DNA of 64,000 bases from Pseudosporangium ferrugineum (lineage in GTDB: Bacteria; Actinomycetota; Actinomycetes; Mycobacteriales; Micromonosporaceae), in assembly GCF_003002065.1 (NCBI RefSeq), contig NZ_PVZG01000005.1, positions 248,001-312,000 on the forward strand, in the 5' to 3' direction. The notes beneath the pieces are model-generated. The model made no database searches and was not told the origin of the DNA. It saw only the letters and a list, made by a program, of their open reading frames with translations. The position numbers were made by a program, and so were the translations under genes. Each line of letters opens with the position of its first letter. Within the stretch, counting starts at the first letter, position 1. Of this stretch, positions 1-64,000 are shown piece by piece.

Positions 1-2
1 GC

Positions 3-431
3 ATGGGGGCTGGCGAGTGGCACTGGAACGACGCATGGATCTTCGTGTCCGCGGTCATCGCCGAGCGCCTCGAGCGTGACCGGGCGATGCATGCCGCCCT
101 CCCGGTGACCGGGGCCAGCCTGGCCGATGTGCTCGCCGCCGCCGACTTCCTGCACCACAGCGTCCCGAGCCGTTCCGAGCTCGAGGAGTCGGTGCGCCGC
201 CTGGCCGGCGCGGGCCTGCTCACAGTCGACGACGATCTGGTCGAAGTGGCCCCGGCGGGCGAGCAGTTGTGGCGCACCCGCCCGTTCAGCGGCCTGTCAT
301 CGGCGGTCGTCACCCTCCAGACCCAGCTCAACCGCGCCGCCACCCCGGGCGAGTCGGACTGGAAACTGGACGACACCACCTACAACGCCGCCGTCCGCGA
401 GTATTCCCTCCGCCTCGCCGACGGCCGCTGA
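3..431 (+). CDS. Hypothetical protein, winged-helix-like
   Basis: A 142-residue protein read from an ATG two bases inside the window, so its upstream signals and possibly an earlier start lie outside. It has no signal peptide or membrane segment. The middle (about residues 38-88) alternates short helices with a turn and strand pair (SRSELEESVRRLAGAGLLTV, then a DDDLVEV hairpin), the pattern of a small winged-helix domain, but no recognition helix is distinctive enough to name a family. It converges on hisF with 138 bp between stops. Function is unknown; a transcriptional regulator-like fold is only an inference. Confidence 0.6.
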   Translation: MGAGEWHWNDAWIFVSAVIAERLERDRAMHAALPVTGASLADVLAAADFLHHSVPSRSELEESVRRLAGAGLLTVDDDLVEVAPAGEQLWRTRPFSGLSSAVVTLQTQLNRAATPGESDWKLDDTTYNAAVREYSLRLADGR

Positions 432-439
432 CCCGCGCC

Positions 440-456
440 GGGCGGCCCGGCCGCCC
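440..456. terminator. GC-rich hairpin between convergent genes
   Basis: A perfect 7-bp inverted repeat (GGGCGGC / GCCGCCC) with a 3-nt loop lies 8 bp after the stop of the first gene and on the far side of hisF, which ends at 570. It has no T-tract on either strand. It could serve as a weak bidirectional terminator, as U-less hairpins are thought to do in high-GC actinobacteria, but this is inferred from position and shape only. Confidence 0.35.
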
Positions 457-459
457 ACG

Positions 460-548
460 GGAGGGGCCGCGCCGTCCTGAGGCGCCGGACCCGCCGCCGG
501 GCCGCCCGCAGGAGGGGCGCGCCGTCCTGAGACGCCGGACTCGCCGCC
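460..548. repeat. Imperfect ~38-bp direct repeat
   Basis: Two copies of a GC-rich unit (460-498 and 511-548) share the core GCGCCGTCCTGAG followed by CGCCGGAC and CGCCGCC, with about four differences, at 51-bp spacing. They fill the gap between the first gene and hisF. No coding role is visible. It looks like a local tandem duplication in intergenic DNA. Confidence 0.55.
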
Positions 549-569
549 CGCGCGGACGCGGCACCGCCC

Positions 570-1337
570 TCAGCGGACCGGGTTGCCCGCGGCGCGGAGG
601 CTGTCCTTCACCTCGCCGATGGTCAGCTCTCCGAAGTGGAACACGCTGGCCGCCAGCACCGCGTCCGCCCCCGCCGCCACCGCCGGCGGGAAGTGGCCGG
701 CCGCGCCCGCCCCGCCGCTCGCGATCACCGGGATGTCGACCACCTCGCGGACCGCCGCGATCAGGTCGAGGTCGAAGCCGGCCTTCGTGCCGTCGGCGTC
801 CATCGAGTTGAGCAGGATCTCGCCCGCGCCGAGCTCGGCCACCCGCCGCGCCCACTCCACCGCGTCGAGCCCGGCCGACCGGCGCCCGCCGTGGGTGGTG
901 ACCTCCCAGCCGCTCACGTGCGGTCCGCCCGGCACGCGCCGCACGTCGAGCGACAGCACCAGCACCTGGTTGCCGAAGCGGCCGGCGATCTCGGCGATGA
1001 GTTCGGGGCGGTGGATCGCGGCCGTGTTGACGCCGACCTTGTCCGCGCCCGCCCGCAGCAGGGTGTCGACGTTGTCGACCGAGCGCACCCCGCCGCCCAC
1101 GGTCAGCGGGATGAAGACCGATTCGGCCGTACGGCGTACGACGTCGAGCATCGTCCCGCGGGCGTCGGAGGACGCGGTCACGTCGAGGAACGTCAGCTCG
1201 TCCGCGCCCGCGGCGTCGTACGCGGCGGCCAGCTCGACCGGGTCGCCGGCGTCGCGCAGGTCGACGAAGTTGACGCCCTTGACGACCCGTCCGGCGTCCA
1301 CGTCCAGGCAGGGGATCACCCGTACCGCGACCGTCAT
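570..1337 (-). CDS. hisF: Imidazole glycerol phosphate synthase cyclase subunit HisF
   Basis: 255 residues, the full usual length. HisF takes ammonia delivered by HisH and converts PRFAR to imidazole glycerol phosphate plus AICAR. It is a (beta/alpha)8 barrel; the N-terminal catalytic aspartate is in [14 protein letters not shown] (Asp12), the second half-barrel aspartate is in SLDVRR, and phosphate-binding glycines are in VGGGVRS and [11 protein letters not shown]. The ATG overlaps the ridA stop by 4 bp (ATGA), so it is the last gene of the his operon and probably translationally coupled to ridA. Its partner hisH lies about 1.6 kb upstream in the same operon. Confidence 0.97.
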
Positions 1338-1729
1338 GATGTCACCCTTCCGCCCGCGTAGGCGTCGATCTCGACCTCGACCAGGTGGTCCTCGTGCAGC
1401 AGCCCGGCGACCACGATCAGCGCCGCCGCCGGCCGTACGTCCCGGAAGATCTCCCCGTGCACCGCGGCGACGGCGTCCGCGTGCGCCCGGTCGGTGACGT
1501 ACATGCGGGTACGGATGACGTCAGCGGCGGCGGCGCCCGCGGCGGCCAGCGCGTCGAGGCCGATGCGGAAGGCGATCCTGGCCTGCGCCGCGGGGTCGCC
1601 GACGGCCACCACCTCACCGTCCACCGTGGCCGTGCACCCGGCGGTGACAAGGAGGTCCCCGGCGCGGACGACGCGGGAGTAGCCGAACCGCTCCTCCCAG
1701 GGCCCGCCGGACCCGAAGCGCGCGATCAT
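1334..1729 (-). CDS. RidA/YjgF family protein
   Basis: 131 residues of the RidA (YjgF/YER057c/UK114) family, trimeric cytosolic proteins that hydrolyse reactive enamine/imine intermediates made by PLP enzymes. The conserved arginine that holds the substrate carboxylate is in the IRTRMYVTD segment, and the C-terminal EVEIDAYAG strand is typical. It sits between priA and hisF, with 4-bp overlaps at both ends: its ATG overlaps the stop of a 39-codon ORF and its stop overlaps the hisF start. Its first residues ([10 protein letters not shown]) resemble the repeated peptide of that upstream ORF. Whether it is a true deaminase or a RidA-like paralogue cannot be told from sequence alone. Confidence 0.9.
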
Positions 1730-1845
1730 GAGGCCGCCCGACCGTAGCGCGCAACCATCGGCCCGCCGGACCCGGAGCGCGCGAGCAAAAAGCCGCCCGA
1801 GCCGTCGCGCACGGTCAAGAAGCCCAGACTGAAGCGCGCGATCAT
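1726..1845 (-). CDS. 39-residue ORF of degenerate RidA-start repeats
   Basis: A 40-codon ORF links priA to ridA. Its ATG overlaps the priA stop (ATGA at 1842-1845) and its TGA overlaps the ridA ATG (1726-1729). It opens MIARFSLGF and goes on [16 protein letters not shown], echoing the RidA start [16 protein letters not shown]. The DNA shows the same pattern: the block containing GCCCGCCGGACCCG and AGCGCGCGA occurs twice at 58-bp spacing, with a partial third copy at the priA stop. It probably arose by local duplication of the ridA initiation region. It may serve only to carry ribosomes from priA to ridA. No functional domain is visible. Confidence 0.5.
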
Positions 1846-2567
1846 GCCGCGCGCAGCGCCGCGAGGGCCTCGGCCACCGTGAACGCGCCCGCGTAGAGGG
1901 CCTTGCCCGCGATCACGCCCTCCACGCCGACCGGTTCGAGGGTGGCCAGCGCGCGCAGGTCGTCGAGGGCCGACACGCCGCCGCTGGCGATGACCGGGGC
2001 CGGCGTACGGGAGCACACCTCGCGCAGCAGTTCCAGGTTCGGGCCCTTCATGGTGCCGTCCTTGGTGATGTCCGTGACGACGTACCGGGCCGCGCCCGCC
2101 TTGTCGAGGCGCTCGAGCACCTCGTAGAGGTCGCCGCCGTCGCGGGTCCAGCCGCGGGCGGACAGGGTACGGCCGCGCACGTCCAGCCCGATGGCCACGC
2201 GGTCGCCGTACTCGCCGCAGATCCGGTCGCACCATTCCGGGTCCTCGAGGGCGGCGGTGCCGATGTTGACGCGGGCGGCGCCGGTGGAGAGCGCCGCGCG
2301 CAGCGACTCGTCGTCGCGGATGCCGCCGGAGAGCTCGACCTTGACGTCGAGGCGGCCGACCACGCCGGCGAGCAGCTCGGCGTTGGAGCCACGGCCGAAC
2401 GCGGCGTCGAGGTCGACGAGGTGCACCCACTCCGCGCCGTCGCGCTGCCAGGCCAGGGCGGCCTCGAGCGGGTCGCCGTAGCTCGTCTCGGAGCCGGCGG
2501 CGCCCTGGACGAGGCGCACCGCCTGGCCGTCGGCGACGTCGACGGCGGGCAGCAGGGTGAGGGACAC
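1842..2567 (-). CDS. priA: Bifunctional HisA/TrpF isomerase PriA
   Basis: 241 residues with a GTG start. PriA is the actinobacterial (beta/alpha)8 isomerase that handles both ProFAR in histidine synthesis and PRA in tryptophan synthesis. Its identity rests on [18 protein letters not shown] at the N-terminus, the PriA-type [12 protein letters not shown] segment, ELSGGIRDD, and the C-terminal phosphate site [12 protein letters not shown]. Dual activity is characteristic of the family; whether a separate trpF exists elsewhere cannot be seen here. It follows the 104-residue membrane protein by 17 bp and overlaps the 39-codon ORF by 4 bp. Confidence 0.94.
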
Positions 2568-2584
2568 GGGGTGACTCCGATCAG

Positions 2585-2899
2585 CTAGCGACGGCCGAGG
2601 ATCACGACGACCAGGGCCGGCAGGACGAGAACGATCAGGGCGATGAGGATGATGCGCAGGCCCAGCTCGGGCACCAGGAACCAGATCAGGCCCGAGGCGA
2701 GCAGCGGCACCACCACGATGCCGGCGCGCTGGGTGCGGCTGCGCCGGTAGAGCCGGCCGGAGCCGCGGCGCTGCGGCCGCAACGACCGGACGAGGGCGCG
2801 CCGCCGGTTGCGCCGGGCGACCCGGCGGGCCCGGCGGGCCTTCTCCTTCTCCAGGACGGCGAGCCGCTCGGCCCGCCGCTGGGCCCGTTCCTTGCTCAC
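2585..2899 (-). CDS. Small basic membrane protein in his operon
   Basis: 104 residues from a GTG located two bases after the hisH stop. The first ~55 residues are extremely basic (many RR and KARRARR motifs), followed by two hydrophobic helices (about 59-77 and 81-100) and a short Arg-rich tail, so both ends probably face the cytoplasm. No enzyme motif is visible. Its tight placement between hisH and priA indicates cotranscription with the histidine genes. Function is unknown, and an RNA- or lipid-binding role for the basic region would be speculation. Confidence 0.75.
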
Positions 2900-2901
2900 C
2901 G

Positions 2902-3522
2902 TCAGAGCCCGGCGACCCAGGTACGCAGCAGCGCGTAGCCGGCGTTGGCGGACTTCTCGGGGTGGAACTGGGCGGCGGACAGCGGCCCGTGCTCGACCAC
3001 CGCGGCGAACGGCTCGTCGTGCGCGGCCGTGGTCACCGTGGCGCCGGCCCGCGTGAGGGCGTCCAGCTGCGAGGCGCCGTACGAATGCACGAAGTAGAAC
3101 CGGGTGTCCGGTGCGATGCCGCGGAGCAGAACCGAGCCCTCCGGCACCGACACCGTGTTCCAGCCCATGTGCGGGATGCGCCGGGCGGTCAGCCGGGTCA
3201 CCGCGCCGGGGAGCAGGCCCAGGCCGCGGGTCTCGACGCCGTGCTCGACGCCGGTCTCGAAGAGGATCTGCATGCCGACGCAGATGCCGAGCACCGGACG
3301 GCCGGCGGCGACCCGCTCCGCGATGACCGGCCCGGCGCCGAGCTTCTCGATGCCGGCCATGCAGGCCGCGTAGGCGCCCACCCCGGGCACGACCAGGCCG
3401 TCCGCCGCGGCGGCGGCGGCCAGGTCGTCGGTCACGGTCACGTCCGCTCCGGTACGCGCGACAGCCCGCTCCGCCGACCGCAGGTTGCCCGACCCGTAGT
3501 CCAGGATCACGACGGTGCTCAT
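2902..3522 (-). CDS. hisH: Imidazole glycerol phosphate synthase glutaminase subunit HisH
   Basis: 206 residues of class I glutamine amidotransferase that supplies ammonia to HisF. The nucleophile elbow is GICVGMQ (Cys81) and the catalytic His-Glu pair is in QFHPEKS near the C-terminus; [12 protein letters not shown] is the oxyanion-side motif. An in-frame reading continues upstream of ATG 3522, but that part overlaps other genes and has no HisH similarity. The ATG overlaps the stop of the 56-codon membrane ORF (ATGA), which settles the start. Confidence 0.96.
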
Positions 3523-3689
3523 GAGTCCCCCGGGATCAGCCACAGCACGCCGCCGGCCAGCGCGAGCAGGGCCAGCGCGGCGACCAGCCCGATCGAGAAC
3601 CTCGTGGCGCCCTGCCGGGCGAGCGACACGACCCCGCCGACCAGGATGCCGGCGAGGCCCAGCAGCAGGACCGGCGCGATGCTGCTCAC
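3519..3689 (-). CDS. 56-residue membrane protein between hisB and hisH
   Basis: A short ORF starts at GTG 3689, overlapping the hisB stop (GTGA), and ends in a TGA overlapping the hisH ATG. The product has two hydrophobic helices (about residues 5-22 and 32-52) joined by a short loop containing RQGATR, and an acidic end (PGDS). Exact 4-bp overlaps on both sides and an uninterrupted hydrophobic pattern argue that it is translated. No family is recognised. With the 104-residue protein it makes two small membrane proteins embedded in this his operon. Confidence 0.7.
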   Translation of the reverse strand: MSSIAPVLLLGLAGILVGGVVSLARQGATRFSIGLVAALALLALAGGVLWLIPGDS

Positions 3690-4297
3690 AGCACGCCCTT
3701 GGTGGACGGCAGCGCCCCGGCGTTGCGCGGGTCGATCTCGACGGCCTCGCGCAGCGCCCGGGAGAACGCCTTGAACTGCGCCTCGACGACGTGGTGGGCG
3801 TCGGGCCGGCCGCCGTCACGCGCGGCCCGGAGCACGCTGACGTGCAGGGTCACCCTGGCGGTGTGGCCGAACGACTCGAAGATGTGCCGGGTCATGCTGG
3901 TCGGGTAGACCGGACCGATGTACGGCGCCAGCTCCGGCTCGTCGTGCACCACGTACGGCCGGCCGGACAGGTCCACCGCGGCCCGGCACAGCACCTCGTC
4001 CATGGGGATGGTCGCGGAGCCGTAGCGCCGGATCCCGGCCTTGTCGCCGAGCGCCCGCGCGAAGGCCTCGCCCAGCGCGATGGCCGTGTCCTCCATGGTG
4101 TGGTGCGCGTCGATCTCCAGGTCGCCCTCGGTGCGTACGGTGAGGTCGAAGCCGCCGTGCTTGGCGAGCTGGTTGAGCATGTGGTCGTAGAAGCCGACGC
4201 CGGTGGAGAGGTCGCCCTTGCCGGTGCCGTCGAGGTCGATCTCGACGAGGACCTTGGTCTCGTTGGTGACGCGCTCGATGCGCGCGGTGCGGCTCAC
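3686..4297 (-). CDS. hisB: Imidazoleglycerol-phosphate dehydratase HisB
   Basis: 203 residues from a GTG (4297) that overlaps the hisC stop (GTGA). This is the monofunctional dehydratase, without a fused phosphatase, as usual in actinobacteria. Manganese-binding His/Glu clusters are visible in [32 protein letters not shown] and, in the second half, [11 protein letters not shown] and [17 protein letters not shown]. The open frame extends further upstream inside hisC, but the conserved protein begins at [15 protein letters not shown]. It converts imidazole glycerol phosphate to imidazole acetol phosphate in the cytosol. Confidence 0.96.
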
Positions 4298-5370
4298 GGC
4301 AGGATCTCCTCGGCGGCTTTCAGGAAGGCGGAAGTCTCGGTCTCGGTGCCCGCGGTGACCCGCAGCCAGCCGGTCAGCCCGACGTCGCGGATCAGCACCC
4401 CGCGGTCGAGGAAGGCCTGCCAGGACACCTTCTGGTCGGCGCCGGCACGGAACAGCACGAAGTTGGCGTCGCTGTCGGCCACCTCGGTGCCGCGGGCGCG
4501 CAGGGTCGCGACGATCCGGTCGCGCTGCTCCTTGATCGCCTCGACGGTGGCGAGCAGCGCGTCCCGCTCGGCGAGGGCGGCGCGGGCGGCGGCCTGGGTG
4601 AGCGCCGACAGGTGGTAGGGCAGCCGGACCAGCTGCACCGCGTCGACCACGGCGGGATCCGCCGCGAGGTAGCCGAGCCGGCCGCCGGCGAAGCCGAACG
4701 CCTTGCTCATCGTGCGGGTCACCACCAGCCGCGGGTGCCCCGGCAGCAGCGTCAGCGCGCTCGGGGTGCCGGGGCGGGCGAATTCCGCGTACGCCTCGTC
4801 CACGACGACCATGCCCCGCGCCGCACCGAGCACCGCGGCCACCACGCCGGGGTCGAGGGCCGTCCCGGTCGGGTTGTTGGGCGAGCAGAGGAAGACCAGG
4901 TCGGGGTCGTGCTCCTCCAGCTGGGCCAGGGCCGACGCCGGGGTGAGGCCGAAGTCCGGGTCGCGCAGCGCACCCACCCACCGGGTGCCGGTGCCGGCGG
5001 CGAGCAGCGGGTGCATCGAGTACGACGGGCCGAATCCCAGGGCCGTGCGCCCCGGGCCGGCGAACGCCTGCAGCAGCTGCTGCTGGACCTCGTTGGAGCC
5101 GTTGGCCGCCCAGACGTTCGCGGTGCTCAGCCCGTGCCCGAGGTAGCCGGCGAGGTCGGCGCGCAACGCGACGGCGTCCCGGTCGGGATAGCGGTTGAGG
5201 TCGCGCACCTCGGCCTGCACCGCCTTGCCGATCGCCTCCGCCACCGCATCCGGCAGCGGGTACGAATTCTCGTTGGTGTTGAGCCGCACGGCCACGTCGA
5301 GCTGCGGCGCGCCGTACGGCGACCTGCCCCGCAGGTCGTCGCGCAGCGGGAGATCGTCGAGCGTGGTCAT
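4294..5370 (-). CDS. hisC: Histidinol-phosphate aminotransferase HisC
   Basis: 358 residues of fold-type I PLP aminotransferase. The PLP-binding lysine is Lys223 in [17 protein letters not shown], the substrate-phosphate region is [13 protein letters not shown], and SPNNPTG is the PLP-ring contact motif. It converts imidazole acetol phosphate and glutamate to histidinol phosphate. The ATG (5370) overlaps the hisD stop by 4 bp and its own stop overlaps hisB, so it lies in a tightly coupled hisD-hisC-hisB block. Confidence 0.96.
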
Positions 5371-6677
5371 GAGCCGAACCTCGCCGTGACGGCCTGTCCG
5401 TGCGCGGGGAGGTCCTCGGCGTTGGCGAGCGCCACCACGTGCGGGGCGACGTCGCGCAGGGCGGCCTCGTCGTACTCCACGACGTGGATGCCGCGCAGGA
5501 ACGACTGCACGGACAGGCCGGAGGAGTGCCGGGCGCAGCCCGCGGTGGGCAGCACGTGGTTGGAGCCGGCCGCGTAGTCGCCGAGCGAGACGGGTGAGTA
5601 CGCGCCGACGAAGATCGCGCCGGCGTTGCGGACCCGCATCGCCCACTCGCGCGCGTCCCGGGTCTGGATCTCGAGGTGCTCGGCCGCGTACGCGTCCACG
5701 ACCGCCAGCCCCTGCTCGAGGTCGTCGACGAGCACCACGCCGGACTGCGTGCCGCCCAGCGCCTCGCGTACGCGTGCCTCGTGCTTGGTCGCCGGCACCT
5801 GCACCGCGAGCTGCGCGTCGACCGCGGCGGCCAACTCCGGCGAGTCGGTGACCAGCACGCTCGCGGCCAGCGGGTCGTGCTCGGCCTGGCTGATCAGGTC
5901 GGCGGCGACGTGCACCGGCGAGGCGGTGTCGTCGGCCAGGATCGCGATCTCGGTGGGGCCGGCCTCGGCGTCGATGCCGACGGTGCCCTGCAGCAGGCGC
6001 TTGGCCGCGGTGACCCAGATGTTGCCCGGGCCGGTGATGACGTCCACCGGCTCGCAGCGGTCGGCCTCGTCGGCACCGTCGGCGCCGTGGCCGAGCATGG
6101 CGATCGCCTGGGCGCCGCCGACCGCGTAGACCTCGTCGACGCCGAGCAGGGCGCAGGCGGCGAGGACCCGGGCGTCGGGCAGGCCGTTGTTCTCCTGCTG
6201 CGGCGGGCTGGCCACCACCAGCGACGCGACGCCGGCCTCCTGGGCGGGCACCACGTTCATGACCACGGTGGACGGGTAGACCGCCAGGCCGCCGGGGACG
6301 TAGAGGCCGACCCGGGACACCGGCACCCACCGCTCGGTCACGCTGCCGCCGGGCACCACCTGGGTGGTCGTGTCGGTGCGGCGCTGATCGCTGTGGACCT
6401 TGCGGGCGCGCTCGATGGCGACCAGCAGGGCCGCCCGCACGTCCGGGTCGAGGGATCCGGCCGCGGCGGCGATGGCCTCGGCGGGGACGCGCAGGCGCTC
6501 GAGGCGTACGCCGTCGAAGCGCTCGGTGGCCTCCCGGATCGCGGCGAAACCATGCTCCCGGACCGCCGCCACGACGGGGCGGATCCTCTCGACCGCCTGC
6601 GAGACGTCGAGCTGGGCGCGGGGCAGCAGACCGCGCGGGTCCCGGCGGGAGCCGCGCAGGTCGATCCGGTTCAACAC
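5367..6677 (-). CDS. hisD: Histidinol dehydrogenase HisD
   Basis: 436 residues from GTG 6677 (LNRIDLRGS), the normal family length. It oxidises histidinol to histidine with two NAD+, the last step of the pathway. Family landmarks include [29 protein letters not shown], the signature [12 protein letters not shown], and [19 protein letters not shown] with zinc-ligand histidines. A longer open frame upstream is ignored because a promoter -10 (TAGACT) sits 8 bp before this GTG. It is the first gene of the his operon. Confidence 0.96.
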
Positions 6678-6690
6678 GCCGCCAAGTCTA
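6678..6690 (-). promoter_or_regulatory. Leaderless-type -10 box of the his operon
   Basis: On the minus strand TAGACT (6690-6685) fits the actinobacterial TANNNT -10 and is followed by only 7 nt before the hisD GTG. Transcription would then begin at or next to the start codon, giving a leaderless mRNA, which is common in actinobacteria. No Shine-Dalgarno sequence is present to contradict this. No clear -35 was assigned. Confidence 0.5.
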
Positions 6691-6823
6691 GGCCGCGGCC
6701 GGCCGGGCCCCCGGGCCGCATACCAGGCAGTGGGAAGCGCCACCCGGTGCGCTATGCGGCTTTTGCGAACCGGCGGGCGAAGATCACCGTCGCCGGGACG
6801 CGCGCGGACGGCGACCATGCCGA

Positions 6824-6829
6824 TACGCT
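6824..6829 (+). promoter_or_regulatory. Leaderless-type -10 box of LON-domain gene
   Basis: TACGCT fits TANNNT and is followed by 6 nt before the GTG of the LON-domain gene. With the hisD box about 135 bp away on the other strand it makes a divergent pair of probable leaderless promoters. Confidence 0.4.
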
Positions 6830-6835
6830 CGGACC

Positions 6836-7543
6836 GTGGGCGCGATTCTCCCGGTCTTCCCGCTGGGCACGGTGCTCTTTCCCGGCCTGGTGCTGCCCCT
6901 GCACATCTTCGAGGAGCGATACCGCACGCTCGTGCGCGACCTGGTCGCCACGACGGCGGACGAACCGCACGAGTTCGGCGTGGTGACGCTGCGGCACGGG
7001 TCCGAGGTGCTGTCCACCGAGGGCGACGACGAGCGCCCGGACGAGCCGCCGGTCACCGCCGGCCAGCTCTACGACATCGGCTGCACCGCCGAGTTGCGCC
7101 AGGTCACCGAGCTGCCGGACGGCCGCTTCGACATCGTCACGGTGGGGCGGCGCCGGTTCCGGGTGCTGAGCACGGCGGCGGAGACCCACCCGTACCTGAC
7201 GGCCGAGGTGGAATGGCTGCCCGACGAGGAGCCGGGCGACGAGACGGCCCGGGTGCTCGCGCCGCGGGTGCTGACCGCCTTCCGCACCTATCTCGACCTG
7301 CTGCGCCCCGACTCCGAGACGCTGGACCAGGTGCCGGACGACCCGACCGTGCTGTCCCACCTGATCGCGGCGACCGCCCAGCTGACCGTCGAGGAACGCC
7401 AGGAGCTGCTGGCCGCGCCGGACACCGCGACCCGGCTGCGCAACGAGCTCAAGGTGCTCACCCGCGAGGCGGGTCTGCTCGCCAAGGTGCGGGCGGTGCC
7501 GGTGCCGCTGTCGGATCTGGCGCGCCCGGTGAGCCCGAACTGA
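6836..7543 (+). CDS. LON substrate-binding domain protein
   Basis: 235 residues carrying only the N-terminal substrate-recognition domain of Lon protease: the opening [26 protein letters not shown] matches the first beta-sheet and helix of the LON (PUA-like) fold. There is no AAA+ or Ser-Lys protease part, so it is a stand-alone LON protein, a common actinobacterial type of unproven function. The GTG start is set by a -10 box 7 bp upstream. Its last 86 bp overlap the 3' end of the convergent membrane-protein gene. Confidence 0.85.
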
Positions 7544-8231
7544 ACGGGTCGCCGGCGACCGGCTCGTCCGGGAGCGGGCAGGGACCCTCTCCCCCGCCGT
7601 CGTGGCCGTAGCCCGGCTTCGCGCCGGGCCGGTCCAGGTCGGGGTCGTTGGCCCAGCCCGCCAGCAGGGTGGTGACGATCACCGCGGCGAACGCGGCCAC
7701 CAGCAGCGTCCCGTACGCGTGCAGGTCCGGCGGGCGGCTGAAGCGGTCGCCCGGGGCCGAGCTCCGCTGCCAGTCCTGCCACGCGCTCAGCCCGACCAGC
7801 CGGCCGGCCTGCCACATCACCAGCGTCGAGGCGAGGCCGCCGAGGGTGACGCCGAGCAGCACCGCCGGGCCGCGGTCGCGGCGCAGCACCAGCCAGGCGG
7901 CGATCGCGGCGAGCAGGCCGAAGACGAATCCGATGATGGTGAACCAGCCGTCGGCGGCGATGTACTGCTCCGGCGACGGGTCGTTGACGACGATGCCGTT
8001 CTCGCCGGCGTTGACCACCGGCACCGACGGCGAGAGCCACGACCAGAGCAGGCCCAGCGGCACGCCGGCCACGGCCATCGCGACCACGATCAGGGCGCCG
8101 ACGGCCACGCTGCGGCGCCACGGCCGGCCCGTTCGCGGCGCCGGCTGCCAGCCCGGGTCCGTGGTGGGACCGTACGGGAAGACGACCTGCGGCTCGGAGG
8201 GCTGCGGGCCCGGCTCCTGACTCGGGTTCAC
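7458..8231 (-). CDS. DUF2567-like membrane protein
   Basis: 257 residues from GTG 8231. A Pro-rich cytoplasmic N-terminus (about 40 residues) precedes four hydrophobic helices (about 44-66, 98-116, 120-138 and 170-192), then a Gly/Pro-rich tail ending near [15 protein letters not shown]. The arrangement resembles actinobacterial DUF2567 membrane proteins, known only as conserved neighbours. The last 86 bp, encoding the low-complexity tail, run antisense to the end of the LON-domain gene. Function unknown. Confidence 0.7.
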   Translation of the reverse strand: MNPSQEPGPQPSEPQVVFPYGPTTDPGWQPAPRTGRPWRRSVAVGALIVVAMAVAGVPLGLLWSWLSPSVPVVNAGENGIVVNDPSPEQYIAADGWFTIIGFVFGLLAAIAAWLVLRRDRGPAVLLGVTLGGLASTLVMWQAGRLVGLSAWQDWQRSSAPGDRFSRPPDLHAYGTLLVAAFAAVIVTTLLAGWANDPDLDRPGAKPGYGHDGGGEGPCPLPDEPVAGDPFSSGSPGAPDPTAAPAPPAPWRADPPRG

Positions 8232-8274
8232 CCCCCGATCCTGCCAGGTCCCGCTGTACGCCCGCTGCGGACCA

Positions 8275-11200
8275 TCAGGCGACCGCCGACGGACCGAGGA
8301 TCATCTTCAGGTCGGCGCGCAGCGCGGGGGTGGCCGCCACCTTGAAGCCGCCCAGCCGCATCACCGTCTTGCGGCTGCCGTTGAGCAGGTGGACGTGCAC
8401 CTCGCTGTCGCCGGGGTGGCTGACCAGGATCTCCTTGAGCTCGGAGACCAGCGGCGGGGTGCACCGGGTGATCGGCATGGTCAGCGTGATCGGCTTCGTG
8501 TCCGGGTTGTGGGTCACGTCCGGCATCGACATGTCCATCGCCATGATCCGCGGGGTGTCGTCGCGGCGGTCGACCCGGCCCTTCACCACCACGATCGCGT
8601 CCTCGGCGATGTACTGCCCGATCACCTCGTACGTGTTGGGGAAGAACAGCGTCTCCACCCCGCCGGCCAGGTCCTCCAGCGTGGCCGACGCCCAGGGCCG
8701 GCCCTGCTTGGTGATCCGCCGCTGGACCCCGGTGAGGATGCCGGCGAGGGTGACGACCTGCCCGTCCGGGACCGAGCCCTCCTCGTTCAGCGCCGCGATC
8801 GTGGTGTCGGCGGCGTTCGCGAGGACCTGCTCCAGGCCCGCGAGCGGGTGGTCGGAGACGTAGAGGCCGAGCATCTCGCGCTCGAAGGCCAGCTTGTCGC
8901 GCTTGTCCCACTCGCCGTCGGTGATGGTCGGCATCGCCACGGTCGCCGAGGCGCCCCCGGCCTCGTCGCCGAAGGCACCGAACAGGTCGAACTGGCCCGC
9001 GGCCTCGTTGCGCTTGACGTCGGCGTACGCGTCGATTGCCTCGGCGTGCACGGCCAGCAGCCCCTTGCGGCTGTGCCCCATCGAGTCGAACGCGCCGGCC
9101 TTGATCAGGGATTCGATCGTCTTCTTGTTGCAGGCGACGGCGTCCACCTTGGACAGGAAGTCGTAGAAGTCCTGATACTTGCCCTTCTCCTCGCGGCAGC
9201 GGGCGACCGCCTCGACCACGTTGTGCCCGACGTTGCGGATCGCGGCGAGGCCGAAGCGGATGTCCTTGCCGACCGGGGTGAAGGGCCCGGCGGACTCGTT
9301 GACGTCGGGCGGCAGGACCTGGATGCCCATGCGCCGGCACTCGGCCAGGTACATCGCCATCTTGTCCTTGTCGTCGCCGACGCTGGTGAGCAGCCCGGCC
9401 ATGTACTCCGCCGGGTAGTGCGCCTTGAGGTACGCCGTCCAGTACGACACCAGGCCGTACGCGGCCGAGTGCGCCTTGTTGAAGGCGTAGCCGGCGAACG
9501 GCACGAGGACGTCCCACACCGCCTGGATGGCCTCGTCGCTGTAGCCGTGCTGCCGGCAGCCCTCGCGGAAGGGCTTGAACTCCTTGTCGAGGATCTCCTT
9601 CTTCTTCTTGCCCATCGCGCGGCGCAGCAGGTCGGCCTGGCCGAGGGTGTAGCCGGCGAGGATCTGCGCGGCGCGCTGCACCTGCTCCTGGTAGACGATC
9701 AGGCCGTACGTGGGCTCCAGGATCTCGCGCAGCGGCTCCTCGAGCTCCGGGTGGATCGGCGTGATCTCCTGCAGCTTGTTCTTGCGCAGCGCGTAGTTGG
9801 TGTGCGATTCGACACCCATCGGGCCGGGCCGGTAGAGCGCCAGCACCGCGGAGATGTCCTCGAAGTTGTCGGGCTTCATGAGCCGCAGCAGCGACCGCAT
9901 CGGCCCGCCGTCGAGCTGGAAGACGCCCAGCGTGTCGCCGCGGGCCAGCAGCTCGTAGGCGGGCTTGTCGTCCAGCGGCAGGGCCAGCAGGTCCATCTCC
10001 ATGCCGTGGTTGAGCTGGATGTTCTTCACGGCGTCGTCGATGATCGTCAGGTTCCGCAGGCCGAGGAAGTCCATCTTCAGCAGGCCGAGCGTCTCGCAGG
10101 TCGGGTAGTCGAACTGCGTGATGATCACACCGTCGGTGGCGCGGCGCATGAGCGGGATGTGGTCGATGATCGGCTCGGCGCTCATGATGACGCCGGCGGC
10201 GTGCACGCCGGTCTGCCGGATCAGGCCCTCGATGCCGCGCGCGGTGTCGATCACCTTCTTGACGTCGGGATCCTGCTCGTACAGCGCGCGGACCTCGCCG
10301 GCCTCGCTGTACCGCTTGTGGTCCTTGTCGAAGATGCCGGACAGGGGGATGCCCTTGCCCATCACGTCCGGCGGCAGCGCCTTGGTGATCCGGTCGCCCA
10401 CCGCGAACGGGTAGCCGAGCACCCGCGCCGAGTCCTTGATGGCCGCCTTCGCCTTGATCGTGCCGAAGGTGGCGATCTGCGCGACCTTGTCCTCGCCCCA
10501 GCGGTCGGTGACGTAGCGGATGACCTCGCCGCGCCGCCGCTCGTCGAAGTCGATGTCGACGTCGGGCATGGAGACGCGCTCGGGGTTGAGGAACCGCTCG
10601 AAGATCAGGCCGTGCGGCAGGGGGTCGAGGTCGGTGATGCCCATCGCGTACGCGATCAGCGAGCCGGCCGCCGAGCCGCGGCCCGGGCCGACCGCGATGC
10701 CGTTGCGCTTCGACCACTGGATGAAGTCGGCGACCACGAGGAAGTAGGACGGGAAGCCCATCTGGCTGATGACGCCGAGCTCGTACTCCGCCTGCTTGAC
10801 GTGCGTCTCCGGGATGCCGCCCGGGAAGCGGCGCTTGAGGCCCTCGTACGCCTCGTGGCGGAACCACGACTCCTCGGTGTGCCCCTCGGGGACGGGGAAC
10901 CGGGGCATCAGGTTCTTGAAGGTGAACATGCCCTCGGTGTCGACCTTCTCGGCCACCAGGAGCGTGTTGCGGCACCCCTCCAGCCAGGCGTCGGACGAGT
11001 CGACCGCGCGCATCTGGTCGGCGGACTTGATGAAGTAGCCGCCGCCGTCGAAGCGGAACCGGTTGGGGTCGGCGATGTTGCTGCCGGTCTGCACGCACAG
11101 CAGCACGTCGTGCGCCTCGGCCTGGGCCTCGTGGGTGTAGTGCGAGTCGTTGGTGACCAGCGGCGGGATGCCGAGCCGGCGGCTGATGTCGAGCAGGCCG

Positions 11201-11808
11201 TCGCGGACCCTGTTCTCGATCTCGAGGCCGTGGTCCATGATCTCCAGGAAGTAGTTCTCCTTGCCGAAGATCTCCTGATACTGCGCCGCGACCTTGTACG
11301 CCTCGTCGTCCTGCCCCAGCCGCAGCCGGGTCTGCACGGCGCCGGACGGGCAGCCCGTCGTCGCCATGATGCCCTCGGCGTGCTCGGCGATGATGTCCAT
11401 GTCCATCCGCGGCCACTTGACGTAGTGGCCCTCCATGGACGCCCGGCTGCTGAGCCGGAACAGGTTCTTGAGCCCCTGCGCGTTGCGGGCCCACATCGTC
11501 TTGTGGGTGATCGCGCCGTTACCCGAGATGTCGTCGGACTTCTGCTCCGGGCGGCCCCACTTGACGCGCGCCTTGTGCAACCGCGACTCGGGCGCCACGT
11601 ACGCCTCGATGCCGATCACCGGGGTGACGCCGGCCGCCGTGGCCTGCGTGTAGAAGTCGTACGCCCCGTGCATGTTGCCGTGGTCGGTGATCGCCACGGC
11701 CGGCATCCCGAGCCGGTTCGCCTCGGCGAACAGGTCCTTCAGCCGGGCGGCTCCGTCGAGCATCGAATACTCGGTGTGCACATGGAGGTGCACGAACGAG
11801 TCAGACAC
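8275..11808 (-). CDS. dnaE: DNA polymerase III alpha subunit DnaE
   Basis: 1177 residues from GTG 11808, the usual length for the replicative C-family polymerase. The N-terminal PHP domain is clear ([30 protein letters not shown]). The palm aspartates are in [16 protein letters not shown], with [20 protein letters not shown] and the helix-hairpin-helix and finger segments following ([31 protein letters not shown]). An OB-fold segment near residues 1000-1080 ([19 protein letters not shown]) precedes the tail. A second C-family polymerase, dnaE2, lies at 57-61 kb; this one has the PHP and palm pattern of the main replicase. Confidence 0.97.
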
Positions 11809-11890
11809 CCAGGGCCCCCTTACTCCCGCGGCGGATCCGGCTTGGAGAGCCTAGTCCCGACCCGGCAGGAGCGGCACCGCTGACACCCGC

Positions 11891-13489
11891 CTATTCGGCG
11901 AATGGCTCGATCATCACAGCGGCGGCCCGCAGCCACGCCTGCTTGGTCTCCGGCTGGAGCACGTTGTACTCGATGGAGGAGCCGACCTCGAGCGCCGGGT
12001 CGTACGGCACCACGGCCACCGCGCGGGTGCGCGTGGCGAAATGCTTGGCGAGGTCGTCGAGGAGCGGCAGCTTGCCCGGCGACGGGCACGAGATCAGCGT
12101 CACCGCGTTCGCGACGAGATCCTCCATGCCGGTCTCGTTGAGCACGTCCAGCATCCAGTCCGCGGTGAACGCGGCGTCCTCGCGCGGCACGGTCGTGATG
12201 ACCAGCTGGTCGGCGCTGCGCATGACCGTCTGCCAGTTGACGCTCTCGACGTTGTTGCCGGTGTCCACGCAGATCACGTCGTGCGTACGCCGCAACAGGT
12301 CCATCACCCGCCGCACCGTGCTCTGGTCGAGCCGCTGGGCGAACCGCGGGTTCTCCTCCCCGGCGAGCACGTCGTACGACCCGTCGGAGGCGTGCCGCAG
12401 GTAGCCGTCGAAATACTGCATCAGCTGGTCGCCGTGCATGTTCTCGATCTCGAGCAGGTCGCTGACCAGGTGCCGGATCGTGCGCGCGTGCCGCGCGCTG
12501 CCGGCCCGCAGGCCCAGGGTGCCGCGCAGCTCGTTGTCGTCCCAGGCGAGCACGCCCCGGCCGCGGACGCTGCCGATGGTGGCCGCGGCCAGCACGGTGG
12601 CGGTCGTCTTGTGCACGCCGCCCTTGGGGTTGGCGAAGGCCATGACCCGCGGCTTGCCGAGCTTGCGCCGCAGCACCCCGGCGGCGCGGTCCTCGGGCTC
12701 GGGCCGGGTCTGCCGCCACTCGATGCGGGCCGGCGCGGGCGACGTCGGTGCCGGAGCGCCGGAGGGCGGCGCACCCGGCACGGCCGCCGGCGGGGGCGGC
12801 AGCATCGGCACGGGCGCCGGCGCGCCGGGCAGCGCGGCCGGCGGGGGCGGCAGCACGGAGGCCGAGCCCACCGAGGCGGCGCCCCGGCTGGGCGGCATCG
12901 CCGGGTCGTGCGGCGCCCGGCCGATCGGCGGCGGGGCCGACCCGCGGGTGGCCGGGTTGAAGAAGCTGTGCGGTTCCGCCTCCGGGCGGGCCTGGAACCC
13001 CTCGCCGATCCGCGACTGGCGGCGCGCCTCCAGCGGGTTGACCAGGCGTGGATCGGGCGTGCGCCGGTCCGCCGGGCGATCCCCGGGGCGGTCCCCAGGG
13101 CGGTCCACCGGGCGTTCCCCGGGTGCGAGCGGCTCGGTGGCCCCGAGGCGCTCGCCGAGGGAGGCGCGCCCGGCGCGGCGGTCGAGCGGGTTGACCGGGG
13201 GCAGCGGCGGCGGCTCGGCCGGCGGATAGCCGCGCGGGCCCTGATCCCGGGCGCCCTGATCGCGGAGGCCCTGATCGCGCTGGCGGGGGTCGAGCGGATT
13301 GAACGGGCGGCCGGGCCGGTTCGGCAGCGGCGGCCCGGCCGCCGGACGGCGGGGCTCGGGCTCCTGCTCGTGCTCGGCCTCGTGGCCGTCGTCGGCCGTC
13401 CGGGACCCGTGCCGGGCGCGGTCGAGCAGCGCCCGCCAACGCGGCGCTGGTTCCGCAGGCCGGCCCCAGCCGGTCTCGGTCCCGTCCAC
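11891..13489 (-). CDS. MinD/ParA-like ATPase with Pro-rich N-terminus
   Basis: 532 residues. The first ~270 are disordered, rich in Pro, Arg and Ala; the rest is a MinD/ParA-type P-loop NTPase. The deviant Walker A reads NPKGGVHKTTAT: signature lysine 289 and Lys294 are present, but His293 replaces the usual glycine. DVICVDTGNNVESVNW takes the Walker B/switch position, and a late CPSPGKLPLLDDL segment follows. Such His-containing ParA-like proteins are conserved in actinobacteria without a settled role. No parB-like gene or parS site is adjacent; the neighbour 191 bp upstream is an anchored protein of unknown function. Chromosome segregation, polar positioning or secretion-linked roles are all possible. 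Confidence 0.8.
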   Translation of the reverse strand: MDGTETGWGRPAEPAPRWRALLDRARHGSRTADDGHEAEHEQEPEPRRPAAGPPLPNRPGRPFNPLDPRQRDQGLRDQGARDQGPRGYPPAEPPPLPPVNPLDRRAGRASLGERLGATEPLAPGERPVDRPGDRPGDRPADRRTPDPRLVNPLEARRQSRIGEGFQARPEAEPHSFFNPATRGSAPPPIGRAPHDPAMPPSRGAASVGSASVLPPPPAALPGAPAPVPMLPPPPAAVPGAPPSGAPAPTSPAPARIEWRQTRPEPEDRAAGVLRRKLGKPRVMAFANPKGGVHKTTATVLAAATIGSVRGRGVLAWDDNELRGTLGLRAGSARHARTIRHLVSDLLEIENMHGDQLMQYFDGYLRHASDGSYDVLAGEENPRFAQRLDQSTVRRVMDLLRRTHDVICVDTGNNVESVNWQTVMRSADQLVITTVPREDAAFTADWMLDVLNETGMEDLVANAVTLISCPSPGKLPLLDDLAKHFATRTRAVAVVPYDPALEVGSSIEYNVLQPETKQAWLRAAAVMIEPFAE

Positions 13490-13680
13490 GGCTCGTCCTC
13501 CCCAGCGCCTACTCGATCTCGGTCTCCTCGACGGCCTCCGTCGCCCTGCAACAGGCTACGGACGCCCACCCTATTCGGGCCACTCCCGGACGTCGCAACT
13601 GCGCGCGCCGCTCTTGCTTACCAGAGGCTCACTCGTGCATACGGCCCGCGCGGCCGCTCCGGCCGGGGCCGACGGAAAAA

Positions 13681-14712
13681 TTAACGCCCGGACGCGCCCC
13701 GGGATGCTCCCGCGACCGGTAACGGCACGTCGGGGCCGGGAAAAACGGACGGCGCAGAGGGTACGGCAGCGCTCTCCTCCGGTGCCGTGGACGAGGGGCC
13801 GGGCTCCCGGGCGGAGCCGCCGGATGGGGCCGACGTGGAACCGGCCCTGGACGATGAGGGTAGTGGCGCGAGGCTCGCCGGGGCAACAGTGACGTCCTGC
13901 GATGGCACGGGCGAACCGGAGGTGTCGTCGTCCGGCACCGTCGTGGTCTGCTCGGGCAGCACCGGGCGGAATTCCGTACGGTCCAGCCGCCGCACCTCGG
14001 GGGCCGGGTCCACGACCCGGACCTCGGCGCGGCCGGCGAGCTGCGCCAGCGCGGCGGGCTCGGCCCGGACCACCGCGGCGAACACGCAGGCGCACTGGGC
14101 GCGGAACGCGGCGGCCTCCGCGGCGGCGGTCTGCGCGGCACTCTCGTACGCGGCCCGCAGCCGCAGCTCCTCCGGCCCGTCGCCGGCCAGTTCGCCGGCG
14201 AGCTTGAGGTAGTCGGCCCGTTCCTGCTCCCGGGCCACCGCGGCGTTCTGCATGCCGGTCACCACGTCCTCCGGCATGCGGTAGACCGGAAGCTTCAACA
14301 CCGGTGTCCGTACGTTCGCGAGCGGGGCGGCCCGCACGTACACCTGGGCGATCGCCGCACCGTCGAGCACGGCGGGCAGCTTGCCGGGCGGGTAGTAGCC
14401 GGCCAGGCTCACCAGCGCCCAGGTCGGCCCGGCCACCGGCGAGCCCGGCGAGGGCAGCAGCGCCGCCAGCTCGCTCTGGCTGGACCGCAGGTAGCCGGAG
14501 ACGGACTGACCCTCGACCACGCCGACCCGGACGACGTCGCCGGTCGCATCCTCGCCGTCGGGGCCGCGGTCGTTCAGCAGCACCACGGTGACCAGCATCG
14601 CCAGCACCACGACCAGGGTCAGGCCGGTGAGCAGCCGCAGCCGGAACTGCCCGGCACCGGAGCGCGACAGGCCACGTGCCGCCGGCGGCATCGTCCGGTC
14701 CCCGGGCCTCAT
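13681..14712 (-). CDS. Membrane-anchored protein of unknown function
   Basis: 343 residues, ATG start with a strong GGAGG 8 bp upstream. A short Arg-containing cytoplasmic N-terminus precedes a single membrane anchor (about residues 29-47). Outside are a region with LKLPVYRMPEDVV, an Ala/Glu-rich helical stretch (about 150-225) containing the CAC pair, and a long Pro/Ser/Thr-rich tail, so it is probably exposed to the wall. It lies between rluD and the MinD-like gene on the same strand and may be cotranscribed with them. No family recognised. Confidence 0.7.
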   Translation of the reverse strand: MRPGDRTMPPAARGLSRSGAGQFRLRLLTGLTLVVVLAMLVTVVLLNDRGPDGEDATGDVVRVGVVEGQSVSGYLRSSQSELAALLPSPGSPVAGPTWALVSLAGYYPPGKLPAVLDGAAIAQVYVRAAPLANVRTPVLKLPVYRMPEDVVTGMQNAAVAREQERADYLKLAGELAGDGPEELRLRAAYESAAQTAAAEAAAFRAQCACVFAAVVRAEPAALAQLAGRAEVRVVDPAPEVRRLDRTEFRPVLPEQTTTVPDDDTSGSPVPSQDVTVAPASLAPLPSSSRAGSTSAPSGGSAREPGPSSTAPEESAAVPSAPSVFPGPDVPLPVAGASRGASGR

Positions 14713-14737
14713 GGGAGTTTCCCTCCGCGCCAGGTGG

Positions 14738-15664
14738 TCAGCTCGCGTCGCGGAGCACGTCCAGCGCGTACCCCAGGTCGTCAGGGTAGTCGCTGACGAA
14801 CCGGACCTCGTCCTGCGTGCGCGGGTGCACGAAGCCGAGCTCGCGGGCGTGCAGCCACTGCCGGTTCAGCCGCAGGCGGGCGGCCAGGGTCGGGTCGGCG
14901 CCGTACGTGAGATCCCCAACGCACGGATGCCGCATCGCCGAGAAGTGCACCCGGATCTGATGCGTCCGCCCGGTCTCCAGCTTCACGTCGATGAGGCTCG
15001 CGGAGCGGAAGGCCTCGAGCGTGTCGTAGTGCGTGACGCTGGGCTTGCCGCCGGACATGACCGCGTACTTGTAGTCGGCGGTGGGGTGCCGGTCGATCGG
15101 GGCGTCGATCGTGCCGCGCAGCGGGTCGAGGTGGCCCTGCACGACCGCGTGGTAGCGCTTGTCCACCTCGCGCTCCTTGAACGCCCGCTTGAGCATCGTG
15201 TACGCCACCTCGCTCTTCGCGACCACCATCAGCCCGGTGGTGCCGACGTCGAGGCGGTGCACGACGCCCTGCCGCTCGGCCGCGCCGCTGGTGGCCACGT
15301 TCTGCCCCATCGCGGCCAGGCCGCCGATCACGGTCGGCCCGGTCCAGCCGGGACTCGGGTGGGCCGCGACGCCGACGGGCTTGTCGACCACCACGATGTC
15401 GTCGTCGCTGTAGACGATCTTCATGCCGTGCACCGGTTCCGCGACCACCGCCGGGGCGGTCACCGGCGGCGGCAGGGTGACCTCGAGCCAGTCGCCCGCG
15501 CTGACCTTGTCGGACTTCGGCCGCGGCACGCCGTCGACCAGGGCGTCCCCGGACTCGACGAGGGTCGCCGCGGCGGTGCGGGACAACCCGAACAACCGCG
15601 ACACGGCCTGATCGAGACGCATCCCGTCCAGACCGTCCGGTACGGGCAGAGAACGCGCCGTCAT
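14738..15664 (-). CDS. rluD: RluD-type 23S rRNA pseudouridine synthase
   Basis: 308 residues of the RluA/RluD family. An S4 domain (about 15-75: [20 protein letters not shown]) precedes the catalytic domain, whose aspartate is Asp139 in [36 protein letters not shown] completes the active site. It isomerises uridines in helix 69 of 23S rRNA if it is RluD proper; the RluC or RluA specificities cannot be excluded. Its ATG overlaps the lspA stop (ATGA), as in the conserved lspA-rluD pair of actinobacteria. Confidence 0.92.
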
Positions 15665-16257
15665 GCTGTGGTCTTCTCCTTGGTGGTGCTCTTGGTCAGC
15701 CGGGAACCGTCCCGCTGGCGGCCGGTCAGCTCGAGCAGGACGGCGAGGACCACTCCGACGCTCAGGCAGCTGTCGGCGATGTTGAAGACCGCGAAATACT
15801 CCCCGTACGGCCCGAAGACGCTGATCATGTCGACGACGTGCCCCTGGAACACGCCGGGGGCCCGGAACAGCCGGTCGCCGAGGTTGCCCAGGGCGCCGCC
15901 GAGCACGAGCCCGAGCGCGACGGCCCACGGCACGGACCGCAGCCTCGCGGACATCCAGCCGATCCAGCACACCACGGCGAGCGTGACCAGCGGGAACACC
16001 CACGTGTACCCGCTGCCCAGGCTGAAGGCGGCCCCGCTGTTGCGCAGCAGGGACAGGTAGACCAGGCCGCCCAGGATCCGGACCGGTTCGCCCTCGGTCA
16101 GGCCGTTGGTGGACAGCTCCTTGGTGATCTGGTCGAGCGTGACGGCGAGCATCGCGGTGATCGCGAGGACCGCCACGGCCCTGCCCGCGAACCCGCTCCG
16201 GGCCGGCCGCGTGCCGCCGGTCCCGGGCGTGCCGTCCGCTGCCTCGTCGGCGTTCAG
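15661..16257 (-). CDS. lspA: Lipoprotein signal peptidase LspA
   Basis: About 198 residues if read from CTG 16257. Four membrane helices fit signal peptidase II, an inner-membrane aspartyl protease that removes lipoprotein signal peptides; the catalytic aspartates are in [12 protein letters not shown]...VVDMI and [11 protein letters not shown]. The start is unusual: the nearest in-frame ATG lies about 85 bp inside traR, and no GTG or TTG is available before helix 1. The CTG overlaps the traR stop (CTGA) and has GGAGG 7 bp upstream, matching the overlap pattern of neighbouring genes. I favour CTG, with moderate confidence. Confidence 0.9.
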
Positions 16258-16655
16258 CGTCGTTCCTCCAGCTGCTTGCAGGACACACAGAGGGTCGCGA
16301 CCGGGAACGCCGCCAGCCGCTCGACCGGGATGGCGTTGCCGCATCGCTCGCACCAACCGTAGTGGCCCTCGCCGAGACGCTCGAGGGCGCGCTCCACCTG
16401 CGTGATGCGCTCCAGCAGATTGTTCGCCAGCGTGATCTCCTGCTCACGCTCGAACGTCTTCGTGCCGGTGTCCGCCTGGTCGTCACCCGCGGAGTCGGCG
16501 AGCCGCTCGCGCTGCAACTCAGTGATCTCGGTGAGCGACTGGTCGTACTCCGCCTGCAGCTCGTCGCGGCGCTCGGTCAGCGCGACACGGATCTTCTCGG
16601 TCTCGGCCGCGCTGCGGGACCGCTCGGGCGCAGCCTTCTCGGTTGCCTTGGCCAT
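16254..16655 (-). CDS. TraR/DksA-type C4 zinc-finger protein
   Basis: 133 residues from ATG 16655. A coiled-coil-forming N-terminus (about 15-85, with the acidic turn DDQADTG) is followed by a C-terminal zinc finger, CERCGNAIP...CVSCKQ. This is the DksA/TraR architecture, whose members insert a coiled coil into the RNA polymerase secondary channel. In Streptomyces the equivalent gene sits between ileS and lspA; here ileS is absent. The stop overlaps the probable CTG start of lspA. Polymerase binding is inferred from the family. Confidence 0.85.
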
Positions 16656-16768
16656 CGTCGCTCCCCTGAGCCGCGCCGGGCGCGGCGAATCGGCGGTGTC
16701 GGTCGTCGCAGGGAAACGGCCGCCCACCGCCCCTGCTGAGATGCGGGTCACGCCCCCACGCGACCCGG

Positions 16769-16820
16769 TGCACAGCCCCCTGGAGGAACAGTCCCCCGGA
16801 GGACAAGCCCCCACGTGCAC
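16769..16820. repeat. GTGCAC-flanked 16-bp tandem repeats upstream of traR-like gene
   Basis: In the 318-bp gap between the antiporter and traR, a 16-bp unit with the core CCCCNGGAGGA occurs at 16772-16787 and 16788-16803, with a partial third copy to about 16812. A GTGCAC palindrome bounds each side (16769-16774, 16815-16820). The rest of the gap (16656-16768 and 16821-16973) shows no ORF or recognisable site. The array lies about 115-165 bp upstream of the traR ATG and could be an operator, but no regulator is identified. Confidence 0.5.
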
Positions 16821-16973
16821 AAATGGCGCGGCTGCTGTCGCCGCGCACCCCGGAGTGTGGCAAGGATACGGAAGCCCGGGAGCAGCGACAACACGGCGCA
16901 CCGGCCCGGTCACGGCACAACCGGGAGGAATCGCCCGTACGGACGGTCGGATACCCGACCACCCGTCGAGGTT

Positions 16974-18482
16974 TCAACCGTGGTCGGCGCCGTCCTCGCC
17001 GAACCAGCGTGCCAGCCGGCCGCGGCGGCTCACCGCCCGCATCCGGCGCTCGGTGAGGTCCCGGACCTCCGCGGTGGCGACGATCAGCAGGCTGTCGCCC
17101 GTACGCAAGCGGGTGTCGGGGCCGGGCACGAAGCCGGCGCCGTCCCGCACGACCAGGGTCACGCCGGACCCGACCGGCAGCCGCAGCTCGTCGATGTGCA
17201 CCCCGGCGAGCCGGGAACCGGGCGCCACGTCGATCTGGAGCAGGTCGGCCCGCATGCGCTCCAGCGGCGCTGTCTCCACATGGATCTCGGCCGCCTCCGC
17301 CGGCGCGGTCACGCCCAGCCACCGGGCGACCGGGGCCAGGGTCCCGGCCTGCACCAGCGTGAAGATGATCACCAGGACGAAGACGGCGTTGAAGAGCCCG
17401 TCGGCGCCCGGGGCCGCGCTCGACAGCGGGATCGTGGCCAGCACGATGGGCACCGCGCCGCGGAGCCCGGCCCAGGAGAGGAACGCCTGCCCCCGCCACC
17501 CCAGCCGGCGGGAACTGCGGGCGGCGACGGCCGACACCCAGACCGACAGCGGCCGGGCGAGCAGGACCAGGGCGCCGCCGACGACCAACGCCGGCCCGAT
17601 CGCGGCCGGCAGCGCGTCGGGCGAGACCAGGAGCCCGAGCAGGACGAACAGGCCGATCTGGGCGAGCCAGGCGAGCCCGTCGGCGAACCCGAGAATGGCC
17701 CGGCGGTGCGGCAGCCGGGCGTTGCCGAGGACCACCCCCGCCACGTAGACGGCCAGGAACCCGGAGGCGTGGGCGACCGCGCCGGCCGCGTACGCGAGCA
17801 CGGTCAGCCCCACCGCGGCGATCGGGTAGAGCCCGGCGGACGGCAACGCGGCGTGCCGCAGCAGCCACCGCCCGACCACGCCGACGGTGATCCCGATCGC
17901 GGCGCCGGCGGCCAGCTCGTAGGCGACGACCCCCAGCTCGTGCCACCACGGCAGGGCGAACCCGGTCGTGGACAGCAGCACCACGAGCAGCACCACCGGC
18001 GCGTCGTTCATGCCCGACTCGGCCTCGAGCGTGGCGACCAGCCGGGGCCGCAGCCGCAGCCGCCGCAGCGTGGCGAACACGGCCGCGGCGTCGGTCGAGG
18101 ACAGCACCGCGCCGTAGAGCAGGGCGAGCCGCCAGTCGAGCCCGAGCAGCACATGCACGACGGCGCCGACGACCGCGATGCTGACGGCCACCCCGAGCGT
18201 GGCCAGGATCGCGGACAGTTTCAGGACGGGCCGCAGGGTGGTCCAGCGCGCGGTCAGCCCACCCTCGGCGATGATCACGAGAAGGGCGCAGAACCCGAGG
18301 GTACGCGTGAGCTCCGCGTCGTCGAACCGGATGCCGAGCCCCGACTCCCCCAGCCCCATGCCGATGAGCAGGTAGACGAGAAGGCTGGGCACCCCCACCC
18401 TCGTCGACACCCGCACCGCGCCCACGGCGACCAGCAGCACGGCGGCGCCGATGAGCAGCGCAAGATCGAGCCCGGCGGTCAC
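16974..18482 (-). CDS. Cation/proton antiporter with C-terminal TrkA-C domain
   Basis: 502 residues from a GTG overlapping the stop of the DUF167 gene (GTGA). About 12 membrane helices form a CPA1-type exchanger (YLLIGMGLGESGLGIRFDD near the start, YGAVLSSTDAAAVFATLR and LEAESGMNDAPVVLLVV in the ion-binding core). The cytoplasmic C-terminus (about 405-490: SRLAGVHIDELRLPVGSGVT...GDSLLIVAT) is a TrkA-C/RCK-C ligand domain. This architecture matches the NhaP2/CvrA K+/H+ antiporters; whether K+ or Na+ is exchanged cannot be read from sequence. Confidence 0.88.
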   Translation of the reverse strand: MTAGLDLALLIGAAVLLVAVGAVRVSTRVGVPSLLVYLLIGMGLGESGLGIRFDDAELTRTLGFCALLVIIAEGGLTARWTTLRPVLKLSAILATLGVAVSIAVVGAVVHVLLGLDWRLALLYGAVLSSTDAAAVFATLRRLRLRPRLVATLEAESGMNDAPVVLLVVLLSTTGFALPWWHELGVVAYELAAGAAIGITVGVVGRWLLRHAALPSAGLYPIAAVGLTVLAYAAGAVAHASGFLAVYVAGVVLGNARLPHRRAILGFADGLAWLAQIGLFVLLGLLVSPDALPAAIGPALVVGGALVLLARPLSVWVSAVAARSSRRLGWRGQAFLSWAGLRGAVPIVLATIPLSSAAPGADGLFNAVFVLVIIFTLVQAGTLAPVARWLGVTAPAEAAEIHVETAPLERMRADLLQIDVAPGSRLAGVHIDELRLPVGSGVTLVVRDGAGFVPGPDTRLRTGDSLLIVATAEVRDLTERRMRAVSRRGRLARWFGEDGADHG

Positions 18483-18856
18483 GGGGGCCCGTCACGGAGC
18501 TCGGCGAGCCGCGTCCCGACATCCCCGTCGACGACGAAGACCTTGTCCCGGCTGGTCGCCCCGACCTTGAGCGTGACGGCAGCGGCCCGTACGCCCAGCG
18601 CCCCCGCCAGCGCCCGCCGGACCGCCTCGGTGGCCCGCCCGTCGACCGCGGGAGCCCCCACGGCGACGACCAGGGCGGGCCCGTGCGGCCCGTCGTACCG
18701 CCCACCGACCCGGTCCCGGCCGGCCCCGGGCCGCACCCGCACGGCCACCGACAACCCGCCCGCCGCCCCGCCCCGGCCCGGCGCCGGTCCGTCGGACGGG
18801 GTGCGAGCCTCGGACGGCTTACGGGGCTCGGACGGGGGCACGCGCCGCTTGGCCAT
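18479..18856 (-). CDS. DUF167 (YggU-type) protein
   Basis: 125 residues. A disordered basic/Pro-rich N-terminus (about 30 residues) precedes the compact DUF167 fold: LSVAVRVRPGAGRDRVGG, then VDGRATEAVRRALAGALGV and VTLKVGATSRDKVFVVDG. Bacterial YggU-like proteins are small alpha/beta proteins without an assigned activity. It is the upstream member of a two-gene unit with the antiporter, joined by a 4-bp overlap. Confidence 0.88.
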   Translation of the reverse strand: MAKRRVPPSEPRKPSEARTPSDGPAPGRGGAAGGLSVAVRVRPGAGRDRVGGRYDGPHGPALVVAVGAPAVDGRATEAVRRALAGALGVRAAAVTLKVGATSRDKVFVVDGDVGTRLAELRDGPP

Positions 18857-19019
18857 GCCCCATTGTGCCGATCTTCAGTTCCGCACCGAAGCGGGGTCGC
18901 CCGACAACTCAGCGTGCACCCCACCGGCCCGTCGGCCGACCCGGCGCGCCCCCGGCAGCACGCCACCCGAGCCGGCGGGTAGCCAGGCCGGCGCGTGGCC
19001 AGGCCGGCGCGTGGCTGGG

Positions 19020-20366
19020 TCAGTGGTGGAGGGTTGCCGCTACCAGACGGTCGACCGGGCGGCATTGGCCGCACGGGCTGAAGCCCAGTTCCACGGCCTC
19101 GGCCACCGGCAGGCCCTCCGTCTCGCGGCCGGCCAGGTGCGGGCAGCCCGCCAGGTGGTAGCGCGGCCTCCCGTCGACGACCAGGACCTCGGCGTCCATC
19201 CGGGCGACCCGCACCGCGTCGGCCGGCCGCACCTTCTGCGGGAGCGGCTCGTCGTCGGGATCGTCCGGATCCGGCTCGCCGAAGTCGCCGCCCCGCGCAG
19301 GATCCGCAAGGGCCGCACCCTGCTCCGCGGCCCGCCCCGGGTCCGCGAAGGCCCCGCCCCGATCGCCGGGCGGTGCCGGGTCCGCGAAGGCCTCGCCCGG
19401 ACGCGACGGTTCCGCGTAGGGCCCGGCCCGGTCGGCGGCCGGCGTCGACTCCGGGAAGGGTGTGCCCTGGTCGGCGGGGCGGTCCGGGAAGGACGCCGGG
19501 TCCGGGTCGGCCGGGGTGCGGCGCCAGGAGTCGTCGTCGGTGGCGCGGGCGCCGCCGATCATCGACGAGGCCTGGTCGTAGTCGGGGTCGGTGGGGCGCT
19601 CCGGGGGGCGGCGGCCTCCGGCGGCGGTGCTGTCAGCGTCCGTTCCCGAGTACGGGACGCGGTCCACACCGGCGTCGGAGTCGCCCGGCCCGGCGTACGC
19701 ATCGGTGTCGGTGTCGACACGTTGCGTCACGTCGGGCCCCGGACCGGCCGCCGTCCGGGACGAGCCGGTGAGGCCCGTCACGGCGTCGCGCTGACCCGCG
19801 GCGTACGCGGCGGCGCGGTCCGGTTCGCTGTCGGAATGCCCGGCACCGGTCGGTGCCGATGGTGCTTCGTCGTCGTACGGGGAGCCCGCGGCCTGCGCTT
19901 TCCGGTCGGCTTCGCGGCTGCTGAAGGCCTCGCGGATGACGCGTTCGGGATCGGGCTCGCCCTCGCGCCGGACATGGCCGGATTCGGCGGATCCGTCGTT
20001 GTAGGCGCCATCCGGAGCCCCGCCGCGGCGACCACTCCCCGCATCGGCCGGTGACTCAGGGTGAGGCAATGGGTCGCCTCCCGCCGAGCCGGCGCGGAGC
20101 GGAGCCCCGGCGTAGGCCGCCGGGTCGTCGTAGGCGGCGGAGCCGGGCACGGAGGAGCCGGCGGGCGTGGGGGGTGTGCCGGCGGCGAGGGGATCACCGG
20201 TGGCACGGCGGCCGGCGCCGGCCTGGCGGGCGCCGACGACCAGGGCCACCGCGGCCAGCAGGCTGGCCACGATGGAGCTGATCAGCAGGGTGCTCGATCC
20301 GCCGGCGAGGCCGAGGACGAGCAGGGTCACGGCGACGAGGATGAGCAGCAGACTAGCGATAATCAT
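19020..20366 (-). CDS. Membrane protein with C-terminal Cys/His module
   Basis: 448 residues. Two N-terminal membrane helices (about 2-21 and 27-44) are followed by roughly 320 residues of low-complexity Gly/Ala/Asp/Pro/Arg sequence. A conserved-looking C-terminal domain (about 375-440) reads RYHLAGCPHLAG...GFSPCGQCRP. The HxxxCxH...CxxC spacing resembles small zinc-binding modules such as the Ada metal-binding type, suggesting a structural metal site. It lies upstream of the DUF167-antiporter pair and downstream of divIVA. Function unknown. Confidence 0.7.
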   Translation of the reverse strand: MIIASLLLILVAVTLLVLGLAGGSSTLLISSIVASLLAAVALVVGARQAGAGRRATGDPLAAGTPPTPAGSSVPGSAAYDDPAAYAGAPLRAGSAGGDPLPHPESPADAGSGRRGGAPDGAYNDGSAESGHVRREGEPDPERVIREAFSSREADRKAQAAGSPYDDEAPSAPTGAGHSDSEPDRAAAYAAGQRDAVTGLTGSSRTAAGPGPDVTQRVDTDTDAYAGPGDSDAGVDRVPYSGTDADSTAAGGRRPPERPTDPDYDQASSMIGGARATDDDSWRRTPADPDPASFPDRPADQGTPFPESTPAADRAGPYAEPSRPGEAFADPAPPGDRGGAFADPGRAAEQGAALADPARGGDFGEPDPDDPDDEPLPQKVRPADAVRVARMDAEVLVVDGRPRYHLAGCPHLAGRETEGLPVAEAVELGFSPCGQCRPVDRLVAATLHH

Positions 20367-20415
20367 GGCTCATCCCCGCCGCAGTGATGACGTCCGAGAG
20401 GGGTGACGCGAGGGC

Positions 20416-21240
20416 TCAGCGGCCCGTCTCGATCGAGCTGGCACGGCCGCCGCCGTACGAGCCGGCGAGACCCGCGGCGGCGAGACCGCCCGAGCCGCCG
20501 ACCGCGCGGTTGGCGTCGGCGCGGGTCATCTCGGCCTCCAGGCCCTGACCGCGGCCGTCGAGGTCGCGCAGCTGACTCTCGAGGTACGCCTTCAGTCGCG
20601 TGCGGTACTCCCGCTCGAACTGCTTGAGCTCCTCGATGTGCTTCTGCAGCGCCGACCGCTTGGCGTCCAGGCCGCCCATGGCCTCCTGGTGCCGCTGGCG
20701 GGCGTCCCGCTCGAGCGCGTCCGCCTTGGCGCGGGCCTCGCGGGTGACCTCCTCCGCCTTGGAGCGCGCGTCGGAGAGCAGCTTGTCGGCCTCGCGGCGC
20801 GCGTCGGACACGTGGTCGTCGGCGGTGCGCTGGGCCATCATCAGGACGCGGAGCGCCTGCTGCTCGCCGTCGCCGCCGCCGGACGCCGAAGCGCCGGCGC
20901 CGACCGGGCCGCCCTGGGCGCGAACCTGCTCGAGCTCGGCCTGCATCTGCCGGGCCGCCTGCTCCGCCGCGGTCTTGTCGCGCTGGACGCGGTCGAGCTG
21001 CGCCTTCATGTCGTTGAGCTCGGCCGCGAGGCGGGGGTCGGCGCTCGGGCCGGCCGGTGCGCCACCCCGTCCGCCGCGCTCCACCTGGGCACGCAGCTCG
21101 TTGTTCTCCTCGATCAGACGGGCGAGTTCGCGCTCGACCTCGTCCAGGAAGGCGTCGACCTCCTCCTCGTCGTACCCCCGCTTGCCGATCGGGGGCTTCT
21201 TGAAGGCGACGTTGTGCACGTCGGCCGGGGTCAGCGGCAT
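20416..21240 (-). CDS. divIVA: DivIVA/Wag31 polar growth protein
   Basis: 274 residues. The N-terminal lipid-binding domain is typical of actinobacterial DivIVA ([34 protein letters not shown]), followed by a Gly/Pro linker and a long coiled coil (about 95-240) rich in Ala, Arg, Glu and Gln. It marks negatively curved membrane and recruits wall synthesis to growing tips. The C-terminus ends in a Gly-rich tail. It is the last gene of the extended dcw cluster, after yggT, with 58 bp between. Confidence 0.95.
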
Positions 21241-21298
21241 CGAAACTCCTCGGGTCAGTTGCGGCCGCGTGGGGCGCAGCCGATCAGGGCGCTCGCGG

Positions 21299-21604
21299 TC
21301 AGGCGAACGCGATGATCAGACGCGCTAACACGAAGTTCAAAAGCACGAACAGGATAACCAGCAGGACCAGGGACGCCAGGTCCAAACTCACGGTACCAAT
21401 TCGAAGCGGTGGGATCACACGCCTCAACGCCTTGAGGGGCGGATCAGTGACGCTCCACACCGATTCCATTGCCGCCGACGCCCCTCGCCCCGGCTGCCAC
21501 CGGCGCCCGTACTGAAGCACCGCACCCAGCACGAACCGGGCCAACAGGGTCAGGAAGAACACGTAGACCAACAGATAGATGATCTGAAACACGATCGACA
21601 GCAC
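21299..21604 (-). CDS. YggT family membrane protein
   Basis: 101 residues from GTG 21604, two hydrophobic segments (about 3-27 and 73-96) separated by a polar loop with [20 protein letters not shown], the YggT signature. In Streptomyces the protein at this locus (between sepF and divIVA) is a SepF-associated division factor, SepG. The same role here is inferred from position and fold. The gene starts 24 bp after the sepF stop. Confidence 0.9.
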
Positions 21605-21628
21605 GTCAGGCGGGTCCCTCGTTAGGGG

Positions 21629-22333
21629 TCAACTCTGGGTGAAGAAACCGCCCTCAGCGATCTTGGCCTTGTCCTCCGCGGTGACCTGGACGTTGGCCGG
21701 CGAGAGCAGGAATACCCGGTTGGTCACGCGCTCGATCGTACCGCGAAGGCCGAAGGCCAGTCCGGCGGCGAAGTCGACCAGACGGCGGGCATCGCTCTCA
21801 TCCATCTCGGTGAGATTGATGATCACCGGCACCCCGTCGCGGAAGTGCTCTCCGATGGTGCGGGCCTCCCGGTACGTGGTCGGGTGCAGCGTGGTGATCT
21901 GGTAGCGCTGCTCCTCCTCGACGACGCGCTGGTGCACCTGCGTCTGCGGCGCGAGGGCCAGGTTCTCGCGGGTGGAGAAGGCCGGCTCGCTCACCGGCGC
22001 CGGCGGGCGGGTGATCGAGCGGACGCTGCCGCGCTCGCTGCGCTCGGCCCGCTCGTGCTCCTCGCGGTCGAGGGCCGCGGCGGCCCGCTCGAGCCGGCCG
22101 CTGCCCCGCTCGGACGCGCGCGCCCGCGGCAGCGACGGTGCCTCGTCGACGTCGTCATCGTCGTACTCGTCGGCGTAGCGGAAACCGGAGTCGCGATCCC
22201 GGTCCCGGTCGCGGTCACGGTCGCGGTCACGCTCCCGCTCGCGGTATCCGCCGTCGCGGTAACCGCGGTCGTCGTACTGGTCGTCCTCCTCGACCAGGCC
22301 CAGCCACACGCCGGCCTTGCGCAGTGCGCTCAT
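21629..22333 (-). CDS. sepF: Cell division protein SepF
   Basis: 234 residues. SepF anchors FtsZ to the membrane: the N-terminal amphipathic helix is [17 protein letters not shown] and the C-terminal SepF fold spans about 145-228 ([51 protein letters not shown]). The linker contains a striking Arg-Asp dipeptide run (about residues 31-47) encoded by a 6-bp microsatellite. The ATG overlaps the stop of a 14-codon ORF. It lies between yggS and yggT in the dcw cluster. Confidence 0.95.
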
Positions 22334-22374
22334 GCCTTCACCAGCCCCTGCTCGGCGCCGAACCGCTCGTCCAT
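22330..22374 (-). CDS. 14-residue ORF coupled to sepF
   Basis: ATG 22374 has a canonical GGAGG with 7-nt spacing (22386-22382), the best ribosome site in the area, and encodes [14 protein letters not shown] before a TGA that overlaps the sepF ATG (GCATGA). The sepF start itself has only a weak site. Ribosomes ending here would be placed on sepF, so this is probably a coupling leader peptide. The peptide has no regulatory codon run. Confidence 0.45.
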
Positions 22375-22572
22375 GCCCCCACCTCCGTCCGTGTATACGG
22401 CCTGCTCCCCCCGGGCGGGCCGCTCCCCCCTTGCACGGATTCCGCGATCTCCAAACCTTCGGACCCCGGCGCCCGCTAACGACGCTGCGTCGTCGGGCGC
22501 GGTGCCGGCAAGCCGAAGGCCGGGCACGTCGCGCGTAAACAACACGTATGTAGTTTGCTGCCCGCCGCAAGG

Positions 22573-23316
22573 CTACCGCAGCGGGTTTCGCATCCCGAGC
22601 AAAGAAGTGCCGATCCGTACGTGTGTCGCCCCGTACCGGACGGCCTCCTCGAGATCACCGCTCATCCCCGCCGACAGCACCGTCGCGTCCGGATGACCGG
22701 CGCGGAGCCGGGCGGCCGTGGCGGCCAGCGCCTCGAACGCCCGGGCGGGCTCCCACCCGCGCGGGGCCACGGCCATCAGGCCCCGCAGCCGGAGGGTGCC
22801 CGCGGCGGCCACCGTCTCGGCGACGCGCCGCAGGTCGTGCTCCGGATCGGACGGCGGCGGGCCGGCGGCCGGATCGACGGCGCCGCCCCGCGCCGGATCC
22901 CCGTCGATGCTGACCTGGATCAGCACGTCGAGCGGGGTGTCCCGGTGCCGGCCGGCCGCGGCGTCCAGCGCGGACGCCAGGCGTACCGAGTCGACCGACT
23001 CGACCACATCGGCGTAGCGCACCACCGACCTGGCCTTGTTGCGCTGCAACTGGCCGACGAAATGCCAGCGGACCGGGACCCCCGCCCCGGCCACCGCGGC
23101 CGCCTTCGCCGCGGCCTCCTGGTCCTTGTTCTCCCCGACGTCGGTGACGCCGAGCCCGGCCAGCAGCACGACGTCCTCGGCCGGGTACGTCTTGGTCACG
23201 GCGACCAGGGCGACGCTGCCCGGGTCGCGGCCCGCCGCCGTGCAGGCGCGCGCGATCCGCTGGTGCACCTCGGCGAGCGAGGCGGCCAGCTGGTCCCGGC
23301 GCGCCTGGTCCGGCAA
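22573..23316 (-). CDS. yggS: YggS-type PLP homeostasis protein
   Basis: 247 residues from TTG 23316. A fold-type III PLP-binding barrel, with the PLP lysine at Lys42 in [40 protein letters not shown], and [28 protein letters not shown] as phosphate site. The family (YggS/PROSC/YlmE) regulates free pyridoxal phosphate. In Streptomyces it follows pgeF (ylmD); here it begins 4 bp after the ftsZ stop with no pgeF between. Confidence 0.93.
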
Positions 23317-23320
23317 GCCG

Positions 23321-24457
23321 TCAGGAGCCGTTCTTCAGGAAGTCCGGCACGTCGACGTCGTCGAAGAGCACCCGGCGCGGCGGCGGCGTGGTCGCCGCCG
23401 GCGGCGAAACCGCCGGGCTCACCGGCGCGGGCACGCTGGGCGTGACCGCGGGCGGTGCGGTGGGCTGCTGCACGACCTTGCGGGCCGTCTCGGTCGGCTT
23501 GTACGAGGGGGTGCCCCCGTCGAAGCCGGCCGCGATCACGGTGACCCGCACCTCGTCGCCGAGCGCGTCGTCGATGACCGCGCCGAAGATGATGTTGGCG
23601 TCGGGGTGCGCCGCGTCGGTGACCAGCTGGGCCGCGTCGTTGATCTCGAACAGGCCGAGGTCCGAGCCGCCGGCGATGGAGAGCAGCACGCCGCGCGCGC
23701 CGTCCATGCTCTGCTCGAGCAGCGGGCTGGAGATCGCCTTCTCGGCCGCCTCGACCGCGCGGTTGTCGCCGCGGGCGCTGCCGATGCCCATGAGGGCGCT
23801 GCCCGCGCCGCTCATGACGCTCTTGACGTCGGCGAAGTCCAGGTTGATCAGACCCGGCGTGGTGATCAGGTCGGTGATGCCCTGCACGCCGGAGAGCAGC
23901 ACCTGGTCGGCCTGCCGGAACGCGTCCATCATGCTGATGCCGCGGTCGCCGAGGGCGAGCAGCCGGTCGTTCGGGATCACGATGAGCGTGTCGCACTGGT
24001 TGCGCAGCTCGTCGATGCCGGACTCGGCCTGCACCTGGCGGCGCTTGCCCTCGAACGAGAACGGCCGGGTGACCACGCCGATGGTCAGCGCCCCGAGCTT
24101 GCGGGCGATGTTCGCGACCACGGGGGCGCCGCCCGTACCGGTGCCGCCGCCCTCGCCGCAGGTCACGAAGACCATGTCGGCCCCCTTGAGGACCTCCTCG
24201 ATCTCGTCGCGGTGGTCCTCGGCGGCGTTCTTGCCGACCTCGGGCTGCGCACCGGCGCCGAGCCCGCGGGTCAGTTCGCGGCCGACGTCGAGCTTGACGT
24301 CGGCGTCGGACATCAGCAGCGCCTGGGCATCGGTGTTGATCGCGATGAACTCGACTCCCTTGAGCCCTACCTCGATCATGCGGTTGACGGCGTTCACGCC
24401 GCCGCCACCGATGCCGACGACCTTGATGACCGCCAGATAGTTGTGCGGAGGTGTCAT
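23321..24457 (-). CDS. ftsZ: Cell division GTPase FtsZ
   Basis: 378 residues from ATG 24457 ([19 protein letters not shown]). The tubulin-type GTPase that forms the Z ring. The signature [19 protein letters not shown] is intact, as are the T7 catalytic residues in [11 protein letters not shown]. The C-terminal peptide VDVPDFLK, which docks SepF and other partners, ends a variable Pro/Val/Thr-rich linker (about 318-360). An ATG-less upstream extension of the frame is ignored because a promoter lies about 110 bp before this ATG. Confidence 0.98.
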
Positions 24458-24566
24458 CGGGCTCAGCCTTCCCTTCCAGGGTTGGCGGACGTCGAGGCCC
24501 CAGCGGTCCGGCCAGGAACCGCCATCGACGTCCGCTCCGTACAAGGGAGGGCGAGGAAACCCTCAC

Positions 24567-24595
24567 CCTCTACTAGAGGCTTAGAGTTATGTCAA
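24567..24595 (-). promoter_or_regulatory. ftsZ promoter
   Basis: On the minus strand TTGACA (24595-24590), a 17-nt spacer and TAGAGG (24572-24567) form a near-consensus sigma-A-type promoter about 110 bp before the ftsZ ATG. The -10 is one arm of a perfect 13-bp palindrome, CCTCTAGTAGAGG (24579-24567), which could be a repressor site or coincidence. It sits in the 292-bp ftsQ-ftsZ gap, giving ftsZ a supply independent of the upstream cell-wall genes. The remaining gap (24596-24749) shows nothing else recognisable. Confidence 0.6.
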
Positions 24596-24749
24596 CTACT
24601 GAACCTCTCGGGGCAACGTAAGCGGACGTGTCGCCCGATCCAAGGACCAACGCGGCGTGTCGGCGTCCGCTTGCGAGGCGACTATCCGACTGAGCCGTAA
24701 CCTCCGACCGAATGCGCCGTTTAGCGCGGGTTGTCTGTTTACTGCCGAC

Positions 24750-25517
24750 TCAGCGGATGGTCACCACGGTCGGCGCGCTCACGTCGATCGTGTCGCCCTT
24801 GCGCTCCAGCAGCGCGGTCGCCACCTGAGCCTTCTTCTCGCTCTCGGTGTCGTCGCCCCAGATGATCGTCCGGTCCTTGCGCAACCCCAGCCGCACCTGC
24901 GCCGGCGCCGGCACCGAGATCGACACCAGCTGTTCGCGCAGCTCGGCGGTGAGCGAGGAGAGCACCACCAGCGCCGAGCGGGTGTTGATGTCCGCCGGTC
25001 CCGGCGCCGCGAGCTGCGCGACCGGCAGCTCCGCCGGCCGCCGCGGGACGGTCCGGAAGGCGACGCCCTCGGCGTCGATGAGCGAGAAACCCTGGCCCAG
25101 GGGTACGGCCGCGACCGCCGTACGCTCCACGACCTGCACCTCGACGGTGGCGGGCCAGCTGCGCGACACGACGGCCCGCTCGACGGCCGGCAGGGCCTGC
25201 ACCCGGCCCCGGATCGCGTCGAGGTCGACGCGCGCGAGCGGCTCGGTGAGGCGTACGGCGGCGGCCTGCTCGACCTGCTCCGGCGTGAGGATGCCGGTGC
25301 CGACCACGCGGACGTCCCGGACGCCCAGCACCGACGTGCCGTACACCGTCCACACCAGCGCGCCCACCACCAGCAGCGCGCCGAGGCCGACCGCCCAGGG
25401 CAGCGCCGCCCGCATCCGGCGCTGCCGGGCGCGGGCCATGAACCGGCGCACCGACGGCGGCACGGCGTCCGTGTCCGCCCGTACCAGCCGCCAGTTGCGC
25501 CCGCCCCCGTCGCTCAC
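24750..25517 (-). CDS. ftsQ: Cell division protein FtsQ
   Basis: 255 residues from GTG 25517. A single-pass division protein: basic cytoplasmic N-terminus, membrane helix about 38-58, then a POTRA domain (about 63-133: VLGVRDVRVVGTGILTPEQV...VVSRSWPATVEVQVVER) and the FtsQ domain. It links early and late divisome components through FtsB/L-type partners. It follows murC with a 7-bp gap, the standard order in Gram-positive dcw clusters. Confidence 0.93.
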   Translation of the reverse strand: MSDGGGRNWRLVRADTDAVPPSVRRFMARARQRRMRAALPWAVGLGALLVVGALVWTVYGTSVLGVRDVRVVGTGILTPEQVEQAAAVRLTEPLARVDLDAIRGRVQALPAVERAVVSRSWPATVEVQVVERTAVAAVPLGQGFSLIDAEGVAFRTVPRRPAELPVAQLAAPGPADINTRSALVVLSSLTAELREQLVSISVPAPAQVRLGLRKDRTIIWGDDTESEKKAQVATALLERKGDTIDVSAPTVVTIR

Positions 25518-25524
25518 CGCAGGG

Positions 25525-26943
25525 TCAGCTCTCCGCCAGCGCGGCCAGCAGCTCGTCGCCCATCAGCGAGATCGGCGGGGCGCCCATCGTCACCACCACG
25601 TCGCCGGGGCGGCTGCGGCGGACCACCTCGGCCGGCACGTCCTCCCAGGACGGCACGAACACCTTGCGCTCCTCCGGCAGGTCGATCGCCGCGGTCAGCG
25701 CCGCGCCGCCCTCGCCCGGGCCGCGGGTCTCGCCCGGCCCGAAGACCTCCATGACGATCACCTCGTCGGCGATCGCCAGGCCCTCGGCGAGCTCGGCCTG
25801 CAGGTCGCGGGTCCGATAGACCCGGTACGGCTGGAACACCACCACGAGCCGCCCGTCGCCGGCCACCTCGCGCAGGGTCCGCAGCGCCGCCTTCACCGAG
25901 GTCGGGTGGTACGCGTACTCGTCGTAGACGCGCACCCCGGCGACTGTGCCCTTGCGCTCGAAGCGCCGCCGTACGCCCGGGAACGACCCCAGCGCCTCGG
26001 TGATCTTGTCCAGCGGCAGCCCCAGCCGCAGCGCGGTCAGCACGGCGGCGGCGCTGTTCAGCCCCATGTGCCGCCCCGGCAGCGCGAGCTGGATCTCGCC
26101 CAGCGGCTTGCCGTCCAGCGTCGCCTGGTAGCGCACGCCCTGCACGGACGAGACCACGTCGGTGAGCCGCAGATCGGCCGCCTCGCTCTCGCCGTACGTG
26201 TAGACGGTCCTGCCCTGGGCGCGCAGCGCCGCGATGAGCTCCTGCACGCCCTCGTCGTCGGCGCAGGTCACCACGAAGCCGTCGTCGTCGGTGAGGCGGG
26301 CGAACTCCAGGAAGCCCGCCTTGAGCCCGTCGAGGTCGCCCCAGTTGTTGAGGTGGTCGCCCTCGATGTTGGTGATGATCGCGACGTGCGGGCGGTAGAT
26401 CAGGAACGACTTGTCGCTCTCGTCGGCCTCCGCCACGAAGGAGGAACCGGTGCCGTGGTGGCCGTTGGAGCCGGCCGCCGAGATCTCGCCGCCGATCACG
26501 AACGACGGGTCCTCCCCCGCGTGCTGGAGGATCACCGTCATGATCGACGTCGTGGTGGTCTTGCCGTGGGTGCCGGCCACCGCGATCGTGCGGCGCCCGG
26601 TCATGGCCGCCGCCAGCGCCTCGGAGCGGTGCAGCACCCGCAGCCCGCGCCGGTGCGCCTCGACGATCTCGACGTGGTCCTGCGGGATCGCGGTGGAGTA
26701 GACGACCGTGTCGACGCCGTCCAGGTTGGACGCCTCGTGCGCCATGTGCACGGTGCCGCCGAGCGCCCGCAGCGCCGCCAGGGCCGGCCACTCGCGCAGC
26801 TCGCTGCCGGAGACGGGCACCCCGCGGGTGAGCAGCAGGCGGGCGAGGCCGCCCATGCCGACCCCGCCGATGCCGATGAGGTGGACGGTACCCAGGTCCT
26901 CGGCGGTCAGGCCGCCGGCCGGCTTCAGCTCCGCCGTGTTCAC
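25525..26943 (-). CDS. murC: UDP-N-acetylmuramate--L-alanine ligase MurC
   Basis: 472 residues from GTG 26943. A three-domain Mur ligase: the N-terminal UDP-binding Rossmann domain (VHLIGIGGVGMGGLARLLL), the ATPase P-loop AVAGTHGKTTTTS with the catalytic lysine, and NIEGDHLNNWGD in the central domain. It adds L-Ala to UDP-MurNAc. In S. coelicolor murC is outside the cluster, whereas here it lies between murG and ftsQ. The next ligase in the pathway, murD, is not found anywhere in the window. Confidence 0.96.
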   Translation of the reverse strand: MNTAELKPAGGLTAEDLGTVHLIGIGGVGMGGLARLLLTRGVPVSGSELREWPALAALRALGGTVHMAHEASNLDGVDTVVYSTAIPQDHVEIVEAHRRGLRVLHRSEALAAAMTGRRTIAVAGTHGKTTTTSIMTVILQHAGEDPSFVIGGEISAAGSNGHHGTGSSFVAEADESDKSFLIYRPHVAIITNIEGDHLNNWGDLDGLKAGFLEFARLTDDDGFVVTCADDEGVQELIAALRAQGRTVYTYGESEAADLRLTDVVSSVQGVRYQATLDGKPLGEIQLALPGRHMGLNSAAAVLTALRLGLPLDKITEALGSFPGVRRRFERKGTVAGVRVYDEYAYHPTSVKAALRTLREVAGDGRLVVVFQPYRVYRTRDLQAELAEGLAIADEVIVMEVFGPGETRGPGEGGAALTAAIDLPEERKVFVPSWEDVPAEVVRRSRPGDVVVTMGAPPISLMGDELLAALAES

Positions 26944-26971
26944 GAGGTCACTCCCCTGCTCCTAGAAACGT

Positions 26972-28084
26972 TCATCGGCCCGCGACCGCCTCGCACACGA
27001 AGTCCAGCAGCGCCTCGTCGCCGTCGCGGCGGCCGTACGCGCCGGCCGCCCGGCCCATCGCGGCGAGCCGCTGCGGGTCGCGCGCGAGCGGGATGACCGT
27101 ACGCTCGATCCACTCCGGAGTCAGCTCGGAGTTGTCCACGAGCAGGCCGCCGCCCGACTCGACCACCGGCAGCGCGTTGCGCTTCTGCTCCTGGTTGCTG
27201 TGCGGGTACGGCACATAGATGGCGGGCATGCCGATGGCCGTGGTCTCGGCGACCGTGATCGCGCCGCCGCGGCAGAGCATGAGGTCCGCCGCCGCGTAGC
27301 CCAGCTGCATGTCCGACAGGTACGGCACCACGACGTACGGCACCGGCAGGTCGCTCGGCACCTCGAACGGGTCGTTGCGCCCGCCCTGCACGTGCAGCAC
27401 CTGGATGCCGGCGTGGGTGATCCGCTTGGCCGCCTCGGCCACCGCGAGGTTGATCGTGCGGGCGCCGGAGGAGCCGCCGGAGACGAACAGCACCGGCAGG
27501 TCGGGGCGCAGGCCGAAGTGCTGCAACGCCTGGGGGCGCAGCGCGGCGCGGTCCATCCGGGCGATCGCCGTACGCAGCGGCACGCCGACCACGCGCGCGT
27601 CGCGCAGCGACTCGGCGGCCACCGGCTGGCTCGGGAAGCCCACGGCGATGTTCTTGGTGAACTTCATGCCCATCCGGTTGGCCACGCCCGGCGGCACGTT
27701 GACCTCGTGGATGACGATGGGCAGCTCGCGCCGCCACGCCGCCAGGTACGCCGGCACCGACACGTACCCGCCGAAGCCGACGACCACGTCGGCCTGCACC
27801 TCGTCGAGGATCTTCCCGGCGGCGTGCGCGGACTTGTACATGCGGTCCGGCGTGCGCAGCAGGTTGAGGTTGATCGCGCGGGGCAGCTGGAACGCCGGGA
27901 TCACCCGCAGGTCGTAGCCGGCCGGGGGGATGAGGTCGTTCTCCATCCCCTTCGGGCTGCCCAGCGTGGTGATACGCACCTCGGGGAAGTGCCGTCGCAG
28001 GGCATCGGCGAAGGCGAGCAGCGGGTAGATGTGACCGCCGGTGCCTCCTCCGGCGAGCACGACCGACCGCAGCGGAACCATCAC
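26972..28084 (-). CDS. murG: Lipid II-forming GlcNAc transferase MurG
   Basis: 370 residues from GTG 28084 overlapping the ftsW stop (GTGA). A GT-B glycosyltransferase that adds GlcNAc to lipid I on the inner membrane face. The N-terminal G-loop is VVLAGGGTGGHIYPLLAFA; the second G-loop is LFVSGGSSGARTINLAV; the UDP-GlcNAc pocket is LCRGGAITVAETTAIGMP. VPPGVANRMGMKF and NQEQKRNALPVVESGGG complete the family pattern. It is transcribed between ftsW and murC. Confidence 0.96.
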   Translation of the reverse strand: MMVPLRSVVLAGGGTGGHIYPLLAFADALRRHFPEVRITTLGSPKGMENDLIPPAGYDLRVIPAFQLPRAINLNLLRTPDRMYKSAHAAGKILDEVQADVVVGFGGYVSVPAYLAAWRRELPIVIHEVNVPPGVANRMGMKFTKNIAVGFPSQPVAAESLRDARVVGVPLRTAIARMDRAALRPQALQHFGLRPDLPVLFVSGGSSGARTINLAVAEAAKRITHAGIQVLHVQGGRNDPFEVPSDLPVPYVVVPYLSDMQLGYAAADLMLCRGGAITVAETTAIGMPAIYVPYPHSNQEQKRNALPVVESGGGLLVDNSELTPEWIERTVIPLARDPQRLAAMGRAAGAYGRRDGDEALLDFVCEAVAGR

Positions 28085-29553
28085 CGTCTCCTCTCGCCCC
28101 CCTTGTCATCGGGCGCGCGGTTGCCCGGTTTCGGAGCGGGCGGGCGCGAGGAACCCGGCCGCCGCGGCGGGGGGAGCGGCGGCAGCGGGGCCCAGACTAG
28201 CCGTACCCACCGAGCGGGCGGACGGGCGTGCAGGGCTCGCGCCGCGTCCGGCTCCGCGCGGGCGAAGGAGGCGAGGATGCCGACGCCGGCCATCGTCACG
28301 ACCAGGGCGCTGCCACCGGCGGAGATGAACGGCAGCGGCAGCCCGGTGATGGGCAGCAGGCCGACCACGCCGCCGATGTTGATGACCGCCTGGGCCACCA
28401 GCCAGGTGGTGATCCCGGTCGCGGCGAGCCGCCGGAACGGGTCGTCGACGCGGCGGGCGATCCGGAAGCCGGTGTACGCGAGCACCGCGAACAGCGCCAC
28501 GATCACCATGCAGCCGACCACGCCCAGTTCCTCGGCGACGACCGCGAAGATGAAGTCGTTGTCCGCGGCGGGCAGCCAGTTCCACTTGAGGGCGCCCTTG
28601 CCGAGGCCGACGCCGAACCAGCCGCCCTCGTAGATCGCCGAGCGCCCCTGCAGGATCTGGTAGCAGAGGTCGAGGTCACACTTCTCCGGCGGGGTGAGGA
28701 ACGTGGTGAGCCGCTGCAGCCGGTAGTTCGGCTCGCCCTCCGCGCCGGAGCCGGCGCCCCGGGACGCGGCCGCGATGAGCAGGCCGATGCCGGACAGGCC
28801 CAGCACGCCGAGCGCGGCGAACACCCGCAGCCGCACCCCGGCCGCCCACAGCAGGCCGACGATCAGCGACAGCAGGACCAGCATCGTGCCGAGGTCGTTG
28901 TAGCCGACGAGGACGAACAGCAGCCCCACCACCGGGAACAGCGGCATGGACAACTCACGCCAGTAGCCCATGGCGGCGCCCTTGCGGGCGATGATGTCGG
29001 CGCCCCAGAGCACCACCCCGAACTTGACGAGCTCGGCGGGTTGCAGGCCGATCGGCCCGAGGTAGAGCCACAGCAGGTCGGCGGTGACCGGGCCGACGGA
29101 GATGGTGCCGTCCTTGTTCACCGGCACGATGCCGACGGCGCCGAGGACGATCAGCAGGTCGAGCAGGGCCAGCAGGGCGACGGCCGCGCCGAGGACGTAC
29201 ACGCCGATGAAGCGCAGCGTGGTGGCCGGCAGGCGCTGGCAGGCCCAGAAGCCGACGAGGCCGAGGACGGCGAAGATCAGCTGATTGCGGATGGAGGTGA
29301 AGGCACTGCCGTTCTCCGCGTACGCCTTGACGCTGGTCGCCGAGAACACCATGGTCAGCCCGATGATCAGCAGCAGGCCGGAGCTCGCGATCAGCAGGTA
29401 GTACGAGGACAGCGGCCGGGCCAGCATGCCGTGCACCGCGGGCAGCAGCTGCTGGCTCAGCGTCTTCGGGCGTACCGGCGGCGGCGCGGGCTGCACGGTG
29501 GCGGCCGGCGACACGGTGACCGTGGTCCGGGCCTCGGAACTGTCCTCCCCCAT
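28081..29553 (-). CDS. ftsW: Peptidoglycan polymerase FtsW
   Basis: About 490 residues from ATG 29553 (GEDSSEARTT); in-frame ATGs at 29565/29562 are also possible and none has a good ribosome site. Ten membrane helices of the SEDS family polymerise lipid II at the septum with FtsI. Landmarks are GLTMVFSATSVKAYAENG, FGVGLGKGALKWNWLPAADNDFIFAV and LPLPFISAGGSALVVTMAGVG; the catalytic aspartate is in the AADNDF loop. A long Arg/Pro-rich cytoplasmic tail follows helix 10. Upstream sits a perfect hairpin instead of murD. Confidence 0.95.
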   Translation of the reverse strand: MGEDSSEARTTVTVSPAATVQPAPPPVRPKTLSQQLLPAVHGMLARPLSSYYLLIASSGLLLIIGLTMVFSATSVKAYAENGSAFTSIRNQLIFAVLGLVGFWACQRLPATTLRFIGVYVLGAAVALLALLDLLIVLGAVGIVPVNKDGTISVGPVTADLLWLYLGPIGLQPAELVKFGVVLWGADIIARKGAAMGYWRELSMPLFPVVGLLFVLVGYNDLGTMLVLLSLIVGLLWAAGVRLRVFAALGVLGLSGIGLLIAAASRGAGSGAEGEPNYRLQRLTTFLTPPEKCDLDLCYQILQGRSAIYEGGWFGVGLGKGALKWNWLPAADNDFIFAVVAEELGVVGCMVIVALFAVLAYTGFRIARRVDDPFRRLAATGITTWLVAQAVINIGGVVGLLPITGLPLPFISAGGSALVVTMAGVGILASFARAEPDAARALHARPPARWVRLVWAPLPPLPPPRRPGSSRPPAPKPGNRAPDDKGGERRR

Positions 29554-29570
29554 GCCCACCATCATGGTGG

Positions 29571-29610
29571 CGCGACACGCCACGCCCGGGTTGCGTCGTG
29601 GCGTGTCGCG
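29571..29610. terminator. Perfect 14-bp hairpin between mraY and ftsW
   Basis: CGCGACACGCCACG (29571-29584) and its exact complement (29597-29610) flank a 12-nt loop. On the transcribed strand the hairpin starts 8 bp after the mraY stop and ends 17 bp before the assigned ftsW start. No T-run follows, so it is not a classical intrinsic terminator; it could attenuate or stabilise mRNA ends. It occupies the place where murD is found in related dcw clusters, so it might also be a scar of a rearrangement. Confidence 0.7.
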
Positions 29611-29618
29611 AGAGAGAT

Positions 29619-30716
29619 CTATCCCATGACGCGCAGGAAGTCGCTGTAGAACAGACCCAGGCCGATCGCCACGCAGATGCCCGCGACGATCCAGAACCGG
29701 ACCACGATGTTGACCTCGCTCCAGCCCGCCAGCTCGAAGTGGTGCTGCAGCGGCGACATCCGGAACACCCGTTTACCGGTGGTCTTGAACGAGATGATCT
29801 GGATCACCACGGACATCGTGATGATGACGAACAGGCCGCCGATGATGATCGACAGCAGCGTCGTGCGGGTCGCCATGGCCAGGCCGCCGATCAGGCCGCC
29901 GAGGCCGAGCGCGCCGGTGTCACCCATGAAGATGCGGGCCGGGGACGTGTTCCACCACAGGAAGCCGACACAGGCCCCGGCGGCGGCGGCCGCGATCAGG
30001 GCGATCTCCAGGGGGTCGCGCGCCTCGTAGCAGTAGTCACCGGCGTACGCCGTGTCTCCGCACCAGTGCCGGTACTGCCAGAAACCGATCAGCGCGTACG
30101 CCCCCAGCACCAGGATCGAGGCGCCGGTGGCCAGGCCGTCGAGGCCGTCGGTGAGGTTCACGCCGTTCGACATCGACATGATGACGAAGACGAACACGAT
30201 CACCGAGCCGACCTTGCCGACGTCGAGGAAGCTGATGTCGCGGATGAACGAGATGTGCTCGCTCGCCACCGTCTGCCCGTTGGTGCTGGGCACGTAGAGC
30301 GCCGCGACGCCGAGCCCGCCGCCGACCAGCAGCTGGCCGATCAGCTTGCCCTTGGCGCTGAGGCCGCCGGAGTGCCGCTTGCGCACCTTCAGGAAGTCGT
30401 CGAGGAAGCCGACCGCGCCGCAGAAGACGAAGAGCCCCAGCAGCACCAGCGCCGTCATCGTCGGCTGGACCTGGGCGATCTGCTGCGACGGCAGGGTGGT
30501 CAGGGCGATGTGCCCGGCCACGTACGCCAGCACCGTGGCGACGATGAAGGCCACCCCGCCCATCGTGGGCGTGCCCTTCTTGCCCTGGTGCGAGGCCGGG
30601 CCGACCGAGCGGATCGGCTGGCCGGCCTTCAGCGCGGTGAACACCCGGATGGCGACCGGGGTGCCGAACAGCGAGATGATGAACGCGACCGCGGCCGCGA
30701 CGATGACTGCCCTCAC
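29619..30716 (-). CDS. mraY: Phospho-MurNAc-pentapeptide translocase MraY
   Basis: 365 residues from GTG 30716 overlapping the murF stop (GTGA). Ten membrane helices transfer phospho-MurNAc-pentapeptide to undecaprenyl phosphate, forming lipid I. The catalytic aspartates are in [16 protein letters not shown] and [12 protein letters not shown]; the [18 protein letters not shown] loop is the HHH-type substrate loop. A region around residues 185-215 contains extra cysteines ([15 protein letters not shown]). The frame extends upstream of this GTG but only as murF shadow. Confidence 0.97.
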
Positions 30717-32098
30717 GGGCCAACCTCCTCGGCGGCCGTCTCCGCGCGAAGCGCATCGGCCACCTCCCACGTGCGGTATCGCGAACCCTTGACCAGCACC
30801 ACGTCGCCCGGGCGCAGATCCCCGGTCACCGCGGCGACGGCGGCCGCCTGGTCGGCGGCGGCAACCGGCTCACCCTTCCATTCCGGTACGGACGCGGCAC
30901 CGTCCAGCACGGGCGCGGCCTGCGCGACCGCCACCAGGCGGTCGACGCCCAGCTCCGCGGCGAGCCGGCCGACGTCGCGGTGCCCGGACGTCTCGAACTC
31001 GCCGAGCTCGGCCATGTAGCCCAGCACGGCGATCGTGCGCCGCCCCTCCCCCAGCGCCGCCAGCGCGCGCAGGGCCGCCGACGTCGACGAGGGATTGGCG
31101 TTGTACGAGTCGTCGATGACCGTCACGCCGTCGGGGCGGTCGAAGACGTCCATGCGCCGGCTGGACACGATGCCCACCTCGCCCAGGGCGGCGGCGAGCT
31201 CGTCGACCGCCATCCCCGCCTCCAGCGCGACCGCGGCGGCGGCGAGCGTGTTGCCGACCTGGTGGCGGCCGGTGACCGCCAGCCGTACGGGAGCACTGCC
31301 GGCCGGGGTGACCAGCGTGTAGGCCGCGCGTCCCCGCCGGTCCAGGGTCACGTCGGCGGCCCGCACCCCGGCCCGCTCCGACTCGCCCACCAGGACCACC
31401 CGGGCCCGCGTGCGCGACGCCATCGCGGAGACCAGCGGATCGTCGGCGTTGAGCACCGCGAGCCCGTCGGCGGGCAGGCTCTCGACCAGCTCGCCCTTGG
31501 CCCGCGCGGTGCCCTCGACCGAGCCGAACTCGCCGAGGTGGGCGGCGCCGACGTTGAGCACCACGCCGATCCGGGGCGCGGCGATGCCGGCCAGGTGGGC
31601 GATGTGCCCGATGCCGCGGGCACCCATCTCCAGGACCAGGAAGCGCGTCTCGGGCGTCGCCTTGAGCACCGTGTACGGGAACCCGAGCTCGTTGTTGAGC
31701 GACCCGGCCGGCGCCACCGTGGGCCCGAGGCGGGTGAGCAGCTGACCGACGTAGTCCTTGGTCGTCGTCTTGCCGGACGAGCCGGTGAGCCCGACCACGG
31801 TCAGCTCCGGGAGCCGGCCGGCCACCACGTGCGCGAGCTTCGCCAGCGCGGCGAGCGGGTCCTCGGCCACGACGCCCGGCTGCCCGGTGTCGCGCGAGCC
31901 CAGCACGCCGGCCGCCCCGGCGGCGACCGCGGTGGCCGCGTAGTCGTGCCCGTCCACCTTCTCGCCCTCGAACGCGACGAACAGGCCCCCGGGCAGCAGC
32001 GCGCGGGAGTCGTACTCGACCGGTCCGGTGACGGTCGCGGCCGGGCCGGCGTTGACGGCACGTCCTCCGGTGACCGCGGCGATCTCGTCCAGCGTCAT
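30713..32098 (-). CDS. murF: UDP-MurNAc-tripeptide--D-Ala-D-Ala ligase MurF
   Basis: 461 residues from ATG 32098; an in-frame TTG three codons earlier overlaps the murE stop (TTGA at 32104-32107) and is an equally plausible start given the overlap habit here. MurF adds D-Ala-D-Ala to the UDP-MurNAc-tripeptide. P-loop [18 protein letters not shown], central [15 protein letters not shown] and C-terminal [18 protein letters not shown] are diagnostic. It is followed directly by mraY through a 4-bp overlap. Confidence 0.96.
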
Positions 32099-32103
32099 GC
32101 GGA

Positions 32104-33618
32104 TCAAGCGGCACCGCCCGTGCGCCCGGCCAGCGCGGCGGCGAGCTCGATCCGGTCGTCGAACGGCAGCACCTCGCCGTCCACCTCCTGGCCCCGCTCG
32201 TGTCCCTTGCCGAGGACGGCCACGACGTCGCCGGAACCGGCCAGTCGCACCGCCTCGGCGATGGCGGCCCGGCGGCCCGCCACCTCGATGATCTTCGCCG
32301 GCGCACCGGCCTCCTCCGCGCCCCGGCGGACCGCGGCGCGCACGACGGCCGGGTCCTCGGTACGCGGGTTGTCGTCCGTGACCACCACGAGGTCGGCACC
32401 GCGCGCGGCGGCCGCGCCCATCAGCGGCCGCTTGCCGGTGTCCCGGTCCCCGCCGGCGCCGATGACGCAGAGCAGATGGCCGCCGCGGGCCGCCGCCAGC
32501 TCGCGGAGCGCCGCGAGCGCGGCCACGATGGCGTCCGGCTTGTGCGCGTAGTCGACGACGCCGAACACGTCGCCGGGCGACTCCACCCGCTCCAGCCGGC
32601 CGGGCACGCCCGGGCACGCGGCGATGCCGTCGGCCGCCACCCGGGCGTCGACGCCGGCCGCGACCAGCGAGGCGAGGGCGAGCAGCGCGTTCGCGACGTT
32701 GTGCCGCCCGGGCAGGGCCACCCCGGCGCGCACCTCACCGCCGGGGCCCCGCGCGGTGAAGCGCTGGCCGAAGGCGTCGCCGCGGATGCCGGACGCCGAC
32801 CAGGTGGCGTCCGGGTCGCCGGCCGCCGAGTAGGTGATGGTGGCCGGCTTGTGCAGCGGCTTCAGCGCCGGGTCGTCGGCGTTGAGCACCTCGAACCGGC
32901 AGCGCCCGTCGAACAGCTTCGCCTTGGCCGCGAAGTAGTCGTCGGCGTCGGCGTGGAAGTCGAGGTGGTCGAGCCCGAAGTTCGTGTACCCGCCCACGGT
33001 GAACCGGACGCCGCCGACCCGGCCCATGGCGAGGGCGTGGCTGGAGACCTCCATCACGACCGCGGTGACACCCTGCTCCACCGCGGTCGCCAGGATCGCG
33101 TGCAGGTCGGTGGCCTCCGGGGTGGTCCGGGCGCTGCCCACCACCAGGTCGCCCAGGCGGGTCTCGACCGTGCCGATCAGCCCGGTGGTCAGTCCGGCGG
33201 CGCGCAGCCCCGACTCCACCAGGTACGCCGTGCTGGTCTTGCCGGCCGTGCCGGTCAGGCCGATCACGGTGAGCCGCTCGGTCGGGTCGCCGTAGACGGC
33301 CGAGGCGACCACGCCCAGCACCGCCCGCGGGTCGGGGACCACCAGGACCGGCAGGCCGGCGGCGACCGCCGCGTCGCGCCCGGCCGGGTCGGTCAGGACG
33401 GCGGCGGCACCCGCCGCGGCGGCGGCGCCGACGAACTCGGCACCGTGCCGGCGCGCACCGGGCAGCGCGGCGTAGAGATCGCCGGGGTGGACCTCGCCAC
33501 TGGCGTGGGTCACGCCCGTGACCTGGGCGTCCACGCCGGTGAGCTCGGCCTCGGCCAGCGCCGCGAGGTCGGTCAGCCGCGACGGCCGGACGGTCTGGGG
33601 ACGGGGAATGCCGGACAC
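32104..33618 (-). CDS. murE: UDP-MurNAc-tripeptide synthetase MurE
   Basis: 504 residues from GTG 33618. The third-residue ligase of the peptidoglycan stem. P-loop VIGLTGTAGKTSTAYLVE; YTNFGLDHLDFHADADDYF, in which the usual Asn-x-x-x-Asp-His-Leu-Asp core is preserved; DNPR (416-419) in VVTDDNPRTEDP is the diaminopimelate recognition motif, so meso-DAP rather than lysine is added. It follows ftsI by 55 bp and overlaps or abuts murF. Confidence 0.96.
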   Translation of the reverse strand: MSGIPRPQTVRPSRLTDLAALAEAELTGVDAQVTGVTHASGEVHPGDLYAALPGARRHGAEFVGAAAAAGAAAVLTDPAGRDAAVAAGLPVLVVPDPRAVLGVVASAVYGDPTERLTVIGLTGTAGKTSTAYLVESGLRAAGLTTGLIGTVETRLGDLVVGSARTTPEATDLHAILATAVEQGVTAVVMEVSSHALAMGRVGGVRFTVGGYTNFGLDHLDFHADADDYFAAKAKLFDGRCRFEVLNADDPALKPLHKPATITYSAAGDPDATWSASGIRGDAFGQRFTARGPGGEVRAGVALPGRHNVANALLALASLVAAGVDARVAADGIAACPGVPGRLERVESPGDVFGVVDYAHKPDAIVAALAALRELAAARGGHLLCVIGAGGDRDTGKRPLMGAAAARGADLVVVTDDNPRTEDPAVVRAAVRRGAEEAGAPAKIIEVAGRRAAIAEAVRLAGSGDVVAVLGKGHERGQEVDGEVLPFDDRIELAAALAGRTGGAA

Positions 33619-33673
33619 GGCGTCAGACCCTACCCGGTGTCGCGGACCCGGCTGCGCACGCCATCCGCGTGGC

Positions 33674-36070
33674 TCAGTCCTTCCACGCGAACGTCGGCGG
33701 CTTGGTGCCGGACGGTGGCACGCGGTAGTGCAGCAGAGCCGAGGCCATCATCTTGCTGAACGCCGGTGCGGCCACGTCGCCGCCGGTGCCGTTGGGCACG
33801 TCGGCGAAGACCCCGATGACGAAGCGCGGCTTCTCGGCCGGCGCCATGCCGATGAACGAGCCGGCGTTGTGGCTGGTGTACTGCCCGTCGACGAGCATCT
33901 TGCCGGTGCCGGTCTTGCCGGACACGCGATAGCCGTCGACCTTCGCCTTGGTGCCGGTGGCGCCCTTGGCGTCGACCACGGCCTCCATCATCTCCCGCAG
34001 GTCGCGTGCCACCTGCGGGCTCAGCACCTCGTGCGTCTCCGGCGGCGCTGCCGGCGTGACGGTGCCGTCCCGGCCGGAGATGGTGGCCTTGATCAGGTGC
34101 GGCTGGACATACGTGCCGTCGTTGGCGATCGCGGCGTAGCCGGCGGCCATCTGCAGCAGGGTGGCGTCGACGCTGTGGCCGATCGGGACGGAGCCCCACG
34201 CCGAGCCGCTCCACTCGTCCGGGCTCAGCAGCCGGCCGGGCGCCTCGCCGGGCATGCCCTCGTTGGTGGGGCGGCCCAGCCCGAACTTCTGCTGGTACTC
34301 GTACAGCTTCTCCTTGCCGAGCTTCTGCCCGATCCGGATCGTGCCGACGTTCGACGAGTACGCGAGCACCTGCGGGATCGTGAGCTTCGTACCGTTGGGG
34401 AAGGGGTGGCCGTCGGTGAACGACGCGCCGCCCAGGCGCAGTCCCCGGCCCACGACGATCTCGGTGTCCTTGGTGATGACCCCCTCCTGCAGGGCCGCAC
34501 CGATGGTGAACGCCTTGTGCGTCGAGCCCGGGTCGGAGATCACGCTGGACACCGCGTCCTCGCGCTGCCGCGGCTCGAAGTCGCGCGGCTTCTGCGCGTT
34601 GTACGGCGGGTAGCTGGCCTGCGCGAGCACCTCGCCGGTCTGCACGTCGAGCACGACGGCCCCGGCGACGGTCGCGTGCACCTTCTCCATGTACTCACCG
34701 AGGTAGCGCTGCACCTCGAACTGCAGGTCGCTGTCGATGGTGAGCTGCAGCGACGAGCCCGGCGCGGCCTTCGTCTCGCGGTGGTACCCGCCCGGGATCT
34801 CCTTGGCCAGGTCGCCGCGGCCGATCTCGTACACCTTCTCGCCGTCGGTGCCGCGCAGCAGCTCGTCGTAGCGGGCCTCGAGGCCCTCGAGCCCGGTGTG
34901 GTCCTCGCCGGTGAAGCCGATCAGGTTGGCCGCCAGGTCGGCGCCGGGCACGTCCCGGCGCTCGTCGCGGCCGGTGCCGATGCCGGGCAGGTTCATCTTC
35001 CGGATCCGGTCGGCCTCCGCCACGTCCAGGCCGCGGGCCAGGTACTCGAAGCGGGAGGCGCCGCCGCCGGGGCGCTTCTTCTTGGCCATGAGCTGCACGA
35101 GCGTGGACTGCGGCACGCCGAGCAGCGGGAAGAGCTTGGCGGCGGTGCCGGTGGGGTCCTTCACCAGCTCGGGGTCGGCGTAGACGTGCCGGGCCTCGAC
35201 GCTGTGGGCCAGCACCGCGCCGGAACGGTCGAGGATGCTGCCGCGCGGTGCCGGCAGCACGATCTCGGTGAGCCGGCTCTGCCGCTGCTTGAGCAGGCTC
35301 TGCGCGGACGCCGGCGAGTCCGAGACCTGCAGCACGACCAGCCGTACACCGATGATCATGAACAGGGTCAGGGCGAGCACGGTGCCGAGCCGCAGCCGGC
35401 GGGTGCTGTTGGCCAGCTTCGGCGGCTCGGCCGGGACCGCCGGCGCGGGCCGCCGGCCGGCCGGGCGTGGCGGTGCGGCACCCGGGCGGGCGGTCCGCCG
35501 CGGTTCCGGGGAGGCGGCGACCCGGCGGTCACGACCGGACCGGACCGATTCGGTACGCCCGGAGCCCGCCCGCCGCGGGTTGGCCGTCGCCCTGTTCCGT
35601 CCGGCCCCCGCGGTCGCGCGCGTCGGCTCGGCACGCCCGGCCTGGATCCGCCCCCGTTCCGAGCCCGCCCGGCCCGTACGCGCCTGACGGTCCCGCTCGG
35701 GCGCCTCCCGCCGGGTGTCGCGGGTGTCGGTGCCCCGCCCGCGGCCCTTCGGTTCCTCGTCCCGGTCCTTCGCCCGCCGCTGCGGCGGAGGCTCCTCGTC
35801 GGCGTCCCGGCGGCGGTCCCGGGCCGGCCGCCCGCCGTCGAGCACCTGCAACGCCGGCCGGAACGGATCGGTGGTACGCCCGCTGCGCGGCGACCGGGTG
35901 CGCTGGTCGCCCTCCCGCACGGTCCGTCCGCGCGGGGTGTACGCCCGCGCGTCGCCGATCCCGCCGAAACCGCGGGCCCGCTCGTCCTCGCCGCCCGGCT
36001 GGTCCTGCGAAGAAGCGCCGCGCCGGGGCTCCCGGCCCCGGCGCGGCGTCTCGTCCGAGCGCGGCGTCAC
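33674..36070 (-). CDS. ftsI: Septal penicillin-binding protein FtsI (PBP3 class)
   Basis: 798 residues from GTG 36070. A class B transpeptidase: an unusually long Arg/Pro-rich cytoplasmic region (about 1-228), one membrane helix (about 229-250), the PBP dimerisation domain, then the catalytic domain. Active-site motifs are SxxK at Ser516-Lys519 (DPGSTHKAF), SxN in YSSNVGTIRIG, and KTG at Lys719 in SGKTGTGKML. It crosslinks septal peptidoglycan with FtsW. The extra N-terminus is roughly 200 residues longer than typical and strongly basic with many RR/RG steps. Confidence 0.96.
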   Translation of the reverse strand: MTPRSDETPRRGREPRRGASSQDQPGGEDERARGFGGIGDARAYTPRGRTVREGDQRTRSPRSGRTTDPFRPALQVLDGGRPARDRRRDADEEPPPQRRAKDRDEEPKGRGRGTDTRDTRREAPERDRQARTGRAGSERGRIQAGRAEPTRATAGAGRNRATANPRRAGSGRTESVRSGRDRRVAASPEPRRTARPGAAPPRPAGRRPAPAVPAEPPKLANSTRRLRLGTVLALTLFMIIGVRLVVLQVSDSPASAQSLLKQRQSRLTEIVLPAPRGSILDRSGAVLAHSVEARHVYADPELVKDPTGTAAKLFPLLGVPQSTLVQLMAKKKRPGGGASRFEYLARGLDVAEADRIRKMNLPGIGTGRDERRDVPGADLAANLIGFTGEDHTGLEGLEARYDELLRGTDGEKVYEIGRGDLAKEIPGGYHRETKAAPGSSLQLTIDSDLQFEVQRYLGEYMEKVHATVAGAVVLDVQTGEVLAQASYPPYNAQKPRDFEPRQREDAVSSVISDPGSTHKAFTIGAALQEGVITKDTEIVVGRGLRLGGASFTDGHPFPNGTKLTIPQVLAYSSNVGTIRIGQKLGKEKLYEYQQKFGLGRPTNEGMPGEAPGRLLSPDEWSGSAWGSVPIGHSVDATLLQMAAGYAAIANDGTYVQPHLIKATISGRDGTVTPAAPPETHEVLSPQVARDLREMMEAVVDAKGATGTKAKVDGYRVSGKTGTGKMLVDGQYTSHNAGSFIGMAPAEKPRFVIGVFADVPNGTGGDVAAPAFSKMMASALLHYRVPPSGTKPPTFAWKD

Positions 36071-36074
36071 CGCG

Positions 36075-36731
36075 CTACTGCCCTGCTACCGCAGCGGTGT
36101 CCGGCGCCTCGGCGCCGGCCTGCGGGGTGACGTCCTCGGTCGTGGCGTCCTGGGTGGACGCCGAGCGTCCGGTGGGCACGGCCGTGCCGGCCGGGTCCTG
36201 GGCCGTCACGGCGGGCTTCCCGCTGCCGGGCTTCGGCACGCCGAAGACCTTGCCGTCGGGCAGCCGGATGTACGCCGGCGAGTCCGCCTTGACCAGGCCC
36301 AGCCGCCGGGCCGCCGCGTCGAGGCTGCCGGGCATGTTGTTGGCGGCGATCTCGTTCTCCAGCGCCTGCTGCTGGGCGTCCAGCTGGGACTGCTGCTTCT
36401 GGAGCGTGTCCAGCTCGAACGAGTTCTCCGCCGTCTTGGTGTTGATCAGCAGGATGCCCACCACGCCGGCGACCACGACGCCGACCACCAGCGCGATGAA
36501 CGGCGCCCGCGGCGCGTTGATCGGCGCGGGCGGCGCGACCCGCAGCCGCGGCGTCGCGACCGTGTCCCGCTGCTGCTCGGCGTTGAGCTTCAGCGCGGTG
36601 GTGCCCTCGATCGGGAACTGGCGCGCCCCCCGCGCGGTCCCCTTCGTGCCGGCCGGCGTGCGCCGGCCCTTCTCCGTCCGATCCGCGGTCCGGCCCCCCG
36701 ACCGCGGCGCGGCGCTCATGCGCTCGCTCAA
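36075..36731 (-). CDS. ftsL: FtsL-like divisome membrane protein
   Basis: 218 residues from TTG 36731, which overlaps the rsmH stop (TTGA); ATG 36719 is an alternative. Layout: disordered basic N-terminus, membrane helix about 76-97 ([19 protein letters not shown]), then a coiled coil (about 103-130: [23 protein letters not shown]) and a [27 protein letters not shown] segment common to actinobacterial FtsL proteins, ending in a Thr/Ala/Pro-rich tail. Position between rsmH and ftsI is the standard ftsL site. Sequence conservation of FtsL is low, so the name rests on topology plus context. Confidence 0.85.
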
Positions 36732-37795
36732 TGCCCCTCCCCCTCCTGGTGTTCCCCCGGGCGTCGCCGCCCTCGTCCCCCGTGCGCGGACATCCGGGGC
36801 CGTTCGCGGGCGGCCCCCTGTCCCTGGTCCTGCTGGTCGATCCGTTCCGCCGCGCGCAGCTTCACCGAAGCGGCACGCGGGTTCTCCGCCACCTCCGCCG
36901 CCGTCGGCGGCTCCGATCCCCGGGTCAGCAGCCGCAGGCTGGGACCCGTGCCGGGCAGTTCGACCGGCAGATCGACCGGCCCGGTGCTGCGCGCCCTCAC
37001 GGCCAGGGCGCGCTTCACGATCCGGTCCTCCAACGATTGATACGACATCACCACAAGGCGCCCACTCGGGGCCAGGTGATCCAATGCCGCCGGAACCGCG
37101 GCCTCAAGGGCGGCGAGTTCCGCATTTACCTCAATACGTAGCGCTTGAAACGTTCTTTTCGCGGGATTTCCACCCGTACGCCGCGCGGCGGCCGGGATGG
37201 CGCCCCTGACCAGGTCGGCGAGCCGCGCCGAGGAGACGATGCGTGCCTTCGCCCGCTCCCGGACGATCGCCGAGACGACGCGCGGCGCGAACTTCTCCTC
37301 GCCGTACACGCGCAGGATCCGGACGAGTTCGCCGGGCTCGTAGCCGTTGACGACCTCCTCGGCGGTGATCCCCCGGGACTGGTCCATCCGCATGTCGAGC
37401 GGTGCGTCCTTGGCGTACGCGAAGCCCCGGTCGGCCTCGTCGAGCTGCAACGAGGACACACCCAGGTCGAACAGCCCACTGTGGAACTGCGGGTGACCGA
37501 GGTCGGCGAGGACCGCCGGGAGCTCGTCGTACACGGCGTGGACCAGGTGGATGCGGCCGGCGAAGCGCTCGAGCCGGTGCCGGGAGTGCGCCAGCGCCTC
37601 CGGGTCCCGGTCGAGTCCGATGAGGACGGCCTCCGGATGCCGCTCGAGCACCGCCTCGGCGTGCCCGCCGAGGCCCAGCGTGAAGTCGACGTGCACCGCT
37701 CCGGGCCGGTCGAGGGCGGGAGCGAGCAGCTCGAGGCAGCGCTCGAGCAGCACCGGCACGTGCGTGCCGCGAAGCTCCCCCATGTCGACCCCCAT
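36728..37795 (-). CDS. rsmH: 16S rRNA m4C1402 methyltransferase RsmH (MraW)
   Basis: 355 residues from ATG 37795 (alternative ATG 37783). It methylates the N4 of C1402 in 16S rRNA. The SAM site is [21 protein letters not shown] followed by [39 protein letters not shown] and [12 protein letters not shown] are conserved MraW motifs. A C-terminal tail of about 45 residues, rich in Gln, Gly, Arg and Glu, goes beyond the usual end. It is the second gene of the cluster, 228 bp after mraZ. Confidence 0.95.
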
Positions 37796-38023
37796 CGCCC
37801 CGCTCTTCCTCGCGCGCCACCCGGCCGCTTGTTCGCAACCGGCGTCCGGTCGTCTTCCGTACCGCCAGATCCCCATCCGCTCGTGCCCGTTGCCACCGGG
37901 CGCGCCGCATTGGACACACGCCTGGCGCCGGGGAAGAGGCGCCAGGAGCGGGAGCGGCTGGAGATCTCGCAGTACGGCGGCAGCGACGTCCGGACCGCCT
38001 CGGCGGCCGGCAGGTAGCCACGC

Positions 38024-38455
38024 CTACAGTCCGCCGGGCAGCACCCCCTCCTCGATGTCGGCGAAGTCGTCCTCGCTCGCCGAGAGGTACTGCTCCCAGG
38101 ACTGCTTGTCCCAGATCTCCACCCGCGTGCTCGCCCCGATCACCACGAGTTCACGGTCCAGCGCCGCATACTCCCGCAGATGGCCCGGGATGGTGACCCG
38201 GCCCTGCTTGTCGGGGATCTCGTCGTGCGCGCTGGCGAAGAACACCCGGCTGTAGGCCCGGGCGGCCTTGTTGGTGACCGGTTGATCCCGCAGCTGCCCC
38301 GCGATGCGCTGGAACTCCGGCATCGGGAACACGTACAGGCAACGTTCCTGCCCCTTGGTGATCACGACACCTCCCGCCAGCTCGTCCCGGAACTTCGCCG
38401 GAAGGATCAGCCGGCCCTTGTCGTCCAGGCGCGGGGTGTGCGTGCCGAGGAACAT
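38024..38455 (-). CDS. mraZ: Transcriptional regulator MraZ
   Basis: 143 residues from ATG 38455, the normal family length. Two AbrB-like SpoVT/MraZ half-domains are visible: [23 protein letters not shown] and [21 protein letters not shown], each with the DxxGR(L/V)xIP core. MraZ forms a ring that binds direct repeats upstream of its own gene and represses the dcw operon. Such repeats are present at 38531-38567. It heads the cluster that runs to divIVA. Confidence 0.97.
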
Positions 38456-38530
38456 CGGCCGAACCCCCTGCCCCCGGTGTGGCGGTTCGCGGTCCGCCGG
38501 TTCGCTCGGGCCGGCAGGTCCGCTCCGGCC

Positions 38531-38572
38531 TGCCACTGCGCTCCACTCTACTCCACTTCCCTCCACCCGCAA
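38531..38572 (-). promoter_or_regulatory. mraZ promoter overlaid by MraZ boxes
   Basis: On the minus strand four GTGG(A/C)-type direct repeats (GTGGAG at 38566, 38556 and 38546, then GTGGCA at 38536) occur at exact 10-bp intervals, one helical turn, as expected for MraZ operators. They overlay a promoter, TTGCGG (38572-38567), 16 nt, TAGAGT (38550-38545), about 90 bp before the mraZ ATG. Bound MraZ would cover the spacer and -10, implying autorepression of mraZ and the dcw genes. Repeat identity is seen; binding is inferred from MraZ biology. Confidence 0.7.
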
Positions 38573-38745
38573 CCGGAATCGCGCCGTCCATGAACCGGAT
38601 TCGCGGATGAAAGCGCACGTCAGACGCGGTGGGGCCGGAGTGGAGGGGTGAACGCCCCCGACCAAGGTCCACTTTCCGACAAGCCGCCCAGGCGGGCACG
38701 AAACCCCGCGCAAAACGGGCCTTCCGCCGCCGCGTCCGGGCGCCA

Positions 38746-38783
38746 GGGAGGGAAGTGGAGAGACCGCGGGGAGGGAAGTGGAG
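38746..38783. repeat. GGGAGGGAAGTGGAG direct repeats in nlpC-mraZ gap
   Basis: A 15-bp sequence GGGAGGGAAGTGGAG occurs at 38746-38760 and 38769-38783 on the plus strand, with another GTGGAG at 38640. These carry the MraZ-box hexamer in the opposite orientation to those at the mraZ promoter and at 23-bp rather than 10-bp spacing. They lie in the 417-bp gap (38456-38872) between mraZ and the nlpC stop, which otherwise shows only the promoter described. Role unknown. Confidence 0.5.
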
Positions 38784-38872
38784 GGTTCCGGGTACGACAG
38801 CGGGGCGCGACCCGAACCGGGTCGCGCCCCACTGATCTGCCGTACTGCTGTATTGCCTGTGCCGGAGAACCG

Positions 38873-39676
38873 TCAGGCGGCGAGACGCCGCACGACGTAG
38901 TTGTTGCTCCAGATCTTGTGCTTGCCGACCCGGGCACCGGAGTGCGGCGAGTCCCAGATGTAACCGCCACCGGCGTAGATCCCGGCGTGCGTGCCGTACG
39001 AGCCCGAGCGGAAGACGATCAGGTCGCCGACCTTCTTGTTGCTCTTGCTGATCTTCTTGCCGTACTTCTGCTGCGAGTTCGCCTTGTGCGGCAGCTTCTT
39101 GCCCACTGCCTTCTTGTAGACGTACAGCGTGTAGCCGGAGCAGTCGAAGCGCTTCGGGCCCGCGGCGCCGAACTTGTACAGCGCGCCCTTGTGCCGCTTC
39201 GCCTCGGCGAGGATCTTCGCCCCACTGGTGCGGACGGTGATCTTCACCGACTTGGTGGAGCCCGTGGTGACGCCCTTGGTGCCGCCGTAGTACGTGCGGT
39301 ACCAGGCCGTCTTGCCGGGCTTGGTGGTGAAGACGACGGTCCCGGTACGGGCCGACTTCTTCTGCCAGGTCTTCCACTTGCCGTCGACCTTCGACTGGAG
39401 ACGCACCCAGCCGTAGACCAGCTTCTTGCCGGTCTTGGGGTCGATCAGCTTCGTGGTCACCCGGACCTTCGAGCCCCAGTTCACCGTCTTCTTGTTGTAC
39501 GAGACGGAGAGCTTCGGCGCGACGGTCCTTGCCGCGGCCGCCGAGACGACGGGAGCGGCGGAGGCTGCCGGCGTCGCGACCAACTGGCCGGCGCAGAGGC
39601 AGAGACCCAGGGACAGTGCGACGGATCCGGTGCCGATGGACGTGCGGCGGCCCCGGCTCGAACTGCGTTCGTGCAC
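38873..39676 (-). CDS. Secreted NlpC/P60 cell-wall hydrolase
   Basis: 267 residues from GTG 39676, with GGAGGG 11 nt upstream. A signal peptide (about 1-45: basic n-region, hydrophobic core, ASAAP) precedes a domain of about 110 residues with TYYGGTKGVTTGSTKS-like surface repeats and then the NlpC/P60 domain. The catalytic Cys179 is in FDCSGYTLYVYKKAVGKK; the histidine is in GTHAGIYAGGGYIWDSPHSG. Members cleave stem peptides (gamma-D-Glu-mDAP). It is controlled by the ydaO-type riboswitch immediately upstream. The open frame runs further upstream, but that region is the riboswitch, which fixes this start. Confidence 0.92.
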   Translation of the reverse strand: MHERSSSRGRRTSIGTGSVALSLGLCLCAGQLVATPAASAAPVVSAAAARTVAPKLSVSYNKKTVNWGSKVRVTTKLIDPKTGKKLVYGWVRLQSKVDGKWKTWQKKSARTGTVVFTTKPGKTAWYRTYYGGTKGVTTGSTKSVKITVRTSGAKILAEAKRHKGALYKFGAAGPKRFDCSGYTLYVYKKAVGKKLPHKANSQQKYGKKISKSNKKVGDLIVFRSGSYGTHAGIYAGGGYIWDSPHSGARVGKHKIWSNNYVVRRLAA

Positions 39677-39693
39677 GGTAGAGATATCCCTCC

Positions 39694-39834
39694 GGCACGC
39701 CTGCGAGGTTAGCTGTCGGGTTCGGGCGGGAAGGTTGCCCGGCCGCGCGAGCGCGGCTTCACCCCGAGGTCCGCCGGGTCGTACGACCCGGTGGCGGACC
39801 GGAAATGGGTCCCCCGTCCCTGCCCCCGTATGCC
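39694..39834 (-). ncRNA. ydaO-type cyclic-di-AMP riboswitch
   Basis: Read on the minus strand, this leader contains the hallmark blocks of the ydaO/yuaA riboswitch as found before actinobacterial rpf and NlpC genes: GGGGACCCA (39814-39806), GGGGTGAA (39765-39758), CTTCCCGCCCGAACCCG (39733-39717) and CAGCTAACCTCGCAGGCG (39715-39698). A closing helix pairs GGCAT (39834-39830) with GTGCC (39698-39694). The ribosome site of the NlpC/P60 gene (39692-39687) follows the 3' edge directly. In this class c-di-AMP binding generally turns expression off, so hydrolase production should fall when c-di-AMP rises. Confidence 0.9.
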
Positions 39835-40291
39835 TTCGTGGTCGTTCACGTGCTCTGTGGTCGTACCGTGCGGACCGGGGCAGGGCTCGGCGTGATCCGT
39901 GCGGTACGAGCGGTGGGCGGGCGCTCACCGGCCCGTCCTGCCTACCCGATTTCTCGATCCACTGTCGGGCCTCGATTCGTCACTCTTCGTGTTTGGCACG
40001 ATGAGTGGTGTCCGTTTTGTGACCGCCACGTGACAAATGCCGCGACGCTAGGCACCGTTTCGATCACTCATTGCCGAAGGTTACGGGTGAATCAGAACAC
40101 ACAAAAAGCCGGAGGCCCGATGATCTTGGGCGTGTCGGAGGTCGGGCGAATGCCCCCGCAAACGTCCCCACCGGCCCAGACGTGGCGCCGGACGGCGGGC
40201 GCCGCTCCCCCGTTCGGCCGAGCCGGCACCCCCACGGATCACGACGAACGGCGTCGCACCCGGGGCCACTCGACGTAGTGTCCGTTTCCGG
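39835..40291. other. Divergent intergenic region upstream of nlpC leader and murT
   Basis: This stretch between the riboswitch and the murT promoter holds no supported gene on either strand; open frames here are GC-driven. It must contain the promoter of the riboswitch-nlpC transcript, but I could not assign convincing -35/-10 boxes. An imperfect dyad, TTTGTGAC and GTGACAAA 6 bp apart (40016-40037), is noted without assignment. Confidence 0.5.
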
Positions 40292-40297
40292 TACCCT
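40292..40297 (+). promoter_or_regulatory. Leaderless-type -10 box of murT-gatD
   Basis: TACCCT fits TANNNT and is followed by 7 nt before the murT GTG at 40305, the spacing expected when transcription starts at the start codon. No Shine-Dalgarno is visible upstream of that GTG, which supports leaderless initiation. A -35 was not confidently assigned. Confidence 0.4.
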
Positions 40298-40304
40298 CGT
40301 CGCC

Positions 40305-41540
40305 GTGACGGACGGGAAATTGCCCCTGCGGGCCAAGGTCGCGACCTCCGTGTCGCGCACGGCGGCCGCGCTCTCGCGCGCCGCGGGACGCGGCGACGGC
40401 TCGGTGATCGGCGGCTGGATCGGCCTGAAGATCGATCCGGACCTGTTGCGCAACCTCGCCGCCGGCCGCGCGATCGCGCTCGTGTCGGGCACCAACGGCA
40501 AGACCACCACGACCCGGTTCGCCGCCGCGGCGCTCGGCGTCCTGGGCCCGGTCGCCACCAACTCGTTCGGCGCCAACATGCCCACCGGTCACACCTCCGC
40601 GCTGGCCAAGGCGGGTGCCACCCCGTTCGCCGTGCTCGAGGTGGACGAGCACTACCTCGCCCGGGTCATCGAGGAGACGCACCCCCGCGTGGTGGCGCTG
40701 CTCAACCTCTCCCGCGACCAGCTCGACCGGGCCAAGGAGGTGGCGATGATGGCGCAGATGTGGCGCACCGCGCTCGCCGCCCACCCGGACGTGCACGTGG
40801 TCGCCAACGCCGACGACCCGATGGTGGTCTGGTCGGCCGTCAACACCGGCCAGGTCACCTGGTTCAGCGCCGGCCAGCGGTGGACCGACGACTCGTGGGT
40901 CTGCCCCGAGTGCGGCTCCCCGATCAACCGGGCCCAGGGCGACTGGTGGTGCACCGGGTGCCCGCTGCGCCGCCCGCAGGCCCAGTGGACGGTCGAGGAC
41001 GACGGGGTGCTCGACCCCAGGGGCGACTGGCACCTGGTCAAGCTCCAGCTCCCGGGCCACGTCAACCTCGGCAACGCGGCCACCGCCCTGGCCGTGGCCG
41101 CCGAGTTCGGCGTGCGGCCGATAGAGGCCGTGCCGCGGCTCGCGAGCGTGGCCTCGGTGGCCGGCCGCTACGCCCAGGTCGACCGGGACGGCCGCAACAT
41201 CCGGCTCCTGCTGGCCAAGAACCCGGCGAGCTGGCTCGAGGCGTTCGACATGGCCGAGGTCGCGCCGACCCTGCTCTCCATCAACGCGCGCGACCCCGAC
41301 GGCTTCGACACCTCGTGGCTGTACGACGTCGACTTCTCGCCGCTGCGCGGACGGCCCGTCCTGATCACCGGCGACCGGGCCTATGACCTGGCCGTACGCC
41401 TCGAGGTGAACGAAGTGCCCTTCCGGCACGTTAAGACCTTCGACGAGGCGATCCGGGCCACCCCGCCGGGCCGGCTCGAGGTGATCGCCAACTACACGGC
41501 GTTCCAGGACATCCGAGCGGAGTTGGACCGTGTCAACTGA
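40305..41540 (+). CDS. murT: Lipid II isoglutaminyl synthase ligase subunit MurT
   Basis: 411 residues from GTG 40305. A Mur-ligase relative that with GatD amidates the alpha-carboxyl of D-Glu in lipid II. The P-loop is ALVSGTNGKTTTTRF (about 57-71); central EVDEHYLARVIEETHPRVV and NLSRDQLDRAKEV follow. A zinc ribbon with Cys200, Cys203, Cys216 and Cys219 (CPECGSPIN...WWCTGC) interrupts the central domain, and the C-terminal DUF1727 domain starts near residue 300 (LLLAKNPASWLEAFD). It is cotranscribed with gatD. MurT is not a substitute for the missing murD, although the folds are related. Confidence 0.95.
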   Translation: MTDGKLPLRAKVATSVSRTAAALSRAAGRGDGSVIGGWIGLKIDPDLLRNLAAGRAIALVSGTNGKTTTTRFAAAALGVLGPVATNSFGANMPTGHTSALAKAGATPFAVLEVDEHYLARVIEETHPRVVALLNLSRDQLDRAKEVAMMAQMWRTALAAHPDVHVVANADDPMVVWSAVNTGQVTWFSAGQRWTDDSWVCPECGSPINRAQGDWWCTGCPLRRPQAQWTVEDDGVLDPRGDWHLVKLQLPGHVNLGNAATALAVAAEFGVRPIEAVPRLASVASVAGRYAQVDRDGRNIRLLLAKNPASWLEAFDMAEVAPTLLSINARDPDGFDTSWLYDVDFSPLRGRPVLITGDRAYDLAVRLEVNEVPFRHVKTFDEAIRATPPGRLEVIANYTAFQDIRAELDRVN

Positions 41541-41545
41541 GTTTT

Positions 41546-41614
41546 ACCGCGGCGGAAAACAAAAGGGGACACCCATGAGTAACCGCGGCGGAGAACAAAA
41601 GGGCAACCATGAGT
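41546..41614 (+). repeat. Tandemly duplicated translation-initiation region before gatD
   Basis: The sequence ACCGCGGCGGA(A/G)AACAAAAGGG, a few bases and CATGAGT occurs twice in tandem (41546-41580 and 41582-41614), so ribosome site and ATGAGT start are duplicated. The second ATG (41609) starts gatD; the first (41575) starts a 13-codon ORF. The copies differ at a few positions and by a 2-bp indel, indicating a fairly recent duplication. Confidence 0.85.
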
Positions 41615-41616
41615 GA
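41575..41616 (+). CDS. 13-residue ORF overlapping the gatD start
   Basis: ATG 41575, preceded by AAAAGGGG, encodes MSNRGGEQKGNHE and stops at TGA 41614-41616, eight bases past the first base of the gatD ATG (41609). It results from duplication of the gatD start region. Ribosomes that use it would terminate on the gatD start, so it may couple or dampen gatD translation relative to murT. No independent function is expected. Confidence 0.4.
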   Translation: MSNRGGEQKGNHE

Positions 41617-42322
41617 GAGCACCCTCCGAATCGTCTGGATCTACCCCGACCTGCTGTCGACGTACGGCGACCGGGGCAACATGCTGATCCTGGCCCGCCG
41701 CGCCGCCCTGCGGGGCATCCCGGTGGAGACCTACTCGATCCGCTCCGACCAGGCGATGCCCGCGACCGCCGACATCTACCTGATCGGCGGCGGCGAGGAC
41801 GGTCCGCAGGCGCTGGCCGCCCAGCGGCTCATCGCCGACGGCGGCCTGCACCGGGCGGTGGCCCAGGGCGCCGCCGTGCTCGCCGTCTGCGCCGGCTACC
41901 AGCTCTTCGGCGCCTCCTTCTTCGCCAAGGGCGCCCAGTGCGCCGGCCTCGACCTGCTCGACATCCGCTCCGACCGGGGCGAGACCCGCGCGGTCGGCGA
42001 GGTGCGCGGCGACATCGACCCGCGGCTGGGCCTGCCCCCGCTGACCGGCTTCGAGAACCACGGCGGCCGGACCCACCTCGGCCCCGGCGTCGCGCCGCTG
42101 GCCCGGGTCACCGCCGGCATCGGCAACGACGGGCAGACCGAGGGCGCATGGCACGGCAAGATCCTGGGCACGTACGCCCATGGGCCCGCGCTCGCCCGCA
42201 ACCCAGCGATAGCCGATCTGCTACTGCGTTGGGCGATCGGCGCGGATAGTCTTGCCCCGCTCGACGACACCTGGGCCGACCGGCTCCGCGGCGAGCGGCT
42301 CGCCGCCGCGGGCGCCGCGTGA
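41609..42322 (+). CDS. gatD: Lipid II isoglutaminyl synthase glutaminase subunit GatD
   Basis: 237 residues. A class I (CobB/CobQ-like) glutamine amidotransferase that feeds ammonia to MurT. The nucleophile is Cys94 in AVCAGYQLFG and the histidine is His191 in GTYAHGPALARN; positions agree closely with Staphylococcus GatD. IVWIYPDLLSTYGDRGNMLIL at the N-terminus and GFENHGGRTHL are family motifs. It follows murT by 68 bp, a gap filled by the duplicated initiation region. Confidence 0.95.
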   Translation: MSESTLRIVWIYPDLLSTYGDRGNMLILARRAALRGIPVETYSIRSDQAMPATADIYLIGGGEDGPQALAAQRLIADGGLHRAVAQGAAVLAVCAGYQLFGASFFAKGAQCAGLDLLDIRSDRGETRAVGEVRGDIDPRLGLPPLTGFENHGGRTHLGPGVAPLARVTAGIGNDGQTEGAWHGKILGTYAHGPALARNPAIADLLLRWAIGADSLAPLDDTWADRLRGERLAAAGAA

Positions 42323-42374
42323 CCCGAGACCAGCACCTTTCCGGACCGACGAGACGTGAGGGCGGTACGCCTGC

Positions 42375-43112
42375 ATGACTGACACCCTGATCACCCCGCG
42401 GGCCCTCCAGCGCGCGGTCCCTCAGGCCAGCCAGCAGACCCCCGCCGCGACGGGGCGGCGGCACCGCCTCCTCCGGGTCGGCATCCTCGCCGCCGTCGTG
42501 GCCGGCCTCGGCGGCGCCGCCGCGGTCCTGCCGATCCAGTCGATCGCCGACTCGGTGGTCGGCTTCGGCCCGGCCGCCGCGGTGGCCATCGCGGTGGTGG
42601 GCGGCCTGCTGCTCTCCGTCCTGGTCCCCCGCACCGCCGTCACGATGGGCTGCGGCATGCTGCTCGGCCCGGCCACCGGCGCGGCGACGGCCCTCGCGGC
42701 CGCCGTGATCGCGGCCGTGGCCACCTACTACGCGGGCCGCTGGGCCGGCCGGGGCGCGCTGGGCGCGAAGGCCGGCGGCCGGATGGCCCGCCTCGACGGC
42801 TGGCTCAACCGGCGCGGGCTCGCGGCGGTGCTCCTGGTCCGCTTCCTGCCGCTCGCGCCGTACGGCCTGATCGGCTACGCGTACGGGACGACGTCGGTCT
42901 GCCGCAAGCGCTACCTGCTCGGCACCACGCTCGCCGCCATCCCGTCCGCGGTGTCCTACGCGGTGATCGGCGCGGCGGTGACCGCGCCCGGCGAGATGAG
43001 CCCGATGACGCTCGCGCCGGCCGCCATCGGCTTCGCCCTCACCACGACGATCGTGCTCCGCTGGCGCCTCGCCGCCCGCCGCGATGCCGCCGCGGCTGCC
43101 GCGGCGGCCTGA
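42375..43112 (+). CDS. TVP38/TMEM64 (SNARE-associated) family membrane protein
   Basis: 245 residues. After a 30-residue cytoplasmic N-terminus come five or six membrane helices (about 35-53, 60-84, 90-117, 153-175, 188-210 and 214-230). The core, MGCGMLLGPATGAATALAAAVIAAVATYYAGRWAGRGAL, and the re-entrant VRFLPLAPYGLIGYAYGTTSV segment are characteristic of the TVP38/DedA superfamily. Some DedA-type proteins recycle undecaprenyl phosphate, which would fit the cell-wall neighbourhood, but that role is inference. It starts 52 bp after gatD on the same strand and converges on aroA. Confidence 0.85.
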   Translation: MTDTLITPRALQRAVPQASQQTPAATGRRHRLLRVGILAAVVAGLGGAAAVLPIQSIADSVVGFGPAAAVAIAVVGGLLLSVLVPRTAVTMGCGMLLGPATGAATALAAAVIAAVATYYAGRWAGRGALGAKAGGRMARLDGWLNRRGLAAVLLVRFLPLAPYGLIGYAYGTTSVCRKRYLLGTTLAAIPSAVSYAVIGAAVTAPGEMSPMTLAPAAIGFALTTTIVLRWRLAARRDAAAAAAAA

Positions 43113-43137
43113 CGTTCAGGACAGCACGGCCTGACCC

Positions 43138-44403
43138 TCAGGACAGCGCCGCCAGGTCCCGGAAGTAGCCGGGGTAGGTCTTCGCCACGCAGCCCGGGTC
43201 CTCGATCTCGATCCCGGGCACCCGCAGCCCCAGCAGCGACATGCTCATCGCCATCCGGTGGTCGTCGTACGTCGCGAACCGCGTCGGCCTCGGCCGCCCC
43301 GGGTGGATCGTAAAGCCGTCCTCGTCCTCGACCGCGTCGATCCCGGCCCGGCACAGCTCGGTCACCACCGCGGCCAGCCGGTCGGTTTCCTTGCGCCGGA
43401 TGAAGCCGATGCCCCGCACCCGCGTGGGCGAGTCGGCGAACACGGCCACCGCCGCGAGCGTCTGGGCGGTATCCGAGATATCGGACATGTCGACGTCGAC
43501 GCCCCGCAGCGGCGCGCCCGTGGTCACGGTCACCGAGCCGCTCGTCCAGGACACCGCCGCGCCCATCCGCTCCAGCACCTCGGCGAACCGCACGTCGCCC
43601 TGGAGGCTCCCCGTGCCGAGCCCCTCCACCGTGACCCGGCCGCCCGCCACCGCGGCGGCGCCGAGGAAGTAGGAGGCGGCGCTCGCGTCGGGCTCCACGT
43701 CGTAGGCGGCGGCCCGGTAGCCGCCCGGCGCCACCGACAGCCCGTCGACGGTCACCCCGAAGGCGGCCATCACCGCCCGGGTCATCTCCACGTACGGCAC
43801 CGAGACCAGCGGGGAGGTGAGCGAGACCGACAGGCCGGCGTGCATCAGCGGGCCCGCCATGAGCAGCCCGGACAGGAACTGGCTGGAGATGTGCCCGCTG
43901 ACCTCGACCGGGCCGCCGCGCAACGGCCCGCGCACCGCCGCCGGCAGGAACCCGGGGCGGTCCAGCTCCTCCACCACGGCGCCCACGCCCCGCAGCGCCT
44001 CCAGGACCGGGCCGAACGGGCGCGCCCGCAGCTGCGCGGAGCCGTCCACGACCGTACGGACGGACAGCAGCGCCGCCGCGGGCAGGACGAACCGGGACGT
44101 GGTGCCCGACTGCCGGGCGTCGACCATGCCGGAGGTCACCACGGCCCCCGGGTCGACGCCGGTCACGCGCACCGTCCGGGCGGCCTCGTCGGCCTCCACC
44201 CGCGCGCCGAGGGCGGCGACGGCGCCCATCATCGCCCGGGTGTCGTCGGCGAAGAGGGCCCCGGAGAGGGTGGAGGTGCCCCGCGCCAGCGCCGCGCAGA
44301 TCAGCGCGCGGTTGGTGATGCTCTTGGACCCCGGGGGCCGCACCGTGGCGTCCAGCGGGGAGCTCAGCGGGGCGACGGGCAGCACGTCCGGAAGATCGGG
44401 CAC
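43138..44403 (-). CDS. aroA: 3-Phosphoshikimate 1-carboxyvinyltransferase AroA
   Basis: 421 residues from GTG 44403. EPSP synthase of the shikimate pathway joins shikimate 3-phosphate and PEP. The N-terminal RPPGSKSITNRALICAALA motif contains the PEP/S3P lysine and serines; DARQSGTTSRFVLPAAALL is the second PEP motif; RGIGFIRRKETDRLAAVVTEL and YDDHRMAMSMSLLGLR complete the active site. It lies between the convergent membrane-protein gene and leuS, transcribed in the leuS direction. Confidence 0.96.
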   Translation of the reverse strand: MPDLPDVLPVAPLSSPLDATVRPPGSKSITNRALICAALARGTSTLSGALFADDTRAMMGAVAALGARVEADEAARTVRVTGVDPGAVVTSGMVDARQSGTTSRFVLPAAALLSVRTVVDGSAQLRARPFGPVLEALRGVGAVVEELDRPGFLPAAVRGPLRGGPVEVSGHISSQFLSGLLMAGPLMHAGLSVSLTSPLVSVPYVEMTRAVMAAFGVTVDGLSVAPGGYRAAAYDVEPDASAASYFLGAAAVAGGRVTVEGLGTGSLQGDVRFAEVLERMGAAVSWTSGSVTVTTGAPLRGVDVDMSDISDTAQTLAAVAVFADSPTRVRGIGFIRRKETDRLAAVVTELCRAGIDAVEDEDGFTIHPGRPRPTRFATYDDHRMAMSMSLLGLRVPGIEIEDPGCVAKTYPGYFRDLAALS

Positions 44404-44422
44404 GGCGTCATTCTGCCCGCGG

Positions 44423-44455
44423 CAGGGCCCGCCACGATCCTCGCGGCGGGCCCTG
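44423..44455 (-). terminator. Hairpin between leuS and aroA
   Basis: A perfect 11-bp inverted repeat (CAGGGCCCGCC / GGCGGGCCCTG) with an 11-nt loop lies 18 bp after the leuS stop and 19 bp before the aroA start. No T-run follows on the minus strand. It is a good candidate for a U-less terminator separating leuS from aroA, or for attenuated read-through. Confidence 0.55.
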
Positions 44456-44473
44456 TTCCATCAGGTGGATCGC

Positions 44474-47287
44474 TCAGACGACGACGCTGACCAGCCGGCC
44501 CGGCACCACGATCACCTTGCGGGGATCGCGGCCGGCCAGCGCGTCGGCGACGGCGGCCAGCGCTGCCTCGCGTACGGAATCCTCGGCCGTGTCCGGCGCG
44601 ACCTCGACCCGGCCGCGGACCTTGCCGTTGATCTGCACCGGATAGGTGATCGACTCGGCGACCAGCTGGGCCGGGTCGGCGACCGGGAAGTCCGCGTACG
44701 CCAGCGTGCCGTCGTGGCCCAGCTTGCGCCACAGCTCCTCGGCCAGGTGCGGGGCGAACGGCGACATCATCAGCACCAGCGGCTCGACCGCCTCGCGCGA
44801 CGTCGTCTCCAGCGGCGTCAGCGTGTTGGTCAGCTGGATCAGCTTGGCGATCGCGGTGTTGAACCGCAGCTCGTCCATGTCCTCGCGGACGCCGGCGATG
44901 GTCCGGTGCAGGGCGCGGCGGGTCTTCTCGTCCAGTGGGGTGTCGGAGACCCGCACCGCGCCGGTCTCCTCGTCCACCACCAGGCGCCACACCCGCTGCA
45001 GGAAGCGCTGCGAGCCGACGACCGCGCGGGTCTCCCACGGCCGCGAGACGTCCAGCGGGCCCATCGCCATCTCGTACACCCGGAACGTGTCGGCGCCGTA
45101 CTGCTCGCTCATCTCGTCCGGGGTGACGACGTTCTTCAGCGACTTGCCCATCTTGCCGTACTCGCGGGCGACCTCCTGGTCACCGTAGTAGTACTTGCCG
45201 CCGCGCTCGACGACCTCCTCGGCGGGCACGATGACCCCGCGGGCGTCACGGTACGCGTACGCCTGGATGTAGCCCTGGTTGAACAGCCTGCGGAACGGCT
45301 CGAAGGACGAGACGTGCCCCAGGTCGTACAGGACCTTGTGCCAGAAGCGGGCGTACAGCAGGTGCAGGACGGCGTGCTCGACGCCGCCGACGTACAGGTC
45401 GACGCCGCCCGGGTCGCCCGGACGCTGCGGGCCCATCCAGTACGCCTCGTTCTCCGGGTCGACCAGCACCTTGTCATTGTGCGGATCCAGGTAACGCAGC
45501 TCGTACCAGCACGAACCGGCCCATTGCGGCATGGTGTTGGTCTCGCGGGTGTACGTCTTCGGCCCGTCGCCCAGATCCAGCTCGACCTGAACCCAGTCCT
45601 TCTTGCGCGACAGCGGCGTCTCCGGCTCGCTCTCCGCGTCGTCCGGGTCGAACGTCCGCGGGGAGAAGTCGTCGACCTCCGGCAGCTCGACGGGCAGCAT
45701 CGACTCGGGCAGCGCGATCGGCAGGCCGGTCTCGTCGTACACGATCGGGAACGGCTCGCCCCAGTAGCGCTGCCGGCTGAACAGCCAGTCGCGCAGCCGG
45801 AACGTGGTGGCGCCGCGGCCGTGGCCGTGCTCCTCCAGCCACGCGATCATGGCCGCCTTGGCCTCGGCGACCTCCATGCCGTTCAGCCAGTCGCTGTTGA
45901 TCGCCGGGCCCTCGCCCGTGTACGCCCCCTCGAAGCCCTCAGGCGCTGCGACCGTACGGATGATCGGCAGTTGAAAAATCTCCGCGAAGGCCCAGTCGCG
46001 CTCGTCCTGGCCGGGCACCGCCATGATCGCGCCGGTGCCGTAGCCGGCCAGCACGTAGTCGGCGACGAACACCGGGATCCTCGCCCCGTTGACCGGGTTG
46101 ACGGCGAACGCGCCGGTGAAGACGCCGGTCTTCTCCTTGGCGTCGGTGCGCTCCTCCTCGGTCTTGGCCGCGGCGGCCGCCCGGTAGGCCCGGACCGCCT
46201 CGGCCGGGGCCGCCGCACCGCCGGTCCACGCCGGGTTGGTCCCGTCGGGCCACTCCGCCGGGACGATCCGGTCGACCAGCTCGTGCTCCGGCGCCAGCAC
46301 CATGTACGTCGCGCCGAACAGCGTGTCGGGCCGGGTGGTGAAGACCGTGATCACGTCGTCGCCCACCGGGAAGTCGACGTGCGCACCCCGCGAGCGGCCG
46401 ATCCAGTTGCGCTGCATCAGCTTGACCGGCTCCGGCCAGTCCAGCGCGTCCAGGTCCTCGACCAGGCGGTCGCCGTACGCGGTGATCCGCATCTTCCACT
46501 GCTTCAGCGAGCGCTGGAAGACCGGGTAGTTGCCCCGCTCGCTGCGGCCGTCCGGGGTGACCTCCTCGTTGGCCAGCACCGTGCCCAGGCCGGGGCACCA
46601 GTTGACCGGCGCCTCGCTGACGTACGCCAGCCGGAAGTCGTTGATCACCTGACGCCGCTCGACCGCGGACAGGGCGGACCAGTCGCGCCCGCCCGGCACC
46701 TCGCGGGTGCCGGCCTCGAACTCGGCCACCAGCTCGTCGATCGGCCGGGCCCTGCGCAGCTCCGGGTCGAACCAGGAGTTGAAGACCTGCAGGAAGATCC
46801 ACTGGGTCCAGCGGTAGTACTCCGGGTCCGTGGTGGCGACCGAGCGGCGGTCGTCGTACGCCAGCCCCAGCCGGCGCAGCTGCCCGCGGTAGCGCTCGAC
46901 GTTCGCCTCGGTCGTGGTGCGCGGGTGGGTGCCGGTCTGCACCGCGTACTGCTCGGCGGGCAGGCCGAAGGCGTCGAAGCCCATCGGGTGCAGCACGTTG
47001 AAGCCCGCCATGCGCTTGTAGCGGGTGTACGAGTCGGTGCCGATGTAGCCGAGCGGGTGCCCGACGTGCAGGCCCGCACCCGACGGGTACGGGAACATGT
47101 CCTGCACGTGCAGCTTCGGCGCGCCCGCGCGCGGGTGCGAGGGGTCGGCCAGCTCACCGACGGGGTTGGGCGCGTAGAACGTGCCGTTCTCGGCCCAGAA
47201 CTCCTGCCAGCGCGGCTCGATCTCGGCGGCCATCGCAGCCGTGTAGCGGTACGGCGGGACGTCCGCGTTGGTCTCGGACTCGCTCAT
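44474..47287 (-). CDS. leuS: Leucyl-tRNA synthetase LeuS
   Basis: 937 residues from ATG 47287. A class I synthetase charging tRNA-Leu. The HIGH-type motif is HVGH at 74-77 ([15 protein letters not shown]); the editing domain has [20 protein letters not shown]; the KMSKS loop reads KMGKS (712-716, [16 protein letters not shown]). Upstream in-frame codons exist but lie in the attenuator region, so this ATG is preferred. Expression is probably governed by a leader peptide and terminator between 47327 and 47422. Confidence 0.97.
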
Positions 47288-47326
47288 CGTCACCATCTCG
47301 TTCTCGTTCGGCCTGCCTGTGGACAC

Positions 47327-47353
47327 AAAAAAGCCCCCTTCGCAGGAGGGGGC
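47327..47353 (-). terminator. leuS attenuator terminator
   Basis: On the minus strand GCCCCCTCCTGCGAAGGGGGC (in two arms, 47353-47333) forms a stem of about 9 bp with a 3-nt loop, followed by six T residues (47332-47327): a textbook intrinsic terminator 40 bp upstream of the leuS ATG. Just before it is a second stem (GCCGCGC ... GCGCGGC with an inner CGTCG/CGACG hairpin). Located inside the leuS leader after a Leu-rich peptide, it is best read as a transcription attenuator. Confidence 0.85.
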
Positions 47354-47392
47354 GCCGCGCTCTGGCTCGTCGCGGGACGACGGGCGGCGCGG

Positions 47393-47422
47393 CTAGGTAA
47401 GAAGCAGGAAGGCTCGGGCCAT
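47393..47422 (-). CDS. leuS leader peptide MARAFLLLT
   Basis: A 9-codon ORF (ATG 47422, TAG 47393-47395) reads MARAFLLLT, with three consecutive leucine codons (CTG CTT CTT); CTT is rare in this high-GC genome. It ends 40 nt before the terminator. The arrangement matches ribosome-mediated attenuation: stalling at Leu codons when Leu-tRNA is scarce would favour antitermination and leuS expression. The antiterminator pairing was not worked out in full. Confidence 0.75.
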   Translation of the reverse strand: MARAFLLLT

Positions 47423-47686
47423 AGGGGCATGGTACTCGCCCCGCTTCGGTGGCGGCGACCGGTATAGGCTCTCCCGGATTCGTAACCCATCCGATATGCG
47501 TGTCTGGTTGACCACGGGACGTATTGGGGGTTAGTGCCCCACTCGGCGAGTTGCTGTGACCGGGCTAACCTGTGGGGACGGGCGGCGAGCGCCGGAGGCC
47601 CACGGACACCCCGGCCGCCCGCGAACCTTCGGTTCCCTTTCGGTGTCAGCACCTAGAAAGGGGCTTGAACGACATGGAGGAGGCCC

Positions 47687-48736
<1,050 letters not shown>

Positions 48737-48737
48737 C

Positions 48738-50030
48738 ATGCGGGAGGCCCTGCGGGGCATGACGACGCGGGGCCGGTCCTTCCTCGCCGCGGGGGCGGCC
48801 GCCGCACTGTCCGCCTTCATCCTCGGCGAGCGGGACCTGCTGCGGGTCGCCATCCTGCTGGCGGCGCTGCCGCTGCTGGCCGCCGCGTACGTGGGCCGCA
48901 GCCGGTACAAGCTGGCCTGCACCCGGTCGCTGGAGCCCGGCCGCGCGCCGGTCGGCTCCAGCGCCCGCGTCGTGCTGCGCCTGCAGAACCTGTCCCGGCT
49001 GCCCACCGGCACCCTGCTGCTGGAGGACCGCCTCCCGTACGCCCTCGGCAGCCGGCCGCGCGTCGTGCTCGAACGGCTCGGCGCGCACATGGCCAGCTCG
49101 GTGGCGTACACCGTGCGCGCCGACGTCCGCGGCCGCTACCCGGTGGGCCCCCTGGTCATCCGGCTCACCGACCCGTTCGGCCTGTGCGAGCTGACCCGCT
49201 CGTTCCCCAGCGTCGACCGGCTCACGGTGATCCCCCAGGTCGTCCCGCTGCCGTCGGTGCGCCTCGCCGGCGAGTACGCGGGCACCGGCGACAGCCGCGC
49301 CCGCTCGGTCGCGGTGCACGGCGAGGACGACGCGGCCACCCGCGAGTACCGCCGCGGCGACGACCTGCGGCGGGTCCACTGGCGCTCCACCGCCCGCACC
49401 GGCGAGCTGATGGTGCGCCGCGAGGAGCAGCCGTGGGAGTCGCGGGCCACCGTCGTGCTGGACACCCGGCAGCACGCCTACCGCGGCGAGGGCCCGACGG
49501 CCAGCTTCGAGTGGGCGGTGTCGGCGACCGCCAGCATCGCGGTCCACCTCCGCCAGGCCGGCTACAAGCTGCGCCTGGTCACGGGCACGGGCGTCGACCT
49601 CGACGCGATCGAGGCGGGCGGCGAGGGCGCGATCCTCGACACCCTCGCCGACGTCAAGACCGCCCCGCACGGCGACGTGGCCGGCCTCGTGGACCTGGTC
49701 CGGCGCCGCTCCGACGGCGGGCTGGTGATCGGCCTGTTCGGCACCCTCACCGTCGCCGAGGCCGAGGTGCTGACCGGGCTGCGCGGCAACGGGGCGACGT
49801 GCATCGGCTTCGCCATCGACAGTTCCACCTGGATGGGCATGACCGCGGACGAGCGGCAGGAGGCGGACCGGCAGCACGCCGCGACGTCCCTCGCGCTGAT
49901 CCGCAGCGGCTGGCGGTCGGTGCCGGTGGCGCACGGCGACTCCCTGCCGGCGCTCTGGCCGGCGGCCGGGCGCGGCTCGCAGGGCTTCGCCTACCGGGCG
50001 GCGATGGCCGAGACAGTGGCAGGCATGTGA
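48738..50030 (+). CDS. DUF58 membrane-associated protein
   Basis: 430 residues, ATG one base after the moxR stop. Two N-terminal hydrophobic helices (about 13-30 and 33-50) are followed by a beta-rich region and the DUF58 core (about 200-245: TREYRRGDDLRRVHWRSTARTGELMVRREEQPWE), a vWA-like fold. The C-terminal half (about 260-400) continues the vWA-type Rossmann pattern (ATVVLDTRQ, VIGLFGTLTVAEAEVL). It is the usual adaptor between MoxR ATPases and transglutaminase-like membrane proteins. Confidence 0.9.
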   Translation: MREALRGMTTRGRSFLAAGAAAALSAFILGERDLLRVAILLAALPLLAAAYVGRSRYKLACTRSLEPGRAPVGSSARVVLRLQNLSRLPTGTLLLEDRLPYALGSRPRVVLERLGAHMASSVAYTVRADVRGRYPVGPLVIRLTDPFGLCELTRSFPSVDRLTVIPQVVPLPSVRLAGEYAGTGDSRARSVAVHGEDDAATREYRRGDDLRRVHWRSTARTGELMVRREEQPWESRATVVLDTRQHAYRGEGPTASFEWAVSATASIAVHLRQAGYKLRLVTGTGVDLDAIEAGGEGAILDTLADVKTAPHGDVAGLVDLVRRRSDGGLVIGLFGTLTVAEAEVLTGLRGNGATCIGFAIDSSTWMGMTADERQEADRQHAATSLALIRSGWRSVPVAHGDSLPALWPAAGRGSQGFAYRAAMAETVAGM

Positions 50031-50046
50031 TGACAGGAGTTGTGCT

Positions 50047-52512
50047 GTGACCGGGCGACGACGACTCGGGCTGGTGGCGGCCGCGGCGACCCTGCTGTCG
50101 GCCGCGCCGCTCTCGGCGATCTTCGACACGTGGACCTGGCTGCTCCAGTGCCTCCTCGCGGTCGGCCTGATCGCCGGCGCCGCCGTGCTCACCCGCAGCA
50201 TGCGGCTGCCGACGTGGGCCCAGGCGGCCGGCATGGCACTGACCCTGCTGCTCACCCTCACCTGGATGTTCCCCAGCGGCGACGAACTGCTGGCGCTGAT
50301 CCCCTCGCCCGCCACGTTCAACCACTTCGCCGACCTGTTCTCGCAGGCCGGGAACGACACGCGGTCGTACGGCGTACCGGTCCCCGACCGCGACGGCCTG
50401 CTCTTCATCGCCGTCCTCGGCATCGGCACCGTGGCCATCGCCGTCGACCTGCTCACCGTCGTCGCCCGCCGCCCGGCCCTCGCCGGCCTCCCGATGCTGG
50501 CCATCTACTCGGTGCCGGTCGCCGTCTACGTCGACAGCGTCCCGGTCGTCCCGTTCGTCATCGGCGCGGTCGGCTTCCTCTGGCTGCTCGTCGCCGACAA
50601 CGTCGACCGGGTACGCCGCTTCGGCCGCCGCTTCACCGGCGACGGCCGCGACGTCGACGTCTGGGAGCCGTCGCCGCTCGCCGCGGCCGGCCGCCGGCTC
50701 GCGGTGATCGGCGTCGCCACCGCCGTCCTGCTCCCGCTGATCGTGCCCGGCCTCAACACCGGCCTGCTCAACAAGCTCACCCAGGTGGGCACGGGCGTGG
50801 GCGGCAACGGTACGGGCAGCGGCGGCAACGGGCGCATCAACCTCTTCGCGTCGCTCAGCGGGCAGCTCAACCAGAGCCAGACGACGGACTACGTGCGGGT
50901 GACCACCACCGAGCCGGACCCGTTCTACCTGCGCTTCGGCACCGCGGACGTGCTCAGCACCGCCGGGTTCAGCAACCGCACCCCGACCGGCCGGCCGCTG
51001 TCGCGGGGCATCGTCGACCCCCGCCAGAACGCCGACACCGACGGCGGGACGTACCAGCAGTACCACGCCGAGGTCGAGATCACCGAGGACTTCGGGCAGA
51101 CCCTGGCGCCCGTCTACTCCTCCACGATCGACGTCGACGGGCTCGACGGCGGCTGGTCCTACGACCCCAGCGCGCAGGTCGTCTTCTCCAACCGCACGAC
51201 CACCAAGGGCAAGAAATACTCGTTCGATTACGTACGCGCGAAGTACACGCCCGGCCAGCTCCGGCAGTCCGAGCCGCTCGCCGAGGACGACCCGATCCGC
51301 ACCCAGTTCACGCCGGTGCCGGAGGATCGCAAGGTCGAGGCGCTGGTGGCCCGGCTGACCCGCGGCAAGGACACCCCGTACGACAAGATCATGGCGCTCT
51401 ACCAGCACTTCTCCCGCGACAACGGGTTCACGTACAGCCTCCAGGCGGCGGACCCGGAGGGCGGCGCCTCGGCGATCTCGGCGTTCCTCGACAACAAGAC
51501 CGGCTACTGCCAGCAGTACGCGGCGGCGCTCGCCTGGATGGTGCGCGAGGCGGGCATCCCGGCCCGGGTCGCGTTCGGCTTCACCCGGGGCAGCACCCGC
51601 GACGGCAGCGCGTACGTCCTGACCAACCGCAACGCCCACGCCTGGACCGAGGCCTACCTCGACGGCTTCGGCTGGATCCCGTTCGACGCCACCCCGGCCG
51701 GCTCCGTGGTCGGCTCCAGCCGCTCGGAGTGGGCCCCGGACAACGACCGCGTCGACACCCCGTCGGCGTCGTCCTCCGCCTCCTCGGCCCCCGGCGCCGT
51801 CAACAGCGCCGGCCCCGGCGCCAGCAGCCGCCCCGGGAACGACCGGGACGCCAACGCCTTCGGCGCCCCCGGCGGCGAGACCCCGTCGGGCGGCTCGTCC
51901 ACCGGCCTGCTGACCGCCGGCATCGCGGCGCTGGTCATCGCCCTCCTGCTGGTGCCGGCCCTGCGCCGCGTCCTGGTCCGCCGACGCCGCCACGCGGCCA
52001 CCGCCGCCGTCACGGCGACCCCCTCGACCGGCCCGGTGCTGCCCGGCACCCGCCAGGTCACCGTCACCACGGAGTCGATCCGGGCCCGCGAGGACGCCCA
52101 CGCGGCCTGGGACGAACTCGTCGACACGATGGTCGACTACCGCGTACCGGTGGACCCGACGGAGACCCCCCGGCACACGGCCCTGCGCCTGATCCGCGAG
52201 GCGGAACTGGTCGACGCCCCGGCCCAGGGCGTCACTCTCCTGGGCCACGCCGAGGAACGCGCCCGGTACGCCCGCACCCCCCTCCAGGGCGAAGGCCTGA
52301 CCACGGCCCTGAACCAGGTCCGCCGCGGCCTCGCCCGCACGGCCTCCCGCCGCACCCGCCTGACGGCCCTGTTCCTCCCCCCGTCGGTCATGCTCCGCTG
52401 GCGAATGTCCCTGTCCGACCTCTCAGCCACCTGGCTGACCACCCTGAGCCGCGGCCGCGACCTCCTGGTCCGCTTCAGCCCCCGCCGCCTCCTGGCAAGC
52501 CGCACCCGCTGA
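50047..52512 (+). CDS. TgpA-type transglutaminase-like membrane protein
   Basis: 821 residues from GTG 50047 (GGAG 9 nt upstream). Six or so N-terminal helices (residues 8-230) precede an extracytoplasmic transglutaminase-like domain with triad Cys488 (TGYCQQYAAALAW), His531 (NAHAWTEAYL) and Asp547 (IPFDATP). A further helix (about 622-640) and a cytoplasmic DUF4129-like C-terminus end the protein. TgpA homologues have periplasmic peptidase/transglutaminase activity of uncertain substrate, possibly cell-wall related. It completes a MoxR-DUF58-TgpA operon, a widespread unit. Confidence 0.9.
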   Translation: MTGRRRLGLVAAAATLLSAAPLSAIFDTWTWLLQCLLAVGLIAGAAVLTRSMRLPTWAQAAGMALTLLLTLTWMFPSGDELLALIPSPATFNHFADLFSQAGNDTRSYGVPVPDRDGLLFIAVLGIGTVAIAVDLLTVVARRPALAGLPMLAIYSVPVAVYVDSVPVVPFVIGAVGFLWLLVADNVDRVRRFGRRFTGDGRDVDVWEPSPLAAAGRRLAVIGVATAVLLPLIVPGLNTGLLNKLTQVGTGVGGNGTGSGGNGRINLFASLSGQLNQSQTTDYVRVTTTEPDPFYLRFGTADVLSTAGFSNRTPTGRPLSRGIVDPRQNADTDGGTYQQYHAEVEITEDFGQTLAPVYSSTIDVDGLDGGWSYDPSAQVVFSNRTTTKGKKYSFDYVRAKYTPGQLRQSEPLAEDDPIRTQFTPVPEDRKVEALVARLTRGKDTPYDKIMALYQHFSRDNGFTYSLQAADPEGGASAISAFLDNKTGYCQQYAAALAWMVREAGIPARVAFGFTRGSTRDGSAYVLTNRNAHAWTEAYLDGFGWIPFDATPAGSVVGSSRSEWAPDNDRVDTPSASSSASSAPGAVNSAGPGASSRPGNDRDANAFGAPGGETPSGGSSTGLLTAGIAALVIALLLVPALRRVLVRRRRHAATAAVTATPSTGPVLPGTRQVTVTTESIRAREDAHAAWDELVDTMVDYRVPVDPTETPRHTALRLIREAELVDAPAQGVTLLGHAEERARYARTPLQGEGLTTALNQVRRGLARTASRRTRLTALFLPPSVMLRWRMSLSDLSATWLTTLSRGRDLLVRFSPRRLLASRTR

Positions 52513-53214
52513 CCCCACTCCCGGCCGGACCCGCCCAGGGCCCGGCCGGGATCACCGTCACCCCCGGTCCTGGTCCCGCCCAGGCCCCGGCCGAGACCAC
52601 CCCTCAATCCCGCGCGCCCGGACCTGCCCAGGGCCCGGCCGGGACCACCCTCAACCTCGGATCTGCCCAGGGCCCGGCCGGAGCACCGCCGGCATCAGGC
52701 CAGGTCGGGGGCGTGCGGCGACGGTGCTAAGACGGGCCCGCCCGGACCGCCACCGGCACCCGGGCCGGACCACCGCCTGCGCCCGGACCGACCCGCCTGC
52801 GCCCGGACCGGCCCGCCGACGGCCGGCCGGGATCCGCCCGGCGCACCGCTGCCAGGCCGCTCATCGATGTCGTGGGCGAGGTGGGCCCGGAGTCGCCGCC
52901 AATCCGCCTGGCCGCGCGCGGGGTCCAAGCGGAGGACGGCCGGGCAGAGGGCGACGCGGCCAGGCGGAGAACCGCGCGGCCAGGCGGAGAACGACGCAGC
53001 CGGGCAGAGGATGACGCAGCCGGGCGGAGGGCGGAGGGGTGGCGGATCGCCGGCAGGATCGGGTCGGCGCGGGTTGGGGGCAGCATTGAGCGGCGCCGCG
53101 CTCCGTGGGGTGCGGAGGGACGCCGCGTCATGCCCGGCTCATTGTGGGTGAGCGGCGGGCGGATACGGCGATGGCGGCCGGGTGGCCGCCATCTTGTCGC
53201 CGTGGGTTGCCTGG
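52513..53214. repeat. 702-bp repeat-rich gap without a gene
   Basis: From about 52529 to 52705 four degenerate copies of a ~45-bp unit containing CAGGGCCCGGCCGG follow the TgpA stop in tandem. Around 52960-53040 a second family (GCGGCCAGGCGGAGAACG-like units) repeats several times. Open frames exist on both strands but consist of repeat-encoded Gly/Pro/Ala or Arg-rich sequence with no good start. I see no gene, RNA or clear regulatory site. The region could contain the TgpA operon terminator. Confidence 0.6.
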
Positions 53215-53601
53215 TTAGCGGTGACCCTCGGGGCGCTGGCGCCAGCGGTCCTCGAGGCGGTCGATGAAGCCCGCCTTGCGGGTCTGGCGGGTGCGGCGGG
53301 TCGCGGTGCCGCCGACGGCGTGCAGGTCGGGTGCCTGCCCCTTCCGGCGGCTCTGCATCGCGAACGCGGCCGAGGCCAGCATCACCACGAAGCCGGCCAC
53401 GCCGAGCGGCGTATTGCTGCTCACCGTGCCGTAGACAACCAGTGCGAGACCCAAGACGATCACGAACGCCGCGACTACCAGCCGGCGCCGGGCGTGGAAA
53501 CGCGGGTCACTGTTCCGCACAGCCGAGGCGAACTTGGGGTCCTCGGCAAGCGACCGCTCGATCTGATCGAACAGCCGCTGCTCGTGCTCCGAGAGCGGCA
53601 C
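53215..53601 (-). CDS. DUF3040 membrane protein
   Basis: 128 residues from GTG 53601, preceded by GGGGAGGAA. The N-terminus PLSEHEQRLFDQIERSLAEDPKFAS is the DUF3040 signature; two hydrophobic helices (about 45-62 and 68-86) follow, then a basic tail. DUF3040 proteins are small actinobacterial membrane proteins of unknown function, often located close to dinB and mraZ. Here dinB is the upstream neighbour (91 bp). Confidence 0.9.
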   Translation of the reverse strand: MPLSEHEQRLFDQIERSLAEDPKFASAVRNSDPRFHARRRLVVAAFVIVLGLALVVYGTVSSNTPLGVAGFVVMLASAAFAMQSRRKGQAPDLHAVGGTATRRTRQTRKAGFIDRLEDRWRQRPEGHR

Positions 53602-53692
53602 GGCATTCCTCCCCGGGCGCATGTCCGGCCCCCCAGCGGTGGTGCGGGCGGCCGATGGTGCGAGGCAGCCGACCGGCTGCCTTACCGCAAGT

Positions 53693-54988
53693 CTACGAGG
53701 GGGTTGCCGGGTCGGAAAGCGGGACGACCGTCGAGTGCGGGTGATTTTCGGCCCGACGTAGATCACTTCGTCCCAAAAGACTGGCCGGTCCGACGATGGA
53801 ACGCCCGAAGCGGGCCGCCACGGCGTCGGCTGCGGCCTCCGCCTCGCGCCAGCCGCGCTCGGGTTCGCCCAGCGTGGGCTGCCGGGACGCGGTCGCGGCG
53901 GCGGCCAGCCCCTCGACGCGGATGCCGACGAGGCGGATCGGCTCGGCAGGGCGGAGAACCTGGAACAGCGCCCAGGAAATCTCGAAGATCTCGCGTGCCA
54001 CATCGGTGGTCGTGGGCAGCGTGCGCGAGCGATTGACCGTACGGAAGTCGGCGACCCTGATTTTGATCGAGACCGTGCGGCCGACGTTGCCGCTCGCCCG
54101 CAGCCGCGCGCCCACCTTCTCGGCGAGGGCCAGCATGCTGCGGCGGATCATCGCCGGATCGGTGACGTCCGTGTCGTAGGTCAGCTCGGCGCCGATCGAC
54201 TTCTCCTCGTGCTCGGCGATCACCCGGCGCGGGTCGCGGCCCCAGGACAGCTCGTGCAGGTGCGCGGCGGAGGCCTCGCCGAGCGCGCCGCGCAGCATGC
54301 TCACCGGGGCGCGGGCCAGGTCGCCGACCGTGGTGAGGCCGAGGCGGTGCAGCTGGGCGGCCGCCTTCTCTCCGACGCCCCAGAGCGCGCCGACCGGCAG
54401 CGGGTGCAGGAAGTCGAGGACCTGCCCGGCCGGGACGACCATCATGCCGTCGGGTTTGGCGCGGGTGGAGCCGAGCTTGGCCACGAACTTGCTCGGCGCG
54501 ACCCCGACCGAGCAGGTGAGCCGCTGCTCCTCGAACACCCGGCGGCGGATGGCGGCGGCGATGGCCGCGGGACGCCCGAGCAGCCGCTGGGCGCCGGCCA
54601 CGTCGAGAAACGCCTCGTCCAGGGAGAGCGGCTCCACCAGCGGGGTGACGTCCCGGAAGATCCGCATGACGGCGTCGGAGGCGGCCGAATACGCGGAGAA
54701 GTCGGGCGGCAGGAAGATCGCGTGCGGGCAGAGCGCCCGGGCCCGCATCCCCGGCATCGCGCTGCGGACGCCGTAGCGCCGGGCCTCGTAGCTGGCCGAG
54801 CTCACCACGCCGCGCGGACCGGCCCCGCCCACCACGACCGGGCGTCCGCGCAGCTCGGGGCGGCGCCGGACCTCCACGGCGGCGAAGAAGGCGTCCATGT
54901 CGACGTGCAGGATGGTGCAGCCCGCGTCGTCGGCCTCCGGCCCGAACCGCGGGTCGCGTCCCCGGCCGATCGCCTGGCTTCGTCCCAC
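53693..54988 (-). CDS. dinB: DNA polymerase IV (DinB)
   Basis: 431 residues from GTG 54988. A complete Y-family polymerase: metal-binding Asp30 in ILHVDMDAFFAAVE, Asp124-Glu125 in PLSLDEAFLDVAGA, steric-gate region FFAAVE, thumb helix-hairpin-helix in LWGVGEKAAAQLHRLGLTTVGDLA, and little-finger domain (about 255-375). The C-terminal tail carries no certain clamp-binding motif. It bypasses lesions with low fidelity. It follows the phosphodiesterase gene by 9 bp, and sits about 2.4 kb from the dnaE2 operon. Confidence 0.95.
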   Translation of the reverse strand: MGRSQAIGRGRDPRFGPEADDAGCTILHVDMDAFFAAVEVRRRPELRGRPVVVGGAGPRGVVSSASYEARRYGVRSAMPGMRARALCPHAIFLPPDFSAYSAASDAVMRIFRDVTPLVEPLSLDEAFLDVAGAQRLLGRPAAIAAAIRRRVFEEQRLTCSVGVAPSKFVAKLGSTRAKPDGMMVVPAGQVLDFLHPLPVGALWGVGEKAAAQLHRLGLTTVGDLARAPVSMLRGALGEASAAHLHELSWGRDPRRVIAEHEEKSIGAELTYDTDVTDPAMIRRSMLALAEKVGARLRASGNVGRTVSIKIRVADFRTVNRSRTLPTTTDVAREIFEISWALFQVLRPAEPIRLVGIRVEGLAAAATASRQPTLGEPERGWREAEAAADAVAARFGRSIVGPASLLGRSDLRRAENHPHSTVVPLSDPATPS

Positions 54989-54997
54989 CCGGGGAGA

Positions 54998-56125
54998 CTA
55001 TCCAGGGGGTCTGACAAAACTGAGCAGCGGAACCGTCATCTCGGCGGCGGTCACCGACCCGTGGTACGCGACGAGCCTGCCGACCGACGGCGGCTCCCAC
55101 CCGCCCGCCAGCACGACGGTGGTGCCGAGGCAGATCACCACGACGTCGCCGATCCGGTCGAGATGCGCGGGCGGCACCGGCCCGTACAGGCCGCGCTCGA
55201 TCGCGTCTTCCCTGGTGAGGACCCACGCGGAGGAGCCGAGCACCGCCCGGTAGGCGGCCACGACGTCGTCCGTGGCGCCGGCCTCGGTGTGCAGGTAGCG
55301 CACCCGCGGCTCACCGGCGACCCCGGCGATCCCGGCGCTCAGGGCCGGGTCGGCGGCCAGGTCGACGCGGGTGCCGAGGGGGATGTCCAGCTGCCCGTGG
55401 TCGGCCGTGACCAGCAGCGCCGCCCGCGGTGGCAGGCCCTCGACGAGGCGGGTGATCAGCTCCCCGACCCACGCCGCGGCGTCGCGCCAGGGGTCGGAGT
55501 CGATCCCGGAGCCGTGGCCGTGGTGGTCGAGGTCGGGGTGGTAGCCGTACACGAGGCCGGGCTTCGAGAGGGCGGCCAGCATGGCGGTGGAGAGGGCGTA
55601 CGGGTCGGCGGCCCCGGCGAATCCGGCCCCGCGGTAGGCCGCCCGGGTCAGGCCGGTGCCCCGGAACTCCGGCCTGGTGACCAGCGTCGTGCGGACCCCG
55701 GACCGCTCGAACCAGGTGGGCACCGGCTGCCAGGCGGCGGGATCGGGGTCGGTGCCCCACTGGATGTGGTTGAGCACCGCACCGCCGGGCCGGCGCACGG
55801 TGAAGCCGAGGACGCCGTGCGCGCCGGGCGGCGTACCGGTGCCGAGGGTGACCAGGCTGACCGGGGTCGTGGAGGGAAAACCCGAGGTCAGCGTGCGTCC
55901 GGCCAGCTGCGTCAGGATCGGCGCGTGCGGGGCCGCGACCGGGATCTGGTACGCCCCCAGCCCGTCGACCAGCAGCACCGCGATCCGGTCGACGTCGCCC
56001 AGCAGCCCGCCCAGCCCCAGCACATCCGTGGCACCGGGCACCCCGAGCACCGCCCCGGCGCTGGGCAGCAGCTCCGCGAGGCTGCCCGTGCCGTACGCGG
56101 GCAGGACGACGCCGGACGCCGTCAC
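54998..56125 (-). CDS. Type I phosphodiesterase/nucleotide pyrophosphatase family protein
   Basis: 375 residues from GTG 56125 overlapping the methyltransferase stop (GTGA). Alkaline-phosphatase superfamily: metal site VAVLLVDGLGAYQI-type segment (about 48-60), nucleophile threonine in GFPSTTPVSLVTLGTGTPPGAHGVLGF, second metal site YGYHPDLDHHGHGSG and VTADHGQLDIP. No signal peptide is evident, so it may be cytoplasmic. It hydrolyses a phosphodiester or pyrophosphate of unknown identity. Transcribed with the methyltransferase and dinB. Confidence 0.88.
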   Translation of the reverse strand: MTASGVVLPAYGTGSLAELLPSAGAVLGVPGATDVLGLGGLLGDVDRIAVLLVDGLGAYQIPVAAPHAPILTQLAGRTLTSGFPSTTPVSLVTLGTGTPPGAHGVLGFTVRRPGGAVLNHIQWGTDPDPAAWQPVPTWFERSGVRTTLVTRPEFRGTGLTRAAYRGAGFAGAADPYALSTAMLAALSKPGLVYGYHPDLDHHGHGSGIDSDPWRDAAAWVGELITRLVEGLPPRAALLVTADHGQLDIPLGTRVDLAADPALSAGIAGVAGEPRVRYLHTEAGATDDVVAAYRAVLGSSAWVLTREDAIERGLYGPVPPAHLDRIGDVVVICLGTTVVLAGGWEPPSVGRLVAYHGSVTAAEMTVPLLSFVRPPG

Positions 56126-56868
56126 GGGCGCCGGGCGAAGACGTGCAGCTGGGCGGCGATGTCGCGGAACGGCGGCCGGGCGGACAACGCCAGCTCCAGC
56201 TCCAGCATGGTGCGCGGGTCCGCCTCGACCACCGCGGCGGGCAGGAGGTCGGCGAGCACCCGTACCCCGTGGATCTCCTCGACCGTGAGCCCCGCCCCGC
56301 TGAGCAGCGCCGCGGCGGTCTCCGCGTCGTAGCGCCGGCGCAGGGTGTCGCGGCCCCCGGCGCGCCCGTCCGGGTCGTCGAGCAGCGCGGACGCGGCGCC
56401 GAGGTGGCCGTTGAAGGCCCGGCCGAGCACCGCGGCGGCCCGCCCGGCGACCAGCAGGCTGACCGCTCCCCCGGGTCGCAGCGCGGCCGCCACCGCGGCG
56501 ACGACGCCGGCCGGATCGTCGACGACCTCCAGCACCGCGTGGCAGAGGATGAGGTCCACGCTGCCCGGCGCGACCAGTCCGGCGAGCGCGTCGCCGTCGC
56601 CCTGCACGGCCCGGACCCGGCCGGCGACGCCCGCGTCGGCGGCCCGGCGGGTGAGCGCGGCGAGGGCGTCCGGGCTGGCGTCGACCACGGTCACGGTGTG
56701 CCCGGCCTCGGCCAGCGGCACGGCGAAGCCGCCCGTCCCGCCGCCGACGTCGAGCACGGTCAGCTCGCGCCCGGCGTGCCGCTCCAGCTCGCGGCGCAGG
56801 ACGGCCCAGACGGCGGCCGTGCGCACGGTGCCGGGCGGTCGGGGGGTACGCGTCGATGCGGTGTCCAC
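56122..56868 (-). CDS. Class I SAM-dependent methyltransferase
   Basis: 248 residues from GTG 56868. Motif I is VLDVGGGTGGFAVPLAEAGH, motif II acidic residue in VTVVDASPDAL, and DLILCHAVLEVVDDP is the post-motif. The C-terminal half (RRYDAETAAALLSGAGLTVEEIHGVRV) resembles small-molecule or tRNA-type methyltransferases related to CmoA/UbiE. The substrate cannot be named. It heads the methyltransferase-phosphodiesterase-dinB unit, 20 bp after the end of the subtilisin-inhibitor gene. Confidence 0.88.
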   Translation of the reverse strand: MDTASTRTPRPPGTVRTAAVWAVLRRELERHAGRELTVLDVGGGTGGFAVPLAEAGHTVTVVDASPDALAALTRRAADAGVAGRVRAVQGDGDALAGLVAPGSVDLILCHAVLEVVDDPAGVVAAVAAALRPGGAVSLLVAGRAAAVLGRAFNGHLGAASALLDDPDGRAGGRDTLRRRYDAETAAALLSGAGLTVEEIHGVRVLADLLPAAVVEADPRTMLELELALSARPPFRDIAAQLHVFARRP

Positions 56869-56888
56869 CGGGGCAGCGTATCGGCCGC

Positions 56889-57260
56889 TCAGAAGGCCAT
56901 GACCACGCCGGTCGCGCGGGTCATCTCGCAGGGGTTGCCGAACGTCCGCGACCAGTCGACCCGCTTGCCCCGCCACCGGCCGGTGACCTCGGCGGTGATC
57001 GGCGCGTACTCCATGGTGCACATCATTCCCCGCACCGGCTTCAGCTTCGCGGGGTCGCCGCCGGCCCTGGCGAGCGCGGCGCAGGCCTTGCCCTTCTTGG
57101 GGTGGGCACCGCCGGCCGGCTCGCACCGCAGGATGACCGCCGCCGCGAAGCCGGCATCCGACATGTAGCTGAGATGCAGCTCGGTTTTCTTCGTAGCCGC
57201 GGCGGCCGGCGCGGCCGCGGCGAGGACCAGGACGGCGGACAGGCCGATGGTACGGATCAT
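56889..57260 (-). CDS. Subtilisin-inhibitor-like (SSI family) secreted protein
   Basis: 123 residues with a signal peptide (about 1-22, [18 protein letters not shown]). The mature part matches Streptomyces subtilisin inhibitor: four cysteines at 46, 60, 81 and 111 with SSI spacing, ACAALARAGGDPAKL, the reactive loop CTMEYAPIT, and WRGKRVDWSRTFGNPCEM. By alignment P1 is Met83 and P1' Glu84. SSI proteins dimerise and block extracellular subtilisin- or trypsin-like proteases, in producers often controlling development. ATG start with a GGGGGAG ribosome site. Confidence 0.9.
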   Translation of the reverse strand: MIRTIGLSAVLVLAAAAPAAAATKKTELHLSYMSDAGFAAAVILRCEPAGGAHPKKGKACAALARAGGDPAKLKPVRGMMCTMEYAPITAEVTGRWRGKRVDWSRTFGNPCEMTRATGVVMAF

Positions 57261-57281
57261 GGTGTCGCTCCCCCGTGGTGC

Positions 57282-57338
57282 ATTTCCGTGCGCATCCGGT
57301 GTACGCCACAAAAGGTGCCGTACGCGCAGAACGGAAAT
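57282..57338. repeat. Inverted repeat in SSI-gene 5' region
   Basis: ATTTCCGT (57282-57289) and ACGGAAAT (57331-57338) are an exact 8-bp inverted repeat around an inner imperfect stem (GGTGTACGCCAC / GGTGCCGTAC around AAAA). It lies between dnaE2 (ends 57350) and the SSI start (57260). A TATATT box sits at its dnaE2 side on the minus strand. It could be a dnaE2 terminator or part of the SSI leader. Confidence 0.4.
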
Positions 57339-57349
57339 ATAGTGCCCAC

Positions 57350-60300
57350 TCAGCGGAAGTCGCGGGAGGCGGGAGTGACCGGCGGGGTGAGCGCGTCGAG
57401 CCGGTCCGCGACCAGGTTGAGCACCCCCTCGGCCTGTTCCAGCCGCCCCCGCACCACCAGCGCCGAGCTGGTCCGGGCCACCCGGCGGTAGCGCTGCCAC
57501 AGCCCCGGCGAGCAGGTGACGTTGAGCATCCCGGTCTCGTCCTCCAGGTTGACGAACGTGACCCCGCCCGCGGTCGCCGGCCGCTGCCGGTGGGTGACGA
57601 TGCCGCCGACCCGGATCCGGGTGCCCGCCTCGACCCGCCCCAGCCGCGCGATCGGCAGCGCGCCCCGCCTGTCCAGCTCCGCCCGGAGGAACTGCGCCGG
57701 GTGCGCGTCCGGGGACAGGCCCGTCGCCCACACGTCCGCGACCAGCCTGTCCACGTCGCCCATGCCGGGCAGCGTGGGGGCGCCGGTGCCGGTGACCGTA
57801 CCCGGAAGGCGGTCCGGGCGGTCCTGCGCCGCCGCACCCGCGGCCCACAGCGCCTCCCGGCGCGAGAGCCCGAAACCCGCGAAGGCGTCGGCGGTGGCGA
57901 GGGCCTCCAGGTGGGCGGTCGAGCATCCGGTCCGCCGGGCGAGGTCCGCCATGTCCCGGTACGCCCCGTGCGCGCGGCGCTCACCCTCGATCGTCTTCGC
58001 CAGCTCCTCGCCGACGGTACGCACACTGGACAGCCCCATCCGCACGGCCGGCCCGCCCAGCCCCCACGCGTGCGGCGGCTCCCCCGGCGCCGAGCCCCAC
58101 CGGGTGGCCGCCGTCGACTCCAGCGTCGCGGCGGCGTCGCTGAGGTTGATGTCCGGGCGGCGCACCTCGACGCCGTGCCGGCGCGCGTCGTCCACCAGCG
58201 ACTGCGGCGAGTAGAAGCCCATCGGCTGGGCGTTGAGCAGGGCCGCGCAGAACGCCGCGGGGTGGTAGCGCTTCAGCCACGCGCTCGCGTACACGAGGTA
58301 GGCGAAGCTCATCGCGTGGCTCTCCGGGAAGCCGTAGTTCGCGAACGCGGACAGCTTGAGGAACAGGTCGTCCGCCAGGTCCCCGGTGATGCCGTTCGCC
58401 GCCATCCCCGCGTAGAGCCGCTTCCTGATCCGTTCCATCTTCTCGACGGACCGCTTGGACCCCATCGCCCGCCGCAACTGGTCCGCCTCCGCCGGATCGA
58501 ACCCCGCCACGTCGATGGCCAGCTGCATGAGCTGTTCCTGGAACAACGGCACCCCGAGCGTCTTCTCCAGGGCGTTGCGCATCAGCGGATGCGGATAGGT
58601 CACTTCCTCGAGTCCGTTTTTCCTCCTTATGTAGGGATGCACCGAGCCGCCCTGGATCGGTCCGGGCCGGATCAGCGCGACCTCCACCACGAGGTCGTAG
58701 AATTTGTCCGGCTTGAGGCGGGGCAGGGTGGCCATCTGCGCGCGGCTCTCCACCTGGAACACCCCGACGGAATCGGCGCGGCACAGCATCGCGTAGACCT
58801 CGGGATCGTCCAGCCGCATGGTGCTGATGTCCAGATCCGATTCGATCATTTCGTACGCGTAGTGCAGCGCCGACAGCATCCCCAGCCCGAGCAGGTCGAA
58901 CTTCACCAGCTCCACCGCCGCGCAGTCGTCCTTGTCCCACTGCAGCACCGTGCGTCCCGGCATCCGCCCCCACTCCACCGGGCACACCTCGATGATCGGC
59001 CGGTCGCAGATGACCATGCCGCCGGAGTGGATGCCGAGGTGCCGCGGGAAGCCCTGCACCTGGTTGGCGAACGTGACCACCTGCTCGGGGATGTCGTCCA
59101 CGTCGATCGCCGCGACGCTGCCCCACCGGTCGATCTGCTTGCTCCACGCGTCCTGCTGACCGGGCGAGAACCCGAAGGCCTTGGCCATGTCGCGTACGGC
59201 GGACCGCGGGCGGTACGAGATCACGTTGGCGACCTGCGCGGTGTGCTCCCGGCCGTGCTTGGCGTACACGTACTGGATCACCTCCTCGCGCCGGTCCGAC
59301 TCGATGTCCACGTCGATGTCCGGCGGGCCGTCCCGTTCCGGCGCCAGGAACCGCTCGAACAGCAGGTCGTACTCGACCGCGTCCACATTGGTGATCCGCA
59401 GGGCGTAGCAGACCGCCGAGTTCGCCGCCGAACCCCGGCCCTGGCAGTAGATGTTCTTCTCCCAGCAGAACCGCACGATGTCGTAGACCACCAGGAAGTA
59501 GCCGGGGAAGTTCAGCTCCTCGATCATCCGCAGCTCGTGCTCGAGCTGCGCGTACGCCCGCGGATGCGCCTGCGGCGGCCCGTACCGCTCCCGCGCGCCG
59601 CGCAGGGTCAGCTCCCGCAGCCAGCTCATCTCGGTGTGACCGGGCTCGGGGATCGGGAAGTCCGGCAGCCGCGGCGCCACCAGGTTCAGGTCGAAGGCGA
59701 GATCGTCACCGAACATCGCGGCGTTCTCCACCGCGCCCGGGTACGCGGCGAACCGCCTCTTCATCTCGGCGCCGCTGCGCAGGTGCGCGGTGCCGGCCGC
59801 GGGCAGCCACCCGTCCAGCTCGTCGAGGCTGCGCCGGGCCCGTACGGCGGCCAGCGCGGTGGCCAGCCGGCGCCGCGCCGGGGTCGCGTAGTGCACGTTG
59901 TTCGTCGCGACCACCTCCAGGCCGCGGGCCCGCGCCAGCCCGTACAGAAGATCGTTGCGGTCGTCGTCGTACGGGTCGCCGTGGCTGGTCAGCTCGACGG
60001 CGACGTTGCCCCGGCCGAACAGGCCCACCAGCCGGTCCAGCTCCCGCGCCGCCGCGCCCACCCCCTCGGCCGCCAGGGCGCGCGGCACACTGCCCTTGCG
60101 GCAGCCGGTCAGGACCAGCACGTGGTCGCGCAGCACCTCGGCGAGCTGCTCGAGGTCCCCGTACGCGGGCCGGCCCTTCTCCTTGCCGTCGAGCTGGCCC
60201 CGGGAGATCGTCCGGGCGAGGCGGGCGTACCCCTCGGGGCCGTGCGCCAGGGCGAGCAGGTGCCGGCCCTCGGGGTCGGGTTCGCCGTTCTGCGGTTTCG

Positions 60301-60694
60301 TCAGGTCCAGGGAGAGTTCGGCGCCGAAGATCGTGGGCAGCCCCAGCTCCCGGGCGGCCTGCGAGAACCGCACCACCCCGTAGAACCCGTCGTGGTCGGT
60401 GACGGCCAGGGCGGTCAGCCCGAGCCGCGCCGCCTCCTCGGCCAGCTCCTCGGGGTGGCTCGCGCCGTCCAGGAAGCTGAAGTTGGTGTGGCAGTGCAGT
60501 TCGGCGTACGGCTCCTCGCCCACGGTCCGGACCAGCGCCGGAGCCTCGTACGGTGGCCGCTTGCGACTCCACGCGGGCGAGTCACCGCCGTCACCGTCGA
60601 CGGCGAGCGGGTCGACGACGTGCAGATGCCGCCCCTCGCCGCTGAGCGTCCTCTCCAGTTCGCCCCACGGCATCCGTGGATTGTGGAAACCCAT
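57350..60694 (-). CDS. dnaE2: Error-prone DNA polymerase DnaE2 (ImuC)
   Basis: 1114 residues. C-family polymerase of the mutasome type: the start MGFHNPRMPWGELERTL is typical of actinobacterial DnaE2; the PHP domain (YAELHCHTNFSFLDGASHPEE, AVTDHDGFYG) is followed by palm aspartates in PPDIDVDIESDRREEVIQYVY, and FANYGFPESHAMSFAYLVYAS. It lacks the C-terminal tau-binding region of DnaE and ends with an OB fold (TRIRVGGIVTHRQRPATAGG). With ImuA' and ImuB it carries out damage-induced mutagenesis. Begins 9 bp after imuB. Confidence 0.95.
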   Translation of the reverse strand: MGFHNPRMPWGELERTLSGEGRHLHVVDPLAVDGDGGDSPAWSRKRPPYEAPALVRTVGEEPYAELHCHTNFSFLDGASHPEELAEEAARLGLTALAVTDHDGFYGVVRFSQAARELGLPTIFGAELSLDLTKPQNGEPDPEGRHLLALAHGPEGYARLARTISRGQLDGKEKGRPAYGDLEQLAEVLRDHVLVLTGCRKGSVPRALAAEGVGAAARELDRLVGLFGRGNVAVELTSHGDPYDDDRNDLLYGLARARGLEVVATNNVHYATPARRRLATALAAVRARRSLDELDGWLPAAGTAHLRSGAEMKRRFAAYPGAVENAAMFGDDLAFDLNLVAPRLPDFPIPEPGHTEMSWLRELTLRGARERYGPPQAHPRAYAQLEHELRMIEELNFPGYFLVVYDIVRFCWEKNIYCQGRGSAANSAVCYALRITNVDAVEYDLLFERFLAPERDGPPDIDVDIESDRREEVIQYVYAKHGREHTAQVANVISYRPRSAVRDMAKAFGFSPGQQDAWSKQIDRWGSVAAIDVDDIPEQVVTFANQVQGFPRHLGIHSGGMVICDRPIIEVCPVEWGRMPGRTVLQWDKDDCAAVELVKFDLLGLGMLSALHYAYEMIESDLDISTMRLDDPEVYAMLCRADSVGVFQVESRAQMATLPRLKPDKFYDLVVEVALIRPGPIQGGSVHPYIRRKNGLEEVTYPHPLMRNALEKTLGVPLFQEQLMQLAIDVAGFDPAEADQLRRAMGSKRSVEKMERIRKRLYAGMAANGITGDLADDLFLKLSAFANYGFPESHAMSFAYLVYASAWLKRYHPAAFCAALLNAQPMGFYSPQSLVDDARRHGVEVRRPDINLSDAAATLESTAATRWGSAPGEPPHAWGLGGPAVRMGLSSVRTVGEELAKTIEGERRAHGAYRDMADLARRTGCSTAHLEALATADAFAGFGLSRREALWAAGAAAQDRPDRLPGTVTGTGAPTLPGMGDVDRLVADVWATGLSPDAHPAQFLRAELDRRGALPIARLGRVEAGTRIRVGGIVTHRQRPATAGGVTFVNLEDETGMLNVTCSPGLWQRYRRVARTSSALVVRGRLEQAEGVLNLVADRLDALTPPVTPASRDFR

Positions 60695-60703
60695 CTCCCC
60701 CGC

Positions 60704-62359
60704 CTAGTCGTAGATCGCTTCGACGGCCCAGTGCCCGGACGCCAGCGACAGCAGAAACGCCTGCCCGCCCGCGACGGCGACCTGGAACCGGGCCCGCCGG
60801 CGCCCCTCGCCGGGCGCCCACCACCGCTCGTCCACCGGCCACGGCCCGGCCCACCCGGTGATCGCCTCGGCCTCCTCGCCGATCACCAGCACGGCCGGGG
60901 CGCCGCTGAGCTCGAGGCGGGCGCTGACCCCGACCGGCGTACCCGCCTCGTCCAGCACGACCGCGGGCGCCGGCTGCGGCAGGACCAGCGCGGGCGAGGG
61001 CGCCGGAAGCCGGCCCGGCCACGGCGGCAACTTCCCCTGTTCCGCGGGCTTTCCCCGCTCGCGTTCCGCGTCCTTCGTCGCTTCTTCGAGGGCGACCACC
61101 ACGGGCTCGTCCCCCGGCACCACCGGCTTGGGCGGTGCGGCGGGCCGGGCCGGTTCCCGCTCGTCGCCCCACGGCACCAGCCGCACCTGGTCGTCGGCGG
61201 ACCGTCCCCCGCCCCGCACGGCCGTCAGCACCGACTCCGGGCCGAGCAGCCCCTGGACCCGGCTCAGCGCCCGGTGCGCCCGTTCCCGTTCCGCGCCGGT
61301 GTCCCCCCACAGACCCGGCTGAAGTCCGAGGTGGACCAGCACCCCGTCGGGCACCAGCCGCAGCCGCACCAGCCCCGCGGTCGGCCGGGCGGGCGCACCC
61401 CGGCGCGCGCCGGTCAGCCAGCCGTCGAGCTGCCAGCGCACCCGCTCGGCGATGGCGGCGGCGGTGAGCAGGCCGTCGTGCCGCCAGACCCGGTGCAGTT
61501 CCTGACCGTCGGCGGTCACCGCTTCGATGCCCAGCCGGGTGCAGGCCATTCCGTACGCGGCCAGCCGCTCGTGCAGCCGTTCGGCCAGCACCCGCCCGGC
61601 GAACGCGGCCACGTCGACCCGTTCCAGCGGTTCGTCGTACGTGTCGGAAACATCAAGATCGGGCGGAGGCTTCCGTACGGCGAGAGGCCGGTGATCCAGC
61701 CCGGCGGCGAGCCGGTGAGCGAGCGCCCCGTCGAACCCGAACCGGGTCAGCACGTCGGACGCGGGCAGCGCGGCGAAGTCCCCCAGCGTCGTCACGCCCA
61801 GCCGGCGCAGCAGGTCGGCCAGCTCGGGCCGCTCCAGCGCCTCGACGGTCACCCCGGCCAGAAACTCCCGGCTCCCCCCGGCGGGCACGATCCGCCCGTC
61901 CCGCGCGGCCAGCCCGGCCGCGAACACCCCGTCGGCGATCCCCACCTGACTCTCGACGGCACAGGCCTGCGCCACCTGCTCGACGATCCGCTCGGCGGCC
62001 CGCTCCTCCCCGCCGAAATACCGGGAGGGCCCCCGGGCGGCCAGCGCACAGGCCCCGGGCCGCACCACCTCGACCCCGACGGCAACCTCCTCGACGGCGC
62101 CGACCACCGCCTCGAAGGCCCGGGCATCCCGCCCCGCATCATGCTCGACGACAACAACCTGAGGACAACGCCCCTGAACCTCCCGCCGCCGCAACCCCCG
62201 CCGAACCCCTTCCCGCCGCGCCGCCTCGGAACAGGCCACCACCCGATTCCCCCGCAACACCACAACGGGCCCCTCGGCCGAGACCCCCTCCACGATCTCC
62301 GCAGCAACAACCGGCCAATCCGGACACCAGACCAGCAACGTACGAGGCCCCCCACTCAC
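60704..62359 (-). CDS. imuB: ImuB, catalytically inactive Y-family polymerase homologue
   Basis: 551 residues from GTG 62359, overlapping the imuA' stop (GTGA). Y-family fold, but the metal ligands are lost: the N-terminal motif reads LLVWCPDWPVVAA instead of DMDAFFA, and RGPSRYFGGEERAAERI occupies the place of SLDEAFLD. LRRLGVTTLGDFAALP is the thumb. The long C-terminus (about 370-551) is Pro-rich and would carry clamp and DnaE2 contacts. In mycobacteria ImuB bridges DnaE2 to the beta clamp. Confidence 0.92.
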   Translation of the reverse strand: MSGGPRTLLVWCPDWPVVAAEIVEGVSAEGPVVVLRGNRVVACSEAARREGVRRGLRRREVQGRCPQVVVVEHDAGRDARAFEAVVGAVEEVAVGVEVVRPGACALAARGPSRYFGGEERAAERIVEQVAQACAVESQVGIADGVFAAGLAARDGRIVPAGGSREFLAGVTVEALERPELADLLRRLGVTTLGDFAALPASDVLTRFGFDGALAHRLAAGLDHRPLAVRKPPPDLDVSDTYDEPLERVDVAAFAGRVLAERLHERLAAYGMACTRLGIEAVTADGQELHRVWRHDGLLTAAAIAERVRWQLDGWLTGARRGAPARPTAGLVRLRLVPDGVLVHLGLQPGLWGDTGAERERAHRALSRVQGLLGPESVLTAVRGGGRSADDQVRLVPWGDEREPARPAAPPKPVVPGDEPVVVALEEATKDAERERGKPAEQGKLPPWPGRLPAPSPALVLPQPAPAVVLDEAGTPVGVSARLELSGAPAVLVIGEEAEAITGWAGPWPVDERWWAPGEGRRRARFQVAVAGGQAFLLSLASGHWAVEAIYD

Positions 62360-63909
62360 CGCGACCCCACCACGGACAACCGCCCCCACCCGCCACCATC
62401 CCCACCCTCCGAGCCACCCCCGGCGCCGCCCTCCCCCACCCAGCTGCCCTCCTCGCCCCGCGCGCCTTTCTCCCCAGCCCGCGCACCGTCGTCCGCAGCC
62501 CGCGCGCCGCCCTCCCCGAGCCGGCGGGCCGGGCCGGCACCCTCCCCGCCGTCCTTCCCGGGCGGCCAGGCCAGGCCGAGATTCCCCGCACCCCGCCGCC
62601 CCCGGCCACCCCCGGCCAACTCCCGCTCCGCCGCGGCCACCGGACCGATCGCCGGCATCCACAGGGTCAGCTCCTTGGGCCGCGCGGCAGCCCCCCGCCC
62701 CCGCGCCACCACGGTGACCTCCCGCTGCCGCAACCGCCCCCGCCCGTCCCCGAGCCCCTCCCAGCGCCCCTGCGTGACCTGCAACGTGACATCGGCCCCG
62801 TCCCACCGCCCGTACGGCACCAGCACACACCCCCGCTGCCGGGCCCGAGCCACAAGCCGGCTGGTGACCGAGGCGGAAACCGGCCCGGGAACCGCAACAA
62901 CCACGACATCCACCCCGTCGATGAGCGCGGCGACCACGGTGGCCCACTCGGGACCGGGATGCGGCACCAACGCCAGCCGATCGAGCGCCACCCCACTCTC
63001 GGCGGCGGCAAGCGCACCCAGCGCCGGTACGCCGACCACCGCACACCAGGACCCGGCCCGAGAAGCAGCCGAGAGCAGAGCCAGAAGCAAGGAGGTACCA
63101 CCGTCCCCGACCCGCACGCCCCCGCTCTCCCGCCCCCGCGACCCGAGCCCCCGAGCCACCCCCCGTCCCCCAGGCGCGGCACCCTCCCCACCAAGCCCCA
63201 AACGCACCCCACCCCCAGAACTCACATCGGCCCGCGCCCCGCCCCCAACCCGACGGGGATCCCCATGAGCAGCGCCGAGAGCAGCGTCACGCGCAGCACC
63301 ACGAGCAGCGCCATGAGCGGCGCCCCGCGCAGCACCGTGGGCGACGCCGCGAGTGGCGCCAGACGCAGTGCCATGCGCGCCCCCATACGCAGGATCGTGA
63401 GCAGCGCCATGCGCGGTGCCATGCGCAGTGCCAGACGTAGTGCCGTGGGTGGTGCCATGCGCTGTGCCGTGAGCAACGTCGTGGGTGGCTCCATGCGCAG
63501 TGCCCTGCGCGGCGCCAGACGCAGTGCCGTGGGCGGCGCGATGCGCAGTGCCGTGGGCAACGTCGTGGGTGGTGCCATGCGCAGTGCCGTGAGCAACGCC
63601 GTGGGTGGTGCCATGCGCAGTGCCGTGGGCAACGTCGTGGGTGGTGTCATGCGCAGTGCCGTGGGCGGGAGCGGGAGCAGCTCCGTGGGTGGGGGCGGGC
63701 GTCCAGCCGTAGCCCGATGACCGCGGCCCCGCACCGGGGGCGAACCCGATCGCGACGGTGGTTCCCCGGCGAAGTCCGTGGCCGGGCAGCAGACTTCCCA
63801 GCTCGGGAAGCACCGGCAGCACCCGATGCATCCCGCCCTCGTCGACGGCCGCACCGGGACGCACCAGATCAGCAAGAGCCGCCGCCCCACCGATCATGCG
63901 CCCCGCCAT
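62356..63909 (-). CDS. imuA': ImuA'-like RecA-fold protein with large His-rich repeat insertion
   Basis: 517 residues from ATG 63909. The N-terminus (MAGRMIGGAAALADLVRPG...PELGSLLPGHGLRRGTTVAIGFAPG in pieces) and the part after residue 260 (GDGGTSLLLALLSAASRAGSWCAVVGVPALG, DRLALVPHPGPEWATVVAALIDGVDVVVV) match the RecA-like ImuA' partner of ImuB/DnaE2. Between them, residues about 70-216 are a GTAHGTTHDVAH-type tandem repeat, followed by a Gly-rich linker. The insertion lies between the beta-strand before and the P-loop-like GDGGTS segment. A Gly/Glu-rich C-terminal extension (about 440-517) also exceeds relatives, which are roughly 200-300 residues. Confidence 0.85.
   Translation of the reverse strand: MAGRMIGGAAALADLVRPGAAVDEGGMHRVLPVLPELGSLLPGHGLRRGTTVAIGFAPGAGPRSSGYGWTPAPTHGAAPAPAHGTAHDTTHDVAHGTAHGTTHGVAHGTAHGTTHDVAHGTAHRAAHGTASGAAQGTAHGATHDVAHGTAHGTTHGTTSGTAHGTAHGAAHDPAYGGAHGTASGATRGVAHGAARGAAHGAARGAARDAALGAAHGDPRRVGGGARADVSSGGGVRLGLGGEGAAPGGRGVARGLGSRGRESGGVRVGDGGTSLLLALLSAASRAGSWCAVVGVPALGALAAAESGVALDRLALVPHPGPEWATVVAALIDGVDVVVVAVPGPVSASVTSRLVARARQRGCVLVPYGRWDGADVTLQVTQGRWEGLGDGRGRLRQREVTVVARGRGAAARPKELTLWMPAIGPVAAAERELAGGGRGRRGAGNLGLAWPPGKDGGEGAGPARRLGEGGARAADDGARAGEKGARGEEGSWVGEGGAGGGSEGGDGGGWGRLSVVGSR
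63264..63700 (-). repeat. 12/36-bp coding minisatellite in imuA'
   Basis: About 435 bp of tandem repeat. On the plus strand the basic 12-bp units are ATGCGCAGTGCC, GTGGGCAACGTC and GTGGGTGGTGCC, often in that order, making a 36-bp higher-order unit that is best preserved at 63420-63670 and decays toward both ends. It stays in frame throughout, encoding GTAH, GTTH and DVAH tetrapeptides with a histidine about every fourth residue (roughly 30 His in all). Homogenised central and degenerate edge copies suggest slippage or unequal exchange. Confidence 0.95.
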
Positions 63910-63934
63910 CGTTCCGCCCCGCTGTCCACATGCG

Positions 63935-63951
63935 ACGAAGTTGATCTTCGT
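63935..63951. promoter_or_regulatory. Inverted repeat upstream of imuA'
   Basis: ACGAAG (63935-63940) and CTTCGT (63946-63951) form a perfect 6-bp dyad around TTGAT, 26-42 bp upstream of the imuA' ATG. In mycobacteria imuA'-imuB and dnaE2 are damage-induced by LexA, whose site contains GAAC-N4-GTTC; this dyad does not match that. It may be a binding site for another damage regulator. The upstream region ends at the window edge, so the promoter is only partly visible. Confidence 0.4.
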
Positions 63952-64000
63952 GGCTCTGCCGGAGAGACAGAACCACCTGGAAACCACAGACCTGAAACCA

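Follow-up and report, generated by a model that had tools for sequence, protein, structure and literature searches.

The leuS gene of the window, which is the whole stretch of 64,000 nucleotides analysed, is preceded by a real and conserved leader of a kind that is already known. The leader comprises a predicted short ORF with three leucine codons, a hairpin designated P1 and an intrinsic terminator (Table 1). We regard it as having somewhat better than an even chance of being a ribosome-mediated attenuator, in which a translation-controlled P1 would block the adjoining terminator upon leucine shortage. The proposed control of P1 by translation is well supported by the anatomy of the leader. 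That P1 counteracts the terminator by abutment is something we infer from the spacing and from the sign of the regulation: leucine starvation should raise leuS, and P1 would therefore oppose the terminator. A preliminary description of this DNA had drawn attention to the peptide MARAFLLLT, with its CTG CTT CTT codons, and to a GC hairpin with six T residues about 40 nt past it, both ahead of leuS. Direct reading bears out both elements, with 39 bases between the leader stop and the terminator stem, and the identity of the downstream gene is secured by its profile match. P1 and the -10 box are additional to that description.

Table 1. Features of the leuS leader region, in window coordinates.
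Feature	Position	Strand	Remarks
leuS (leucyl-tRNA synthetase)	44474..47287	-	TIGR00396, 904 bits (cut-off 548.4)
Intrinsic terminator	stem 47353-47333, T6 47332-47327	-	stem GCCCCCTCCTGCGAAGGGGGC, then TTTTTT; 0 nt from the P1 base
P1 hairpin	47354..47393	-	outer arms GCCGCGC (47393-47387) and GCGCGGC (47360-47354); minimum-energy fold
Putative sensor codons CTG CTT CTT	47399..47407	-	5 nt separate the last CTT from the 5' arm of P1
Predicted leader ORF MARAFLLLT-stop	47393..47422	-	ATG GCC CGA GCC TTC CTG CTT CTT ACC TAG
-10 box TACCAT (TANNNT)	47429..47434	-	read from the sequence; 6 nt before the leader ATG

Read directly on the minus strand, the leader extends from the ATG at 47422-47420 to the TAG at 47395-47393. 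Its ATG lies 135 bases ahead of the leuS start, which is taken to be the ATG that opens MSESETN; translation might also begin at 47296, where there is another ATG in frame. Because the -10 box stands six bases before the leader ATG, the transcript is probably leaderless and would begin with the A of this codon or a base adjoining it. The counts given below refer to 95 leuS leaders, that is, the 100 rows of alignment A2 minus five that do not precede leuS (L165, L170, L171, L176 and L177); L130 was retained even though no leuS was found in its locus. A TANNNT box is present 6 to 8 nt before an in-frame ATG or GTG in 93 of the 95, at a spacing of 6 nt in 61, 7 nt in 30 and 8 nt in 2, and the start codon behind the box is ATG in 72 leaders and GTG in 21. 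The two exceptions are a sequence cut at a contig end (L153) and another shifted by an alignment gap (L199).

Other elements were noted in the neighbourhood. The sequence ATACCGGTCGCCG lies at 47465-47453 of the window, on the minus strand, and at the same place in many of the loci L010-L040; by eye, it and the leuS -10 region (GGCGACCGGTATCAT) make up an inverted repeat in many congeners. The ATACCGGTCGCCG/GGCGACCGGTATCAT repeat may be an operator or a divergent promoter directed at the gene at 47687. A single full-length match to leuS is found in the own genome, and a mechanical ORF of 1216 aa lies antisense to the gene. Farther away, a c-di-AMP riboswitch (RF00379, 60.6 bits) occupies window positions 39683-39806 of the minus strand.

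At the place of the last Leu codon, 5 nt ahead of P1, 86 of the 95 leaders have CTT, 7 have CTC and 1 has CTG, the remaining one being misaligned. CTT is a rare codon, accounting for 1 of the 281 leucine codons in five genes of the window. The leader stop is a TGA within P1 in 68 leaders, a TAG just before P1 in 17, which is the type found in the window, and a later codon in 10. The predicted ORF and its leucine codons are kept in frame among relatives, as in an attenuator, and related leader peptides are present in the homologous loci.

The 5' arm of P1 begins at the final base of the TAG stop, and the base of the hairpin abuts the terminator; the gap between the two hairpins is 0 nt in 64 of the 95 leaders and at most 2 nt in 90. 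A terminator scan of positions 44000-50000 returned five sites, among which that of the leuS leader ranked first (shuffles: mean 1.0, sd 1.1), one of the five being the same hairpin in another register. Apart from its T6, the window, which is 73% GC, has no stretch of at least six consecutive T or A on either strand. An intrinsic terminator thus stands between leader and leuS, as anticipated for an attenuator. U-poor tails, in which at most four of the last seven aligned bases are U, are found in about 23 of the 95 leaders; a terminator-like hairpin is kept with a poor U tract in L043, L047 and L049 (Actinophytocola, Lentzea and Amycolatopsis) and in L148. Directly past the terminator of the window, positions 47326-47321 read GTGTCC. 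The motif TG[TC]CC is found in 53 of the 95 homologues within a 20-base stretch spanning the end of the U tract and what follows it, against 6.0 expected from shuffled tails, and the variant TG[TC]CCGG in 22.

P1 and the terminator are formed together in the minimum-energy fold, computed with no ribosome modelled. The folding energy of the 151-nt region is ordinary (z of -1.58, with 16 of 200 shuffles as good), and because energy alone is unexceptional, the case for more than chance is a comparative one. In A2, a 100-locus model alignment fitted to the structure, 97.3% of the cells pair, compared with 43-55% in slid controls; pairs changed on both sides number 6 of 9 in P1, 4 of 6 in the terminator stem and 10 of 15 overall, and none of 500 shuffles reaches any of the five measures. 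In A1, an unfitted alignment of 29 sequences in which the covariation of P1 is weaker, 94.0% of the cells pair, and neither the number of cells changed on both sides nor the covariation score is reached by any of 500 shuffles. Two values are ordinary in A1, namely the two pairs changed on both sides (312 of 500 shuffles) and the eight further pair types (499 of 500).

Conservation in relatives had been set beforehand as a check on the preliminary description, and leader and terminator are present in 29 of 29 congeners, or 30 of 30 loci of the genus when the own locus is included. These loci (L006-L035) come from a search of 60 genomes; the genus accounts for 36 of these, the own genome among them, and 30 of the 36 yielded a locus. 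The leader was found in 46 of the 65 loci of that search. Among the 19 that lack it are loci of Nocardia and Corynebacterium, acidimicrobial loci and other distant ones. Carriers include Actinoplanes/Paractinoplanes, Catellatospora, a Micromonosporaceae MAG, Actinophytocola, Streptomyces, Kitasatospora, Lentzea, Amycolatopsis, Glycomyces and an Intrasporangiaceae, together with Saccharomonospora as recognized by the model.

The covariance model R1, built from 29 sequences, matches 146 of 394 genomes of the class, belonging to 59 of 138 genera and, by our own count, to 25 family codes; some weak matches in the class were lost because the filters were strict. Among the 146 genomes with matches, 74 were examined, and leuS adjoins the match in 69 of them. 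Another gene lies behind the match in four (G306, G347, G316 and G356), and no leuS was found in the matching locus of G115 (L130). For family code f46, a match was seen without leuS beside it. In the own genome, the leuS leader is the only match below E 1. All 100 of the 100 loci searched match the model, a figure that is not a frequency, because most of these loci had been picked by the model itself. In a sample of the phylum, 17 of 296 genomes match, three of them outside the class. One of the three (L209) carries a clear leuS leader by eye, and the match of a second (L217) is doubtful on inspection. At the match of the third, L218 (about 1501-1594, minus strand), a reading frame that resembles a leader and contains codons for both Leu and Ile is accompanied by a hairpin and a terminator, and behind these come a small ORF and a gene for the large subunit of acetolactate synthase.

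Local searches were also made of 13 leuS loci that belong to further families of the order and were absent from the listed matches; 8 of these, including L193, match the model and 5 do not. A further 27 loci include 24 with no match at E up to 10, among them six Nocardia and one Corynebacterium. The 20 non-matching genomes of the class that are listed by name all belong to f8, a family for which no match is tabulated. On these searches, the absence of the leader from a good part of the class is real.

Five weaker model matches precede genes other than leuS. In L176 (match at 701-797, minus strand) and L177 (701-793, minus strand), the codons ATC ATT ATC and ATC ATT ATT, respectively, stand before a citramalate synthase (cimA-like) gene, assigned by eye in L176 and by TIGR00977 in L177 (252 bits for a partial protein, below the whole-protein cut-off). 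L170 and L171 have Ile codons before a threonine ammonia-lyase (ilvA-like) gene, assigned by eye in L170 and by NF005600 in L171 (109 bits, partial); the model match of L170 is out of register, its leader lying just upstream of the match. In L165, the codons ATC ATT ATC are followed by the gene of a small protein that matches no NCBIfam entry. L165, L171, L176 and L177 all retain P1, with a terminator only a few bases away. A search of the own genome for Ile leaders with the single pattern ATCATTATY gave four sites, none of them leader-like by eye. The exchange of Leu for Ile codons within the same layout argues for codon sensing, as opposed to the recognition of RNA letters alone.

These data also bear on two readings in which the codons play no part. 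The joint folding of both hairpins without a ribosome, together with the unremarkable folding energy, would suit a constitutive terminator made of two hairpins in tandem, with a small ORF that is there by chance and no leucine control. The rare CTT, the fixed distance from codon to P1, the position of the stop and the Leu-to-Ile swap before Ile genes all speak against such a terminator, and we consider it improbable. A T-box, or another leader that binds tRNA or a ligand, might be suspected before a synthetase gene, and T-boxes are described before ileS in several actinobacteria in the available text of PMC1262725. No Rfam family, T-box or other, matches the region at the gathering score, and the three matches obtained at E up to 10 are at chance level and include no T-box, so that we give this reading hardly any weight.

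In the ribosome-mediated attenuator favoured here, charged Leu-tRNA would allow the ribosome to reach the stop codon and cover the 5' arm of P1; P1 would then not form, the terminator would close freely and transcription would stop before leuS. When leucine is short, the ribosome would stall on the Leu codons, leaving the arm free for P1 to form. Because P1 sits directly against the base of the terminator, the formed hairpin would hinder the closing of that base inside RNA polymerase, with readthrough into leuS as the outcome. The constant order of leader, P1, terminator and leuS among relatives supports this mechanism. Read against the size of the ribosome footprint, the leader positions fit as well: a ribosome at the stop would cover the 5' arm of P1, and one at either of the first two Leu codons would leave most of it free.

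The switch was modelled by partition-function folding of the 95 leuS leaders with ribosome masks in six states, a treatment without pseudoknots or kinetics. Only P1 responds strongly to the modelled position of the ribosome, with mean probabilities of 0.98, 0.72 and 0.25 when Leu codon 1, 2 or 3 is in the A site, 0.00 with the ribosome at the stop and 0.97 without a ribosome. The mean pairing probability of the terminator is 0.91-0.95 across all six states. It falls below 0.5 in 0 of the 95 leaders at each Leu-codon stall, in 3 and 2 at the two stop positions and in 3 without a ribosome; if anything, these few cases fall in the states opposite to those that antitermination needs. Two outcomes of the modelling weigh against the favoured mechanism: the terminator is predicted to be folded in all states, and P1 would be mostly masked with the third and best conserved Leu codon in the A site. 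Control would be weakened, moreover, by the formation of P1 without a ribosome or after its release.

A U|G step is found 10-12 nt past P1 in 80 of the 95 homologues, a spacing that resembles the hairpin pauses of the his and trp leaders of E. coli. P1 might accordingly be, in the main, a pause hairpin that responds to translation and keeps polymerase and ribosome in step, such that timing rather than blocking of the terminator decides. We rate this as rather unlikely, given that the TG of this step also falls within the loop of the terminator and might be conserved on account of that hairpin. A pausing role suggested by the U|G step would in any case be compatible with the blocking role of P1, and the hairpin possibly serves both.

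The preliminary description had recognized the layout of ribosome-mediated attenuation and had looked to mutually exclusive antiterminator pairings; the leader, the Leu codons and the terminator stand, and the mutually exclusive antiterminator finds no support. No overlapping antiterminator was found by masked folding of the 95 leaders or by extension of P1 in 93 of them (L153 and L199 also removed), pseudoknots and kinetics being outside the method. Outward extension of P1 into the terminator side allows one pair in 16 of the 93 and two pairs in 3. It is from the stable terminator and the rarity of this extension, both obtained with a method blind to pseudoknots and kinetics, that we conclude that a classical antiterminator is not seen. 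A pairing of the Leu codons with the 3' arm of the terminator, drawn by hand (7-8 pairs with wobbles), was rejected on three grounds: the codons would be hidden by any ribosome on the leader, the fold without a ribosome does not favour the pairing, and the Ile versions, by eye, have no complementary letters.

A classical attenuator with an antiterminator overlapping the terminator, or competition at the boundary as in ilvBNC of C. glutamicum, has precedents in its favour: antiterminator and terminator hairpins are placed upstream of Streptomyces leuS in the text available from PMC1262725, and mutations support the adjacent, partly overlapping hairpins of ilvBNC according to the accessible part of PMC11857589. 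The results of folding and extension run against it, and we hold it to be unlikely for the leader in the window. More tentatively than the attenuator that we favour, we suggest a reusable actinobacterial module, in which an abutting, non-overlapping antiterminating hairpin would work by geometry and the sensor codons would be swapped while the two-hairpin core is kept. Steric blocking by an adjacent hairpin was not found described in the titles and abstract openings of the literature searched.

The novelty implied by the preliminary description is not upheld, as attenuators before leuS and trpS of Streptomyces had been predicted in 2005 (PMC1262725, available text). What is added is the extension of a prediction for two Streptomyces species to a leader with model matches in 25 family codes of the class, together with a covariance model that can be used to annotate it. 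The breadth of the family, the geometry without overlap and the versions with Ile codons deserve to be followed. The absence of an overlapping antiterminator raises a question that can be tested, namely whether a hairpin in mere contact with a terminator can switch it off. The fixed spacing from codon to hairpin and the preference for the rare CTT also make the leader a natural setting in which to ask which leucine isoacceptor it senses.

Comparison with known systems places the leader closest to those of Streptomyces. The literature covered, with subscription papers mostly outside it, offered in its accessible parts nothing closer on attenuation of leuS in Actinoplanes, on Ile leaders before cimA or ilvA, or on antitermination by adjacent hairpins. 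The LEU element of actinobacterial leuA, with its pseudoknot and Shine-Dalgarno pairing, is set apart by its description (PMC1262725, available text). The three-hairpin model of C. glutamicum ilvBNC, as given in the accessible part of PMC11857589 (2025), resembles the leader in having CUU among its control codons and an antiterminator side by side with a terminator. Its adjacent hairpins share a GCC trinucleotide, whereas such a shared boundary is not found in leaders of the window type, which permit the first outward pair of P1 in 16 of 93 and both pairs in only 3.

The classical attenuators predicted before leuS in S. avermitilis and S. coelicolor (PMC1262725, 2005, available text) have, like the window, a leader ORF with Leu codons and a terminator. 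By description, and not by comparison of letters, they differ in that an antiterminator is named for the two species, whereas none that overlaps is found here and the spread is wider. R1 matches the window and the Streptomyces/Kitasatospora loci L045 and L046, all of which belong to its training set. The accessible part of PMC8079986 (2021) describes leuL2 of S. lividans TK24, encoding MRAVRLLLSEPR, as leaderless by RNA-seq and located before leuS, and cites Wolf et al. 2017. In the window, the start of the transcript is instead deduced from the -10 box only, and the leader ends right after the Leu run (LLLT and stop), with a TAG just before P1 in place of the TGA inside P1 seen in leuL2. The work of Wolf et al. 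is reportedly a transcriptome study of Actinoplanes. The peptide of leuL2 recurs in loci outside the training set that R1 nevertheless matches, such as L132 and L133. As in leuL2, a Leu-rich and probably leaderless leader, a hairpin and a U run precede leuS in the window, and P1 and the terminator are homologous in the two.
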